Positions 1 to 43,854 of a stretch of DNA of 43,854 nt are shown in pieces (position 1 is the first letter of the stretch; the number at the start of each line of letters is the position of its first letter). The notes beneath the pieces were generated by a model, which did no database searches, had not been told where the DNA came from, and worked only from the letters and a program-made list of their open reading frames with translations. The translations under genes were made by a program, and so were the position numbers. Origin of the DNA: an uncultured Selenomonadales bacterium (GTDB taxonomy: Bacteria > Bacillota > Negativicutes > Selenomonadales > Selenomonadaceae); NCBI GenBank assembly GCA_946407095.1, contig CAMJMR010000020.1:1-43854 (forward strand), given 5' to 3'.

Positions 1-54
1 ATCAAAGATTTGCTTATGTTTTTTTCTGTACTCGACTTTACCAACAACCCCTAG
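1..54. repeat. Terminal inverted repeat, left end of window
   Basis: Positions 1-54 are the reverse complement of 43801-43854 with one mismatch (position 29). The inner part, ACTTTACCAACAACCCC, resembles the ends of the dispersed elements at 5993-6351 and 20568-20910. A pair of identical inverted ends at the exact limits of a contig is what an assembler leaves when it stops in a repeat. A true terminal repeat of a mobile element is less likely. Confidence 0.85.
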
Positions 55-58
55 GGCG

Positions 59-275
59 TGTTGGCAGGTTATCGGCTCCGATTTGTATTGTCAATGACTT
101 TTGTGTTTAGGATCTACTTTTTCTTTGACCGGCCAAAGACCCGCTTTAAAAGCGGGTGAACAATTGGGACGCGGCGTCCACCCTTAAGCCATCGACGACT
201 TTCAGCGCGCCATCCGGATGCAACGTCACGTTGCCGGCCTCTGTCCCCTGCTACTCGCTCGTTAATTTATCAACA
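59..275 (-). repeat. Dispersed hairpin-rich element, copy 1
   Basis: Read leftward it begins TGTTGATAAATTAACGAG and ends CCTGCCAACA, so the ends are inverted relative to each other. Inside are a GCAACGTGACGTTGC palindrome followed by ATCCGGATGGCGCG, and an ACCCGCTTTTAAAGCGGGT hairpin followed by CTTTG. The same ordered blocks occur in the copies at 5993-6351 and 20568-20910, but this copy is shorter (217 bp). It fills the gene-free stretch before pssA. No open frame is shared by the copies, so I treat it as non-coding DNA or a structured RNA element. Confidence 0.7.
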
Positions 276-311
276 GTCCCCTATTCGGGGGCACGCTTGG
301 AGGCGGTGTAA

Positions 312-1016
312 ATGAAATGGCTACTGCCCAACGCCTGCACGGCGGCGAATTTGTTCTTCGGAATGCTGTCCATACTTTCAACTTACGAAGGCGATTTTTT
401 TTATGCGTCAATCTTCATCCTGTTCGCGCTGATAGCTGACGGCATGGACGGTCGGGTTGCCCGCGCACTCAATGCCGCTTCCGAACTCGGCAAGGAAATG
501 GATTCGCTTTGCGATTTGGGCTCGTTCGGTATCGCGCCCGCGTTCCTCGCTTACGCCTTTTGCATGCACAATTTCGGCACGCTCGGCAAGGCGGCGGCTG
601 TCATCTTCGCGCTGTGCGGCATGTGGCGCCTCGCAAGATTCAACGTCAATACAAGTGTCGTCCACGGCTTCTTCATGGGCTTGGCTATCCCAGCGGGCGG
701 CTGCATTGTCGCCACCACGACGCTTCTGTTCCTCGCCTTGGACGTTCACCCCGAAAATTTCGGGCTTGTCTATCCAATAACCGTCATTATCGTCGCCTAC
801 CTTATGGTCAGTCACGTTCACTATCCCGACTTCAAGGGCGGCGGCGAAAAACTTTTCCTCGTAGCAAAAATCTGCGCGGCGGGCATGTTCGCGGGCATAG
901 TCTACCTCACGCAAGCCGCACCCGTTCAAGGCGTCCTTACCGCCGTTTTCTCGACCTACGCGGTCTTCGGCATTGTCAATTCGCTGATAACCCTAATGAC
1001 GCGCGATAAATTGTGA
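312..1016 (+). CDS. pssA: CDP-diacylglycerol--serine O-phosphatidyltransferase
   Basis: Transfers a phosphatidyl group from CDP-diacylglycerol to L-serine, giving phosphatidylserine, the precursor of phosphatidylethanolamine, in the inner membrane. The CDP-alcohol phosphotransferase signature is complete: D43-x2-D46-G47-x2-A50-R51-x8-G60-x3-D64-x3-D68. The rest is a series of hydrophobic segments and the 234-residue length is normal for the bacterial type II enzyme. GGAGG lies at 299-303, nine bases before the ATG. A terminator follows directly, so it appears monocistronic here. The usual partner psd is not in the window. Confidence 0.93.
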   Translation: MKWLLPNACTAANLFFGMLSILSTYEGDFFYASIFILFALIADGMDGRVARALNAASELGKEMDSLCDLGSFGIAPAFLAYAFCMHNFGTLGKAAAVIFALCGMWRLARFNVNTSVVHGFFMGLAIPAGGCIVATTTLLFLALDVHPENFGLVYPITVIIVAYLMVSHVHYPDFKGGGEKLFLVAKICAAGMFAGIVYLTQAAPVQGVLTAVFSTYAVFGIVNSLITLMTRDKL

Positions 1017-1030
1017 TAATGGCTTTAATT

Positions 1031-1055
1031 CCTGCCCAGTGCAGGATTTTTTTTT
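1031..1055 (+). terminator. Rho-independent terminator after pssA
   Basis: A CCTGC/GCAGG stem with a five-base loop is followed by A and nine T residues. It lies 14 bases after the pssA stop. Confidence 0.85.
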
Positions 1056-1131
1056 GCGCCATGGAAATTGGAACTCAATCAGCGGGCATTCGCGCTCGGC
1101 TTTCACTTAAAAGTTTTAAGGAGTGATTTTC

Positions 1132-2895
1132 ATGCTAACCGACATCAACATAGCCAACGCATTGGCAACCGTCGTGGCGGAAGTGGACGGCAGTTTCGTC
1201 ACGCAAAACAATGCGATTTTCGCAACGGGCTACTCGAACGGCGCGGCAATCCTCAACGTCGGCTCGCCCGTCGTTATTGACGGCTTCGCAGCTTCCGGCT
1301 CGATAGCCTACGACACGGCGAACAATCACTTTTACGCGGCAGACGGCGCATACTTCACCTTTGCGCAAAGTAGCGTCAATGCCAACATTGCAGTCGTTGC
1401 GCAGGGCACCGTCGGCGGCACGTTCGACTTGAACGGCGCGGGCTTGAGTTTTACGCCCGATGTCGGCGACGGCTCGCTCGGTTTGGTTGCGACGAAGGAC
1501 GGCGCGACGTTCAGCGTGTCACTCGACGGCACGGGCACAATCACGCTCGGCACGGCTGGCGTTCCCGTCATCACCATTCCGAAAGATTTTTCGTTGAACT
1601 TGGCGGCGACGACTTACACCGGCGTTCCGCTCGCGGGCACCATTTACGGCGACGGCGTCAATGACATTCACGCCACGCTGGTCAACGGCACGCAAATCAT
1701 GTTGGCAAGCAACGGGACTGTCGGCGCGAATTTGAGCTTGGGCGGCATTCCTTTCAACAACGTGACTTTGAGCGGCGCGCTTGTCCTCGACCCGTTGACC
1801 AACACGCTGACTTTCGCGCAAGGCTCTACGCTCGGCGTCGACTTGGGCACGCGCCACATAGACTTGACGGCGACAGGCAACGCGGGCGGACAACTTATCT
1901 TCGGCGCGAACGGCTTGACGTTCACGACGGCGGGCGGCGACGGCGGCTTGATTCTGTCCGTCACTGAAGGCGGCGTAACTCGTCAAGCTTTGTTGAACGT
2001 CGTCGGCGAAGTCACTTATTCGCTTGACGGCTCAATCACGCTCGGCGCGGGCACGACCGTCACCAACAGCTGGGCGTCGGGCGCGAAACTTGTCATTACC
2101 TCCAACACGGACGGCGGCGGCGTAATTCATTTGACGGACGGCGGCTTGCAAATCACGACGACAGACCCCGAAGCGATAACGGCGACGTTTAATAACAGCA
2201 ACGTCAATCAGCCTTTATTAAACATAAAGCTGACGGGTACCGCGACTTACGATTCGGGCGGCATAATTTTGAGCGAAGGCTCCACATTGACGGGTATTAA
2301 TGAAGCTTTAGGTATTTCAATTGCCGTCATTGCATCGAGTGCCGATACGACATTGCATTTGGTTAACACAACGCCTGACGTTGTCGTCTCGACAGCTGGG
2401 CAGTGCATTGCAATTTTCGGCGACGTAGTATACGTAGTAAGCCACGGCTCCCACATAAACAATCCTTCCCGCGTCTCACAACTCAGCGCGGGCACCGATT
2501 TGGTTGCTAATGTCACAGACACCGTTGTATTGAATGATGTCGGCGTCTACGCGGTGAACGGCACATTCATAACCAACTACGTTGCGGGCTCGACGTTCAC
2601 AAGCAGTCCTGACGGCTCGCTTATCTACAACGGCGTGACGTATGCGGCGGGCGAATTCACTATTGACGCGGCGGGCAACGGTATCGGCACCGTGATAAGC
2701 GCAGACCTTGCGGGCGACTTCCTGCCGAATTACGACAACGACTTTGCCAACGCGTTGCAAATTGTCGACGCGGGCGCGTTCGATACGCAACTGTCCAACC
2801 TCATGCCCGACACGGCACGCCTCGGCGAAATTTCCTTCGACACGCAACCCGACGAGCTGTCCAAGCCGCAAATCGTCATTGCCCCGACAGAATAA
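1132..2895 (+). CDS. Beta-strand repeat protein, probably surface or secreted
   Basis: A 587-residue protein with no recognised catalytic domain. Nearly all of it is alternating Gly/Asn/Asp/Thr-rich beta segments with recurring patterns such as GSTLTG, GGLxF, TLGAG and DGSITL. This is the composition of beta-solenoid or beta-helix exoproteins and adhesins. There is no N-terminal signal peptide, no LPXTG and no obvious autotransporter barrel, so if exported it would need a type I-like or other non-Sec route (inference). I chose ATG 1132 because AAGGAG at 1118-1123 lies eight bases upstream; an earlier in-frame GTG at 1123 overlaps that site. It lies just upstream of an IS remnant. Function unknown. 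Confidence 0.7.
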   Translation: MLTDINIANALATVVAEVDGSFVTQNNAIFATGYSNGAAILNVGSPVVIDGFAASGSIAYDTANNHFYAADGAYFTFAQSSVNANIAVVAQGTVGGTFDLNGAGLSFTPDVGDGSLGLVATKDGATFSVSLDGTGTITLGTAGVPVITIPKDFSLNLAATTYTGVPLAGTIYGDGVNDIHATLVNGTQIMLASNGTVGANLSLGGIPFNNVTLSGALVLDPLTNTLTFAQGSTLGVDLGTRHIDLTATGNAGGQLIFGANGLTFTTAGGDGGLILSVTEGGVTRQALLNVVGEVTYSLDGSITLGAGTTVTNSWASGAKLVITSNTDGGGVIHLTDGGLQITTTDPEAITATFNNSNVNQPLLNIKLTGTATYDSGGIILSEGSTLTGINEALGISIAVIASSADTTLHLVNTTPDVVVSTAGQCIAIFGDVVYVVSHGSHINNPSRVSQLSAGTDLVANVTDTVVLNDVGVYAVNGTFITNYVAGSTFTSSPDGSLIYNGVTYAAGEFTIDAAGNGIGTVISADLAGDFLPNYDNDFANALQIVDAGAFDTQLSNLMPDTARLGEISFDTQPDELSKPQIVIAPTE

Positions 2896-2912
2896 ACACT
2901 CGTCCCCAGTCC

Positions 2913-3396
2913 CTAAGAACAGGTGTTCATAAATGGTAAAAAGTGATATAGTAAATGTACTATGAGAAAAAAATACGAAACAGACTTAACGGACGAGCAA
3001 TGGGAAGTTATCTCGCCTTTGTTCGTCAACATGCGAAAACGCAAATGGGAAAAGCGCGAATTGGTCAATGCGGTGTTGTATCTGGTGAAAACGGGCTGTC
3101 AGTGGCGTAATTTGCCACATGATTTCCCGCCGGTCTTCACGGTGCACAGCTTTTATCGACGTGCTCGGCTCAACGGTTTGTGGGACAAAATTCTCGAACA
3201 CCTCGTAAAGCTGACGCGCCAAAGAGCAGGCTTAAGTATTACCAAAGCGGTGGATAGTAGAACGAACGTTTGCTTGGCTCAATCACTCTCGCCGACTCAG
3301 CAAAGACTACGAGCTGACGGTTGCTTCTGCCGAGACCTTGATTAAGATTTCTCATATTCACACTTTGCTTAATCGTTTATGAACACTGATTCTTAG
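2913..3396 (+). mobile_element. IS5-family insertion sequence, internally deleted
   Basis: Imperfect 25-bp inverted ends are visible: left 2913-2937, containing GTGTTCATAAA, and right 3372-3396, its inverted match. Between them lies only a transposase that has lost its centre. At 484 bp it is about half the size of an intact IS of this type. It can only move if an intact transposase acts in trans. The right end runs into the 3' end of the DUF4417 gene. No clear target duplication can be assigned. Confidence 0.8.
2962..3382 (+). pseudogene. IS5-family transposase remnant (internal deletion, frameshift)
   Basis: The first about 90 residues (from ATG 2962; DLTDEQWEVISPLF, CQWRNLPHDFP) are the typical N-terminus of IS5-group transposases. 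The original frame then runs out at 3345. From about 3239 another frame encodes the family's C-terminus, [18 protein letters not shown] followed by LSKDYE, ending with TGA at 3380-3382. The middle, which holds most of the DDE catalytic residues, is missing. The join lies near 3230-3240. This is an internal-deletion derivative and not a sequencing slip, because about half the protein is absent. Confidence 0.85.
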
Positions 3397-4003
3397 AGAG
3401 CGTATAGATTATTATCGTCCGCAATTTTTTTAGATTATCGACGGTATGCTTTAGTGCTTTTTTCATCAGTGACAATTTTTTGCCGCTGTTGTGCAGGCCT
3501 TTTGTACTAAAAGCGACGACTTCGTAGTTTTCCATACCGTCCAACATATTCGGAAAAATTTTTTCGTTGGAGTAAGTGATATTTGGAATTACGACGGCGT
3601 TTAACTCAAGTGTTAGCCAAACGGAAACGATACGAGCGCGGAAAAGTCTGTGCAGATTCTCGATTTTATTTATATCGCCGCAAAGCGAATAATCCGGCGC
3701 AATAAAATATTTGACACCGGCAAAGCGATTGCGATAAAAATCTTTCAGTTCGGCGATGTCGTAATAAATTGCATTGTAAATTCCGCCAAGACCGTCGAAA
3801 ACCGAATCGTAGTTGTAAAACGAAACGCAAGTCCTGTCCGTGAGCAAATATTCCCCCGTATCCTTGTACAACGCGATGTAATCAGGATATTTATTGATTC
3901 GGGCGGTGATATAGGGCAAATCATATCTGCCGACAGCGTAGGTTTTACTCGTAACATCCGTGAAGCTGAGATTGAGTAATTTTTTTAGATTTTTCTTGGT
4001 CAA
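3377..4003 (-). pseudogene. DUF4417-like protein, 3' end replaced by IS end
   Basis: This 208-residue frame resembles the DUF4417 family, whose biochemical role is not known. Conserved-looking segments include VWLTLELNAVVIPN, YSNEKIFPNM and VVAFSTKG. The start is a TTG at 4003 with AAAGGAGG nine bases upstream. The last residues (SKNQCS) and the stop codon lie within the right inverted repeat of the IS remnant, so the native C-terminus has been cut off. A T/A-rich codon choice sets it apart from the G+C-rich neighbours and suggests it was acquired. It may still make a stable protein. Confidence 0.6.
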
Positions 4004-4086
4004 TATTAAATTCCTCCTTTGAAATTTCGTACACTAAAAGAGGAATTGCCGAAAGCCGTTGATATTTTTTGCAAACCTGTTATAGG

Positions 4087-4165
4087 GTCTGTCGGTAAAG
4101 TAACGAGCGCGTTGCAAAAGACGAGGCACGGACATGCGCCCAACTCTCACGCACCGACAAGACGG
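4087..4165. repeat. Short fold-back relative of the dispersed element
   Basis: Starts TGTCGGTAAAGTAACGAGCG and ends CGCACCGACA, giving inverted ends. The left part matches the left end of the 5993-6351 element (GTTGGTAAATTAACGAAGAC). It looks like a deleted remnant of that family lying directly before a terminator hairpin. Confidence 0.5.
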
Positions 4166-4197
4166 AAAAAGCCCCGCCGACAGACGGAGCTTTTTTT
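4166..4197 (-). terminator. Bidirectional terminator hairpin
   Basis: AAAAAGC then CCGCCG, a short loop, CGG and AGCTTTTTTT. It has T-runs on both strands, so it can end leftward transcription from fliB-cobA and any rightward transcript. Confidence 0.75.
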
Positions 4198-4224
4198 GAT
4201 TTCGATATGGCAAGTCGCTTGTTC

Positions 4225-4440
4225 CTAAGCGTCGAAGGTCGTGGCGTTCATTTCCAAGCGCGGGTTGTTGTCGCTTATCCAACCCAGTGCCCATTCGTTT
4301 TCGAGCAACAACACGGGATTATCAGCGCGGTCTAGCACGAACATTCCTCTGACGGCACCGCGCAGGCTTGCCGCGAGATTTTCCGCCGAATTTGAAGTTG
4401 GCTCGACGCCCGCTGATATAATTGCCGCGTGAAGAGACTT
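4225..4440 (-). pseudogene. Gene remnant after cobA, resembles the C-terminus of release factor 3
   Basis: The reading frame of cobA stays open for 71 codons past its stop, with no ATG, GTG or TTG near the beginning. Its end contains DNPVLLLENEWALGWISDNN, followed by PRLEM. This resembles the C-terminal tail of Firmicutes-type peptide chain release factor 3 (PrfC), which carries a similar NEWAL..NP motif. I read it as the left-over end of a deleted prfC-like gene. The assignment is from memory of the family and is tentative. A terminator follows at 4166-4197. Confidence 0.35.
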
Positions 4441-4956
4441 TCAAAACTCGATGCCCACCTGCGCGGCGATGCCTTGTCTGAAGGGGTGCTTAACGAGTTT
4501 CATTTCCGTGACGAGGTCGGCGGCGTCAATTAATTCCGACAAGGCGTCGCGTCCCGTGAAGACCAAATGCATTTGCGGCGGACGAATTTTTATCAGATCC
4601 AAAATATCCGTCGCACTCAGCAAGCCGAATTTCACCGCGTAGTTTATTTCGTCCAAGATTATTAAATCCCACTTGCCTGACGCGATTTCTGCCCGCGCCA
4701 ATTCAAAAGCCGCCTGCGCAGATTTTTTTTGCTCGGCGAAATTTTCTTCCGTGATGAAGCCCAAGCCCAGCTGCCGCACGTCGATTTTCAATGCCGCCAA
4801 TGCCGCAAGCTCACTCGAATGCCGACCGCCTTTTATGAACTGCAAAATCAAGACCTTCAAGCCCGCGCCGCTCGCTCGAATTGCTAAGCCCAATGCCGCC
4901 GTTGTCTTACCCTTGCCGTCGCCAGTATGCACAATTATCAAGCCGTGTCGCTCCAT
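4441..4956 (-). CDS. cobA: Cob(I)yrinic acid a,c-diamide adenosyltransferase (CobA/CobO type)
   Basis: Attaches the 5'-deoxyadenosyl group of ATP to cob(I)alamin or cob(I)yrinic acid diamide, a late step of adenosylcobalamin synthesis or salvage, in the cytosol. The family P-loop GDGKGKTT is at residues 12-19. LIILDEINYAV (Walker-B-like) and the typical ending KHPFRQGIAAQ...GIEF are present. ATG 4956 is preferred: GGAGG lies seven bases upstream, whereas the TTG at 4962 is only one base from it. The site overlaps the stop of the preceding FliB-like gene, so the two are probably translated together. No other cobalamin gene is in the window. Confidence 0.93.
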   Translation of the reverse strand: MERHGLIIVHTGDGKGKTTAALGLAIRASGAGLKVLILQFIKGGRHSSELAALAALKIDVRQLGLGFITEENFAEQKKSAQAAFELARAEIASGKWDLIILDEINYAVKFGLLSATDILDLIKIRPPQMHLVFTGRDALSELIDAADLVTEMKLVKHPFRQGIAAQVGIEF

Positions 4957-4968
4957 TGCCAAGCCTCC

Positions 4969-5952
4969 TCAAGCTAAAAATTTTTCTATCACCGTCAACA
5001 TATCGTCGCCGTCAATCTGCGCGGCTGAAATCGGAATTTCGTCGCCGTGATTGATTTTTCGGCTCAAGGCGCGCGCCGCGCTCAACGGGTCGTTTATTTG
5101 TATCTGCCGCTCCAAAATTTTGTAAATCGTCAGGAACGCTCCAAAATTTTTCGCAATGCCTGCGTCGAGTCTCCAAGGCCACGCTCCCAAGACAATTTCG
5201 TTGACCAAAAAATTTTCGGCCGGCGTCGTCAAGTCGGCGGGCAAAATTTTTCGTGACGCGTCAAAGTGAACGCTAGCCAACATCAGCGGCACTTGCTCTG
5301 CAAAAAAACTTTCGGACGTGTAAACCGCCGCCAATCGCCTCAATGCCGCGCCGTCGAGCCGCCCGTTGCAAAGCAATTCCTCCACGCGGTCAAGGAAGAA
5401 GCCCAGCACAATTAATCGCCCGTCGAGTGGCAGCCGCCGCTCCTGCAAAATCGAAATCATTGCAAGCTGAACGTCGACAAGTAGTGGCGCGAAGGAAAGC
5501 GGTATGCCTTGCAAGATGTTGTTCGCTCCGAGCCGCAAAAGTTTTTCGTCCGCCTCCGCCACTTCAAACGTCAGCGGCTCTTGGGCAAACAAAATCAGCT
5601 CCGCCGCGAGCGGGCACGTCGGCGACAAGGCAACTTCCAAGAAATTTCCAAAGCGCGTGATGATTCGCGGGTAGCTTGCACAGACTTGCGACAGATAATC
5701 TTCGCCGTGAGCCTTTTGAAGACTGCACAGGTTATCTTCGCCGAGGAACGGGCAACAATGCTTTTCGTTCGGCGCGATGACATACTTATCGCCCGCTCGC
5801 CGCAAGTGCTGAACGACTCCTTGCAAGGCGGAATATTTTTCGTAAGTGGCGGCGTCGACGTAAATGTTCCAAGCATTTCGACAGCACCGCGCACCGCACT
5901 TTGCGCCATCACACTTGAAGGCGTTCAGATAGCGCGGCTTGAGGCAAAAAAT
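4969..5952 (-). CDS. fliB: Flagellin lysine-N-methylase-like protein (FliB family), start damaged
   Basis: FliB proteins methylate surface lysines of flagellin. Two cysteine groups of the family are visible: KCDGAKCGARCC near the N-terminus and CCPFLGEDNLC...VCASYPR after it. The family N-terminus (PRYLNAFKCDGAKC) lies upstream of the first usual in-frame start (TTG 5826), so translation must begin near 5950. No ATG, GTG or TTG exists there in this frame: only ATT at 5952, or ACG. A TTG at 5947 has a GGAG eight bases upstream but is one base out of frame and soon meets a stop. Either an unusual start is used, or one base was lost or gained in the A4T6 run. No flagellar genes are nearby. Confidence 0.7.
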   Translation of the reverse strand: MFCLKPRYLNAFKCDGAKCGARCCRNAWNIYVDAATYEKYSALQGVVQHLRRAGDKYVIAPNEKHCCPFLGEDNLCSLQKAHGEDYLSQVCASYPRIITRFGNFLEVALSPTCPLAAELILFAQEPLTFEVAEADEKLLRLGANNILQGIPLSFAPLLVDVQLAMISILQERRLPLDGRLIVLGFFLDRVEELLCNGRLDGAALRRLAAVYTSESFFAEQVPLMLASVHFDASRKILPADLTTPAENFLVNEIVLGAWPWRLDAGIAKNFGAFLTIYKILERQIQINDPLSAARALSRKINHGDEIPISAAQIDGDDMLTVIEKFLA

Positions 5953-5992
5953 TTTCTCCGTAGTGAATTCCTCCGTTTAAAAGTTAGGGACG

Positions 5993-6351
5993 GTTGGTAA
6001 ATTAACGAAGACGTTGCAAGTGAGAAGGCCGCCATGGATGGCGGCGCGAACGCTTACCAGCGCGCGTTCGCCCACTTCGATGCCGGAAGCATCGATAGCG
6101 GCACGAGCGGCTTTGGGTAGTGCGGACGTTGGACAAGTGGTCGGTATCCGCACCACGCGGCAACGGCGAATGCGCTAGGCATGAGGTTTGCATCCAGATA
6201 GCGCGTTGAAACCAGTCGACGGCTTAAGGAAGGTCGCCGCGTCCACACTGTTCCCCCGCGTTGCGGGTCTTTGCTCGGTCAAAGAAAGTAGTTTAACCAA
6301 CTTAAAGCCGTTGAAACACCGAATCCGAATCGCAAATTCAATTTACCAACA
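5993..6351 (+). repeat. Dispersed hairpin-rich element, copy 2
   Basis: About 359 bp. Begins GTTGGTAAATTAACGAAGAC and ends TTCAATTTACCAACA, so its ends are inverted relative to each other. Blocks shared in order with 20568-20910: GGCCGCCATGGATGGCGGC, GGCATGAGGTTTGCATCCAG, CCACACTGTTCCCCCGC with a hairpin, AAAGAAAGTAG and CCGAATCCGAATCG. The hairpin sequences differ between copies while staying paired. It occupies most of the gene-free stretch between fliB and the GntR gene. The rest (6352-6496) shows nothing I can name. Confidence 0.75.
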
Positions 6352-6496
6352 GCCCCTAGTTGCAAGCGTTGACTGCTGCCTTTTACTTTACCAACAAGCC
6401 TTGATTTCCTGCAAAAATATTTACGGCTCAAAAAAGCGGGCAATGCCTCACGCGTCGAGCAGTGCCGCCTGATTTCGCCTACAGACCCTAAAATGC

Positions 6497-6524
6497 TTGA
6501 CAAGGCAACTTTGCAAGTTATAAT
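6497..6524 (+). promoter_or_regulatory. Sigma-70-type promoter of the GntR gene
   Basis: TTGACA (6497-6502), a 16-bp spacer and TATAAT (6519-6524): both boxes are perfect consensus. The gene starts 34 bases further on. Confidence 0.85.
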
Positions 6525-6557
6525 GGGCACAAACTTTACAGAAAGGGCGTTGCCGTT

Positions 6558-7289
6558 ATGGAAGTCGGCGAGGTCGTTGAAAAAAATTTTTTGAGACCGA
6601 TTGACAATACGTCGGTAGTGCAACAAGTGATTGACCGCTTAACTTACGCGATGATTTATAAAGAACTCCGTCCTGGCGACAAGTTGCCTACGGAAATGGA
6701 ATTGGCGGCGAGTTTCGGCGTCGGGCGCAACTCAATCCGCGAGGCGATAAAAATTCTGGTTTCGTTCGGCGTGCTTGACATTCGCCGCCCCGAAGGCACC
6801 TTCGTTGCCAGCGGCTTTTCGGACAAAATGATTAACCCGCTCCTCTACGGCATAATCCTTGACCAATCCGATTCAATCGATTCGCTGAAGGAATTGCGCG
6901 AGTGGGTAGACTTTGGCATTTTGGAATTGGCAATAGAAAAAGCCGAACCCGAAGACTTATTTCAGCTTGAGGAACAACTTCACAAGCTTTTGGCGGAAAT
7001 AGACGGCGGCGACGCGCATAAAATTTTCATAGCCGACGACGAATTCCACGAAGCCATTTCGACGGCGGCGCATAACTCATTGCTCGGACAAATCGCCAAA
7101 CTCGTCCGCACCTTGACCAGCGAAATGCGCATTACCACCATTCGCAACATGATGAAGCTCGGCAAGGGCAACGAACTCAAAAAGGCGCACGAAGACCTTT
7201 TCCAAATCGTAAAACGCAAAAGTGACAGCTCGGCGCGTCAACTGCTCGTCGAAGGCTATTTTTACCGATACAACGTTCTGCGCAAATAA
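6558..7289 (+). CDS. GntR-family (FadR/FCD subfamily) transcriptional regulator
   Basis: A one-component DNA-binding regulator. Residues about 15-85 form the winged helix of the GntR family (RPGDKLPTEMELAASFGVGR then NSIREA). Residues about 100-240 are the alpha-helical FCD ligand domain, which binds small carboxylates in the family. The ligand cannot be read from sequence. It has its own consensus promoter and terminator. The neighbouring transporter gene starts 55 bases later and could be a target (inference). GAAAGG lies about eleven bases before ATG 6558. Confidence 0.88.
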   Translation: MEVGEVVEKNFLRPIDNTSVVQQVIDRLTYAMIYKELRPGDKLPTEMELAASFGVGRNSIREAIKILVSFGVLDIRRPEGTFVASGFSDKMINPLLYGIILDQSDSIDSLKELREWVDFGILELAIEKAEPEDLFQLEEQLHKLLAEIDGGDAHKIFIADDEFHEAISTAAHNSLLGQIAKLVRTLTSEMRITTIRNMMKLGKGNELKKAHEDLFQIVKRKSDSSARQLLVEGYFYRYNVLRK

Positions 7290-7291
7290 AG

Positions 7292-7321
7292 AAAGCCTCC
7301 TGCTGAACGCGGGAGGCTTTT
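7292..7321 (+). terminator. Terminator after the GntR gene
   Basis: AAAGCCTCC and GGAGGCTTTT form a nine-pair stem around an eleven-base loop, ending in a short T-run. Confidence 0.8.
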
Positions 7322-7344
7322 AAACTTTCCAGCGAGGCGATTAG

Positions 7345-8523
7345 ATGCGGCGACAAAAATATCTTTCAATCACGGCAATGATAGCCTACTTGGCGTATAT
7401 CGGGATGTTCATTCCGCTGTCGACCGATTTGTATCTGCCGGCGTTGCCCGAAATGGGCGGCTACTTTTCGGCAAGCGAATTCCTTGTCGGCTTGACGCTG
7501 ACGATATTTTTTTTCGTCTTCGCGGTGAGCATGGTGCTGTTCGGTCCTTTGAGCGACAAATTCGGGCGCAGACCGATTTTGATATTCGGCGCGGCGATTT
7601 ATACGGCGGCGTCGTTTGCCTGCGCGGAGGCGTCGAACATTTATTTCCTGTTGGCGGGCAGATTTTTTCAAGCGGTCGGCTCGGGCGCAGTCATAACGGT
7701 TGCGACGGCTCTGATTAAAGATTGTTTTCGCGGAGCCGTCATGCGGAAGATTTTGGCAATCACGCAAGCCCTTGGAGTCATTGCGCCGATGGTTGCGCCG
7801 CTGGTCGGAGGAATTTTGCTGACGTTCACCGATTGGCGCGGCTCGTTCTATCTGCTGACGTTTTTGGGCACGATAAACTTATTCGTAGCCTTTTTATTTT
7901 GTGAGACGTTGCCCGAACACAAACGCTATCGCGGCGGCATTTTCGCTTCGCTGACGTTGCTAATCGGCGTCTTGAAGAAAAAATCTTTCATGGCGAAGCT
8001 GGTTATGTTTTCGATGCTGTCCGCGCCATACATGGCCTACCTTAGCGCGTCGTCGTTCATCTACGTGGAATTTTTCGGGCTGACCGCGCAGGAATACAGT
8101 TACTTCTTCGCGGTGAACTCGGCGGTGTCAATCGCGGGGCCGTTCCTTTACCTCAAGCTGAAAAACTCAATGACGAACGTCGGGCTGTTACGTTTGTGTT
8201 TCTTCGCGGCCATGGCAAGCGGGCTTTTGGTCTTAAGCGTCGGGCAGGCGCGGGCGGTGATGTTTTTGCTGGCGTTCCTGCCGTTCACGGTGATTGGCTC
8301 GGTCGTGCGGCCGTTCGCCATGGAAATTTTGCTCATGGAGGCTAAAGAAAACGTCGGAACAAACGCGTCAATGATAAATTTCGTGCACACGCTTTTCGGG
8401 AGCCTCGGCATGGCATTGGGGACTTTGCCTTGGAGCAATTTCGTCGACGGGCTCGGAATAATCATGACGACTTCGACTTTTCTGTCGGTCGTGCTGTGGA
8501 TTCTGATTCGGAAGCCGCTTTGA
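7345..8523 (+). CDS. MFS exporter, Bcr/CflA (drug:H+ antiporter) type
   Basis: A 392-residue inner-membrane protein with about twelve hydrophobic segments. The family start STDLYLPALPEMGGYF and the loop 2-3 motif GPLSDKFGRRPIL are clear, as is the motif-C-like stretch APMVAPLVGG. Members export small molecules such as bicyclomycin, chloramphenicol or cysteine by proton antiport; the substrate here is unknown. AGGCG lies before ATG 7345. The preceding terminator implies it is transcribed separately or by readthrough from the GntR gene. Confidence 0.88.
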   Translation: MRRQKYLSITAMIAYLAYIGMFIPLSTDLYLPALPEMGGYFSASEFLVGLTLTIFFFVFAVSMVLFGPLSDKFGRRPILIFGAAIYTAASFACAEASNIYFLLAGRFFQAVGSGAVITVATALIKDCFRGAVMRKILAITQALGVIAPMVAPLVGGILLTFTDWRGSFYLLTFLGTINLFVAFLFCETLPEHKRYRGGIFASLTLLIGVLKKKSFMAKLVMFSMLSAPYMAYLSASSFIYVEFFGLTAQEYSYFFAVNSAVSIAGPFLYLKLKNSMTNVGLLRLCFFAAMASGLLVLSVGQARAVMFLLAFLPFTVIGSVVRPFAMEILLMEAKENVGTNASMINFVHTLFGSLGMALGTLPWSNFVDGLGIIMTTSTFLSVVLWILIRKPL

Positions 8524-8566
8524 CGGCACGAAAATTTTTTGCTAAACTCGGCGCGGAGATGATTCA

Positions 8567-8857
8567 ATGGAAAAATTCAATCCGACTTACAGCTTGACCG
8601 AATTCAAGAACTCTGATTTTGAAATCACTACTACTGCACGCAAAACGGCTACCGACTTGGGCTTTGACAAAAAGAGAATTCACAATGTTGTTTCTACGAT
8701 GGAGCTAAAACATTTTTACAAGTCAATGACTTCTTACGCCAATCACAAAATTTGGCAAGATGTTTACCACGTGCCCTACGGGGATTTGATTCTTTACATA
8801 AAGTTTACTCAAGACGTCATTTCGGAATTTACGTTGCTGTCGTTCAAGGAAAAATAG
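8567..8857 (+). CDS. mqsR: MqsR-type mRNA interferase toxin
   Basis: MqsR toxins are RelE-fold ribonucleases that cut mRNA (GCU sites in E. coli) and arrest growth. The 96-residue length and the family motif are clear: LGF, then FYKSMTSYANHKIWQDVY, GDLILYIKF and LLSFKEK at the end. GGAG lies eight bases before the ATG. The partner gene begins eleven bases downstream, in the toxin-first order typical of mqsRA. Confidence 0.9.
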   Translation: MEKFNPTYSLTEFKNSDFEITTTARKTATDLGFDKKRIHNVVSTMELKHFYKSMTSYANHKIWQDVYHVPYGDLILYIKFTQDVISEFTLLSFKEK

Positions 8858-8867
8858 GAGTGATAAC

Positions 8868-9104
8868 ATGGAGACTCGAATTCATCCCGAAACAGGAGAA
8901 ATTTTGCGCCGCGACATTCGACCCGTTAAATACACGTACAGAGGCGAATCAATTACTGTCGACCAACCTGGTTGGTATCCTGCCGAAGGTGACGAAGGAA
9001 TTCTCACAAGTGCGGACATGGATGTTTCTGACAAAGCGTTGAGAATTTTAAAATCACGCTACGAAAATCGTACCGGTGAATTTGCTGATTTGTCTTTCGC
9101 TTAA
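8868..9104 (+). CDS. MqsA-like antitoxin, short form without zinc site or HTH
   Basis: Only 78 residues. The segment KYTYRGESITVDQPGWYP resembles the N-terminal, toxin-binding domain of MqsA (PYTFRGRKTVLKGIHGLY in the E. coli protein). The zinc-binding cysteines are absent: the E. coli YCVHCEES is YPAEGDEG here. The C-terminal helix-turn-helix that makes MqsA a DNA-binding repressor is also missing. TAGGAG lies eight bases before the ATG. It probably neutralises MqsR but is unlikely to autoregulate by the known route (inference). A terminator follows immediately. Confidence 0.75.
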   Translation: METRIHPETGEILRRDIRPVKYTYRGESITVDQPGWYPAEGDEGILTSADMDVSDKALRILKSRYENRTGEFADLSFA

Positions 9105-9110
9105 AGTTTC

Positions 9111-9142
9111 AGCCTCGACATTATGTTGAGGCTCTTTTTTTT
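9111..9142 (+). terminator. Terminator after mqsRA
   Basis: AGCCTCGACATTATGTTGAGGCT hairpin followed by eight T residues. A near-identical second copy lies at 9410-9441, overlapping the trkH stop; see the repeat array between them. Confidence 0.85.
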
Positions 9143-9169
9143 ACCAATTCCTTGACTTGTGCCAAAAGC

Positions 9170-9409
9170 AAGCGTGACGCTTGACCCAGATAGCGCGCCG
9201 TGCCGTTCGACACTTTCAGCCGACAGCCGCGCCGATACGAAATGGCAACGTGACGTTGCATCCAGTAAGCGCGCCGTGCCGTTCGACACTTTCAGCCGAC
9301 AGCCGCGCCGATACGAAATGGCAACGTGACGTTGCATCCAGTAAGCGCGCCGTGCCGTTCGACACTTTCAGCTAATCGCCGCGCCGATACCAAATGCATG
9401 CGCATTTCT
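9170..9409 (-). repeat. 76-bp tandem repeat array inside a duplicated trkH 3' end
   Basis: Three units, with GCGCGCCGTGCCG at 9193, 9269 and 9345 (exact 76-bp spacing). Each unit contains a palindrome (AAGCGTGACGCTT in the first, GCAACGTGACGTTGC in the others) followed by CCAGATAGCGCGCC or CCAGTAAGCGCGCC. The array is bracketed by a 59-bp direct duplication, 9111-9169 and 9410-9468. This duplication contains the terminator hairpin and, on the minus strand, the last codons of trkH. Hence the array sits between an intact trkH end and a spare copy of it. No gene is present in this stretch. Confidence 0.85.
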
Positions 9410-9439
9410 AGCCTCGACAATATGTTGAGACTCTTTTTT

Positions 9440-10903
9440 TTACCAATTCCTTGACTTGTGCCAAAAGCTCGGGCTCAACAGCGCAAGCACCGTGAATATT
9501 TCCAGGCGGCTAAGGAACATGAAACCACACGCGCATAATTTGCTGAAACTCGGCAACAGATTGTAACCGCTCGTTGCGCCCTCTATCCCGAAGCCCGGAC
9601 CCACGCTCGCCATCGTCGACACCGAAACGCTTATCGCATTGACGAAGTCTATCCCGTCGAACATCATCACCGCCGCGAACAAAATATCCAGCACCACCAC
9701 CGCAAAGAAAAATTTCGCCGCGCCGTAAACAACATCCTCGTCCAATGCCCGCCCGCTCAACTTCACTTGGCTGATAACATTCGGGTGAAGCTTTTGACGC
9801 ACGATAAGCGCAACGAACTTGAACAGCAAAATTATCCTCGCGACCTTCAAGCCGCCCGCCGTCGAACCCGCGCAACCGCCCAGGAACATCATCATCATCA
9901 TGAAGACTTTACTTATCGGCGGATATTTGTCGAAGTCGTGCGCCACAAAGCCCGTCGTCGAACTCAAGCTCGCCACGTGAAACACCGACGCCCTTATCGC
10001 CGCTTCGGGCGGCGCGTGCATTTCTATCGCCAAGTCAAGCGCGATAACGACCGCCGCCACCGTGATTATTATCAAATACGTTCGGAACTCGGTATTGCGG
10101 AAAATCACGCCGACGCTCCCGTTCCTGAACGCCACCAAGTACATTGCAAAGCTCCCGCTCGACACAATCATAAAGAACGCCATGCAATATTCAAGGTAAG
10201 CGTTGCCGTACTCGTTGACCGTCCCGTTGAACACGCCGAAGCCGCCCGTCGCTATCGTCGTCATTGCGTGGTTTATTGCCGTGAACACGTCAAGCCCGCA
10301 TAAAAAATACGCCGCCGCGCAGAGCGTCGTAAGCGCAACGTATATCATGAACAGCCCCTTCGCGTTGTCGCGTATCCTCGGCATTTGCCGTTCCTTAGTC
10401 GGCCCCGTCGTCTCCGCCTTCAGGATGAACATTGCGCCACGCCCGAACTGCGGGGCTATCGCCATAAAGATGACGACGATTCCCAGCCCGCCGAACCAAT
10501 TCGACATGCTCCGCCACAACAGAATTGAACGCGGCAAAATTTCTACGTCATTGATAACCGTCGCGCCCGTCCCGCTGAAGCCCGAAAACGATTCGACCAG
10601 GCTGTCAAGGAAATTCAGCCAGCCGCCCGCGAAATACGGCACCAAGCCCAATATCGATATCAGTAGCCAGCCTAAGCCCGTTATCGCTATGCCTTCGCGG
10701 ATGCCGACGTTGTCTTTGCCTTGCAGGCCGCCGAAGCGTTCAAGCTCGAACGTCGTCGCCAAGCATAAAAAAATCGACAGCAAAAAAGCCGCCGCTCCGT
10801 CGAATTCTTCAGTCGTCGCCGCCAAGATAAACGGCGGTATCATCGCCGCGCCGCACGCCAGCGTCAGGTAGCCGAGCAGTCCCGCCACGATTCGCCTGTT
10901 CAT
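9440..10903 (-). CDS. trkH: Potassium uptake protein, TrkH/KtrB family
   Basis: A membrane-embedded subunit of K+ (or Na+-dependent K+) uptake, 487 residues with four M1-pore-M2 repeats. Pore-like loops include SGFSGTGATV, TTIATGGFGVFN, SSTTGFVAHDF and SMASVGPGFGIEG, each with a central glycine. The cytosolic regulator (TrkA/KtrA) is not in the window. GGGAG lies eight bases before ATG 10903. The gene is downstream of the HNH nuclease gene but separated from it by a repeat array. Its final codons are duplicated at 9143-9169 by another array. Confidence 0.93.
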   Translation of the reverse strand: MNRRIVAGLLGYLTLACGAAMIPPFILAATTEEFDGAAAFLLSIFLCLATTFELERFGGLQGKDNVGIREGIAITGLGWLLISILGLVPYFAGGWLNFLDSLVESFSGFSGTGATVINDVEILPRSILLWRSMSNWFGGLGIVVIFMAIAPQFGRGAMFILKAETTGPTKERQMPRIRDNAKGLFMIYVALTTLCAAAYFLCGLDVFTAINHAMTTIATGGFGVFNGTVNEYGNAYLEYCMAFFMIVSSGSFAMYLVAFRNGSVGVIFRNTEFRTYLIIITVAAVVIALDLAIEMHAPPEAAIRASVFHVASLSSTTGFVAHDFDKYPPISKVFMMMMMFLGGCAGSTAGGLKVARIILLFKFVALIVRQKLHPNVISQVKLSGRALDEDVVYGAAKFFFAVVVLDILFAAVMMFDGIDFVNAISVSVSTMASVGPGFGIEGATSGYNLLPSFSKLCACGFMFLSRLEIFTVLALLSPSFWHKSRNW

Positions 10904-10950
10904 GAAATTTACTCCCTGCTGTTAATCATTACGCATTGCTTTTCCGCCGG

Positions 10951-11449
10951 TTGCACGCCTTGCAAAGCATTTGGCAGTTGTCCTCCGCCGTCTTGCCGGC
11001 AACGTGACGTTGCATCCAGATAGCGCGCCGTGCCGTCCGACAAGTTCAGCAAATCGCCGCGTTTTGAACGCCTCCCGCTCACTGCTTGCCCTTCCGCCGG
11101 TTGCACGCCTTGCAAAGCATTTGGCAGTTGTCCTCCGTCGTCTTGCCGGCAACGTGACGTTGCATCCAGATAGCGCGCCGTGCCGTCCGACAAGTTCAGC
11201 AAATCGCCGCGTTTTGAACGCCTCCCGCTCACTGCTTGCCCTTCCGCCGGTTGCACGCCTTGCAAAGCATTTGGCAGTTGTCCTCCGTCGTCTTGCCGGC
11301 AACGTGACGTTGCATCCAGATAGCGCGCCGTGCCGTCCGACAAGTTCAGCAAATCGCCGCGTTTTGAACGCCTCCCGCTCACTGCTTGCCCTTCCGCCGG
11401 TTGCACGCCTTGCAAAGCATTTGACAGTTTTCCTCCGTCGTCTTGCCGC
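10951..11449 (-). repeat. 150-bp tandem array, each unit carrying the 3' end of the HNH gene
   Basis: TTGCACGCCTTGCAAAGCAT occurs at 10951, 11101, 11251 and 11401, an exact 150-bp period. Read leftward, one unit is about 69 bases of HNH-gene end (coding for KTTEENCQMLCKACNRRKGK and the stop) plus about 81 bases of element: GTCGGACGGCACGGCGCGCT, then ATCTGGATGCAACGTCACGT. Only the rightmost copy is joined to the gene. The copy nearest trkH diverges after CGGCGGAA. The long open frames across this array on both strands are repeat artefacts. Confidence 0.9.
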
Positions 11450-12485
11450 CCGCGCTCCAAGGGTCTATGTGGTCGCCTTCCATCTCCGAACTGTCAAAGT
11501 GTTCGCCGCACGCCGCGCAGATTCCGCCTTGCCGCTCGTAAGCCGCCTGCTTCATCGCCTCGCTGAACTTGCGCAAGTTCAAATGCTTTTCGTCGCCGCT
11601 CAAAAGATATTCGTAAATCCCGCGCTTGTTCGTGACCTCGTCGTCCAAAATCAACCGTCGAATCTTCCGCTCCAAAGCGTCGGCGTCCCATGCCTGCGCG
11701 GCGTACCGATTATAGAACAAGCCCCACTCCAAGCCCTTCATGAGTTTGCCGCGAAAAATCGGGAACGTCCGCTGCGTCCAAGCCATAACCGCCTCGAAAT
11801 ACTGCCACAAGTCGGAGGCCGTCGCCGTCCGATTTTGTTTTTGCGCGTCCATGTAAAGTGCCAAGTCGCTCAAGCCGTCGCGGTCGGATATCCACTTCAG
11901 CGCGGTCTCCAAAAAATTTTGCCGTATCGCCGTGCCGCTCAAGTAATTCCTGTACTGCATGTGCGCGGGGCAATTCGGGCGGCTGAAATACTTCTTCGCG
12001 TCGGTCAGCCACGGGCAAGCGTATATCGCATTGCGCGCCTCCTGCGCCGTCAACTTTTCGCCCGACGTGTTGATTATATCAAACCAATCAAGCTTCTCTT
12101 GGTCGTTGCCCTCGCAAATGTAAATCATCAGCTTGTAGTTCAAAATCTGTTCCCGTGCGGTCTCCGTCAAGCTCCCGAAGCTTTTGTAGTCCAAAGAGAA
12201 CAAGCCCGTCACGTATTGGCAAATGCTTATCGTGCGCTGTTGGCCGTCCAGCATCTCGAAAGTCCCGTCCTCTGCGCCGCGCACCCAATACATCACGTTC
12301 AGCGGAAAATTTTTCTGCACAGTCCGAATCACTTTGTTGCGCTGCTCGCTGTCATAGACGAATTCCCTTTGGAAGGCGGGGCGAATGTTCAGCTTGCCGC
12401 CGTAGCCCAGACAGCCCAAGTTCGGGTCGTCGACAAAGCCCGCCGCCACCTCGCGCACAGGAATTTCATGCATCGTTATTTCCAT
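11379..12485 (-). CDS. DUF262 / HNH endonuclease
   Basis: A 368-residue protein. The N-terminal half is a DUF262 (ParB/GmrS-like) domain with the EMLDGQQRTISI motif near residue 80. The C-terminus is an HNH nuclease: CAACGEHFDSSEMEGDHIDP (first Cys pair and the DH), then NCQMLCKACN with the second Cys pair. It starts three bases after the stop of an EcoRI-type adenine methylase, with GGAGG inside the methylase gene, so the two form one operon. The pairing suggests a restriction-modification system in which this is the nuclease. GmrSD-like enzymes cut modified DNA, so a modification-dependent role is possible. Its 3' end is copied three more times downstream. Confidence 0.85.
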   Translation of the reverse strand: MEITMHEIPVREVAAGFVDDPNLGCLGYGGKLNIRPAFQREFVYDSEQRNKVIRTVQKNFPLNVMYWVRGAEDGTFEMLDGQQRTISICQYVTGLFSLDYKSFGSLTETAREQILNYKLMIYICEGNDQEKLDWFDIINTSGEKLTAQEARNAIYACPWLTDAKKYFSRPNCPAHMQYRNYLSGTAIRQNFLETALKWISDRDGLSDLALYMDAQKQNRTATASDLWQYFEAVMAWTQRTFPIFRGKLMKGLEWGLFYNRYAAQAWDADALERKIRRLILDDEVTNKRGIYEYLLSGDEKHLNLRKFSEAMKQAAYERQGGICAACGEHFDSSEMEGDHIDPWSAGGKTTEENCQMLCKACNRRKGKQ

Positions 12486-12488
12486 TGC

Positions 12489-13541
12489 TTAAGCCCTCCT
12501 CCGAATCAAAATCCGCTTGTAAATTTTTTTTCCGCCGATAAAAAGTTCCGCGCATAAGGAATAGCCGTCGACGCCATACGAGCCTGCATTGCCGAGAATT
12601 TCAAACTGCGCGGGGTTGTAGCGGTCGAGGAAGGTTATCGGCACGCCCATGACGCCGTCGTAGTCGCAGGGGATGAAAGCGGTCTTCGGGACTTCGATGG
12701 CGTCGTAGTTGTCGTAGTGCGGAAAGAGTTCGGGCTCCTGCGCGTAACGTTTGAACAGCACAATTTCTTCGTGCCGCTTGCTTACGTCCATGTTCGTGAA
12801 CCAGTGCAAATTTCTGAACTTCACGAGCCCCGTCGCCGAATCGTAAACACCGTCGGCAAAATTTTTGTATTGACCGTTCGGCAAGCGGAAGTAAGCGTTG
12901 CCCTTTTGGAAGCCGTAGCCGAGCCAGATTTTATTTTCCTGAATGAGCTTGAAAATTTCCTTGTAGGTGACGGCGTTCATGTTGCCGATGATGAGGAATT
13001 TTTTATCGGCGTCGACGAGTTGCTTGACGTATTGGCGGAAAAGACTGAAGGGCGGATTGGTGACGACGATATCAGCTTGCCTTAGGGCGTCTTTGCATTC
13101 TTGGGAGCGGAAGTCGCCGTCGCCTTCGAGATAGGTAACGACGTTGCGATTGTTTTCGAGCAAAAGCTTGACGTCGGCAAGGTCGGTTGCGCCGTCGCCG
13201 TTCAGGTCGCGCACTTCGGAGACTTCGAGCTTGATTGCGTGCTTGCGCTTGTCGAAGTGAGGATTTTCGTTGGCGGTGCCCCAAAAGTCGAGTTCGGTCT
13301 GGACAATGGGCGAGCCGGCATAGCAAGTGGCGATAAGTTTGCGCAGGCCGAGCTGATTGAAGTAAATCGCGAAGTATTTAAAGAAGTCGCTTTCGTAAGG
13401 GTCGTCGCAGTTGCAAAGGACGGTTTTGCCCGCGAAGAATTTTTGATAGTGAGCGAGTTCGCGTTCGATGTCTTCGAGGCGGGTATAGAATTCGTCCTTT
13501 TTCGCCCGCGCGGCCGAGTTAAGGTTTTTGTTGCCTGCCAT
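12489..13541 (-). CDS. Adenine-specific DNA methyltransferase, EcoRI-methylase family
   Basis: 350 residues, close to M.EcoRI in length. Shared signatures are KDEFYTRLEDIERELAHY near the start, KTVLCNCDDPYESDFFKYF, and the catalytic motif DIVVTNPPFSLFRQYV (motif IV, NPPF) near residue 165. It methylates the N6 position of adenine using S-adenosylmethionine. The recognition sequence cannot be derived from this evidence. AGGAGG lies eight bases before ATG 13541. It is followed by the DUF262-HNH gene. Confidence 0.9.
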   Translation of the reverse strand: MAGNKNLNSAARAKKDEFYTRLEDIERELAHYQKFFAGKTVLCNCDDPYESDFFKYFAIYFNQLGLRKLIATCYAGSPIVQTELDFWGTANENPHFDKRKHAIKLEVSEVRDLNGDGATDLADVKLLLENNRNVVTYLEGDGDFRSQECKDALRQADIVVTNPPFSLFRQYVKQLVDADKKFLIIGNMNAVTYKEIFKLIQENKIWLGYGFQKGNAYFRLPNGQYKNFADGVYDSATGLVKFRNLHWFTNMDVSKRHEEIVLFKRYAQEPELFPHYDNYDAIEVPKTAFIPCDYDGVMGVPITFLDRYNPAQFEILGNAGSYGVDGYSLCAELFIGGKKIYKRILIRRRA

Positions 13542-13561
13542 GAGTTTGCCTCCTGTTTAAT

Positions 13562-13710
13562 GGGTGATGACTTCCAAGCGCGGCGATTGGTTGAAGTCAC
13601 GGGCGATTGACCGCGTTATCTGTTCCGCCACTTCTAAAGTGGCCGCGTTATCTGTTCCGTCGCTTTTAAAGCGACCGCGTTATCTGGGTCAAGCTTGCGT
13701 CGATTATAAT
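13562..13710 (-). repeat. Tandem hairpin repeat with paired base changes
   Basis: The box GCGTTATCTG occurs three times, separated by two hairpins: GCCACTTCTAAAGTGGC and GTCGCTTTTAAAGCGAC. The stems differ in sequence but both stay paired, and the end AAGCTTG beside the box CAGATAACGCG matches the core of the other elements. It fills the 5' flank of the methylase gene. No gene is present; the remaining sequence to 13885 is a terminator and a short untranslated region. Confidence 0.7.
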
Positions 13711-13724
13711 GCAAACGCAGTAAA

Positions 13725-13762
13725 AGAAAAATCCCGCTGCATTGTGCAACGGGAAATTTTTT
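13725..13762 (-). terminator. Terminator of small-peptide unit 1
   Basis: TCCCG..TGCA and TGCA..CGGGA form a long stem with A/T tracts on both sides. It ends the leftward transcript of the peptide genes at 14121-13886. Confidence 0.8.
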
Positions 13763-13765
13763 ATT

Positions 13766-13779
13766 GGGGAGGGATTTTT
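13766..13779 (-). promoter_or_regulatory. Conserved CCCTCCCC motif before the terminator (unit 1)
   Basis: On the transcribed strand this reads AAAAATCCCTCCCC. The same 14 bases occur at 14371-14384 in the second unit, also directly before the terminator. It contains CCTCC and could pair with the GGAGG sites of the peptide genes upstream in the same transcript. The conservation is visible; the pairing role is inference. Confidence 0.5.
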
Positions 13780-13885
13780 AAAGCTGTATTGCAACGCGAG
13801 GGTAAATAATTCGTGGCCGACGCTCCCAGGAGCCGCCGCCAAGATACCTTCGCGAAGGAAAGCGATTAACCGGTCTTAACGGAAA

Positions 13886-13981
13886 TTATTTCAACCAGAC
13901 GAGTGCCAGCCCGATAGCCAATGAGCAGACAAAAAGCCCCGTGCTCACCGCGATAGCACTGTCTTTGAAGATATGCTTCAC
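13886..13981 (-). CDS. Small membrane peptide 1 (31 aa)
   Basis: GTG start at 13981 with AGGAGG exactly eight bases upstream. The peptide begins KHIFKDSAIAV and continues through one hydrophobic segment (TGLFVCSLAIGLALV) to WLK. It is a clear paralogue of the peptide at 14405-14512 (KDSAIAV/DDSVFAI and CSLAIGLALV/CSLAVGLALV). It is the second gene of a two-gene unit with 14026-14121. Size, single membrane span and lysine ends resemble type I toxin peptides or other small membrane regulators. I do not recognise a named family. Confidence 0.7.
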   Translation of the reverse strand: MKHIFKDSAIAVSTGLFVCSLAIGLALVWLK

Positions 13982-14025
13982 AGACGATGCCTCCTTGCGA
14001 AAAAGATTGAGTGCGCGGCGCCGAT

Positions 14026-14121
14026 TCAGAAAACGTTTTCGAGACCGTAGAGCAATACCAATCCGACGACCGGCAACGCGCCGAAAAGTTTTGCTCCGCT
14101 CTCTACAAGAAATTTCTTCAT
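14026..14121 (-). CDS. Small membrane peptide 2 (31 aa)
   Basis: ATG at 14121, AGGAGG exactly eight bases upstream, and a consensus-like promoter at 14172-14199. The peptide starts MKKFLVESGAKLFGAL, followed by VVGLVLLYGLENVF: one probable membrane span. It has the same length as peptide 1 and precedes it by 44 bases, but has little sequence likeness to it. The pair could act together, as two-peptide systems do, or be unrelated. Function unknown. Confidence 0.7.
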   Translation of the reverse strand: MKKFLVESGAKLFGALPVVGLVLLYGLENVF

Positions 14122-14171
14122 GAGGGTAGCCTCCTTTTGCGTTTGATGTCCAATCCTTTGGAACGGCGCCG

Positions 14172-14199
14172 ATTATATCACATGAAAAAAACTTGGCAA
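14172..14199 (-). promoter_or_regulatory. Promoter of small-peptide unit 1
   Basis: Leftward TTGCCA (14199-14194), 16-bp spacer, TATAAT (14177-14172). The upstream base context CGCATTGCCAA and the TGTGA just before the -10 box are shared with the promoter of unit 2. Confidence 0.75.
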
Positions 14200-14326
14200 T
14201 GCGGAATTGGTATTGTTTCGTTTCGCCTTTGTTATCGTTCGTCCGCGTTTCGATTTTAATTGAAACTTGCGAGAGGATAAGCGACAAATATTAGCCACAG
14301 ATAAATTTGACATTAAAGCCTTGTTG

Positions 14327-14364
14327 AAAAAAAAAACTCCCCGCCAAAATTCATCAGCGGGGAA
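14327..14364 (-). terminator. Terminator of small-peptide unit 2
   Basis: CCCCGC and GCGGGG stem with a twelve-base loop, followed on the transcribed strand by ten T residues. Laid out like the terminator of unit 1. Confidence 0.85.
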
Positions 14365-14370
14365 TTTTTT

Positions 14371-14384
14371 GGGGAGGGATTTTT
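14371..14384 (-). promoter_or_regulatory. Conserved CCCTCCCC motif before the terminator (unit 2)
   Basis: Identical to the 14-base motif at 13766-13779 and again placed between the last peptide gene and its terminator. It could base-pair with the AGGAGG site at 14521-14526 of the same transcript (inference). Confidence 0.5.
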
Positions 14385-14404
14385 ATTAAAGTTGTGTCGT
14401 GATT

Positions 14405-14512
14405 TCAAATGAATTTATCCATGGCGTAGACGAGTGCCAAGCCTACTGCCAGCGAACAGGCGAACAAGCCCGCGCCGATTGCAAAGACACTGTCATCGAA
14501 GAATTCTTTCAT
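14405..14512 (-). CDS. Small membrane peptide 3 (35 aa), paralogue of peptide 1
   Basis: ATG at 14512 with AGGAGG exactly eight bases upstream and a promoter at 14563-14590. The sequence starts MKEFFDDSVFAIGAG and continues LFACSLAVGLALVYAMDKFI. It aligns with peptide 1 over nearly its whole length, with conservative changes, and the hydrophobic core is kept. This indicates selection on protein sequence. It has its own promoter, CCCTCCCC motif and terminator, so the locus looks like a duplicated transcription unit. Confidence 0.75.
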   Translation of the reverse strand: MKEFFDDSVFAIGAGLFACSLAVGLALVYAMDKFI

Positions 14513-14562
14513 GGTCGTTGCCTCCTGTCTTCGGTCGTCGTTCAATCCCTTGAACAGCGCGA

Positions 14563-14590
14563 AGTATAGCACAGGAAAAATTTTTGGCAA
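14563..14590 (-). promoter_or_regulatory. Promoter of small-peptide unit 2
   Basis: Leftward TTGCCA (14590-14585), 16-bp spacer, TATACT (14568-14563), in the same context as the promoter of unit 1. Confidence 0.75.
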
Positions 14591-14628
14591 TGCGGATTTG
14601 TTATTGATTGGCGTCGTGTTTGCTATTG

Positions 14629-14832
14629 TTCGTCCTCCTTTTGATTGTGTTTGCGGCAAGCGTGACGTTGCATCCAGGGACTAGCCGATACGCAACGCTA
14701 GCGCATTTCTAGCCTCGTAAAATTTCTTATTGTTCGTCCTCCTTTTGATTGTGTTTGCGGCAAGCGTGACGTTGCATCCAGGGACTAGCCGATACGCAAC
14801 GCTAGCGCATTTCTAGCCTCGTAAAATTTTTT
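14629..14832 (-). repeat. 104-bp tandem array, each unit carrying the 3' end of der
   Basis: TTGATTGTGTTTGCGG lies at 14641, 14745 and 14849, an exact 104-bp period. The copy at 14849 is the real end of der. The other two are spare copies of its last about 33 bases (coding for RKHNQK.. and the stop). Each is joined to about 71 bases of element: GCTAGAAATGCGCTAGCGTT, then CTGGATGCAACGTCACGCTT. The spare copies have GGAGGAC where der has GGACGAT. This stretch holds no gene beyond the promoter of the peptide unit. Confidence 0.9.
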
Positions 14833-16165
14833 ATTGTTCATCGTCCTTTTGATTGTGTTTGCGGACGACAAACTTCAGAGGCGTGCCCTCGAAGCCGAAA
14901 CTTTCTCGCAGGCGGTTTTCGATAAAGCGCAGATACGAAAAGTGCAAAAGCTCCGGCTCGTTGACGAAGATGATAAAGCGCGGCGGGTGTATGTCGGCTT
15001 GCGTCACGAAAAAAATTTTCGCGGACTTGCCCTTCTTCGACGGCGGAGGATTGACGGCAACGGCATCGCGAATCAGTTCGTTTAGGACGCTGGTTTGAAT
15101 GCGCATCGATTGTTGCTCTGCCACGAACTTGACAAGCTCGGTCACGCGGTCGACGCGTTGCCCCGTCAAAGCACTCACGTAGACGACTGGCGCGTATTGC
15201 AAGAAGCCAAGGCGTTCGCGCAGGTCGTCGGTGAAGCGATTGGTCGAGCGGTCGTGTTTGTTCGGGAAGATGTCCCACTTGTTGACGACGATAACGCAAC
15301 CCTTGCCCGACTCGTGCGCGTAGCCCGCAATTTTTTTATCCTGCTCCGTGACGCCGACGGGTGCCTCAATCAACATCAGCACGACGTCAGCGCGGTCAAT
15401 CGCCCGAAGCGAACGAATCACGCTGTAGCGTTCGACGGGCTCGTCAATCTTCGCCTTGCGCCTCATGCCAGCCGTATCAATCAGCGTGAACTTCGTGCTG
15501 TCCGTCAAAAAATGCGTGTCTATGGCGTCGCGGGTCGTGCCAGGGATGTCGCTTACGATAACGCGCTCTTCGCCGAGCATGGCATTGACAAGTGACGACT
15601 TGCCGACGTTCGGGCGTCCGATAACCGCAATGCGGATTTCGTCTTCGTCGCGAGTGTCCTGCGCGGCTTGCGGGAAAGTTTTAATCACGGCGTCGAGCAG
15701 GTCGCCCAAGTTCAGGGCGTTGCTTGCCGAAATGCCAATCGGGTCGCCGAGCCCCAGGCTGTAAAATTCGTAGAGTTCGCTTTCCATTTGCGGCGTGTCG
15801 ATTTTGTTGACGGCAAGGATAATCGGCTTGTCGGCTCCGCGCAGGAATTTGGCAACGGCTTCGTCGTCGGCAGTCAAGCCCGCCCGCCCGTCTACGACAA
15901 AGATAATCGCGTCCGCCTCGTCGACGGCAATCTTCGCCTGCGCCCTAATCGAAGTCAGCATCTTATCGGCAGTCTTAATTTCAATGCCGCCCGTGTCAAT
16001 CAGCGTGAATTCGCGGTCAAGCCAAGTGGCGTCCATGTAAATGCGGTCGCGCGTGACGCCCGCCATATCGTCGACAATCGACAGCCGCCGCTTGCCAATC
16101 TGATTGAACAGCGTCGACTTGCCGACATTCGGCCGCCCAACTACCGCTACAATAGGTTTGCTCAT
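14831..16165 (-). CDS. der: GTPase Der (EngA), ribosome assembly
   Basis: An essential GTPase for 50S subunit maturation. It has two G domains in tandem: GRPNVGKST at residues 10-18, then a second GRPNVGKSS near 185 with NKWD in its fourth motif. A KH-like C-terminal domain follows. I chose ATG 16165 (MSKPIVAVVG, AGGAGG ten bases upstream). A longer frame to 16210 has no family support. The 444 residues match the family. The last codons are copied twice downstream in a tandem array. Confidence 0.96.
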   Translation of the reverse strand: MSKPIVAVVGRPNVGKSTLFNQIGKRRLSIVDDMAGVTRDRIYMDATWLDREFTLIDTGGIEIKTADKMLTSIRAQAKIAVDEADAIIFVVDGRAGLTADDEAVAKFLRGADKPIILAVNKIDTPQMESELYEFYSLGLGDPIGISASNALNLGDLLDAVIKTFPQAAQDTRDEDEIRIAVIGRPNVGKSSLVNAMLGEERVIVSDIPGTTRDAIDTHFLTDSTKFTLIDTAGMRRKAKIDEPVERYSVIRSLRAIDRADVVLMLIEAPVGVTEQDKKIAGYAHESGKGCVIVVNKWDIFPNKHDRSTNRFTDDLRERLGFLQYAPVVYVSALTGQRVDRVTELVKFVAEQQSMRIQTSVLNELIRDAVAVNPPPSKKGKSAKIFFVTQADIHPPRFIIFVNEPELLHFSYLRFIENRLRESFGFEGTPLKFVVRKHNQKDDEQ

Positions 16166-16386
16166 CAACAAGTTACCTCCTAATAATTTACCAAAACCGC
16201 CTTCAAGCAAGCGCGGCTTTTTCTTACTGCGCGTGCATTATAATTCGACGCAGAAAATTTTTTAAGCCGGCAAGGAAAATTTTTCATGAGTGCTGTTAGA
16301 CAAACGTTATCGCCGCGCAGAGTTTCTGTCCCTTTACACAGGATTTTAATTAGCCTTGACGAATCAAGCCTTTGGGGTGAATAGCG

Positions 16387-16971
16387 ATGTTAGGCTACCT
16401 GAAAGGTGAAATCCTGTTTTTGTTTGAAGACAGCTGTATACTGTCAGTCGGCGGCGTTGGATATAAAGTAACTGTCGATTCGCGTACACGGCAAGGTATG
16501 TCGACGGGCGCGACGGCAGAGCTTTTTATTTATACGGCGGTGCGCGAAGATGCGATAACTCTTTACGGCGTGGCGGAGCGCGAGGCTTTTGAGCTGTTCG
16601 AGTTGCTTTTGACGGTTTCGGGCATAGGAGCGAAAGGCGCCTTGGCAATCGTGTCGAAAATCACGGCTTCGGAATTCGCAAGGGCTGTTGCCGCGCAGGA
16701 CGTGAAGACTTTGACGCGCTTGCCTGGTGTCGGGAAAAAATCGGCGGAACGGATTCTGTTGGAGCTTAAGGACAAAGTCAAACCGCTTGCCGCAGAAAAT
16801 TTTGCCGCCTTGCCCGCGCAGATTCAATCGGCGGCGCAAGACGAGGCGGCTGAGGCATTGGAGGCCTTGGGCTACACGGCAGAGGAAATATCGGCGGCGT
16901 TCAAGTCTGCACCCGCCGACGCCACAACCGAACAGCTGATTCGTTTCGCGTTGAAGTTTCAAGGCAGGTGA
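16387..16971 (+). CDS. ruvA: Holliday junction branch-migration protein RuvA
   Basis: Binds four-way DNA junctions as a tetramer and loads RuvB. The 194-residue protein has the family N-terminal OB fold (MLGYLKGEI...GVGYKV), the helix-hairpin-helix region with LPGVGKKSAERILLELKDK, and the small C-terminal RuvB-binding domain (EALEALGYTAEEI). GGGGTGA precedes ATG 16387. Usually ruvB and ruvC are neighbours; here a DUF116 gene and dnaB follow instead, spaced 6 and 16 bases, which suggests one operon. The 220-bp gap to der holds the divergent control regions and a TTATAA core near 16238. Confidence 0.95.
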   Translation: MLGYLKGEILFLFEDSCILSVGGVGYKVTVDSRTRQGMSTGATAELFIYTAVREDAITLYGVAEREAFELFELLLTVSGIGAKGALAIVSKITASEFARAVAAQDVKTLTRLPGVGKKSAERILLELKDKVKPLAAENFAALPAQIQSAAQDEAAEALEALGYTAEEISAAFKSAPADATTEQLIRFALKFQGR

Positions 16972-16977
16972 AAGGTT

Positions 16978-17745
16978 TTGTTGAGTACATTGGAGGCATT
17001 GCGCCCGAAAAAAAGATTGTTCCTAGGCTTGCTGTTGGCGGCGGAATTTTTCGTTGCGCTACTGCTTTACGGCGCGTGGCTTATCTGTTGCCCTGGCTTG
17101 GCGAATATTTTTGAATATCTGCCTTTGATAGTCGGGGCGTTGCTGATATTCGTGTCGACTTTCTCATTCGGCGCGGTCTGCAACATGGTTTTGGCAGTAA
17201 AAGGCTTGCCGACGCTGAAACTGTTCCACCGCTACAGCTTTGCGCTGATAAAATTTTTATTTCCCGTGGCGGTGCGTATAGGGAAAATCTTCGGCATCAA
17301 GCGGCGGCAGATAGAAGGCTCGTTCGTGGCGGTGAGCAATTTGATTTTCCTAAAGAGCGGCATAAAAGTTCCCGCCAATCGTCTTTTGGTATTGAGCCCG
17401 CATTGTCTGCAACTGTCTACGTGCCCGCACAAAATCACACGCGACCCGAACAACTGCAAGCGTTGCGGCGGTTGCAACGTCGGCGATTTGATGAAGCTGG
17501 CGGAGGAAATGGGCTTTACGTTTTTCGTGGCGACGGGCGGGACATTGGCTCGGCAAGTCGTAAAACAAAAACGCCCGCAAGCAGTCTTGGCAATAGCTTG
17601 CGAACGCGATTTGATGAGCGGCATTCAAGACGTGTACCCTCTGCCGGCTGTCGGCGTGCTGAACATTCGCCCGAACGGACCTTGCCTCAACACGCGCGTA
17701 GATATGGACGAAGTGCGCCGCGTCTTGAGCCAAATCGTCGAATGA
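16978..17745 (+). CDS. DUF116 family membrane protein
   Basis: 255 residues. The first about 75 contain two hydrophobic segments. The remainder is cytosolic and holds the cysteine-rich DUF116 core: SPHCLQLSTCPHKI, CKRCGGCNVGD and later IACERDLMSG. The cysteine spacing suggests metal or Fe-S binding, but the biochemical role of the family is not established. The start is TTG at 16978 or 16981 with AAAGG upstream. It lies between ruvA and dnaB, probably co-transcribed. Confidence 0.85.
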   Translation: MLSTLEALRPKKRLFLGLLLAAEFFVALLLYGAWLICCPGLANIFEYLPLIVGALLIFVSTFSFGAVCNMVLAVKGLPTLKLFHRYSFALIKFLFPVAVRIGKIFGIKRRQIEGSFVAVSNLIFLKSGIKVPANRLLVLSPHCLQLSTCPHKITRDPNNCKRCGGCNVGDLMKLAEEMGFTFFVATGGTLARQVVKQKRPQAVLAIACERDLMSGIQDVYPLPAVGVLNIRPNGPCLNTRVDMDEVRRVLSQIVE

Positions 17746-17761
17746 GTCGGAGGAAAAATTT

Positions 17762-19096
17762 TTGGCACAACGAGAATTGCCCTCGGCGATTGAAATGGAA
17801 AAGAAACTCCTTAGCGCAATGCTGCTAAAGGAAGGCGCGGTTATCCCGACAATAGCCAACATGCTGACTGAAGAAGATTTTTATCGCGAGGAGAATCGAA
17901 TAATATTCCGCGCGTTGCTTACAGTCTACAATCGCGGCACGCCGCCCAACACGTTGTTGGTCGAAGAGGAATTGCTTCGCACAGACGACCTCAACCGTGT
18001 GAGCAGGATGTATTTGTTTTCGCTGATTGATTTGGAATTTTCAACAGCGCGAGCGGAGGCTTATGCCGCTACGATTCGGAAAAAAGCGACCTTGCGACGG
18101 CTGATAAACGCGGGCTTGGAAATAGCTGATGAAGCCTACGACGCGCGCCGAGACGTTGAGGACATTCTGGACGAGGCGGAGAAAAAAATTCTTTCCGTGA
18201 CGAACACAAACAATCAGACGGGCTTTGAAAAAGTATCCTCGGTTTTGCAAAGGTCGTTTGAGAGGATTCAGCACCTCCACAGTCACCCTGACGAAATGGA
18301 GGGCGTAACGACAGGGTTGACCGATTTGAACAGAGTAACGAATGGTTTCCAGAAATCGGATTTGATTTTGCTTGCCGCGCGCCCGTCCATGGGCAAGACC
18401 GCCTTGGCACTGAACATTGCCGTAAACGCCGCCATTAGAAAAAAAGTCGTCGCGCTGTTTTCGCTGGAAATGAGCAAGACCCAACTTGGCAACCGCATCC
18501 TCAGCACGGAAAGCAAAGTGAATTCGCAATATCTGAACACGGGTAATTTTTCCGACACTGACATGCAAAACTTGCTTCAAGCCTTGGGCGAGCTGTCGCC
18601 GCTGAAACTTTTCATAGACGACACGGCGGGCATAACGCTTTTGGAATTGCGCTCAAAGGTGCGGCGGCTCAAACACGAACACGGGCTGGACTTGATTGTA
18701 ATCGATTATCTGCAACTGATGCAGGGCGGGCGTTCGCGTCTTTCCGAGCAAAACCGTCAGCAAGAAATTTCGGATATAAGTCGGAACTTGAAGGCGTTGG
18801 CGCGCGAATTGAATGTGCCTATCCTTGCGCTAAGTCAACTTAGCCGAAACGTGGAAATGCGCGCCGATAAAAAGCCGCAACTTAGCGACTTGCGCGAATC
18901 GGGTAGCTTGGAACAGGACGCCGATATCGTCATGTTCCTCTACCGCGACGAATATTACAACCGCGACGACACCGACAATCAAAATATCGCCGAGCTGATT
19001 ATCGCGAAGAATCGCAACGGCCCGACGACTTCAATAAGACTTCAATTCAACAAAGAGATTATGCATTTCGGCGATTTGACGCGCGACGAATTTTAA
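17762..19096 (+). CDS. dnaB: Replicative DNA helicase
   Basis: Hexameric 5'-3' helicase that opens the replication fork. 444 residues: an N-terminal helical domain (residues about 1-150), a linker, and a RecA-type ATPase domain with Walker A ARPSMGKTAL near residue 210, Walker B LDLIVIDYLQLM and LSQLSR/LRESGSLEQDAD further on. The TTG at 17762 is the start, with GGAGG eight bases upstream. No intein or frameshift is seen. It is the last gene of the ruvA-DUF116-dnaB run, followed by a terminator. Confidence 0.97.
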   Translation: MAQRELPSAIEMEKKLLSAMLLKEGAVIPTIANMLTEEDFYREENRIIFRALLTVYNRGTPPNTLLVEEELLRTDDLNRVSRMYLFSLIDLEFSTARAEAYAATIRKKATLRRLINAGLEIADEAYDARRDVEDILDEAEKKILSVTNTNNQTGFEKVSSVLQRSFERIQHLHSHPDEMEGVTTGLTDLNRVTNGFQKSDLILLAARPSMGKTALALNIAVNAAIRKKVVALFSLEMSKTQLGNRILSTESKVNSQYLNTGNFSDTDMQNLLQALGELSPLKLFIDDTAGITLLELRSKVRRLKHEHGLDLIVIDYLQLMQGGRSRLSEQNRQQEISDISRNLKALARELNVPILALSQLSRNVEMRADKKPQLSDLRESGSLEQDADIVMFLYRDEYYNRDDTDNQNIAELIIAKNRNGPTTSIRLQFNKEIMHFGDLTRDEF

Positions 19097-19111
19097 GCAA
19101 AGAGAAATTTC

Positions 19112-19139
19112 ATCCTCGGCTAAGGTCGGGGATTTTTTT
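19112..19139. terminator. Terminator between dnaB and sufB
   Basis: ATCCTCG and CGGGGAT pair around a short loop, followed by seven T residues on the plus strand. It serves dnaB. The sufB stop codon overlaps its end from the other strand. Confidence 0.7.
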
Positions 19140-20532
19140 ACAGCTGACCTTCAAGCTCAAGGTTAATCAGGTTGTTCATTTCCACGGCGTATTCAAGCGG
19201 CAATTCCTTGGCAATTGGCTCGACGAACCCGCGAACAATCATTGCCCGCGCCTCCGCCTCCGATATGCCACGCGCCATAAGATAAAAGACTGCCTCTTCC
19301 GATATGCGCCCGATTTTCGCCTCGTGACCGATATCTGCCTCGTCGCCTTCCACGTCCATGACGGGCAAAGTGTCAGAGCGTGATTCGTCGTCAAGCATGA
19401 GTGATTCGCAGTTGACGGAACATTTCGCGTAAGGGGCGTTCTTCGTGACTTTGACTGCCGAACGATACGTTGCCGCGCCGCCCGACTTTGAAATGGTGCG
19501 CGTGTTTATGTTGGCTGAAGTCTTCGGAGCCGCGTGGACGACAATCGCGCCCGTGTCCAAGTTTTGCCCTTTGCCCGCGAACGTGACGCCCGTGAATTCG
19601 GCGCGCGCCCCTTCGCCGTGCAAAACGCTACAAGGATACAACATCGACACGTGAGAGCCGAAACTGCCGCTTACCCATTCGATAAGCCCGTTCGCCTCGA
19701 CAAGCGCGCGTTTGGTGTTCAAGTTCATCATGTTGCGCGACCAATTTTCAATCGTGGAATAGCGGAGGCGTGCGCCCTCCTTGACGAACAGCTCGACGCA
19801 ACCGGCGTGCAAATTCGTTACGTTGTAGCGCGGAGCCGAACAGCCCTCGATGAAGTGCAACTTCGCGCCCTGCTCGACGATTATCAGCGTATGCTCGAAT
19901 TGCCCCGCGCCCGCCGCATTCAGCCTGAAGTAGGACTGCAAAGGAATTTTCACGTCGACGCCCGCAGGCACGTAGACGAAACTGCCGCCCGACCAAACCG
20001 CTCCGTGCAAGGCGGCAAACTTGTGGTCTTTGGGCGGGACAAGCGTCATGAAATATTCGCGGACGATGTCTTCGTGTTCGACGAGCGCGGTTTCCATATC
20101 GGTGTAGACGACGCCCAAATCGGTCAGCCGCTTCTGAACGCTGTGATAGACGACCTCCGAATCGTATTGGGCACCCACGCCCGCCAGCGATTTTTTTTCG
20201 GCGGCGGGAATGCCGAGCCTGTCGAACGTCCGCTTAATTTCGTCGGGCACCTGCGACCAATCGCTAACCTGCGCGGCATTGGGCTTGACGTAGGTGACAA
20301 TCTCGTCCATGTTGAGCGCGCTAATGTCGGCTCCCCACGTCGGCAAGTCAATGCGTCGATAAACTTCCAAGGACTTTAGGCGGAAGTCAAGCATCCAAGG
20401 CGGGTCATGCTTGCGGGCGGATATATCGCGAATGATTTCTTCAGTCAAGCCCGCGTCGGTCTTGTAAATCGATTTGTCGGCGTCGCGCACGTCATACAAC
20501 GCCCGTTCAATATCAGCAATGTAATTCTTCAT
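19138..20532 (-). CDS. sufB: Fe-S cluster assembly scaffold SufB
   Basis: Scaffold on which iron-sulfur clusters are built with the SufC ATPase. 464 residues. Family features: PPWMLDFRLKSLE near the start, the beta-helix core, CSAPRYNVTNLHAGCVE, and DDESRSDTLPVMDVEGDEAD then IGHEAKIGRISEE in the conserved C-terminal part. ATG 20532 (MKNYIADIERAL) follows AGAGGA by six bases. sufC lies upstream on the same strand, but a 343-bp repeat element sits between them. No sufD, sufS or sufU is present, as in the minimal SufBC arrangement. Confidence 0.95.
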   Translation of the reverse strand: MKNYIADIERALYDVRDADKSIYKTDAGLTEEIIRDISARKHDPPWMLDFRLKSLEVYRRIDLPTWGADISALNMDEIVTYVKPNAAQVSDWSQVPDEIKRTFDRLGIPAAEKKSLAGVGAQYDSEVVYHSVQKRLTDLGVVYTDMETALVEHEDIVREYFMTLVPPKDHKFAALHGAVWSGGSFVYVPAGVDVKIPLQSYFRLNAAGAGQFEHTLIIVEQGAKLHFIEGCSAPRYNVTNLHAGCVELFVKEGARLRYSTIENWSRNMMNLNTKRALVEANGLIEWVSGSFGSHVSMLYPCSVLHGEGARAEFTGVTFAGKGQNLDTGAIVVHAAPKTSANINTRTISKSGGAATYRSAVKVTKNAPYAKCSVNCESLMLDDESRSDTLPVMDVEGDEADIGHEAKIGRISEEAVFYLMARGISEAEARAMIVRGFVEPIAKELPLEYAVEMNNLINLELEGQL

Positions 20533-20567
20533 GAATTGTCCTCTCAAAAAAATTTTCGGCCGGGGTT

Positions 20568-20910
20568 TGTTGGTAAATTAACGAATGAGTAGCAAGGGAC
20601 AGAGGCCGCCATGGATGGCGGCCGCCGGCAACAGAAACAGGGATGTTTCTTTGCCGGCACAAGCGGCTGACTGGGACGCGGGCGTTGCGGTGGTGGTTGG
20701 CTTCCGCCCCTGCGAGGCGAATTTCTTTGGCAAGCATGAGGTTTGCATCCAGATGGCACGCTTAAACTTCTCGACGGTTTAAGAGGTTGAACAGTTTCCA
20801 CACTGTTCCCCCGCTTTCAAAGCGGGTCTTTCTTCGCTGAAAGAAAGTAGATTCGATTAATCCAAGCTGTTGATACGCCGAATCCGAATCGACCATTCAA
20901 TTTATCAACA
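20568..20910 (+). repeat. Dispersed hairpin-rich element, copy 3
   Basis: Begins TGTTGGTAAATTAACGAATG and ends CAATTTATCAACA, so its ends are inverted relative to each other. It shares GGCCGCCATGGATGGCGGC, the block GGTTTGCATCCAGATGGCACG, CCACACTGTTCCCCCGC and CCGAATCCGAATCG with copy 2. It adds a hairpin not found there: GGCAACAGAAACAGG and its partner GTTTCTTTGCC. It separates sufC from sufB, so a leftward suf transcript would carry its complement. It is the only content of this gene-free stretch. Confidence 0.75.
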
Positions 20911-20928
20911 CACCCCGGCAATGCCAAG

Positions 20929-21660
20929 TCACGCTTGCTCAAAGGGCGCATAACCCCGCTCCGAAACTTCATGAACAAGTTCCGAGCCGCCGTTCTTGAC
21001 GATTCGCCCGTTAAGAAAAATGTGCGCGCGAGTAACGGGCAAGTGCTTTAGAATTTGGGCGTTGTGCGTGATGATTATGCAGGAATTTTCGGCGTTGTGG
21101 AATTTGGCGACGCCGCTTGAAACTATTTCGACCGCGTCGACGTCAAGCCCGCTGTCGGTTTCGTCGAGCAGGGCAAGTTTCGGCTTGAGCGTGAGGAGCT
21201 GAAGAATTTCGTTGCGTTTCTTTTCGCCGCCGCTGAAGCCGACATTCATGTAGCGATTGGCGTATTCGGGCGCGATTTGCAATTCCTTCATGAGCGCAAG
21301 CAGTTCCTTATGGAATTGGAGGATTTTAATCTTTTCGCCCGTGACGGCCTGTTTGGCGGTGCGCAACATGTTTTCGACCGTGATGCCAGGAATTTCTTCG
21401 GGCGTCTGGAAGGACAAAAAAATTCCGCGCCGAGCCCTTTCAAAAGTTTTCAGCGCGGCGAGGTCTTCGCCTTCAAAAAATATTTTGCCGCCCGTGATTT
21501 GATATTTCGGGTGACCGAGGATAACGTTCATTAACGTCGACTTGCCGCTGCCGTTGGGACCGAGGATAACGTGAATTTCGCCCTTGCCGACGTTCAGGCT
21601 GAGGCCGCGCAGAATTTCCTTTTCGCCGACGCAGACACGCAAATTTTCTATCTCAAGCAA
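20929..21660 (-). CDS. sufC: Fe-S cluster assembly ATPase SufC
   Basis: ABC-type ATPase that drives SufB during Fe-S cluster assembly. 243 residues with Walker A GPNGSGKST at 34-42, Q-loop SFQTPEEIPG, signature FSGGEKKRNEI and Walker B LALLDETDSGLDVDA, all as in SufC. TTG 21660 is taken as the start because AGGAGG lies nine bases upstream and MLEIENL is the family beginning. It is upstream of sufB on the same strand. Confidence 0.95.
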   Translation of the reverse strand: MLEIENLRVCVGEKEILRGLSLNVGKGEIHVILGPNGSGKSTLMNVILGHPKYQITGGKIFFEGEDLAALKTFERARRGIFLSFQTPEEIPGITVENMLRTAKQAVTGEKIKILQFHKELLALMKELQIAPEYANRYMNVGFSGGEKKRNEILQLLTLKPKLALLDETDSGLDVDAVEIVSSGVAKFHNAENSCIIITHNAQILKHLPVTRAHIFLNGRIVKNGGSELVHEVSERGYAPFEQA

Positions 21661-21767
21661 AGTGATTCGCCTCCTGTGCAATGTTTAGCCGTATTGTATT
21701 CGCGGGAAATTTTTTGTCAACCAAACATTTCGCACAGGCGCAACGTCACGAAAACTTTCGGCGCATG

Positions 21768-21796
21768 GAATTTGCCGCGTAACCTGCCAAAAATTT
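21768..21796. repeat. 29-bp direct repeat, left copy
   Basis: Begins GAATTTGCCGCGTAACCTGC and is identical to 22144-22172. It touches the stop codon of the NTF2-like gene. The flanking CGTCACGAAAA is also shared (about 21742 and 22121), so the duplicated unit may be about 55 bp, including the gene's own start region. Confidence 0.85.
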
Positions 21797-22125
21797 TATT
21801 TCGTTTCGGTAAAGACTTTGGCGATAATTTTCCAACCGTCCGCCTCTTTACGCAAGAGGTGATAGTCGACGAAATTTTGCCCGTGCCAATTTTCCATGGT
21901 GATACGAATCGCCGCAACGTCGCCTGTGGCGTCGAGCACATCGACAATCGCCCGCGCGTTGGTCTTGCCTGCTTTGTCTACGCCGTCGAAGAGCGTTTGA
22001 ATCGGTTCGCCGTTAATCGTCGCATTTTTGTGGAAGGCGGGCTTCATAATCGAGCTGTCGCCGTTGCCGCCGTCAATGTAAAGTTGTGCCGTCCTGCGAA
22101 TGTCTTCGTAATCTTTAATCGTCAC
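21796..22125 (-). CDS. NTF2-like protein, putative lumazine-binding (SnoaL-like) family
   Basis: A 109-residue single-domain protein of the NTF2/SnoaL fold, closest in look to the Lumazine_bd_2 group. The visible motifs are AQLYIDGGNGDSSIMKPAFH, LFDGVDKAG, AAIRITMENWHGQNFVDYHL and DGWKIIAKVF. Members are small cone-shaped proteins that bind or convert small molecules; substrate unknown. The start is a GTG at 22125 with AGGAGG eight bases upstream. The gene is flanked by exact 29-bp direct repeats and follows a flavodoxin-like reductase gene on the same strand. Confidence 0.82.
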   Translation of the reverse strand: MTIKDYEDIRRTAQLYIDGGNGDSSIMKPAFHKNATINGEPIQTLFDGVDKAGKTNARAIVDVLDATGDVAAIRITMENWHGQNFVDYHLLRKEADGWKIIAKVFTETK

Positions 22126-22143
22126 GAAAATTTCCTCCTCAAT

Positions 22144-22172
22144 GAATTTGCCGCGTAACCTGCCAAAAATTT
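22144..22172. repeat. 29-bp direct repeat, right copy
   Basis: Identical to 21768-21796; lies between the flavodoxin-like gene and the ribosome binding site of the NTF2-like gene. Confidence 0.85.
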
Positions 22173-22202
22173 GTATCGCCCGACCGTCGACGCAAGAGCT
22201 CT

Positions 22203-22766
22203 TCAAAGACCGCCCGCCTGCGCTACAGCCTTGCCGAGTTCGTAGGCCTCGTCAAGTTCTTTGTGACCTTTGATGTCGCCGACCTTCATGACGCCGCCCG
22301 CCAATACGTGACCGCGTTCCGTCCAGCCGAGGTGTTTCATAAGGTTTTGGTAGTATTGAAGCGCGTCGTCGAAGCCGTAACCTTCAGCCGCCATAAGCAA
22401 CACGGATTCTTTGCGCGGGTTGGCGTAGTTGGGGTCGCATTCGGCAACGGCAAACAATCTGTCGAACGCCGTGCGCAACTGCCCGCTGAAGTTCCAATAG
22501 TAGAGCGGCGTCGCCAAAACCACGACGTCGGCCGCCGTATACGCGGGATAAATTTTGTCCATGTCGTCGCGCTGAATGCAGGGGTGTTCGGGATTTTTTC
22601 CGCCGCCGAAGCAACCTTTACAGCCGTGAATGTTCATTCTGTCCAAAAGAAAAATTTCGACCTCGCAACCCTGCTCACGTGCTCCTTTTGCGAACGCCTC
22701 GACCAAAGCCGACGTGTTGCCCTTGGCGCGCGGGCTCCCGTTCAATACGACAACCTTTCTGCTCAT
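22203..22766 (-). CDS. Flavodoxin-family NAD(P)H-dependent FMN reductase / iron-sulfur flavoprotein-like
   Basis: 187 residues of the flavodoxin fold. The FMN phosphate loop NGSPRAKGNTSALVEAF, HGCKGCFGGGKNPEHPCIQRD (cysteine motif of the reductase/iron-sulfur flavoprotein group) and ATPLYYWNFSGQLRTAFDR (FMN isoalloxazine side) are visible. Probable role is electron transfer or reduction of quinones or other compounds; the substrate is unknown. ATG 22766 (MSRKVVVL) follows GGAGAG by eight bases. It probably forms a unit with the NTF2-like gene downstream. Confidence 0.87.
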   Translation of the reverse strand: MSRKVVVLNGSPRAKGNTSALVEAFAKGAREQGCEVEIFLLDRMNIHGCKGCFGGGKNPEHPCIQRDDMDKIYPAYTAADVVVLATPLYYWNFSGQLRTAFDRLFAVAECDPNYANPRKESVLLMAAEGYGFDDALQYYQNLMKHLGWTERGHVLAGGVMKVGDIKGHKELDEAYELGKAVAQAGGL

Positions 22767-22795
22767 TCGATACACTCTCCTAAATTTATTTTTTG

Positions 22796-22824
22796 TTGAA
22801 AAGATTTTTGGCGTGTGATATATT
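22796..22824 (+). promoter_or_regulatory. Promoter of the short rightward transcript
   Basis: TTGAAA (22796-22801), 17-bp spacer with TGTGA just before the -10 box, TATATT (22819-22824). It points to the small frame at 22902 and the terminator at 23058-23081. Confidence 0.6.
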
Positions 22825-22901
22825 TCGTGCGTTGAACTTGCGCAGTCGGAAACGATGGGCGGAGCGTTCAAATCTAAAACCCCCGAAAGGGGGCGAAGTT
22901 C

Positions 22902-22976
22902 TTGTTTACGATTATCTTCCGCGTGGTGGTCATCACGGTGATTATCCTCTGGGCATTAACGAATACGGCCTCCTAA
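22902..22976 (+). CDS. Possible 24-aa hydrophobic peptide with sequestered ribosome binding site
   Basis: TTG start, preceded eight bases upstream by AAAGGGGG. The encoded peptide runs MFTIIFRVVVITVIILWALT and then NTAS, a single hydrophobic span. The GGGGG of the binding site pairs with CCCCC through a GAAA tetraloop (22880-22893), so translation would be blocked in the folded RNA. Together with its own promoter and terminator this resembles type I toxin mRNAs, such as the Ibs-like peptides. It could also be a non-coding RNA in which the frame is accidental. This is the only content I see between the reductase gene and serS. Confidence 0.4.
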   Translation: MFTIIFRVVVITVIILWALTNTAS

Positions 22977-23057
22977 GCTGTGGCGAGCCAGGAGACCGAC
23001 GATCCTTGTAACATCTGCTATATATTACGGGGGTGTGAACGCTTTAATCGAGTTCGT

Positions 23058-23081
23058 GCGTCGAAAGACGCTTATTTTTTT
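23058..23081 (+). terminator. Terminator of the short rightward transcript
   Basis: GCGTC-GAAA-GACGC stem-loop followed by TTATTTTTTT. Confidence 0.8.
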
Positions 23082-23126
23082 ACTGCCACGAAAATCTATC
23101 ACACGAAAATTAAATTGTCAATGATT

Positions 23127-24398
23127 TTAAGCGCGAATTTCTTCGACGCCCATGTAAGGCACGAGAGCCTTGGGAATTTTGACGGAGCCGTCCGCTTGCT
23201 GATAATTTTCGAGAATGGCGGCGACCGTGCGCCCGACCGCTATGCCGGAGCCGTTTAGCGTGTGAACGTATTCGGGCTTGGATTTGTTATCGCGGCGGAA
23301 TTTGATATTGGCGCGGCGAGCTTGATAATCGGTGCAGTTGGAGCAGGACGAAATTTCGCGATACTTGCCCTGCGCGGGCATCCAAACTTCAATGTCGTAA
23401 GTTTTGGCGGAAGTGAAGCTCATATCGCCCGTGCAAAGCATAACGACGCGATAAGGAATTTCCAACACGCGCAAAACGTCTTCGGCGGCGTCTACCATGC
23501 TTTCGAGTTCGTTCCACGAATCTTCGGGCTTGGTGAACTTAATCAGCTCAACCTTGTTGAATTGGTGTTGACGAATCAAGCCGCGAGTGTCACGCCCTGC
23601 CGCGCCCGCCTCCGCCCTGAAGCAAGCCGTGTAGCACGCGTAATATTCGGGCAAAGTGTCGGCGGAAAGAATTTCGTCGCGGTGAAAGTTCGTCATGGGG
23701 ACTTCGGCAGTCGGGACAAGATAATAGTCGAGCCCTTCGAGCTTGAACATATCCTCCGCGAATTTCGGCAACTGACCCGTGCCAATCATGCTGTCGCGGT
23801 TGACTATGTAGGGCGCGAGCATTTCGGTGTAGCCGTGCTTGTTGGCGTGCAAATCCATCATGAAGTTAATGCAAGCGCGTTCGAGGCGTGCGCCGAGCCC
23901 GCGATAGAACGTGAACCTTGCGCCCGTGACTTTGCCTGCGCGGTCGAAGTCGAAGATATTGAGCGCGGTGCCGATGTCCCAATGCGCTTTGGGCGTGAAG
24001 TCGAAGGCGGGCGGCGTGCCCCACTTGCGGATTTCGGGGTTTTGCGTGTCGTCCTTGCCGATAGGAACGTCGGCGGCGGGAATGTTCGGAATGTGCAGAA
24101 GCAAGTCGCGCAAATCGTTTTCCACGCCGCGAAGTTCGGCGTCGAGTTCGGAAATTTTTGCGCCGAGCTTGCGGACTTCGGCGGAAATGGATTCGGTATC
24201 TTCGCCGGCTTTTTTCATTGCGCCGATTTTTTTTGACGTGGCATTGCGTTGGCTCTTAAGCTGTTCGGTTTCGCCGAGGATGGCGCGGCGTTTTTGTTCC
24301 AAGTCGCTGAAGTTATCGAGATTCAAAGCGTTGTTGCGATTCTTTAACATGGCGCGAATCAAATCAAGATTGTCGCGCACGAATTTCATATCGAGCAA
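23127..24398 (-). CDS. serS: Serine--tRNA ligase
   Basis: Charges tRNA-Ser (and tRNA-Sec) with serine. 423 residues: an N-terminal antiparallel coiled-coil arm (residues about 30-100), then the class II catalytic core with motif 2 [20 protein letters not shown] then QFNKVE, and motif 3 [23 protein letters not shown] 24398 ([10 protein letters not shown], matching the family beginning) has GGAGG eight bases upstream; the longer frame is not supported. Confidence 0.97.
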
Positions 24399-24433
24399 AA
24401 AAATTACCTCCAAAAAATTTTTTCGGAGGCATT

Positions 24434-24601
24434 CTAGCAAAGCGGAAAAGCTTTTGCAACGTCACTTGTCGCCGCGCAGTCGACCGCAAGCAAATCGTCG
24501 CCGACAATCAACTTATCGCAAAGCCCCTTGGCGTTTTTCAGCAAGTTGAGATGCCCGATATGGAACAAATCATAAACGCCCGTCGTGTAGCCTATAACCA
24601 C
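24434..24601 (-). pseudogene. Truncated glycerol-3-phosphate/choline-phosphate cytidylyltransferase
   Basis: A GTG-started frame of 55 codons overlapping the stop region of the CDP-glycerol-type transferase. It encodes [20 protein letters not shown] followed by [13 protein letters not shown]. This is the N-terminal nucleotidyltransferase fold of the TagD family with its HxGH motif. After about 40 residues the similarity stops, and a stop codon comes 15 codons later. The intact family has about 130 residues or more. I read it as the broken remains of the enzyme that would supply CDP-activated substrate to the upstream transferase. Confidence 0.75.
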
Positions 24602-24603
24602 GC

Positions 24604-26916
24604 TTAAACCTTCTTGATTTCGTCGGCAATGCTTTTAAAAATGAATTCGCTCGCCAACATGCCGTTGGTCTTCGGGTAGTTCAAAAGCTTGTCGAAAACC
24701 TCCTTGCGCTCGGCGGCTTTGTAGTCGTCGCCTTCGATAAAGACTCTCTGCATCATCGTAGCGATAGCATCCAAGTCCTTTCCCTCGACAAGATAAGCTG
24801 TCTTCAAAATCGCCTCGCCCAGCTCATTAAAATTTTGCGTGTCGCGCGTCAAATAAATCATAGGCTTATCGACGTACTGATATTCGGCAACGAAGGAGGC
24901 GCAGTCTTGAATCATGCCGTCACTCGTGGCGAAAATTTCTTGATAGTAGGCACCCGTGCAAACTTGCGCGTTGGGCAAGTCGTTCCATTTGCGCATATAC
25001 TCTTCGTAGGCGTCAATGTCGGGGAAAATTTTATTGCTCACCGCCCTGACGGGCAAATGCGAATGCGGCTTGACAATCCAAGAAATTTCGGGGTGAGCCT
25101 TAGCGAAATCGTACATGAATTGATAGTTCCATTGAAAAGTCGCAAGCACGGGGCCGACGTTCGTTATCGAGTGATGCGGCGCCCAAATGATTTTCTTTGC
25201 ATCGGGACGCGCCATTTTCCACTTGAAGTCAAGCGCAACGTTCTTTTTGAAGAAGACGTCCATTTTGGGATAGCCGCTGTAAAGCCCGCGCGGCATTCCG
25301 ACTTTGGAAATTTTTTGGCACAATGCCAACAAAATCGTCGACGGGAAAAACATCCTCCACAACACGCGAACAAATGGCGAGCCGAGCAGTCCGCCTCTGT
25401 CACACACGCTGAAGGTATAAGGAAAATTCACCAGCAAAGTCGTCACTTTGAGGTTTATGATACGAAAGGCCGCGGGAATCAGATTTTGATACGGCGACAA
25501 ACAAAAGAGAACATCTTGCGCAGGAATGCCGCCGGTTCGGGCGTCCAAATCAAAAACATTGACGCCATGAGCCGCGAATCTTTTTGCGTCCGAGGCGCGC
25601 TCTTCGCTGACAACTTTATTGTCGGATTTTGTGCGGAGAAAAATTGTCGGCTCAAAACGCTCGTCACGGGCAAAGAGATTGTACAAATCATCACCGAACC
25701 AAAACGACGAATGCATAAAGTAAAAGCCGACTTTGATTTTGTCTTTGCGGCGAATCTTTTCGGCGGAAATTTCAAAGACGCGCGCCGCCACGTCGTTGTA
25801 ATCGTCTTTCGGCAAAATATTGGACAGCTTTGCAAGGTATTCGTAAGTTACGTCGGACAGGGCTTTAGCCAACAAATTCTTGCACTCGTCGGCGGGCAAT
25901 GTTTTGGACAGCCGCTTGAAGTCGTTGCTTGCCATCCTGCAAAAGATATGCGCTACCAAATTTTTGTAATCGCTCGGAAAATTTTTCGTCAGCACGTCAA
26001 AATAATCTTTGTCCATGCCGTAAATTTTTTCAGCCGAAATGACGCCTTTCATGCAAAGCCTTTGGTTGAGCAACGCGCTTGCCGCCGCCGCTCCCATAGA
26101 ATTCAAGTGCCATTTACCTTGAAAACAAGCGGTCTCAAGTTTCACGTCTAGCATGTCGATAAGCACGAGCTTGGAATTTTTTTCTGCAGTAGCGATGGCT
26201 TGGCGGAAACGCGTCAGAACATCCGCGTTGAAAGTTTTCCTCAAGGAAGGTTCGACTGGAAGAAGCACGCCGACAGGTCTTGCGCCGTTATCCTCACACA
26301 GCTTGCAATAATCCTTCAGAGCCGTTGTCATCGCTTTAAAGTCGTTGTCGGTCAGAAATTTTTTCGCATCGTCAGCAGAATTAATCGACAGCCCGATTAT
26401 GACAAACTTAATCGACTTGGGCGCAACGTGTTCAAAGACCTGCGCGGCAACGGAATAGCTTTCTTGCAAGGTTTGATTCGCATTCGACAGGTTGACACCT
26501 TCGCCGGAAATGAAATTCAAATCCAATCCAGCCACGGCACAGGAGCCGCCCGTCACAAAAAAATCCGCGCCGCCTTGTTCGAGGTGGCGCAAATTGGCAA
26601 GCCAAGCGGGATTTATCTGCGCGGCAAGTTCAATGTCAAAAATATTGCTCGCCGCGACGCCGTCAGCCGTCAAACGTTCCTTGACTTTAAGAACGTCCTC
26701 GACATACCACAGACAATCGGGCTCGCGATTCAAAATTTCCTTGACGGCAGAAAAATCCATTCGCGCAACACTCTGCCCGCCAATTTCCAATGATCCGCCG
26801 TCAGATTTTTCCTGCACGACGGCAACAAGATTCACGTCGTCGAAGTTCAATTTCCGTGCCACACCGGTAAAAAATTTTTCACTCAAGGCAACGAGCACGG
26901 CATTCACCTTTTCCAC
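24604..26916 (-). CDS. CDP-glycerol glycerophosphotransferase-type protein with N-terminal SGNH-like region
   Basis: A 770-residue protein. The C-terminal about 370 residues resemble the Glyphos_transf family, which polymerises glycerol or ribitol phosphate chains. Evidence: [24 protein letters not shown], and the ending motif [20 protein letters not shown] then MIYL. The N-terminal half looks like an SGNH/GDSL-type alpha/beta domain ([31 protein letters not shown]), with a nucleotide-sugar-like beginning. The start is GTG 26916 with GGAGG seven bases upstream. The truncated cytidylyltransferase downstream fits a capsule or surface-phosphopolymer role. The final product is unknown. Confidence 0.75.
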
Positions 26917-27064
26917 GGCAATACCTCCAAAACTTTTGCAAAAGCGATTCAATCTGATTTTGGCGAAGTGTACTATACGCATAAAATTTTTTCAACTTGC
27001 GCCGCCGACAGATGCTTTGAAAAGCCGTCCCCTTTGCGATTTAAAGGCGACATTCGACGTTGAC

Positions 27065-27093
27065 TTGAAATTATTTTCAGAGTGTGTTAGATT
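27065..27093 (+). promoter_or_regulatory. Probable promoter of the terD operon
   Basis: TTGAAA (27065-27070), 17-bp spacer, TAGATT (27088-27093), with the first terD gene 40 bases downstream. An overlapping TTGACT lies four bases upstream. Confidence 0.5.
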
Positions 27094-27132
27094 AGGCGCG
27101 CTTCAAAAAATTTCTTGGGAGGTTTCAATCTC

Positions 27133-27711
27133 ATGGCAGTTAGTTTGAAAAAGGGACAGAAAGTCGACCTCACGAAGACAAACCCCGGCTTGAAGGAAAT
27201 TTTGGTCGGGCTCGGCTGGGACGTAAACAAATACGACGGCGGCAAAGACTTCGATTTGGATTCGTCGGTCTTCATGCTCAACGCCAACGGCAAAGTCAAT
27301 AGCGACGACGATTTCGTTTTCTACGGCAACCTCAAGCACAAGAGCGGCGCGGTCGAACACATGGGCGATAACCTCACCGGCAAGGGCGAAGGCGACGACG
27401 AGGAAATTAAAATCGACCTCAGCAAGGTGCCCGCCGATATCGAGAAAATCGACTTCACCGTCACGATTTACGAGGCGGAAGAGCGCAAGCAAAACTTCGG
27501 GCAAGTCGAAAACGCTTTCATTCGCGTCGTGAATGCGGCGACGGGCGAAGAGCTTATCCGCTACGACCTGGGCGAAGACTTCTCTATCGAAACGGCCGTC
27601 GTTATCGGCGAACTCTATCGCAACAAGGGCGAATGGAAATTCAACGCCATTGGCTCCGGCTTCGGCGGCGGCTTGGCTTCGCTCGGCAAAAACTACGGCG
27701 TCAATGTGTAA
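27133..27711 (+). CDS. terD: TerD-family calcium-binding stress protein 1
   Basis: 192 residues, the full length of a TerD domain. The protein starts [15 protein letters not shown]. It has the calcium-site motifs DLDSSVFML...[10 protein letters not shown] and [15 protein letters not shown], and the end [12 protein letters not shown]. TerD proteins bind Ca2+ and take part in tellurite, phage and general stress responses. The exact mechanism is not settled. GGGAGG precedes ATG 27133. It is the first gene of a run with a second terD, a secreted nucleosidase and a calcium ATPase. Confidence 0.94.
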
Positions 27712-27714
27712 TTG

Positions 27715-27747
27715 TTAGGGACTGGGGACTGGGGACGAGGGACTAGA
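27715..27747. repeat. GGGACT-rich short repeat
   Basis: TTAGGGACTGGGGACTGGGG followed by ACGAGGGACTAG. An inverted relative lies at 29336-29368 and a shorter one at 2898-2915 (CTCGTCCCCAGTCCCTAA). Heptamer-like GGGACT/GGGGACGA units between genes; function unknown. Confidence 0.7.
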
Positions 27748-27793
27748 GTTTGGACTTGTCCCTTGTCCTTTTTCCTTGAAAGGAGTATTTATC

Positions 27794-28393
27794 ATGGCAG
27801 TCAATCTTCAAAAGGGGCAGAAAGTTTCGCTTAAAAAGACCAACGGCGGCACGCTGTCCAATCTGATGGTCGGGCTCGGCTGGGATGCGGCTAAGCCCGA
27901 AGGCGGCTTCTTCAAGCGGCTGTTCGGCAGCGCGGAGAGTATCGACTGCGACGCGTCGGTTTTCGTCTGCCAAGGCGGCAAATTCGTCGACAAAGACGAC
28001 CTCGTTTACTTCGGCAACCTCAAGCACCGTAGCGGCGCGATTCAGCACATGGGCGACAACTTGACGGGCGAAGGCGAAGGCGACGACGAACAGATTTTCG
28101 TTAAGCTGGACGACATGCCCGGCCGCTACGACAAGCTGATTTTCGTCGTCAACATCTACCAAGCCGTCGAGCGCAAGCAACATTTCGGCATGATTAAGAA
28201 CGCCTACATCCGCATAGTCGACGCCGACACCCGCGAGGAGCTTTGCCGCTTCAACCTTAGCGAAGACTATACCGACATGCTGTCGATGATTGCGGGCGAA
28301 GTTTACCGCTACAAGAACGAATGGAAATTCAACGCGGTCGGCACGGGCACCAAGGACACCGGGCTCAACGATTTGGCGAAAAGGTTCAGATAA
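27794..28393 (+). CDS. TerD-family calcium-binding stress protein 2
   Basis: 199 residues, a paralogue of the preceding gene. MAVNLQKGQKVSLKK, DASVFVCQGGKFVDKDDLVY and [15 protein letters not shown] keep the calcium-binding acids. It differs by a short insertion, GGFFKRLFGSAESID, before the first acidic strand. AAAGGAG lies eight bases before ATG 27794. The next gene begins three bases after its stop, so they are translationally coupled. The two TerD copies may form mixed complexes (inference). Confidence 0.94.
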   Translation: MAVNLQKGQKVSLKKTNGGTLSNLMVGLGWDAAKPEGGFFKRLFGSAESIDCDASVFVCQGGKFVDKDDLVYFGNLKHRSGAIQHMGDNLTGEGEGDDEQIFVKLDDMPGRYDKLIFVVNIYQAVERKQHFGMIKNAYIRIVDADTREELCRFNLSEDYTDMLSMIAGEVYRYKNEWKFNAVGTGTKDTGLNDLAKRFR

Positions 28394-28396
28394 GCC

Positions 28397-29320
28397 ATGA
28401 AAAAATTTTTACTGACAATCTGCGCGGCTCTGTTGTTGCTTGCGACGCCCGCGCAGGCTCAAGATTTGGGCGTCGAGCTTACGGACATATCGGCGGAAGA
28501 TTTCAACGCGCCGATAGAAAAATTCTACGCCACTCTGCCGCAAGCAAAGGGCAACTACAAAAGCCGCGTGCGTCCGATTGTAATTGAAGGCGCAATGAAC
28601 ACCGAGACCGAAGTTTTGATTCGCGCGCTGAAAAAGCCCGTCGTCTACCGCGAAATGAATTACATGTTCGTGGCGGGCACGTACAAAGATTATCCCGTCG
28701 TGATTGTGCGCACCGAAATTGGTTTGGCGAACGCGGCGGCGTCCACGGCTTTGGCGATTAAAAAGTTCAATCCCTGCGCGGTTATCAATCAAGGCACGGC
28801 GGGCGGTCACGACCCCGCGTTGAAAATCGGCGACATCGTCATAGGCGAGCGCAGTTTCGACCATACCGCCTTCAGGAGCGCGTATTCGGCGGCGGGTGCG
28901 GGCATTGACTTGACCAAGCAGGAAAACATCGGCACCTACGCCTACGACGCGGCGACGAAAAAATTTCAAGCCTACACGGAATATTTCCCCGACCCCAAGC
29001 TGTTGCAGGTTGCAAAGACGGTTGCCGCCGCCAACAAAAATTTTAACGTCACGACGGGCGTCATCGGCACGGGCAACAGTTGGCTTGAATGCATCGACTA
29101 TATGAACTTCCTGCACGACAAATACGGCTCAAGCTGCGAGGAAATGGAAACCAACGTTGCCGCGCAGATTTGCCAAAATGCTGGCGTCCCGTTTATCGGG
29201 ATTCGCGTCCTGTCCGACAACGCGACCAACAGCCGCGAATACGTCCCCGAAACGGCGAAAATCGCGCAAGATTTCGTTTTGCTTGTCGTTGAAAGATACG
29301 TTCGCGACGTTTTAAAGTAA
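28397..29320 (+). CDS. Exported 5'-methylthioadenosine/S-adenosylhomocysteine nucleosidase-like protein
   Basis: 307 residues. Residues 1-21 form a clear Sec signal peptide (MKKFLLTICAALLLLATPAQA, cleavage before QD). The rest is a nucleoside phosphorylase/MTAN fold: GTYKDYPVVIVRTEIGLANA, NQGTAGGHDPALKIGDIVIG, SCEEMETNVAAQICQNAGVP and IRVLSDNAT. These include the EMET/D catalytic signature of MTA/SAH nucleosidases. The usual MTAN is cytosolic and about 230 residues. A periplasmic version would cleave extracellular or leaked nucleosides (inference). It is coupled to the second terD gene. Confidence 0.88.
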   Translation: MKKFLLTICAALLLLATPAQAQDLGVELTDISAEDFNAPIEKFYATLPQAKGNYKSRVRPIVIEGAMNTETEVLIRALKKPVVYREMNYMFVAGTYKDYPVVIVRTEIGLANAAASTALAIKKFNPCAVINQGTAGGHDPALKIGDIVIGERSFDHTAFRSAYSAAGAGIDLTKQENIGTYAYDAATKKFQAYTEYFPDPKLLQVAKTVAAANKNFNVTTGVIGTGNSWLECIDYMNFLHDKYGSSCEEMETNVAAQICQNAGVPFIGIRVLSDNATNSREYVPETAKIAQDFVLLVVERYVRDVLK

Positions 29321-29335
29321 GACACGCGGGATTTG

Positions 29336-29368
29336 ACTAGTCCCCAGTCCCAAGTCCCTCGTCCCTAA
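29336..29368. repeat. GGGACT-rich short repeat, inverted copy
   Basis: CTAGTCCCCAGTCCCAAGTC followed by CCTCGTCCCTAA; inverse relative of 27715-27747. It lies directly before the ribosome binding site of the calcium ATPase, so the two copies bracket terD2 and the nucleosidase. Confidence 0.7.
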
Positions 29369-29383
29369 ATTGGAGGTATCAAG

Positions 29384-32056
29384 TTGAAAATCACAGGTTT
29401 GACCGATGCTCAAGTTCAAGAGGCAAAGGCAAAGTTCGGCGACAACAGCATCACCGAACAGGCTCGCGAAGGCTTTTGGGATAAGCTCAAAGGCAACTTC
29501 GACGACCCGATAATCAAAATCTTAATCTTCGCGCTGGCTCTGAACGTGTTCTTCGCGTTCATGGGCAAATCGGAATGGTACGAATCGGTCGGCATAGCGA
29601 TAGCGGTTTTGTTGGCTACGCTGGTGTCGACTTTTTCCGAATACAAGAACGAAAGCGCATTCCAGAAACTCCAGGGCGAGGCGTCGTTGATAAAGTGCAA
29701 AGTCTATCGCAACGGCGTCGTCACCGAAATTCCGATAAACGATATAACCATGGGCGATTGCGTGCTGTTGCAGACGGGCGACAAAATCCCCGCCGACGGC
29801 GTGATTATCGACGGCTCAATCAACGTCGACCAATCGATTCTCAACGGCGAAGCAAAGGAAGAGGCGAAGACTCCCGCGCCCGACGAAGCGACTGCCGACG
29901 AATCAGCGCAAAGCACCGACTTCCTCAACCCGCACAAAGTCTTCCGCGCGGCTGTCGTGGCGGGCGGCTCGGCGACTATGAAAACCGTCACGCTCGGCGA
30001 TAACACCGTCTACGGCAAGATTGCGGGCGAATTGCAAATCGACGAAGACCGCGACACTCCGCTCAAGCTCAAGCTCGGCGACCTCGCGCATCAAATCTCC
30101 AAGTTCGGCTACGCGGGCGGCGTGGCGATTGCCATTGCCTTCATGTTCGAGCGCATTGTCATTCAGAACAACTTCGACAGCGCGCTGATGGCGGCTTACT
30201 GCTCCGACTGGATGAACATTCTCAACAGCCTCGTCGAAGCCGTCATGCTTGCCGTCATAATCATCGTCATGGCGGTGCCTGAAGGCTTGCCGTTGATGAT
30301 TGCGATTGTCTCCGCGCAGAATATGGGCAAGATGCTCAAGGATAACGTCCTCGTCCGCAAGATTTCCGGTATCGAAACGGCGGGCAGCTTGAATTTGCTT
30401 TTCAGCGACAAGACCGGCACGATTACCAAGGGCTTGCTTGAAGTCGTCACGTTCATTGACGGCACGGCGAATTTCACGGAAACGTTCGACAAGCTCGGCG
30501 CGAAACTTCAATCGCTGGTGTCGTTGTCGATTCGCTTCAACAACGGCGCGGTCATTGCGGGCGATAAGATTGTCGGCGGCAACATGACGGACAGAGCCTT
30601 GCTGGGCTTCCTTATCGGCAAGGACACGCCTCCGAACGTCACGATTGGCGACACCGTTCCTTTCGACAGCGCGAAGAAATATTCTATGGCGAAAGTCAGC
30701 GGCGATTACAATTTGTGGCTGATTAAGGGCGCGCCCGAACGTCTGCTCGACAAGTGCAGCTACTACTACGACAGCGACGGGCTCAAGCAGCCGCTCGCCT
30801 CGACCGCCGCGATTAACGCCAAGATTGACGAACTCGCCAACCGCGCCATTCGCACGCTTGCGCTCGTCACCTACGACGGCGAAGTTGTCGACGGCAACAT
30901 CCCCGACAGCGGCTTGACGTTCGTGGGCGTCACGGGCATTCGCGACGACGTAAGACCCGACGCCATTAAGGCTATCGAACAAGTTCACTCGGCGGGCGTG
31001 CAAGTCGTCATGATAACCGGCGACCGCAAAGAGACCGCGCAGGCCATTGCGAAGGAAGCGGGCTTGATTGAAATTGACGACGCGATTGTTATCACCAGCA
31101 CCGAACTCAACGAAATGAGCGACGACGAAGTCAAGAAGGCCTTGCCGAAGATTCGCGTTATCGCTCGCGCCCTGCCCACCGACAAAAGCCGCCTCGTTCG
31201 CTTGGCGCAAGAACTGAACTTGGTCGTCGGCATGACCGGTGACGGCGTCAACGATTCGCCCGCGCTCAAAAAGGCCGATGTCGGTTTCGCAATGGGCGGC
31301 GGCACCGAAGTCGCGAAGGAAGCCAGCGAAATTGTCATCCTCGACGACAACTTTAAATCTATCGGCAAGGCGATTCTTTACGGCCGCACGATTTTCAACT
31401 CGATTCGCAAGTTCATCATCTTCCAGCTCACGATTAACGTCAGCGCGGTTTTGATTTCGTTCATCTGCCCGCTGCTCGGCTTGGAAAACCCGTTGTCAAT
31501 CACGCAAATCTTGTGGGTCAACCTCGTCATGGATACTTTGGCGGCGTTGGCATTCGGCGGCGAACCCGCACTTGACCGCTTTATGGACGAGGCTCCGAAG
31601 CGGCGCGACGAAAAAATTATCAGCCCCTACATGACGTCCGCGATTGGCGTCGGCTCGCTGTGGGGCTTCGCAATGGGTTTGGTCTTCCTGCTCACCGACT
31701 TTTCGCGCGAACATTTCCGCGACATCAACCCCGAAGGCGTCAATCTCACTTTCGGCGGCGATTCGGTCTTCTTGCTCACGGGCTACTTCTCGTTTTTCAT
31801 ATTTTTAGCTGTTTTTAATGCATTTAACGCCCGCACCGACCGAATCAACCTGTTCGATAACATTAGCGGCAACCCCGGCTTCTTGCGCGTCATGGCGTTG
31901 ATTGTCGTCGTGCAAATCGCAATGACGTACCTTGGCGGCGCGATTCTGCGTTGCTACGGTCTCACGATGAGCGAATGGGCGTTCGTAATTGCGATGGCAG
32001 TAACCATCATCCCTGTTGATATTGTCCGCAAGTTGATTGTAGGCTCTTCCAAATAA
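29384..32056 (+). CDS. Calcium-translocating P-type ATPase (PMCA/SERCA type, P2)
   Basis: 890 residues, the normal size. It has a cation-ATPase N-terminal domain, actuator domain (DQSILNGEAKEE in place of the common TGES), a VPEGLPL ion-site segment in M4, DKTGTITKG with the phosphorylated Asp near residue 342, nucleotide site KGAPERLLDKC, and hinge TGDGVNDSPALKKADVGFAM. Six C-terminal helices follow (LWVNLVMDTLAALAF carries M6 ligands). It exports Ca2+ from the cytosol. TTG 29384 lies seven bases after GGAGG. Its place after two calcium-binding TerD proteins suggests a shared role in calcium handling under stress (inference). Confidence 0.92.
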   Translation: MKITGLTDAQVQEAKAKFGDNSITEQAREGFWDKLKGNFDDPIIKILIFALALNVFFAFMGKSEWYESVGIAIAVLLATLVSTFSEYKNESAFQKLQGEASLIKCKVYRNGVVTEIPINDITMGDCVLLQTGDKIPADGVIIDGSINVDQSILNGEAKEEAKTPAPDEATADESAQSTDFLNPHKVFRAAVVAGGSATMKTVTLGDNTVYGKIAGELQIDEDRDTPLKLKLGDLAHQISKFGYAGGVAIAIAFMFERIVIQNNFDSALMAAYCSDWMNILNSLVEAVMLAVIIIVMAVPEGLPLMIAIVSAQNMGKMLKDNVLVRKISGIETAGSLNLLFSDKTGTITKGLLEVVTFIDGTANFTETFDKLGAKLQSLVSLSIRFNNGAVIAGDKIVGGNMTDRALLGFLIGKDTPPNVTIGDTVPFDSAKKYSMAKVSGDYNLWLIKGAPERLLDKCSYYYDSDGLKQPLASTAAINAKIDELANRAIRTLALVTYDGEVVDGNIPDSGLTFVGVTGIRDDVRPDAIKAIEQVHSAGVQVVMITGDRKETAQAIAKEAGLIEIDDAIVITSTELNEMSDDEVKKALPKIRVIARALPTDKSRLVRLAQELNLVVGMTGDGVNDSPALKKADVGFAMGGGTEVAKEASEIVILDDNFKSIGKAILYGRTIFNSIRKFIIFQLTINVSAVLISFICPLLGLENPLSITQILWVNLVMDTLAALAFGGEPALDRFMDEAPKRRDEKIISPYMTSAIGVGSLWGFAMGLVFLLTDFSREHFRDINPEGVNLTFGGDSVFLLTGYFSFFIFLAVFNAFNARTDRINLFDNISGNPGFLRVMALIVVVQIAMTYLGGAILRCYGLTMSEWAFVIAMAVTIIPVDIVRKLIVGSSK

Positions 32057-32059
32057 AAA

Positions 32060-32953
32060 TCACTCGAAACGCTGAAGTAAATATTCTGCAGACTTGCCAA
32101 AAATTTCGGCAAGTCTCTTTTTGTCTTTTTTCGTAAAACGAGTTTTACCGCGCATTTTGTTAGAAACGGAAACGACACCCAACCCCATGAGCTTTGCCAG
32201 CACGGTATATGACATGTTGCGCAATTCCATTTCGGCAATCAAGTTTTTGTAGGGCGAAATGCCGCGATTCGACAAAGTTGCCTCCGACCCGTCGTCGCGC
32301 TGAAGAAGGTATTCGATTGGCAACCCGAAAATTTTTTCAAGCTTTTCAGCGTCGCGTGCAGTGAAATTAAATTTGCCGTGTATTTTCTGAGAAAGAGTGC
32401 TTATGGCAATGCCCAAAAGCCCCACGAGGTCGGTGTAGAGCATTTTGCGTTTGTTAAGTTCGTTAAGCAAATTTTTGTAGGGCATTTCTATACGGTGAAT
32501 CTCTGCCATTATTGCTCGACTTTCGTCCGTGTGGTGCTTGCCGAAGAAACCGTTATTTTCGCCTCTGACTTTCGCACCGATGTTCGCGCGATGTTCCGGC
32601 GAAAGCTTCTTGCCTTTGCGCGCCGCAGAAACATTTGCACACTGTGCGGGCGTGAACTTATATCCGATCGTTCCTTCACCGCCGTCAGTCATGTTGTAGC
32701 CGCAGGGGGCTTTGCTCTTGAGCACAGCGATGTAATAGCGTTCCCAATAATCAAGCTCCTCTTTCGAGTAGCAAGTTTTGATGACGCCGTAACGGAAATT
32801 TTCGATGCCGTACTTTTGAATCGCCTTGTCGACGACGATGTCGCCGCGAAGGTGTTGCGCCATGCGCACATTCAACGGCTGTGTGGTCTGCCCGACGTAT
32901 CGCTTGCCGTTGACGAGGTTCCAGATGAGGTAAATTACTCCGCCTTCGTCCAT
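32060..32953 (-). CDS. GIY-YIG nuclease with NUMOD3 motifs and two Cro/CI-like HTH segments
   Basis: 297 residues. Residues 5-95 form a GIY-YIG nuclease domain (VIYLIWNLVNGKRYVGQT, R27, DYWERYYI). Residues about 105-150 have NUMOD3-type motifs (GKKLSPEHRANI, GENNGFFGKHHTDESRA). Two related helix-turn-helix repeats follow: PYKNLLNELNKRKMLYTDLV... and PYKNLIAEMELRNMSYTVLA..., each ending in EYLLQR. This is the build of a homing-type endonuclease, but the C-terminal repeats look like phage repressor HTHs. AAAGGGG precedes ATG 32953. It converges on the calcium ATPase with three bases between stops. Confidence 0.85.
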   Translation of the reverse strand: MDEGGVIYLIWNLVNGKRYVGQTTQPLNVRMAQHLRGDIVVDKAIQKYGIENFRYGVIKTCYSKEELDYWERYYIAVLKSKAPCGYNMTDGGEGTIGYKFTPAQCANVSAARKGKKLSPEHRANIGAKVRGENNGFFGKHHTDESRAIMAEIHRIEMPYKNLLNELNKRKMLYTDLVGLLGIAISTLSQKIHGKFNFTARDAEKLEKIFGLPIEYLLQRDDGSEATLSNRGISPYKNLIAEMELRNMSYTVLAKLMGLGVVSVSNKMRGKTRFTKKDKKRLAEIFGKSAEYLLQRFE

Positions 32954-33122
32954 AATATCAATCCCCTTTCATTGACAGCGCGGCGCGAGCGTTGTAGAAT
33001 TCAAACGCTGGATAGGGCTTTGCTGTGTGTTCTTGATTGTTTTGTGACGATTCAAGTTTAGCACCGCAAGGCTTTTTTCGTCAAGAAGGCATGTCGTTAT
33101 TTAGATTTGAGGGGTTTTTGAT

Positions 33123-34328
33123 ATGGAAGAAAATATTTCATTCGCACAGCAGAAAATCAATGTTCTTCAATCATTGCTTGTGACGCAAACCGGACAATTT
33201 CAAAAGTTGGCGCGCTAAGTTTCTAAGCCAAAATGTTTTGTTCGCGCTTACTTTGCCGTAAACGTCGGCGACGATTTATTTTTAAAAATACTGGTCAATC
33301 GTTATCCCAATGTAGTTTTTTTCTTTCCTGCCGCCTTTCCCTATCCCGAAATGTTCAAAGAGGCTCCGAATGTCATTTGCGAACTCAATCGGTACAGCGA
33401 TCGTAATTTTTTGGATAATTCTGCCGGCTATGATTTTGCAATTTCAATCGGCGGTTCTCTGTATCAGGCTCATAATATAAAAGGTGCTTTCGAACGCGAT
33501 ACGGGATTTTTCAACAGATTTGTCACGGCAGGCAAGCCGCTTTTCATAATAGGTTCCAACTTCGACAGGAATTACGGTAATGCGGTTTACAACGAAAAAT
33601 TTTTTCACGATTTGTTTGCCCGCAACGGAAATTTATTGAAAGTAAGTCTTCGCGATACACATTCGTTTAATTATTTTAGAGATTTGCGAAACGTCACTTA
33701 TGCCCCCGATATCGTGTTCGGTTTAAGCGACGGTTTTGTTGTTCCCGAAAATAAACGCTCGGGACTCGGCATAGACGTTATTTCAACTACATTGTCGACT
33801 CGAAAAAAAACTTTGGAAAATTTTCGCGAACAATATCTTGACGGAATGATTTCGTTAATCAAAAGCGCGATTGGCAAAGTCATAGACGTAAAAATTTTTT
33901 CCTTTTGCCTGAAAGAAGAAGACGCCAAAACGGTAGAGGAAATTGCTCCAAACCTGACTGCCGCCGAGCGGGCTCACGTGCAATATGTCCCTTATAATGG
34001 CGATCTCACAAATTTCCTTAAGGTCTTCGCTTCCATGAAATATATTGTGGCAACCAGGTTTCATGCGAATGTTCTTGCGCTGAAATTTCAGCAAAGGCTT
34101 TTTCCGATTGTTTATAACGACAAAACGCTGAATCTTTTGGAAGACTTGCAAATTTTTTCTAAAGAAGAGTTCTATGATTTGCGCAACGGCATAAGGCTTG
34201 ATTTGAAAAAAGTTTGGCATCTTCTTGAAAACCCAAAAGATGTCCGTCTCAAAATGAACGAATGGACGGTAACCTCTGCCAGACATTTCTACGAACTTGA
34301 TAAATATCTTCTGAATCTGTTCCATTAA
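33123..34328 (+). pseudogene. Polysaccharide pyruvyl transferase family gene with an in-frame stop
   Basis: From ATG 33123 (GAGGGG upstream) the frame encodes 31 residues, then TAA at 33216-33218. The same frame continues without another stop to 34328. Right after the TAA comes the family N-terminus KCFVRAYFAVNVGDDLFLKI, followed by ISIGGSLYQ, LRDTHSFNYF, YAPDIVFG and ATRFHANVLALKF. The first usual restart codon, ATG 33351, would lose the GDD loop. Family members add pyruvyl ketals to surface polysaccharides or act in related steps. The A+T-rich codon use differs from the neighbours. Either a recent nonsense mutation or stop-codon readthrough would explain it. Confidence 0.8.
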
Positions 34329-34353
34329 TTATTGCACTTGATGAGGTAGCTTC

Positions 34354-35289
34354 ATGAATAAAAATATCTTTAAAGTTTCCGTGATTATCCCCGCCTGCAA
34401 CGCGGAAAGATATTTGGGCGTGTGCCTTGAGAGTTTGCTGATTCAAACGCTGACGGACTTTGAGGTTATTGTCATCGATGACTGTTCGACCGACGCGAGC
34501 CCCGCCGTTGCCGAGAATTATCTTGAAAGTTTCGGCAGACGAATGAAGATTGTCATGACGGAAACAAATTCGGGCAGCGGAGCCGTCCCGCGAAATATCG
34601 GGCTGGAACAAGCGAGCGGCGAATACGTTTACTTTGTCGAATTTTTTACTTGCGGCGCGGAGCCCGTCTCAAAAAATCTTGAGCTTGCGGCTTGGTGTTA
34701 TACGGATTCGTTTGTCGAGGAGCCGACCTTTGAGACGGAAGACCTTGCCGAGCGCGTCAAAAAATTTTTGGCGTCGAAATTTTGTTGGGCACCGTGGGCG
34801 AAGTTCATACGGCGCGATTTTCTGATTGACAACGCGATAACCTTGCCGCCAATGACAATCGCCGACGACGTTGTTTGGACGTTCAAAATACTCTGCTTGG
34901 CGAAACGTTGGCTGCGTGTGCCGATGCCGCTTTATGTCAACAGAAAAAATGCCGCTTCGATAATGCGCCGCGAACGGACGCCCGAACAAATGATAACCTT
35001 CCGCACGAGCCCGCTGATAACCGGCTTGGAGGTTTTGGATGAATTCATGCGCGAGTTTGACTACTTCAAAAAAAATCCCGTCGTCCGCTTGCAAGTGCTG
35101 AATTTCTTCGCGCTGATGCAAATCGACAACATGAGGGACGCGCTGAACGCCTTGGAACCGACGGAGGCTTACGAAATATTCTTGCGCGAATTCAGGGCGG
35201 CGGGCACTTCGCAACCTGCGCTGCTTGCCTACCTGCTGACAATGAACAACCTTTATCGGAATGAGCTGACGGCAACGGTCGACGCTTGA
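34354..35289 (+). CDS. Glycosyltransferase family 2 protein, acceptor-side motif altered
   Basis: 311 residues. The GT-A N-terminus is typical: VSVIIPACNAERYLGVCLES, VIVIDDCSTDAS and AVPRNIGLEQASGEYVYFVE. After YVYFV the metal-binding DxD (usually DADD or DSDD) is missing and reads EFFTCGAEP. The later acidic segment TIADDVVWTFKI and the C-terminal helices are present. This looks like a small internal deletion or rearrangement across the catalytic Asp pair, so activity is doubtful. The start is ATG 34354 with GAGG upstream. It follows the broken pyruvyl transferase gene, and its 3' end overlaps the JAB gene on the other strand by 37 bases. Confidence 0.8.
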   Translation: MNKNIFKVSVIIPACNAERYLGVCLESLLIQTLTDFEVIVIDDCSTDASPAVAENYLESFGRRMKIVMTETNSGSGAVPRNIGLEQASGEYVYFVEFFTCGAEPVSKNLELAAWCYTDSFVEEPTFETEDLAERVKKFLASKFCWAPWAKFIRRDFLIDNAITLPPMTIADDVVWTFKILCLAKRWLRVPMPLYVNRKNAASIMRRERTPEQMITFRTSPLITGLEVLDEFMREFDYFKKNPVVRLQVLNFFALMQIDNMRDALNALEPTEAYEIFLREFRAAGTSQPALLAYLLTMNNLYRNELTATVDA

Positions 35290-35705
35290 AAATTTTCCGC
35301 GCCTTCGTCGTGAAGATATTGCACGAAGTTAATTTCGTCGCGGTCGTCCGTGCCCGAAAACCAAACGTTGCTTTGCGAAAAGGGATGCGTGTGCACGTCA
35401 ATCATCGTGTCGATATCAATGCGGCGGTCGAGTTCAAGAAGTCTTTCACGCAAAAATTCTCCCGACACCCTAAGCGCGGCAACCGATTGATTCCGATAAT
35501 ATTCTGCGTCCGCGAAGTAAATATCCGCGACGGTGATGACGCAAAGGTTATCGACGACATTCCTTTTGCCGAGCAAGCAGGCATAATATTCGCGGCTTGA
35601 GTCGGCAAGCAGATGCGCGCGCAGTTTCCCGAAGTCTTGATTCTTGAACTTTATCACGACTTCGAGCCCGCGATTTTTTTTGTTTCTGTCAGCCAAGTCA
35701 ATCAT
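35253..35705 (-). CDS. JAB/JAMM (Mov34/MPN) metallopeptidase, probably truncated
   Basis: JAB peptidases remove or trim ubiquitin-like proteins. The zinc site is complete: E in DSSREYYACLLG, HTHP in IDVHTHPFSQ, and S..D in WFSGTDDRDE. The protein ends about 25 residues after the last ligand, at the 3' end of the convergent GT2 gene. Related operons often carry a JAB fused to an E1/ThiF domain at this place; nothing of an E1 is visible. Start uncertain: ATG 35705 or GTG near 35657, both with weak binding sites. A frame extending to 35843 is repeat-derived. It is the last gene of the NYN/solenoid/Ubl-E2 run, separated from E2 by a repeat element. Confidence 0.75.
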   Translation of the reverse strand: MIDLADRNKKNRGLEVVIKFKNQDFGKLRAHLLADSSREYYACLLGKRNVVDNLCVITVADIYFADAEYYRNQSVAALRVSGEFLRERLLELDRRIDIDTMIDVHTHPFSQSNVWFSGTDDRDEINFVQYLHDEGAENFQASTVAVSSFR

Positions 35706-35749
35706 TCCCGTCCAATTAGAGTGTGTTGTTAAACTTACGATGTGACCAG

Positions 35750-35935
35750 GAATTTTTTCGCATGACGAGGCGCGGCCGCTTTGAAAGCGGCGCAAGCGTG
35801 ACGCTTGACCCAGATAGCGCGCCATACCGTCCGACAATTTCAAACGTTATCGCCGCGCCGGAACGAAATGCCTGCGCATTTCTAGCTTCCCGCTTTAAAA
35901 GCGACCGTAAGGCGGAAAAAGAACCGTCACTTGCT
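35750..35935 (-). repeat. Dispersed hairpin element between the E2 and JAB genes
   Basis: Contains CGGCCGCTTTGAAAGCGGC (hairpin), AAGCGTGACGCTT (palindrome) followed by GACCCAGATAGCGCGCCATA, then ATGCCTGCGCATTTCTAGC and a TCCCGCTTTAAAAGCGACC hairpin. Same core and order as the arrays after trkH and der, but in single copy. It lies just after the E2 stop and may reduce or reshape JAB expression (inference). Confidence 0.8.
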
Positions 35936-35953
35936 AAAGTTGGCCAACAGGCT

Positions 35954-36670
35954 CTAATCGTCCAGCGGGTGCGTCAGTACGTCAATGCACAGCGTGATTA
36001 TATCCCACAGGTTGTCGCCGTATCGCCAATCGCTTATCTCGCGCAGCCGCGCAGGTTGCCAGGCGCCGGGCTTAATGTGCGTGCAATACCATTTCCACTG
36101 CCCCTGCCGCATGAATTCCATTTCCTCCGCCGTTTGACCGAATGCGCCGCCGTAGCCGCGGTCGTAGAAGTGTTGGGCATTGGCGGGTATTTGCAAGGAC
36201 GCAGGCAAGTAAAAGCCGTTCGTCGGCAAGTCGGGATATTGGTCGGGGAAAATCAGCATCATACGCACGAATTTTTGACCGGGATTGGCGCGTTGCCACT
36301 CTTCGGGCAAAAGAAAACCGTTGAAGACAACCCAGTTGCAATCGTCGTCCAGTTCAACGGTGCTCCGCTTAAAAAATTTTTCCGACACTTGAAAGACCTG
36401 TTGAGTTATCAGCTCTTGCCGCCACGGCTCCTTGCAACCGAAATAAGTTGCGTCGGCTGCCTTCACGCGGTCGGGCACGATTTTATATTTGTCGCCGTCG
36501 TGAACCGTGTAATTTTGATACGGCTTCATGCGGTCGTTGTTGGCGGTGTTCGTCTTTATTACGGCGCGCGTCGACGGATTAACTCGCCTGCCCGACGCGT
36601 TAATTATGTCTTCGGGCGTCGCCGAACTCGGCACATTGACCCTTTTCCCGTTTACTATTACTGTCGGCAT
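35954..36670 (-). CDS. Ubiquitin-like domain fused to a prokaryotic E2 (E2-E family)
   Basis: 238 residues. Residues 1-72 look like a multi-ubiquitin-type beta-grasp domain: TVIVNGKRVNVPSSATPEDI, INASG, and the closing DGDKYKIVP. Residues about 78-238 resemble the Prok-E2_E group: FLLPEEWQ, VRMMLIFPDQYPDLPTNGFY, WKWYCTHIKPGAWQ, and DNLWDIITLCIDVL. C196 in WYCTH is the candidate conjugating cysteine. Such proteins attach a ubiquitin-like modifier or carry their own. There is no free C-terminal Gly tail on the Ubl because it is fused to E2. AGGAGG lies six bases before ATG 36670. Confidence 0.78.
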   Translation of the reverse strand: MPTVIVNGKRVNVPSSATPEDIINASGRRVNPSTRAVIKTNTANNDRMKPYQNYTVHDGDKYKIVPDRVKAADATYFGCKEPWRQELITQQVFQVSEKFFKRSTVELDDDCNWVVFNGFLLPEEWQRANPGQKFVRMMLIFPDQYPDLPTNGFYLPASLQIPANAQHFYDRGYGGAFGQTAEEMEFMRQGQWKWYCTHIKPGAWQPARLREISDWRYGDNLWDIITLCIDVLTHPLDD

Positions 36671-36685
36671 GTTTATCCTCCTGTT

Positions 36686-37060
36686 CTACCTTTGACTGCG
36701 CGGAACGTTTATCGTCCTGCCCCTTAGCGTGACGGTCGAATAGTTTTGCTCGTGAGCGGGATTTTCGGGCGGCAATGGCTTTTTGTTGCGCGGCTTCTTA
36801 TTTTTGTTGAAGTCGCCGCCGACGCTGAAGTTGCCGCCGTTGAAAAAGCCGCCGTTGTTGAACAAATTGCCCGCAATGTTGAAATTGCCGCTGTTATAGA
36901 AATTGCCGACGACATTCACGTTGCCGCTGATGTTGAAGTTGAAAGCAACATGTTCCGACGCGCCCTCGCCCACGCACAACGACTGGCAGTCAATCAAGTC
37001 AAGCGTGATATCGTCCTCGCGGAATTCCAAAATTCGTCCGTTTATCTTGAGCTTAACCAT
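36686..37060 (-). CDS. Asn/Gly hexapeptide-repeat (beta-solenoid) protein of the Ubl operon
   Basis: 124 residues. The centre repeats a six-residue pattern N-x-x-x-x-G (NVNVVG, NFYNSG, NFNIAG, NLFNNG, GFFNGG, NFSVGG), which predicts a small beta-solenoid like those of bactofilins. The N-terminus MVKLKINGRILEF and the C-terminus TVTLRGRTINVPRS are short beta-hairpins. The latter resembles the first strand pair of the following Ubl (TVIVNGKRVNVPSS). Its ATG overlaps the stop of the NYN gene (ATGGTTAA), so translation is coupled. No named family is recognised. It may be a scaffold or a conjugation target (inference). Confidence 0.7.
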   Translation of the reverse strand: MVKLKINGRILEFREDDITLDLIDCQSLCVGEGASEHVAFNFNISGNVNVVGNFYNSGNFNIAGNLFNNGGFFNGGNFSVGGDFNKNKKPRNKKPLPPENPAHEQNYSTVTLRGRTINVPRSQR

Positions 37061-37655
37061 TATTTTCTGCATCCTCTGAAGGCGGCGAAATAAAATTCTC
37101 GCGCTCGTATTCGACGTCCTCCAAAGTTTGATTTGAGTCGTCGAAGGGCTCAGCCTCCTCCGCAACAGGCTCCGCGTCGACAAGCGCGTCCAGATTGATA
37201 AAGCCCGAAGACTTCAAGGCAAGTTGTCTCGACATCGCCGTTTGGAAGGCGGCAACTTCAACGCGAATCCCGCGCCCGCGCAATTCAAGGACAATCGGGG
37301 TAAAATCGCTGTCGCCGCTGACAAGCACGACGATATCGGGCGCGTTGACGTAGGCGATACGCGAAATGTCCATCGTCATCTCAACGTCGAAATTGCACTT
37401 GTAACTGTCGCCCGCTATAGTGCCGACCTTCGACTTGACAATATAGCCCGCCTGCCACAGTTCGTCGATTTTCGCGTCCATGACGTGTTCTTGGCGCGGG
37501 TCAATCGGAACGTAGGCATACGCCGCCTGCAATGTGCGTTCCTCCGCCTCGTCGGCAAGGTAGTTCAGCAAAGCTCCGTAGTCAATGTCGCAATTCATTT
37601 GGCGAGACGAAGCGTTGACGTTCGCGTAGTCGAGAAACACCGCAACTTTCATCAT
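37053..37655 (-). CDS. NYN-domain (LabA/PIN-like) ribonuclease
   Basis: 200 residues. The NYN/PIN-fold acid residues are in place: FLDYANV (D9), CNFDVEMTMDISRIAY and VVLVSGDSDFTPIV. Such proteins are metal-dependent RNases (LabA, VPA0982 and related). An acidic C-terminal tail (DAEPVAEEAEPFDD...) follows the domain. ATG 37655 lies seven bases after GGGAGG, behind a consensus promoter. It is the first gene of the run NYN / solenoid / Ubl-E2 / JAB, so the ubiquitin-like machinery may control or be controlled by this nuclease (inference). Confidence 0.88.
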   Translation of the reverse strand: MMKVAVFLDYANVNASSRQMNCDIDYGALLNYLADEAEERTLQAAYAYVPIDPRQEHVMDAKIDELWQAGYIVKSKVGTIAGDSYKCNFDVEMTMDISRIAYVNAPDIVVLVSGDSDFTPIVLELRGRGIRVEVAAFQTAMSRQLALKSSGFINLDALVDAEPVAEEAEPFDDSNQTLEDVEYERENFISPPSEDAENNG

Positions 37656-37695
37656 AAGTAGACCTCCCTTGAAGTTTCTGTAAATAAGTCAAAGC

Positions 37696-37723
37696 ATTAT
37701 AAAAAAAAACACACGACTGTCAA
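37696..37723 (-). promoter_or_regulatory. Strong promoter of the NYN-Ubl operon
   Basis: Leftward TTGACA (37723-37718), 16-bp spacer, TATAAT (37701-37696): both boxes perfect consensus. The NYN start is 41 bases downstream. Confidence 0.88.
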
Positions 37724-37733
37724 GCCGGCGGGC

Positions 37734-37764
37734 AAAAAAAATCGGCAAGCCTGCCGCCTGCCGA
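37734..37764 (-). terminator. Terminator after the TSUP permease gene
   Basis: Leftward TCGGCAGGC and GCTTGCCGA stem, then eight T residues. It separates the Hsp70-TSUP operon from the NYN-Ubl promoter just downstream. Confidence 0.85.
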
Positions 37765-37779
37765 ATCGCGCTGAAATTT

Positions 37780-38544
37780 TTATTTAAACAGCTCAATCAA
37801 CTGCTTGCCGATTAGAATCACGGTCATGCCGATAAACAGCGGGCGGACGTAAGTCGCGCCCTTCGTGATAGCCGTCTTCGCTCCGCAAGCCGCGCCCAAA
37901 ATCATGCCGAAGCCCATAGGCAACGCGTAAGAATAATCGACGAGCCCCAAGCCCGCGAAGATAATCACGGCGGCAAGGTTGCTTGCGAAGTTGGCGGCGC
38001 GGGCGTTGGCGGCGGCTCCCAAAAAGCCGTAGCCCATCATCAGATACAGGAACAGCATGAACGAGCCCGTACCCGGTCCGAAGAAGCCGTCGTAAAGTCC
38101 GATAACGAAAATCATCACGACGCCAATCAAATAATTCTTGTGGGACACGCTGACAGATTTTTTGTCCGCGCCCCAATTTTTTTTCGCCACGGAGTAAATC
38201 GCGATAACAATCAGCATGACGACGACGAGCGGTCGCAAAAAATCTGGCGGGATTTGTCTGACAATCATCACGCCGACAATCGAGCCGACGAACGCCAGCG
38301 GAAACATCACCCGCATAATTTTTTTGTCGACGGTGCCCGAACGCCAATAAGTTATGAAGCCCGCGCAGGCTCCCATGCAGGCGGCCACTTTGTTGGTGCC
38401 GAGGACGTTAAGCATGGGCAAGCCCGCCCACATCAGTGCCGGCAACGAAATCAGCCCGCCGCCGCCGACAACCGAATCGATAAACGCCGCGATAAAGCCC
38501 ATGCCCGCCATTGCTGCCATCGTTGCCAAGTCAAGCGTTTCCAT
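37780..38544 (-). CDS. TSUP/TauE-SafE family permease
   Basis: 254 residues with about eight hydrophobic segments. Family motifs: DSVVGGGGLISLPALMWAGL then NVLGTNKVAA near the start, and YDGFFGPGTGSFMLFLYL followed by ANARAANFASNLAAV in the second half. The group moves sulfite, sulfonates or other organic anions; the substrate is unknown. The ATG at 38544 has AGGA seven bases upstream. It follows the Hsp70-like gene by 19 bases and so is probably co-transcribed, although no functional link is obvious. Confidence 0.9.
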   Translation of the reverse strand: METLDLATMAAMAGMGFIAAFIDSVVGGGGLISLPALMWAGLPMLNVLGTNKVAACMGACAGFITYWRSGTVDKKIMRVMFPLAFVGSIVGVMIVRQIPPDFLRPLVVVMLIVIAIYSVAKKNWGADKKSVSVSHKNYLIGVVMIFVIGLYDGFFGPGTGSFMLFLYLMMGYGFLGAAANARAANFASNLAAVIIFAGLGLVDYSYALPMGFGMILGAACGAKTAITKGATYVRPLFIGMTVILIGKQLIELFK

Positions 38545-38563
38545 TCCTCATTCCTAATTGCTT

Positions 38564-41449
38564 TTACGTCGCCCACTTCATAAGCAAGGACTCTTCCTCT
38601 TCGGGGCTGAGTTCTCCGCCCTGAATCATCTTTTGCGCCACGTCTTGAGCCTTAACGAACAGCTCAACAAAATTTTCGTCGTAAATCCTGTTCAAGTCGT
38701 TCAAAAGTTTTTGCGCCTCGTCGAAGGCGTCTTGCTTCATGTTGTTGACGGCGCGGCGGTCGCAAATCAAACCCAACGCCAACAGGCACACGCTTATTTC
38801 GACGTTGTTCAAGTTCCGCGAGCGAATGACCTTGCACAAATCGCTGACAACCTGTTCGCGGCGTATGCCGGAAGGTGTCGGACGCCCGTCGAGTTTGAAG
38901 GCAACGCCCAACGCGTGAGCCGAAATCTGAATCGCCGAGGACGTTGCGCCGTTCAAAATCTTAGCGCAATCCTTTTTGAATTCGTAGTAAATCCAATCGA
39001 CTTCGGTCTTGGTTATCGCGTGCGTGTAAAGGTTCGCCATGCGGAATTTGTCGTTGTTGTGGAGGTTAATCAGCAAGGCAATGTCGTCGTCGTCGCCGCA
39101 CATCGACAGCGTGTAAATCGCTTGAATCTTCGTGTTCATCCTCAAGCCCTGCGGTCTGCCGATATTTATCGAGGGATTGTAGATGTCGTCATCGAGAATG
39201 TGCAGGCAAAGGCGGGCGAGGCGTCTTTTCTGCGGAGCCGTCCAATCCGAGCCGATTTTCCGAGCGATTATCACGCAACGAAGCTTGAATGACTCTTCGC
39301 GAGAATTTTTGGCGTCGTCGAGCATCTGCAAGAGCGGTTCGGCAAATTCCTTGTGATTGGCGGCGGAAAGAATCGTGTTGACGTTGAGCTTGAGCGTTTG
39401 GGAAAATTTCATGTTGTCGTCTTTGTTGCGGTTGCGGAAGGCGTTATCGACGTTGCGGCACAGCGAGCGAATGGTATTGAGTTGCGCGCGCGGATTGACT
39501 CTGCCGCCGAGGCGAGTGATTAGCTTAGTCTTGAGTCCCTTTTCGAGGCCTGTCGCGATAGAAATTTCAGCCGTGCCGTGATCCATGATGTCGCGCCCGT
39601 GTTCGTCGCGGCAAGTGGCGGCGTCCATGCGGATGATTTTGTCTTCGTCCATGAAAATGCTGAACGTGACGAAAGTGTCGCCCGTCATGCGCGAGTAGCG
39701 TTCGGGGAATTCGATATTGCCCTTGGCGATGATTCGGTAGTTGCCGTCGGCCTCCGTGCGGGCGATGGGGACGCTGATAACGTTTTTGCCCGGCGGCAGT
39801 CGAAAGCCCGTGAAGCGTTGCGAGGTGTAAGGCAATTCCTTGCCGGCGGGGATAATCTCTTCGTAATTGCCGCCGAACGTCACGAGGTAAAAACTTTCGT
39901 TGAGGATATTGCTGCCGAAGACCACGCCGATTGAGCGGTCGGCGGCAGTGATGTTCCTGTTGACCGTGAAATTCCTGCGCGGAGGCGTCGGCAAAGTCTG
40001 TTGAGGAGCGGCGGCTTGAGTTTCGGGCGGCAATTCGTCTTTGACTTCGCCCGCGAGTTCCTTGTCGTACTTGTGCAGGAAGTAGTGATAGACGGCTGCG
40101 CCGCGAGCAACGGCCTGGTCGGGGTCGAGCGCAACAATCGGGTCGAAGCCGAAAAATTTCTTCAGCCGATTGATAACCATGTAAAAGCGAGACATGCCGC
40201 CGTTCATGATAACCGCGTCAACCTTTGCGTCCGAGCCGAGCTTGACAGACGCCTTGCTTAGCACGTCGAGAATCGGCAGGATAATATTTTTCTGCTTGCC
40301 GAATTTTTCGGTAACGGCGGCGAGATTTTTGTAGTCGTCGAAGGAAATCTCTTCGCCCATGAAATTTTTCCAAATGTCCTCAAGCTGCGCGGCGGTGAAG
40401 CTGTCCGAGTAAGCGTAGCCCGTCGTGCCGATATTGCCGCCGACGGGGAAATCTTCATCCTCATCCCACCAGCCCGAATCGCTGTCGCCGAACGCGTCGC
40501 TTTTCTGCGCGCTGACTTCCAATTTCAGATTTTCGGCGTAATTTATCAGCTGACTCATGACGCCGCGTTCTTCCTGACGGATTTTCTGAACGATGTCGGC
40601 GTGCGCGGAATATTGTCGCTGATAGTGTTCAAACATTGCCCTTGCGAGGCACAAATCAAAATCGTCGCCGCCCAAAAGCGTGTAGCGATTCGTGGCAATG
40701 TCTTGGACTTTCAAAATTTCGGGCGCGTCTTCGCGTCTTGAAATTTCGTGCAAAGTGATATCGAGAGTTCCGCCGCCCAAATCGAAAACCATAACGTTTT
40801 TCTTCGAGCTCAAATCCAAAATCTGGTCGGCAATTTCGCCGTTGCGCACCTGGTTGATAAAGTCGTAAATGACGGCGCGGGGCTCCGACAACAAAATTTG
40901 TCGCGGCGAGCCGTCCGCCTTGCGAATCTTAATGCCCGCGAGTTCGGCGGCCTTCAACGTCGCCTGTCGCATGATGAAATCGAAATTGGCGGGCACAGTG
41001 ATTATCGCGTCGTCAATTTTCTCCAGATGATAAATCTTGGCGGCATTCCTTAGCATGTGTTCCAAAATTCTTGCGGAAACCTGCGCGGGCGTCTTATCGG
41101 GGATATTCGACGAGAGACCTTCGGCAAATTCGTTGCCCATCTGACTTTTGATTGACTTGGCAACGAGATACGGGCGAAGCGGATACCTTCCCTTCGCGAA
41201 ATCGCCGACAATCGGCTGGTAATTTTTTTCGTCGTTGTAGTAGACACAGCTTGGCAAAATCGGTCGTTTCTTCAGCGTGAACTTGGCACCCGCGCCCGCG
41301 TTGTACATATCGACGGCTCTGTCCAAATCAACAACTTTGCTGACGATATTCCCGTTCGGGCGGATATTCACGGTCGCCAAAACGGAATTGGTCGTACCCA
41401 AATCAATTCCGACGCACAAATCGTTGTGCTCTTCGCCGTTGATTAACAT
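38564..41449 (-). CDS. Hsp70-like chaperone with long helical C-terminus
   Basis: 961 residues, far longer than DnaK (about 610-640). Residues about 10-470 are an Hsp70 nucleotide-binding domain: VGIDLGTTNSVLATV (phosphate 1), VFDLGGGTLDITLHEIS (phosphate 2) and VIMNGGMSRFYMV (adenosine side). Residues about 510-640 look like a substrate-binding beta domain (GKELPYTSQRF..., FVTFSIFMDEDKIIRM). The last about 300 residues are helical, HEAT-like repeats. GGAGG lies seven bases before ATG 41449. It follows a GrpE-like gene by 12 bases, so the pair is a dedicated chaperone/exchange-factor set. It is not the housekeeping DnaK. Confidence 0.88.
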   Translation of the reverse strand: MLINGEEHNDLCVGIDLGTTNSVLATVNIRPNGNIVSKVVDLDRAVDMYNAGAGAKFTLKKRPILPSCVYYNDEKNYQPIVGDFAKGRYPLRPYLVAKSIKSQMGNEFAEGLSSNIPDKTPAQVSARILEHMLRNAAKIYHLEKIDDAIITVPANFDFIMRQATLKAAELAGIKIRKADGSPRQILLSEPRAVIYDFINQVRNGEIADQILDLSSKKNVMVFDLGGGTLDITLHEISRREDAPEILKVQDIATNRYTLLGGDDFDLCLARAMFEHYQRQYSAHADIVQKIRQEERGVMSQLINYAENLKLEVSAQKSDAFGDSDSGWWDEDEDFPVGGNIGTTGYAYSDSFTAAQLEDIWKNFMGEEISFDDYKNLAAVTEKFGKQKNIILPILDVLSKASVKLGSDAKVDAVIMNGGMSRFYMVINRLKKFFGFDPIVALDPDQAVARGAAVYHYFLHKYDKELAGEVKDELPPETQAAAPQQTLPTPPRRNFTVNRNITAADRSIGVVFGSNILNESFYLVTFGGNYEEIIPAGKELPYTSQRFTGFRLPPGKNVISVPIARTEADGNYRIIAKGNIEFPERYSRMTGDTFVTFSIFMDEDKIIRMDAATCRDEHGRDIMDHGTAEISIATGLEKGLKTKLITRLGGRVNPRAQLNTIRSLCRNVDNAFRNRNKDDNMKFSQTLKLNVNTILSAANHKEFAEPLLQMLDDAKNSREESFKLRCVIIARKIGSDWTAPQKRRLARLCLHILDDDIYNPSINIGRPQGLRMNTKIQAIYTLSMCGDDDDIALLINLHNNDKFRMANLYTHAITKTEVDWIYYEFKKDCAKILNGATSSAIQISAHALGVAFKLDGRPTPSGIRREQVVSDLCKVIRSRNLNNVEISVCLLALGLICDRRAVNNMKQDAFDEAQKLLNDLNRIYDENFVELFVKAQDVAQKMIQGGELSPEEEESLLMKWAT

Positions 41450-41461
41450 AAAAAATCCTCC

Positions 41462-42535
41462 TTATTCGTCGCTGACTTCCTTGAGTCGCGGACGAGAAAT
41501 TTGAACGTCTTTATTTTTGTAAACCCAACCGGGTGAAAGGACTTTGACGCGTTTGACTTCGGTGGTGTTGAGGAAGGGCGAGCCTTCGTAGTCGCAGCTT
41601 TCCACTTCGTCGAGGCGCATGTCCTTGACCGAGCCGGGCTTGAGTATCGGATTAATTTCGCTGTCGCGAATGAATTGCGCGAACCGTTCAATCAAAATGA
41701 ACAGCCCGCCTATTTCGGGTTGAAGTTGAACTTTATCTTTGCGGAGCTGACGGACGCCGTTGCGGGCACTCAAAACCGCGTCGAGAATGCAGCCGTACTT
41801 TTCGGAATTGAGGCGCGAGAAGAATTCAACCAAATCGTCTTGATGACTCTGCTTGATTCGGGCGTCGAATTCATCTTGGAGGTCTTTGAGCAGCATATCG
41901 GAGCGGCTGAGCATGTTTTCGAGGAGTTCAATCTTTTCCTGTTGCGAATCTTTTTTGTCGCCCTTCGCGCCGCTTTTGGACTTGCCGCAAATGTTTTTGA
42001 GGAAATCGCTGGCGTCGAAGAGGAAATGCTTCATGTAGACGTTGCCGAACCGTTCAATGGTCGCTGCGTCGTTGCCCGTGTCTAATTCGGGGTGTTTGAC
42101 GTAAAGCATTATGCAAGCAATGCGGTCTTGAACTTTGTAGCGTTCGCCTTCGCGCGTTTGAATGTTTTTGCCGCGCAGGGCGTTGTAGTCGTCGAAGTCC
42201 TTTTGCTTGCGAGATTCGAGGGCTTGAACGAAGGCTTTGACCAATGCCTCCGCCCAATCGATAAGCTCGGCGCGTTTCTGCTGATAGCTGAGGCGCGTGC
42301 TTTTGAGGACTTTGATGACGTCTTCGTTGTACAAATCGGTCTTGTAGCGGGAATTCATTCTGTCGGCGCAGACGCGCGGCGTAAGAGCTTTGTCCTCACA
42401 AAAAAGTTTCATGATTCGGTTTTCCAAAACGTAATCGTCGTAGCCGCCGGACGAAAGGTTTCTGTTCTTGCGGTCGACGGCTTTGTGAAGGTTTTCGATA
42501 AATCTTTTTACAATCGGGTCGCTGATGTTTATCAT
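41462..42535 (-). CDS. GrpE-like nucleotide exchange factor
   Basis: 357 residues. The middle (about 190-240) is a charged coiled coil (EKIELLENMLSRSDMLLKDL...). The end looks like the GrpE beta domain: MRLDEVESCDYEGSPFLN, then VKRVKVLSPGWVYKNKDVQI. The long N-terminal helical region is not part of usual GrpE (about 190 residues). GrpE exchanges ADP for ATP on Hsp70, matching the Hsp70-like gene that follows. ATG 42535 lies eight bases after AGGAGG; a longer frame overlaps the preceding gene's end. The family assignment rests on the C-terminal motif and gene order. Confidence 0.68.
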   Translation of the reverse strand: MINISDPIVKRFIENLHKAVDRKNRNLSSGGYDDYVLENRIMKLFCEDKALTPRVCADRMNSRYKTDLYNEDVIKVLKSTRLSYQQKRAELIDWAEALVKAFVQALESRKQKDFDDYNALRGKNIQTREGERYKVQDRIACIMLYVKHPELDTGNDAATIERFGNVYMKHFLFDASDFLKNICGKSKSGAKGDKKDSQQEKIELLENMLSRSDMLLKDLQDEFDARIKQSHQDDLVEFFSRLNSEKYGCILDAVLSARNGVRQLRKDKVQLQPEIGGLFILIERFAQFIRDSEINPILKPGSVKDMRLDEVESCDYEGSPFLNTTEVKRVKVLSPGWVYKNKDVQISRPRLKEVSDE

Positions 42536-42551
42536 AGGAAAATCCTCCTTG

Positions 42552-43658
42552 TCACAGTTCAAAAGGCTCTGCGGTCTTCGGGAAAATGAAACTCGTCCTT
42601 GAGTCGGGGTCGTTGATTAAAACCTGTTCAAGGGTCGTGTCGGCGTGGAAAAGTTTATCGGGCGGGCTGTGCACCACGACGCAGATTTTCGGATTGACGC
42701 GGCGCACAAAGTCAACCGTCGCGGCGAAGTCGTCATGCAAAGAAAAATCGCCGTTCAAGACTTCCAAGGTCGAATGAACGGGCGGCGGCATCGTCGACAG
42801 GATAACGCAAGGCGCGCGCGGAAAAGTTTTCAGCGGATGATTTTGTTCGCGCATAATCGGAATGTGAACGTTCTCGAAGCGGCGGACGATTTTCATTACG
42901 CGTTCGTCGATAAAAATTTCGGCTTGCGGCAGAAACTCGTTAATCAGCGTGATGAGTTCGACGCCCTTGCTGATTTGCGTGACTTGACAGTAGACGGGCT
43001 TGCCGTGATTGAGCGCGTAGTAAATCTTGCGCAAAATTTTTTTCAAGGCAGAGTCGCTGTCTCCGAAGCGTCGGTAATTGGGATGCCTGGCGTGCAAGCC
43101 GCACAGAATCAGAATGTCAATCTTGACGTTGGGCAGAAGCATTGCGCCCACCAAGCGCGTCGGGAACGTCGAATAGTCGCCCGTGTAGAGAATGTTCTTG
43201 CCGCGAAAATTTATCAGCGTCATCATTGCGCCGGGGATGTGTCCCGCTTGATGGAAACTGATTCGCATGTTCGGCAACGGGATTTTCTGCAGGAAGGCGA
43301 CGCTTGAAACATTGCATTGAATGCTGTCGAAACGCTCTTCCAACTGCGCTGACAAAATTTCTCGTGTCAAATCGGTCATGTAGACGGCGGCGCGTTCGTT
43401 GAGCTCTAAGAAGTCGGGCAAGGCGGCAGAGTGGTCAAGGTGCGCGTGCGACAGGAATACGTGCGAAACCTGGTGAAAGTCTTGCAGGTAGGGCGTGTCG
43501 AGCAGTGCCGAAAATTTCGGCGCGAATCGAATGCCGCGCGTCGAGCCGTAACCGCAATCGAGCAGCAAATTGTTTTCGCCGAGCTTGAGGAAGTAGCAGC
43601 TTGCTCCGACCTCCTGCGCGCCGCCCAGTGCCATGAAGATTATTTTCCCGCCTGTCAC
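42552..43658 (-). CDS. Metallo-beta-lactamase-fold hydrolase, beta-CASP-like
   Basis: 368 residues. Zinc-site motifs are in order: SHAHLDHSAALP (HxHxDH), QAGHIPGAMMTL, LYTGDYSTFPT, and VVHSPPDK near the end. The inserted middle segment and overall size fit the beta-CASP group, which includes RNases such as CPSF/RNase J relatives. An RNA- or DNA-cleaving role is therefore likely but unproven. GTG 43658 has GGAGG eight bases upstream. It is the first gene of the run MBL / GrpE-like / Hsp70-like / TSUP, with its own promoter. Confidence 0.83.
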   Translation of the reverse strand: MTGGKIIFMALGGAQEVGASCYFLKLGENNLLLDCGYGSTRGIRFAPKFSALLDTPYLQDFHQVSHVFLSHAHLDHSAALPDFLELNERAAVYMTDLTREILSAQLEERFDSIQCNVSSVAFLQKIPLPNMRISFHQAGHIPGAMMTLINFRGKNILYTGDYSTFPTRLVGAMLLPNVKIDILILCGLHARHPNYRRFGDSDSALKKILRKIYYALNHGKPVYCQVTQISKGVELITLINEFLPQAEIFIDERVMKIVRRFENVHIPIMREQNHPLKTFPRAPCVILSTMPPPVHSTLEVLNGDFSLHDDFAATVDFVRRVNPKICVVVHSPPDKLFHADTTLEQVLINDPDSRTSFIFPKTAEPFEL

Positions 43659-43689
43659 CTTGAACGCCTCCGCTAAAATTTTCCGTTAC

Positions 43690-43718
43690 ATTCTAAGGTA
43701 GATTTTCGATTTGGGCAA
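43690..43718 (-). promoter_or_regulatory. Promoter of the MBL-GrpE-Hsp70 operon
   Basis: Leftward TTGCCC (43718-43713), 17-bp spacer, TAGAAT (43695-43690), 31 bases before the GTG. No CIRCE or other heat-shock operator is visible. Confidence 0.65.
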
Positions 43719-43736
43719 GGCACCCTTTCGTTTGCT

Positions 43737-43854
43737 AAGCAAAAGCCCGCTTTAAAAGCGGGAGAACAGCGGACGCGCCTCCACGTGACGACGTTTTAAG
43801 CTAGGGGTTGTTGGTAAAGTCGAGTAAAGAAAAAAACATAAGCAAATCTTTGAT
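43737..43854. repeat. Partial dispersed element and right terminal inverted repeat
   Basis: AAGCCCGCTTTAAAAGCGGG hairpin, AGAACAGCGGACGCG and ACGTGACGACGTTTTAAGC resemble part of copy 1 near the other end of the window. The last 54 bases (43801-43854) are the inverted copy of positions 1-54. Fills the window's end after the MBL promoter. Confidence 0.75.

What the first reader, a model, noticed from the sequence alone, without database searches (positions are those of the whole stretch)
9111..14865. Repeat arrays that copy the 3' end of the gene they sit behind (trkH, HNH gene, der)
At three unlinked genes an element sharing the core CATCCAG...GCGCGCC or its relatives lies just after the stop codon. 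The last 30-70 bases of that gene are repeated together with it: period 76 bp inside a 59-bp duplication (trkH), 150 bp x4 (HNH) and 104 bp x3 (der). Gene ends differ; the element is shared. All have the same orientation relative to the gene. This points to one mechanism that duplicates target and element together and always leaves an intact gene end.
Basis: seen in the sequence. Interest (0 to 1): 0.9.

Follow-up and report, generated by a model that had tools for sequence, protein, structure and literature searches.

The report
Hairpin mobile elements duplicating target DNA
The gene-end repeat arrays are footprints of a very small, abundant hairpin-ended mobile element of rumen Quinella-like bacteria that duplicates from a few up to well over a hundred bases of its target when it inserts, next to gene ends, gene starts and sometimes inside genes; the enzyme that moves it is not known.

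Summary
The three arrays are real, but "copying of gene ends" is a by-product. The shared element (E) begins with a hairpin, usually GCAACG-TGA-CGTTGC plus ATCC. A core pattern has 178 places in the host MAG (reversed control 5); a covariance model finds E in 43 of 66 genomes of the genus. Of 163 copies tested, 71 sit between two copies of a flank (X-E-X) above the 99th percentile of 400 random points. Relatives supply empty sites with one X, so insertion with a long, variable target duplication is shown; arrays by later recombination are inferred. The hairpin end is exact and follows G at 80% of 61 sites (CG at 34); the other end varies (about 20-118 nt). Copies also lie at gene starts and in frame inside genes, so an intact gene end is best explained by selection. 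No Y1 transposase or RVT_1 reverse transcriptase was found in the 89% complete host MAG, and RT genes do not track E. Closest known: YPAL/RU-2. The hairpin 19-mer also occurs in 33 stretches of viral contigs.

The parts
9107..9168 (+). left copy of the duplicated target X at the trkH end (terminator + last codons of trkH, remnant)
9169..9244 (+). element E, CAAGCG-TGA-CGCTTG hairpin type, first unit of a nested tandem
9245..9320 (+). element E, GCAACG-TGA-CGTTGC type, second unit; begins inside the right hairpin of the previous copy (..ACGAAATG^)
9321..9409 (+). element E, third unit with complete right hairpin
9410..9468 (+). right copy of X containing the intact trkH 3' end (trkH is on the - strand)
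10936..10998 (+). first (left) copy of X from the HNH gene end
10999..11061 (+). element E, short form ending CGCCGCG
11062..11148 (+). X copy (HNH gene end)
11149..11211 (+). element E, second copy
11212..11298 (+). X copy (HNH gene end)
11299..11361 (+). element E, third copy
11362..11448 (+). right-most X with the intact HNH gene 3' end (gene on - strand, 11379-12485)
14624..14656 (+). left copy of X from the der gene end
14657..14727 (+). element E, variant with an imperfect left hairpin and lacking most of the middle domain, ending TAGCCTCGTAAAATTTC
14728..14760 (+). X copy (der gene end)
14761..14831 (+). element E, second copy of the variant
14832..14864 (+). right X with the intact der 3' end (der on - strand, 14831-16210)
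   Evidence: single copy in relatives
13609..13686 (-). mini-array: about 20-nt minimal elements (hairpins YCRCTTTARAAGYGRCGGAA) between copies of CAGATAACGCGG, inside an older E body
   Evidence: read from the sequence
35793..35889 (+). single long-form E without a detectable duplication
170..234 (-). E copy inside a larger composite repeat near the contig end

Best explanation
E is a family of very small, non-coding mobile elements of Quinella-like Selenomonadaceae. One end is an exact hairpin (6-bp stem, TGA loop, then ATCC/ACCC; a second type has a CCGCTTTAAAAGCGG hairpin followed by GGAA). The rest is a variable-length passenger that tends to stop at domain boundaries (about 20-24, 62-68 and 85-118 nt). 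SHOWN: insertion duplicates the target (6, 34, 47 and 52 bp against empty sites; up to about 158 bp judged from X-E-X alone); the hairpin end is exact and usually follows a G, mostly CG. INFERRED: a 3' end at the target ('..CG-3'OH') is joined to, or primes copying of, a single-stranded E template starting at the base of the hairpin. Copying stops at a loosely defined point, and the other strand is opened tens of bases away, so both flanks receive X. INFERRED: the direct repeats X then recombine or slip, giving (X-E)n arrays. Insertions that spoil a gene are lost, so survivors keep an intact gene end or start. The trans-acting enzyme is unidentified.
For: Copy number and range. Exact left boundary: offset zero in 40 of the 47 copies with an anchored duplication, of 123 examined; duplicated flank above the null threshold in 71 of 163 copies, host 65 of 152. 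Target preference: X ends in G at 80% and CG at 34 of 61 sites, against 10.9% CG dinucleotides in the background; no clear motif at the start of X. Empty sites: L061:10727 (47-bp X once in G062, three times in the host), L061 minus-strand 12095 (52 bp), L077:10902 (34 bp), L117:1299 (6 bp, TTCCAA); der ends in L147, L149, L159, L160; HNH-type gene beside trkH without an array in L245, L249, L251, L252 and L257. Hairpin kept: 114 of 126 element bodies found without regard to hairpins have a stem of 6 or more just upstream, against 9 of 126 at a control offset; 4 of 6 stem pairs show changes on both sides. Short forms: L117:9007 (33 nt); L081, L107, L119 and window 13609-13686 (read). Insertions of the other hairpin type at the der end in L157 and L182, possibly one shared event.
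Against: 87 of 152 host copies show no duplication above threshold; age, short duplications or composite repeats are the likely reasons but were resolved for only a few. No enzyme was found: no Y1 transposase in G000 and no RVT_1. RNAalifold found only a few weakly supported pairs on alignments that mix hairpin types, and the second helix inside E is weak (70.8% of cells paired). In one search the 100% pairing of helix 1 is partly by construction, because perfect hairpins were selected for that alignment. Of 14 host copies in the three stretches compared with relatives, four gave a clean empty site and one more a partial one; five are in composite repeats and four were too diverged or split between contigs.
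Confidence: 0.66

Rival explanations
1. Retroposition: E is a small RNA (bottom strand, hairpin at its 3' end) copied by a reverse transcriptase primed from the nicked target, as in LINE/SINE insertion; variable duplications and 5' truncations follow naturally.
For: Exact hairpin end with target motif, loose other end, short forms ending near domain boundaries, variable duplications.
Against: No RVT_1 protein in G000 at E <= 10. RT genes in 19 of 60 genus genomes do not track E: 8 of 19 RT+ and 26 of 41 RT- genomes have at least 2 copies (Fisher p 0.16, in the opposite direction); 14 of the 19 genomes with at least 20 copies have none. G064 (99% complete, 50 model matches) has none. No untemplated bases in the 40 of 47 junctions with offset zero.
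Confidence: 0.17
2. Replication accident: a stalled nascent strand switches to an E copy elsewhere, copies it, and returns to an earlier point of its own template (microhomology-mediated template switching); no dedicated enzyme.
For: Explains X-E-X, variable X, a loose second junction and the absence of any recognisable transposase.
Against: The hairpin boundary is exact in dozens of copies and the hairpin is kept by paired changes; switching at random should carry over donor flanks and start at various points. The exact 16-mer is confined to 1 of 17 genera sampled, which suggests a specific factor.
Confidence: 0.13
3. E is a REP/IS200-IS605-like single-strand element moved by a Y1 (RAYT/TnpA) transposase.
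For: Hairpin end, short target motif beside the hairpin, non-autonomous high copy number. G013, which carries E, has a 27-residue fragment match to Y1_Tnp.
Against: No Y1_Tnp match at E <= 0.001 in G000, nor in G003, G005, G014 or G015, which carry E; 3 of the 16 genus members tested (host included) had any match. Y1 insertion leaves no target duplication (established knowledge), whereas duplications are frequent here.
Confidence: 0.05
4. Tandem duplications arose first by slippage; E is only a hairpin that happened to sit at the junctions.
For: Arrays exist, and L148 has a der-end tandem duplication without E.
Against: Relatives have single X and no E at the same places; E boundaries coincide with X boundaries across unrelated X sequences.
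Confidence: 0.03

Closest known systems
YPAL / RU-2 palindromic elements of Yersinia
   Same: Small repeat with internal inverted repeats, target duplications of variable length, empty/filled sites in relatives, and in-frame fusions (PMC2229807, section 11 and passages read).
   Different: YPAL is about 168 bp with duplications of 3-26 bp and targets at or beside dyad symmetries. E is about 20-118 nt, its duplications reach about 158 bp, the target is G/CG with no dyad preference (2 of 53 sites against 143 of 3000 random points), and it forms X-E arrays. The YPAL sequence was not compared.
REP / BIME / REPIN elements and RAYTs; CGTC-tagged REPs
   Same: Short hairpins in high copy, often intergenic; CGTC REPs apparently also lack a dedicated transposase (PMC3733652, abstract and passages).
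   Different: REPs carry a GTAG or CGTC tag; the word 'duplicat' does not occur in that paper's main text. E has a larger passenger and long duplications; no Y1 gene found in the host.
Rickettsia palindromic elements (RPE)
   Same: Small palindromic repeats also found in frame inside conserved protein genes (PMC2229807, PMC10969869 passages); E does so in an flhF-like and a lon-like gene (names from my reading).
   Different: RPEs are about 105-150 bp with terminal inverted repeats and an undecided target duplication (table in PMC2229807); their sequences were not compared.
MITEs of DDE transposons
   Same: Non-autonomous, high copy, target duplication.
   Different: MITEs have terminal inverted repeats and short duplications of fixed length (established knowledge); E shows neither. 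A MITE-like composite with GGGGTTGTTGGTAAA-type ends exists in the same genome and carries some E copies.
Non-LTR retrotransposons / SINEs (established knowledge)
   Same: One exact end, one ragged end, variable duplications, target preference at one nick.
   Different: No reverse transcriptase found; bacterial; no coding partner known.

Membership tests
YPAL/RU-2-like elements | variable-length target duplication | tested here: met
   6 to 52 bp against empty sites, up to about 158 bp from X-E-X
YPAL/RU-2-like elements | insertion at or beside dyad symmetries | tested here: not met
   2 of 53 sites with a stem of 6 or more, random 143 of 3000
YPAL/RU-2-like elements | sequence similarity to YPAL | not tested
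   YPAL sequence was not fetched
REP elements moved by RAYT | GTAG tag at the hairpin foot | tested here: not met
   upstream preference is G at -4 (51%), C at -2 (59%), G at -1 (80%)
REP elements moved by RAYT | RAYT/Y1 transposase in the genome | tested here: not met
   none in G000 (89% complete)
IS200/IS605-derived elements | insertion without target duplication | tested here: not met
   71 of 163 copies with duplicated flanks; empty sites
DDE-transposon MITE | terminal inverted repeats | tested here: not met
   left and right ends are different hairpins, by inspection of alignments
DDE-transposon MITE | target duplication of fixed length | tested here: not met
Retroposon (SINE-like, target-primed) | reverse transcriptase available in the genome | tested here: not met
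   MAG incomplete, divergent RTs could be missed
Retroposon (SINE-like, target-primed) | RNA intermediate | not testable with these tools
   needs expression or mobility assay
Known structured RNA (Rfam) | match to a family at its gathering score | tested here: not met
   window 8000-16300 only

The most novel reading that the evidence does not exclude
A bacterial mobility system of a kind not yet described: a dedicated enzyme recognises the hairpin GCAACGTGACGTTGC-ATCC (as RNA or single-stranded DNA), nicks DNA after (G)CG, copies the hairpin and whatever lies next to it into the nick from one end only, and leaves target duplications of up to well over a hundred bases; the same hairpin 19-mer in uncultivated viral contigs would mean that the system spans unrelated hosts and phages.
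Probability: 0.22. Interest if true: 0.92.

Novelty: new variant of a known kind. Interest (0 to 1): 0.72.

Why it matters
It turns a puzzling 'gene-end copying' pattern into a mobile-element problem with a clear handle: an exact hairpin end, a target motif, dozens of sites with preserved duplications, and empty sites in relatives. Long target duplications give the genome ready-made direct repeats next to genes, a route to tandem arrays, altered gene ends and in-frame peptide insertions. If the mover is a new enzyme, it would be a compact system that writes short sequences into DNA.

Tried and rejected
Y1/RAYT transposase as mover: searched in 25 genomes (16 of the genus, host included), not found in the host. 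Reverse transcriptase: 60 genus genomes, host again at E <= 10, association test: negative. Other enzyme families (integrases, DDE transposases) were not searched. Autonomous copy of E with a gene inside: 8 right halves without a recognised left core among 71, and 12 left halves without the right motif, were looked at in printed contexts of about 120-150 nt; most of the former were complete elements missed by my core pattern, and none showed an enclosed gene, but wider surroundings were not examined. Six ORFs lying between neighbouring E copies are ordinary (chorismate synthase, AIR carboxylase, PagL, desulfoferrodoxin, RNase HII, an exonuclease). Rfam: no family at its gathering score in window 8000-16300. 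Replication-strand preference: GC skew gave no overall bias over 127 sites (60 positive, 64 negative); among 24 strong-skew sites 6 against 18, inconclusive. Hairpins as targets: rejected. The 71-of-163 count uses copies with a perfect hairpin of the main types: 230 candidates, 163 kept after dropping other hairpin types and repeated contexts. The der copies have an imperfect hairpin and are not in that count; several array copies are in it. Viral contigs: the duplication score exceeded the null maximum of 8 in only one of 38 places (L423, 9 bp of low-complexity GAAGAAGAA); L418 and L414 show suggestive 6- and 5-bp repeats within the null range. PLSDB plasmids gave 48 records with weak partial matches to E (best E-value 0.02, none covering 80%), GenBank phages none. 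Not-in-print check: the element strings and the peptide string gave 0 papers; the listings showed no title describing such elements in Quinella; the Quinella genome paper PMC9585023 was searched for repeat/transposon/insertion/palindrome/mobile terms only (one irrelevant hit).
Full report
WHAT WAS SEEN. The window is contig C20 of a 2.6-Mb, 101-contig MAG (89% complete). The closest relatives of its der gene are uncultured Selenomonadales/Selenomonadaceae MAGs, among them Quinella sp. 1Q5 and 1Q7, several from ruminant guts by their titles; 'Quinella-like' is my inference from that. The three arrays are present as described: trkH end 9107-9468, HNH gene end 10936-11448, der end 14619-14864. 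Each has the form X-E-X(-E-X...), with X the 3' end of the gene on the right (genes on the minus strand) plus flanking DNA, and E a shared element. At trkH three E units follow each other without X; the second starts inside the right hairpin of the first.

THE ELEMENT. The pattern RCGTGACGYTKSATCCAG with up to 3 mismatches has 178 places in the MAG against 5 for the reversed control. I fetched 80 stretches (about 485 kb besides the window), 77 around listed copies and 3 unselected. E starts with a hairpin: GCAACG-TGA-CGTTGC most often, also CAAGCG-TGA-CGCTTG, CAAACG-TGA-CGTTTG and CAAGCT-TGA-AGCTTG, followed by ATCC/ACCC. A second type has hairpins such as GCCGCTTTAAAAGCGGC or GCCACTTTAAAAGTGGC followed by GGAA. 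A common body follows (CAG-nnnRCGCG ... CGCCGCG), then often a second hairpin (ACGMAAYGC..GCATTKC) and TAGYYTC, often continuing GTAA. Found without regard to the hairpin, 114 of 126 bodies have a perfect stem of at least 6 bp just upstream, against 9 of 126 at a control offset. In 90 aligned copies 4 of 6 stem pairs change on both sides; the 100% pairing there is partly by construction, and RNAalifold on mixed alignments found only weak pairs. A covariance model finds E in 43 of 66 genomes of the genus at E <= 0.01 (at most 80 candidates per genome were scored, so rich genomes are undercounted). An exact 16-mer of the hairpin end was in 13 of 41 genomes sampled (host included), all of the same genus.

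INSERTION WITH A LONG DUPLICATION. With the hairpin start as a fixed left boundary, 71 of 163 copies (host 65 of 152) have a flank duplication scoring above the 99th percentile of 400 random host positions. In 9 rows with E at the 28-nt limit and 12 rows with E above 130 nt the boundaries are those of array units or neighbouring copies. The left junction is exact (offset zero in 40 of 47 anchored cases). X ends in G at 80% and in CG at 34 of 61 distinct sites (CG is 10.9% of background dinucleotides), with G at -4 in 51%. The start of X shows no clear motif, and E ends at varying places: about 20-24 nt (hairpin and a few bases), 33, 62-68, and 85-118 nt. Relatives supply the before-state. In G062 (81-89% identical in the matches) a 47-bp X is present once where the host has X-E-X-E-X; a 52-bp and a 34-bp X are likewise single; at L117:1299 the duplication is only TTCCAA. 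At L117:15475 G062 lacks E and the host shows a partial duplication of about 9 bp. Of the 14 host copies in the stretches compared, these five were informative; five lie in composite repeats of roughly 280-360 bp whose sites are empty in G062 without long overlap; four were too diverged or split between contigs. At der, L147, L149, L159 and L160 carry a single gene end followed by the sequence that flanks the host array, while L157 and L182 carry an insertion of the second hairpin type at the same gene end (possibly one shared event), and L155 one behind the terminator. For the HNH gene, relatives show an HNH-type gene end beside the trkH start without any array: adjoining or overlapping in L245, L249 and L257, with a short spacer in L251 and L252.

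WHY GENE ENDS. Of 134 host sites, 110 are outside ORF interiors; such sequence is 20% of what was examined (simple longest-ORF calls). The gene on the right turns its 3' end to E in 67 of 99 classified sites. Other duplicated targets are gene starts with the start codon (L125, L126), terminators (L084, L155) and coding sequence. In an flhF-like gene (L091) and a lon-like gene (L053), E and X are in frame and add peptides containing NVTLHPDSA (gene names from my reading of the translations). So the intact gene end is best seen as what selection leaves when part of a gene is duplicated around an insert. Arrays then follow from recombination between X copies (inferred).

MECHANISM. One end is exact and has a target motif; the other is loose in both the element and the target. 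That asymmetry points to copying or joining that starts at the hairpin and at a 3' end after (G)CG, with the second strand opened at a variable distance. An RNA template with a reverse transcriptase would fit, but the MAG has no RVT_1 match even at E <= 10, and RT presence does not follow E: 8 of 19 RT+ against 26 of 41 RT- genomes have at least 2 copies, and 14 of 19 genomes with at least 20 copies have none (E counts typed, RT calls). Y1 transposases are absent from the host; G013, which carries E, has a short fragment match. Hairpins are not preferred targets (2 of 53 against 143 of 3000). The enzyme is therefore open, and a divergent or missing gene cannot be excluded in an 89% complete MAG.

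A WIDER LEAD. The 19-mer GCAACGTGACGTTGCATCC occurs exactly in 33 stretches (30 contigs) of IMG/VR viral contigs, against 0 for a control hairpin with one changed stem pair and 7 for the CAAGCG type. In 7 of 38 places it directly follows TAA or TGA (frames not checked); elsewhere it can be read in frame as QRDVAS (by eye, for example in L416 and L427, whose genes look like terminases to me), and G or A precedes it in 37 of 38 places. Long duplications were not seen there. Hosts and habitats of these contigs were not established.

COMPARISON. The nearest described elements are the Yersinia YPAL/RU-2 repeats, which also leave duplications of variable length (3-26 bp) (PMC2229807, section 11 and passages; the original De Gregorio 2006 paper was not seen). 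E differs in size, in the length of its duplications, in lacking a dyad target and in its arrays. REPs (PMC3733652, abstract and passages) share hairpins and copy number but not the tag or the duplications. The Quinella genome paper (PMC9585023) was only searched for repeat-related words, with one irrelevant hit; the sequence strings gave no paper.

LIMITS. All host sequence is from MAGs; exact array sizes need long reads. Copies without visible duplication (87 of 152) remain only partly explained.

Noticed in passing
L404-L436 (IMG/VR viral contigs): The exact hairpin 19-mer of the element occurs in 33 stretches of viral contigs, in 7 of 38 places right after a stop triplet and elsewhere readable in frame as QRDVAS; control hairpin 0.
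   Followed up: partly
window:1-54 and 43801-43854; L117, L077, L061: Composite repeats of about 280-360 bp with ends like GGGGTTGTTGGTAAA carry E copies inside and insert without long duplications; both window ends break in such repeats.
   Followed up: partly
L053 about 2227; L091 minus strand about 2204: E plus its duplication sits in frame inside a lon-like and an flhF-like gene, adding peptides with NVTLHPDSA.
   Followed up: partly
L061 about 2382-2776 against G062 (L300 1228-1622): A segment of about 395 bp beside an E insertion is inverted between the two genomes.
   Followed up: no
window:11379-13541 (-): A GmrSD_N-HNH protein lies next to an EcoRI-type adenine methylase, a likely restriction-modification pair (Pfam).
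   Followed up: no
window:8567-8857 (+): MqsR-type toxin gene (Pfam) just upstream of the trkH array.
   Followed up: no
window:14161-14262 and 14552-14653: Two 75% identical stretches 391 bp apart beside small ORFs, apparently a paralogous pair of small genes next to der.
   Followed up: no
L148 about 2378: A relative has a tandem duplication of the der end without any E, possibly an element lost or plain slippage.
   Followed up: no
PLSDB NC_010625.1:1230666-1230710 and similar: Weak matches (query bases 3-43, 84%, E 0.02) to the left part of E in Paraburkholderia plasmids, with no annotated gene under the match.
   Followed up: no
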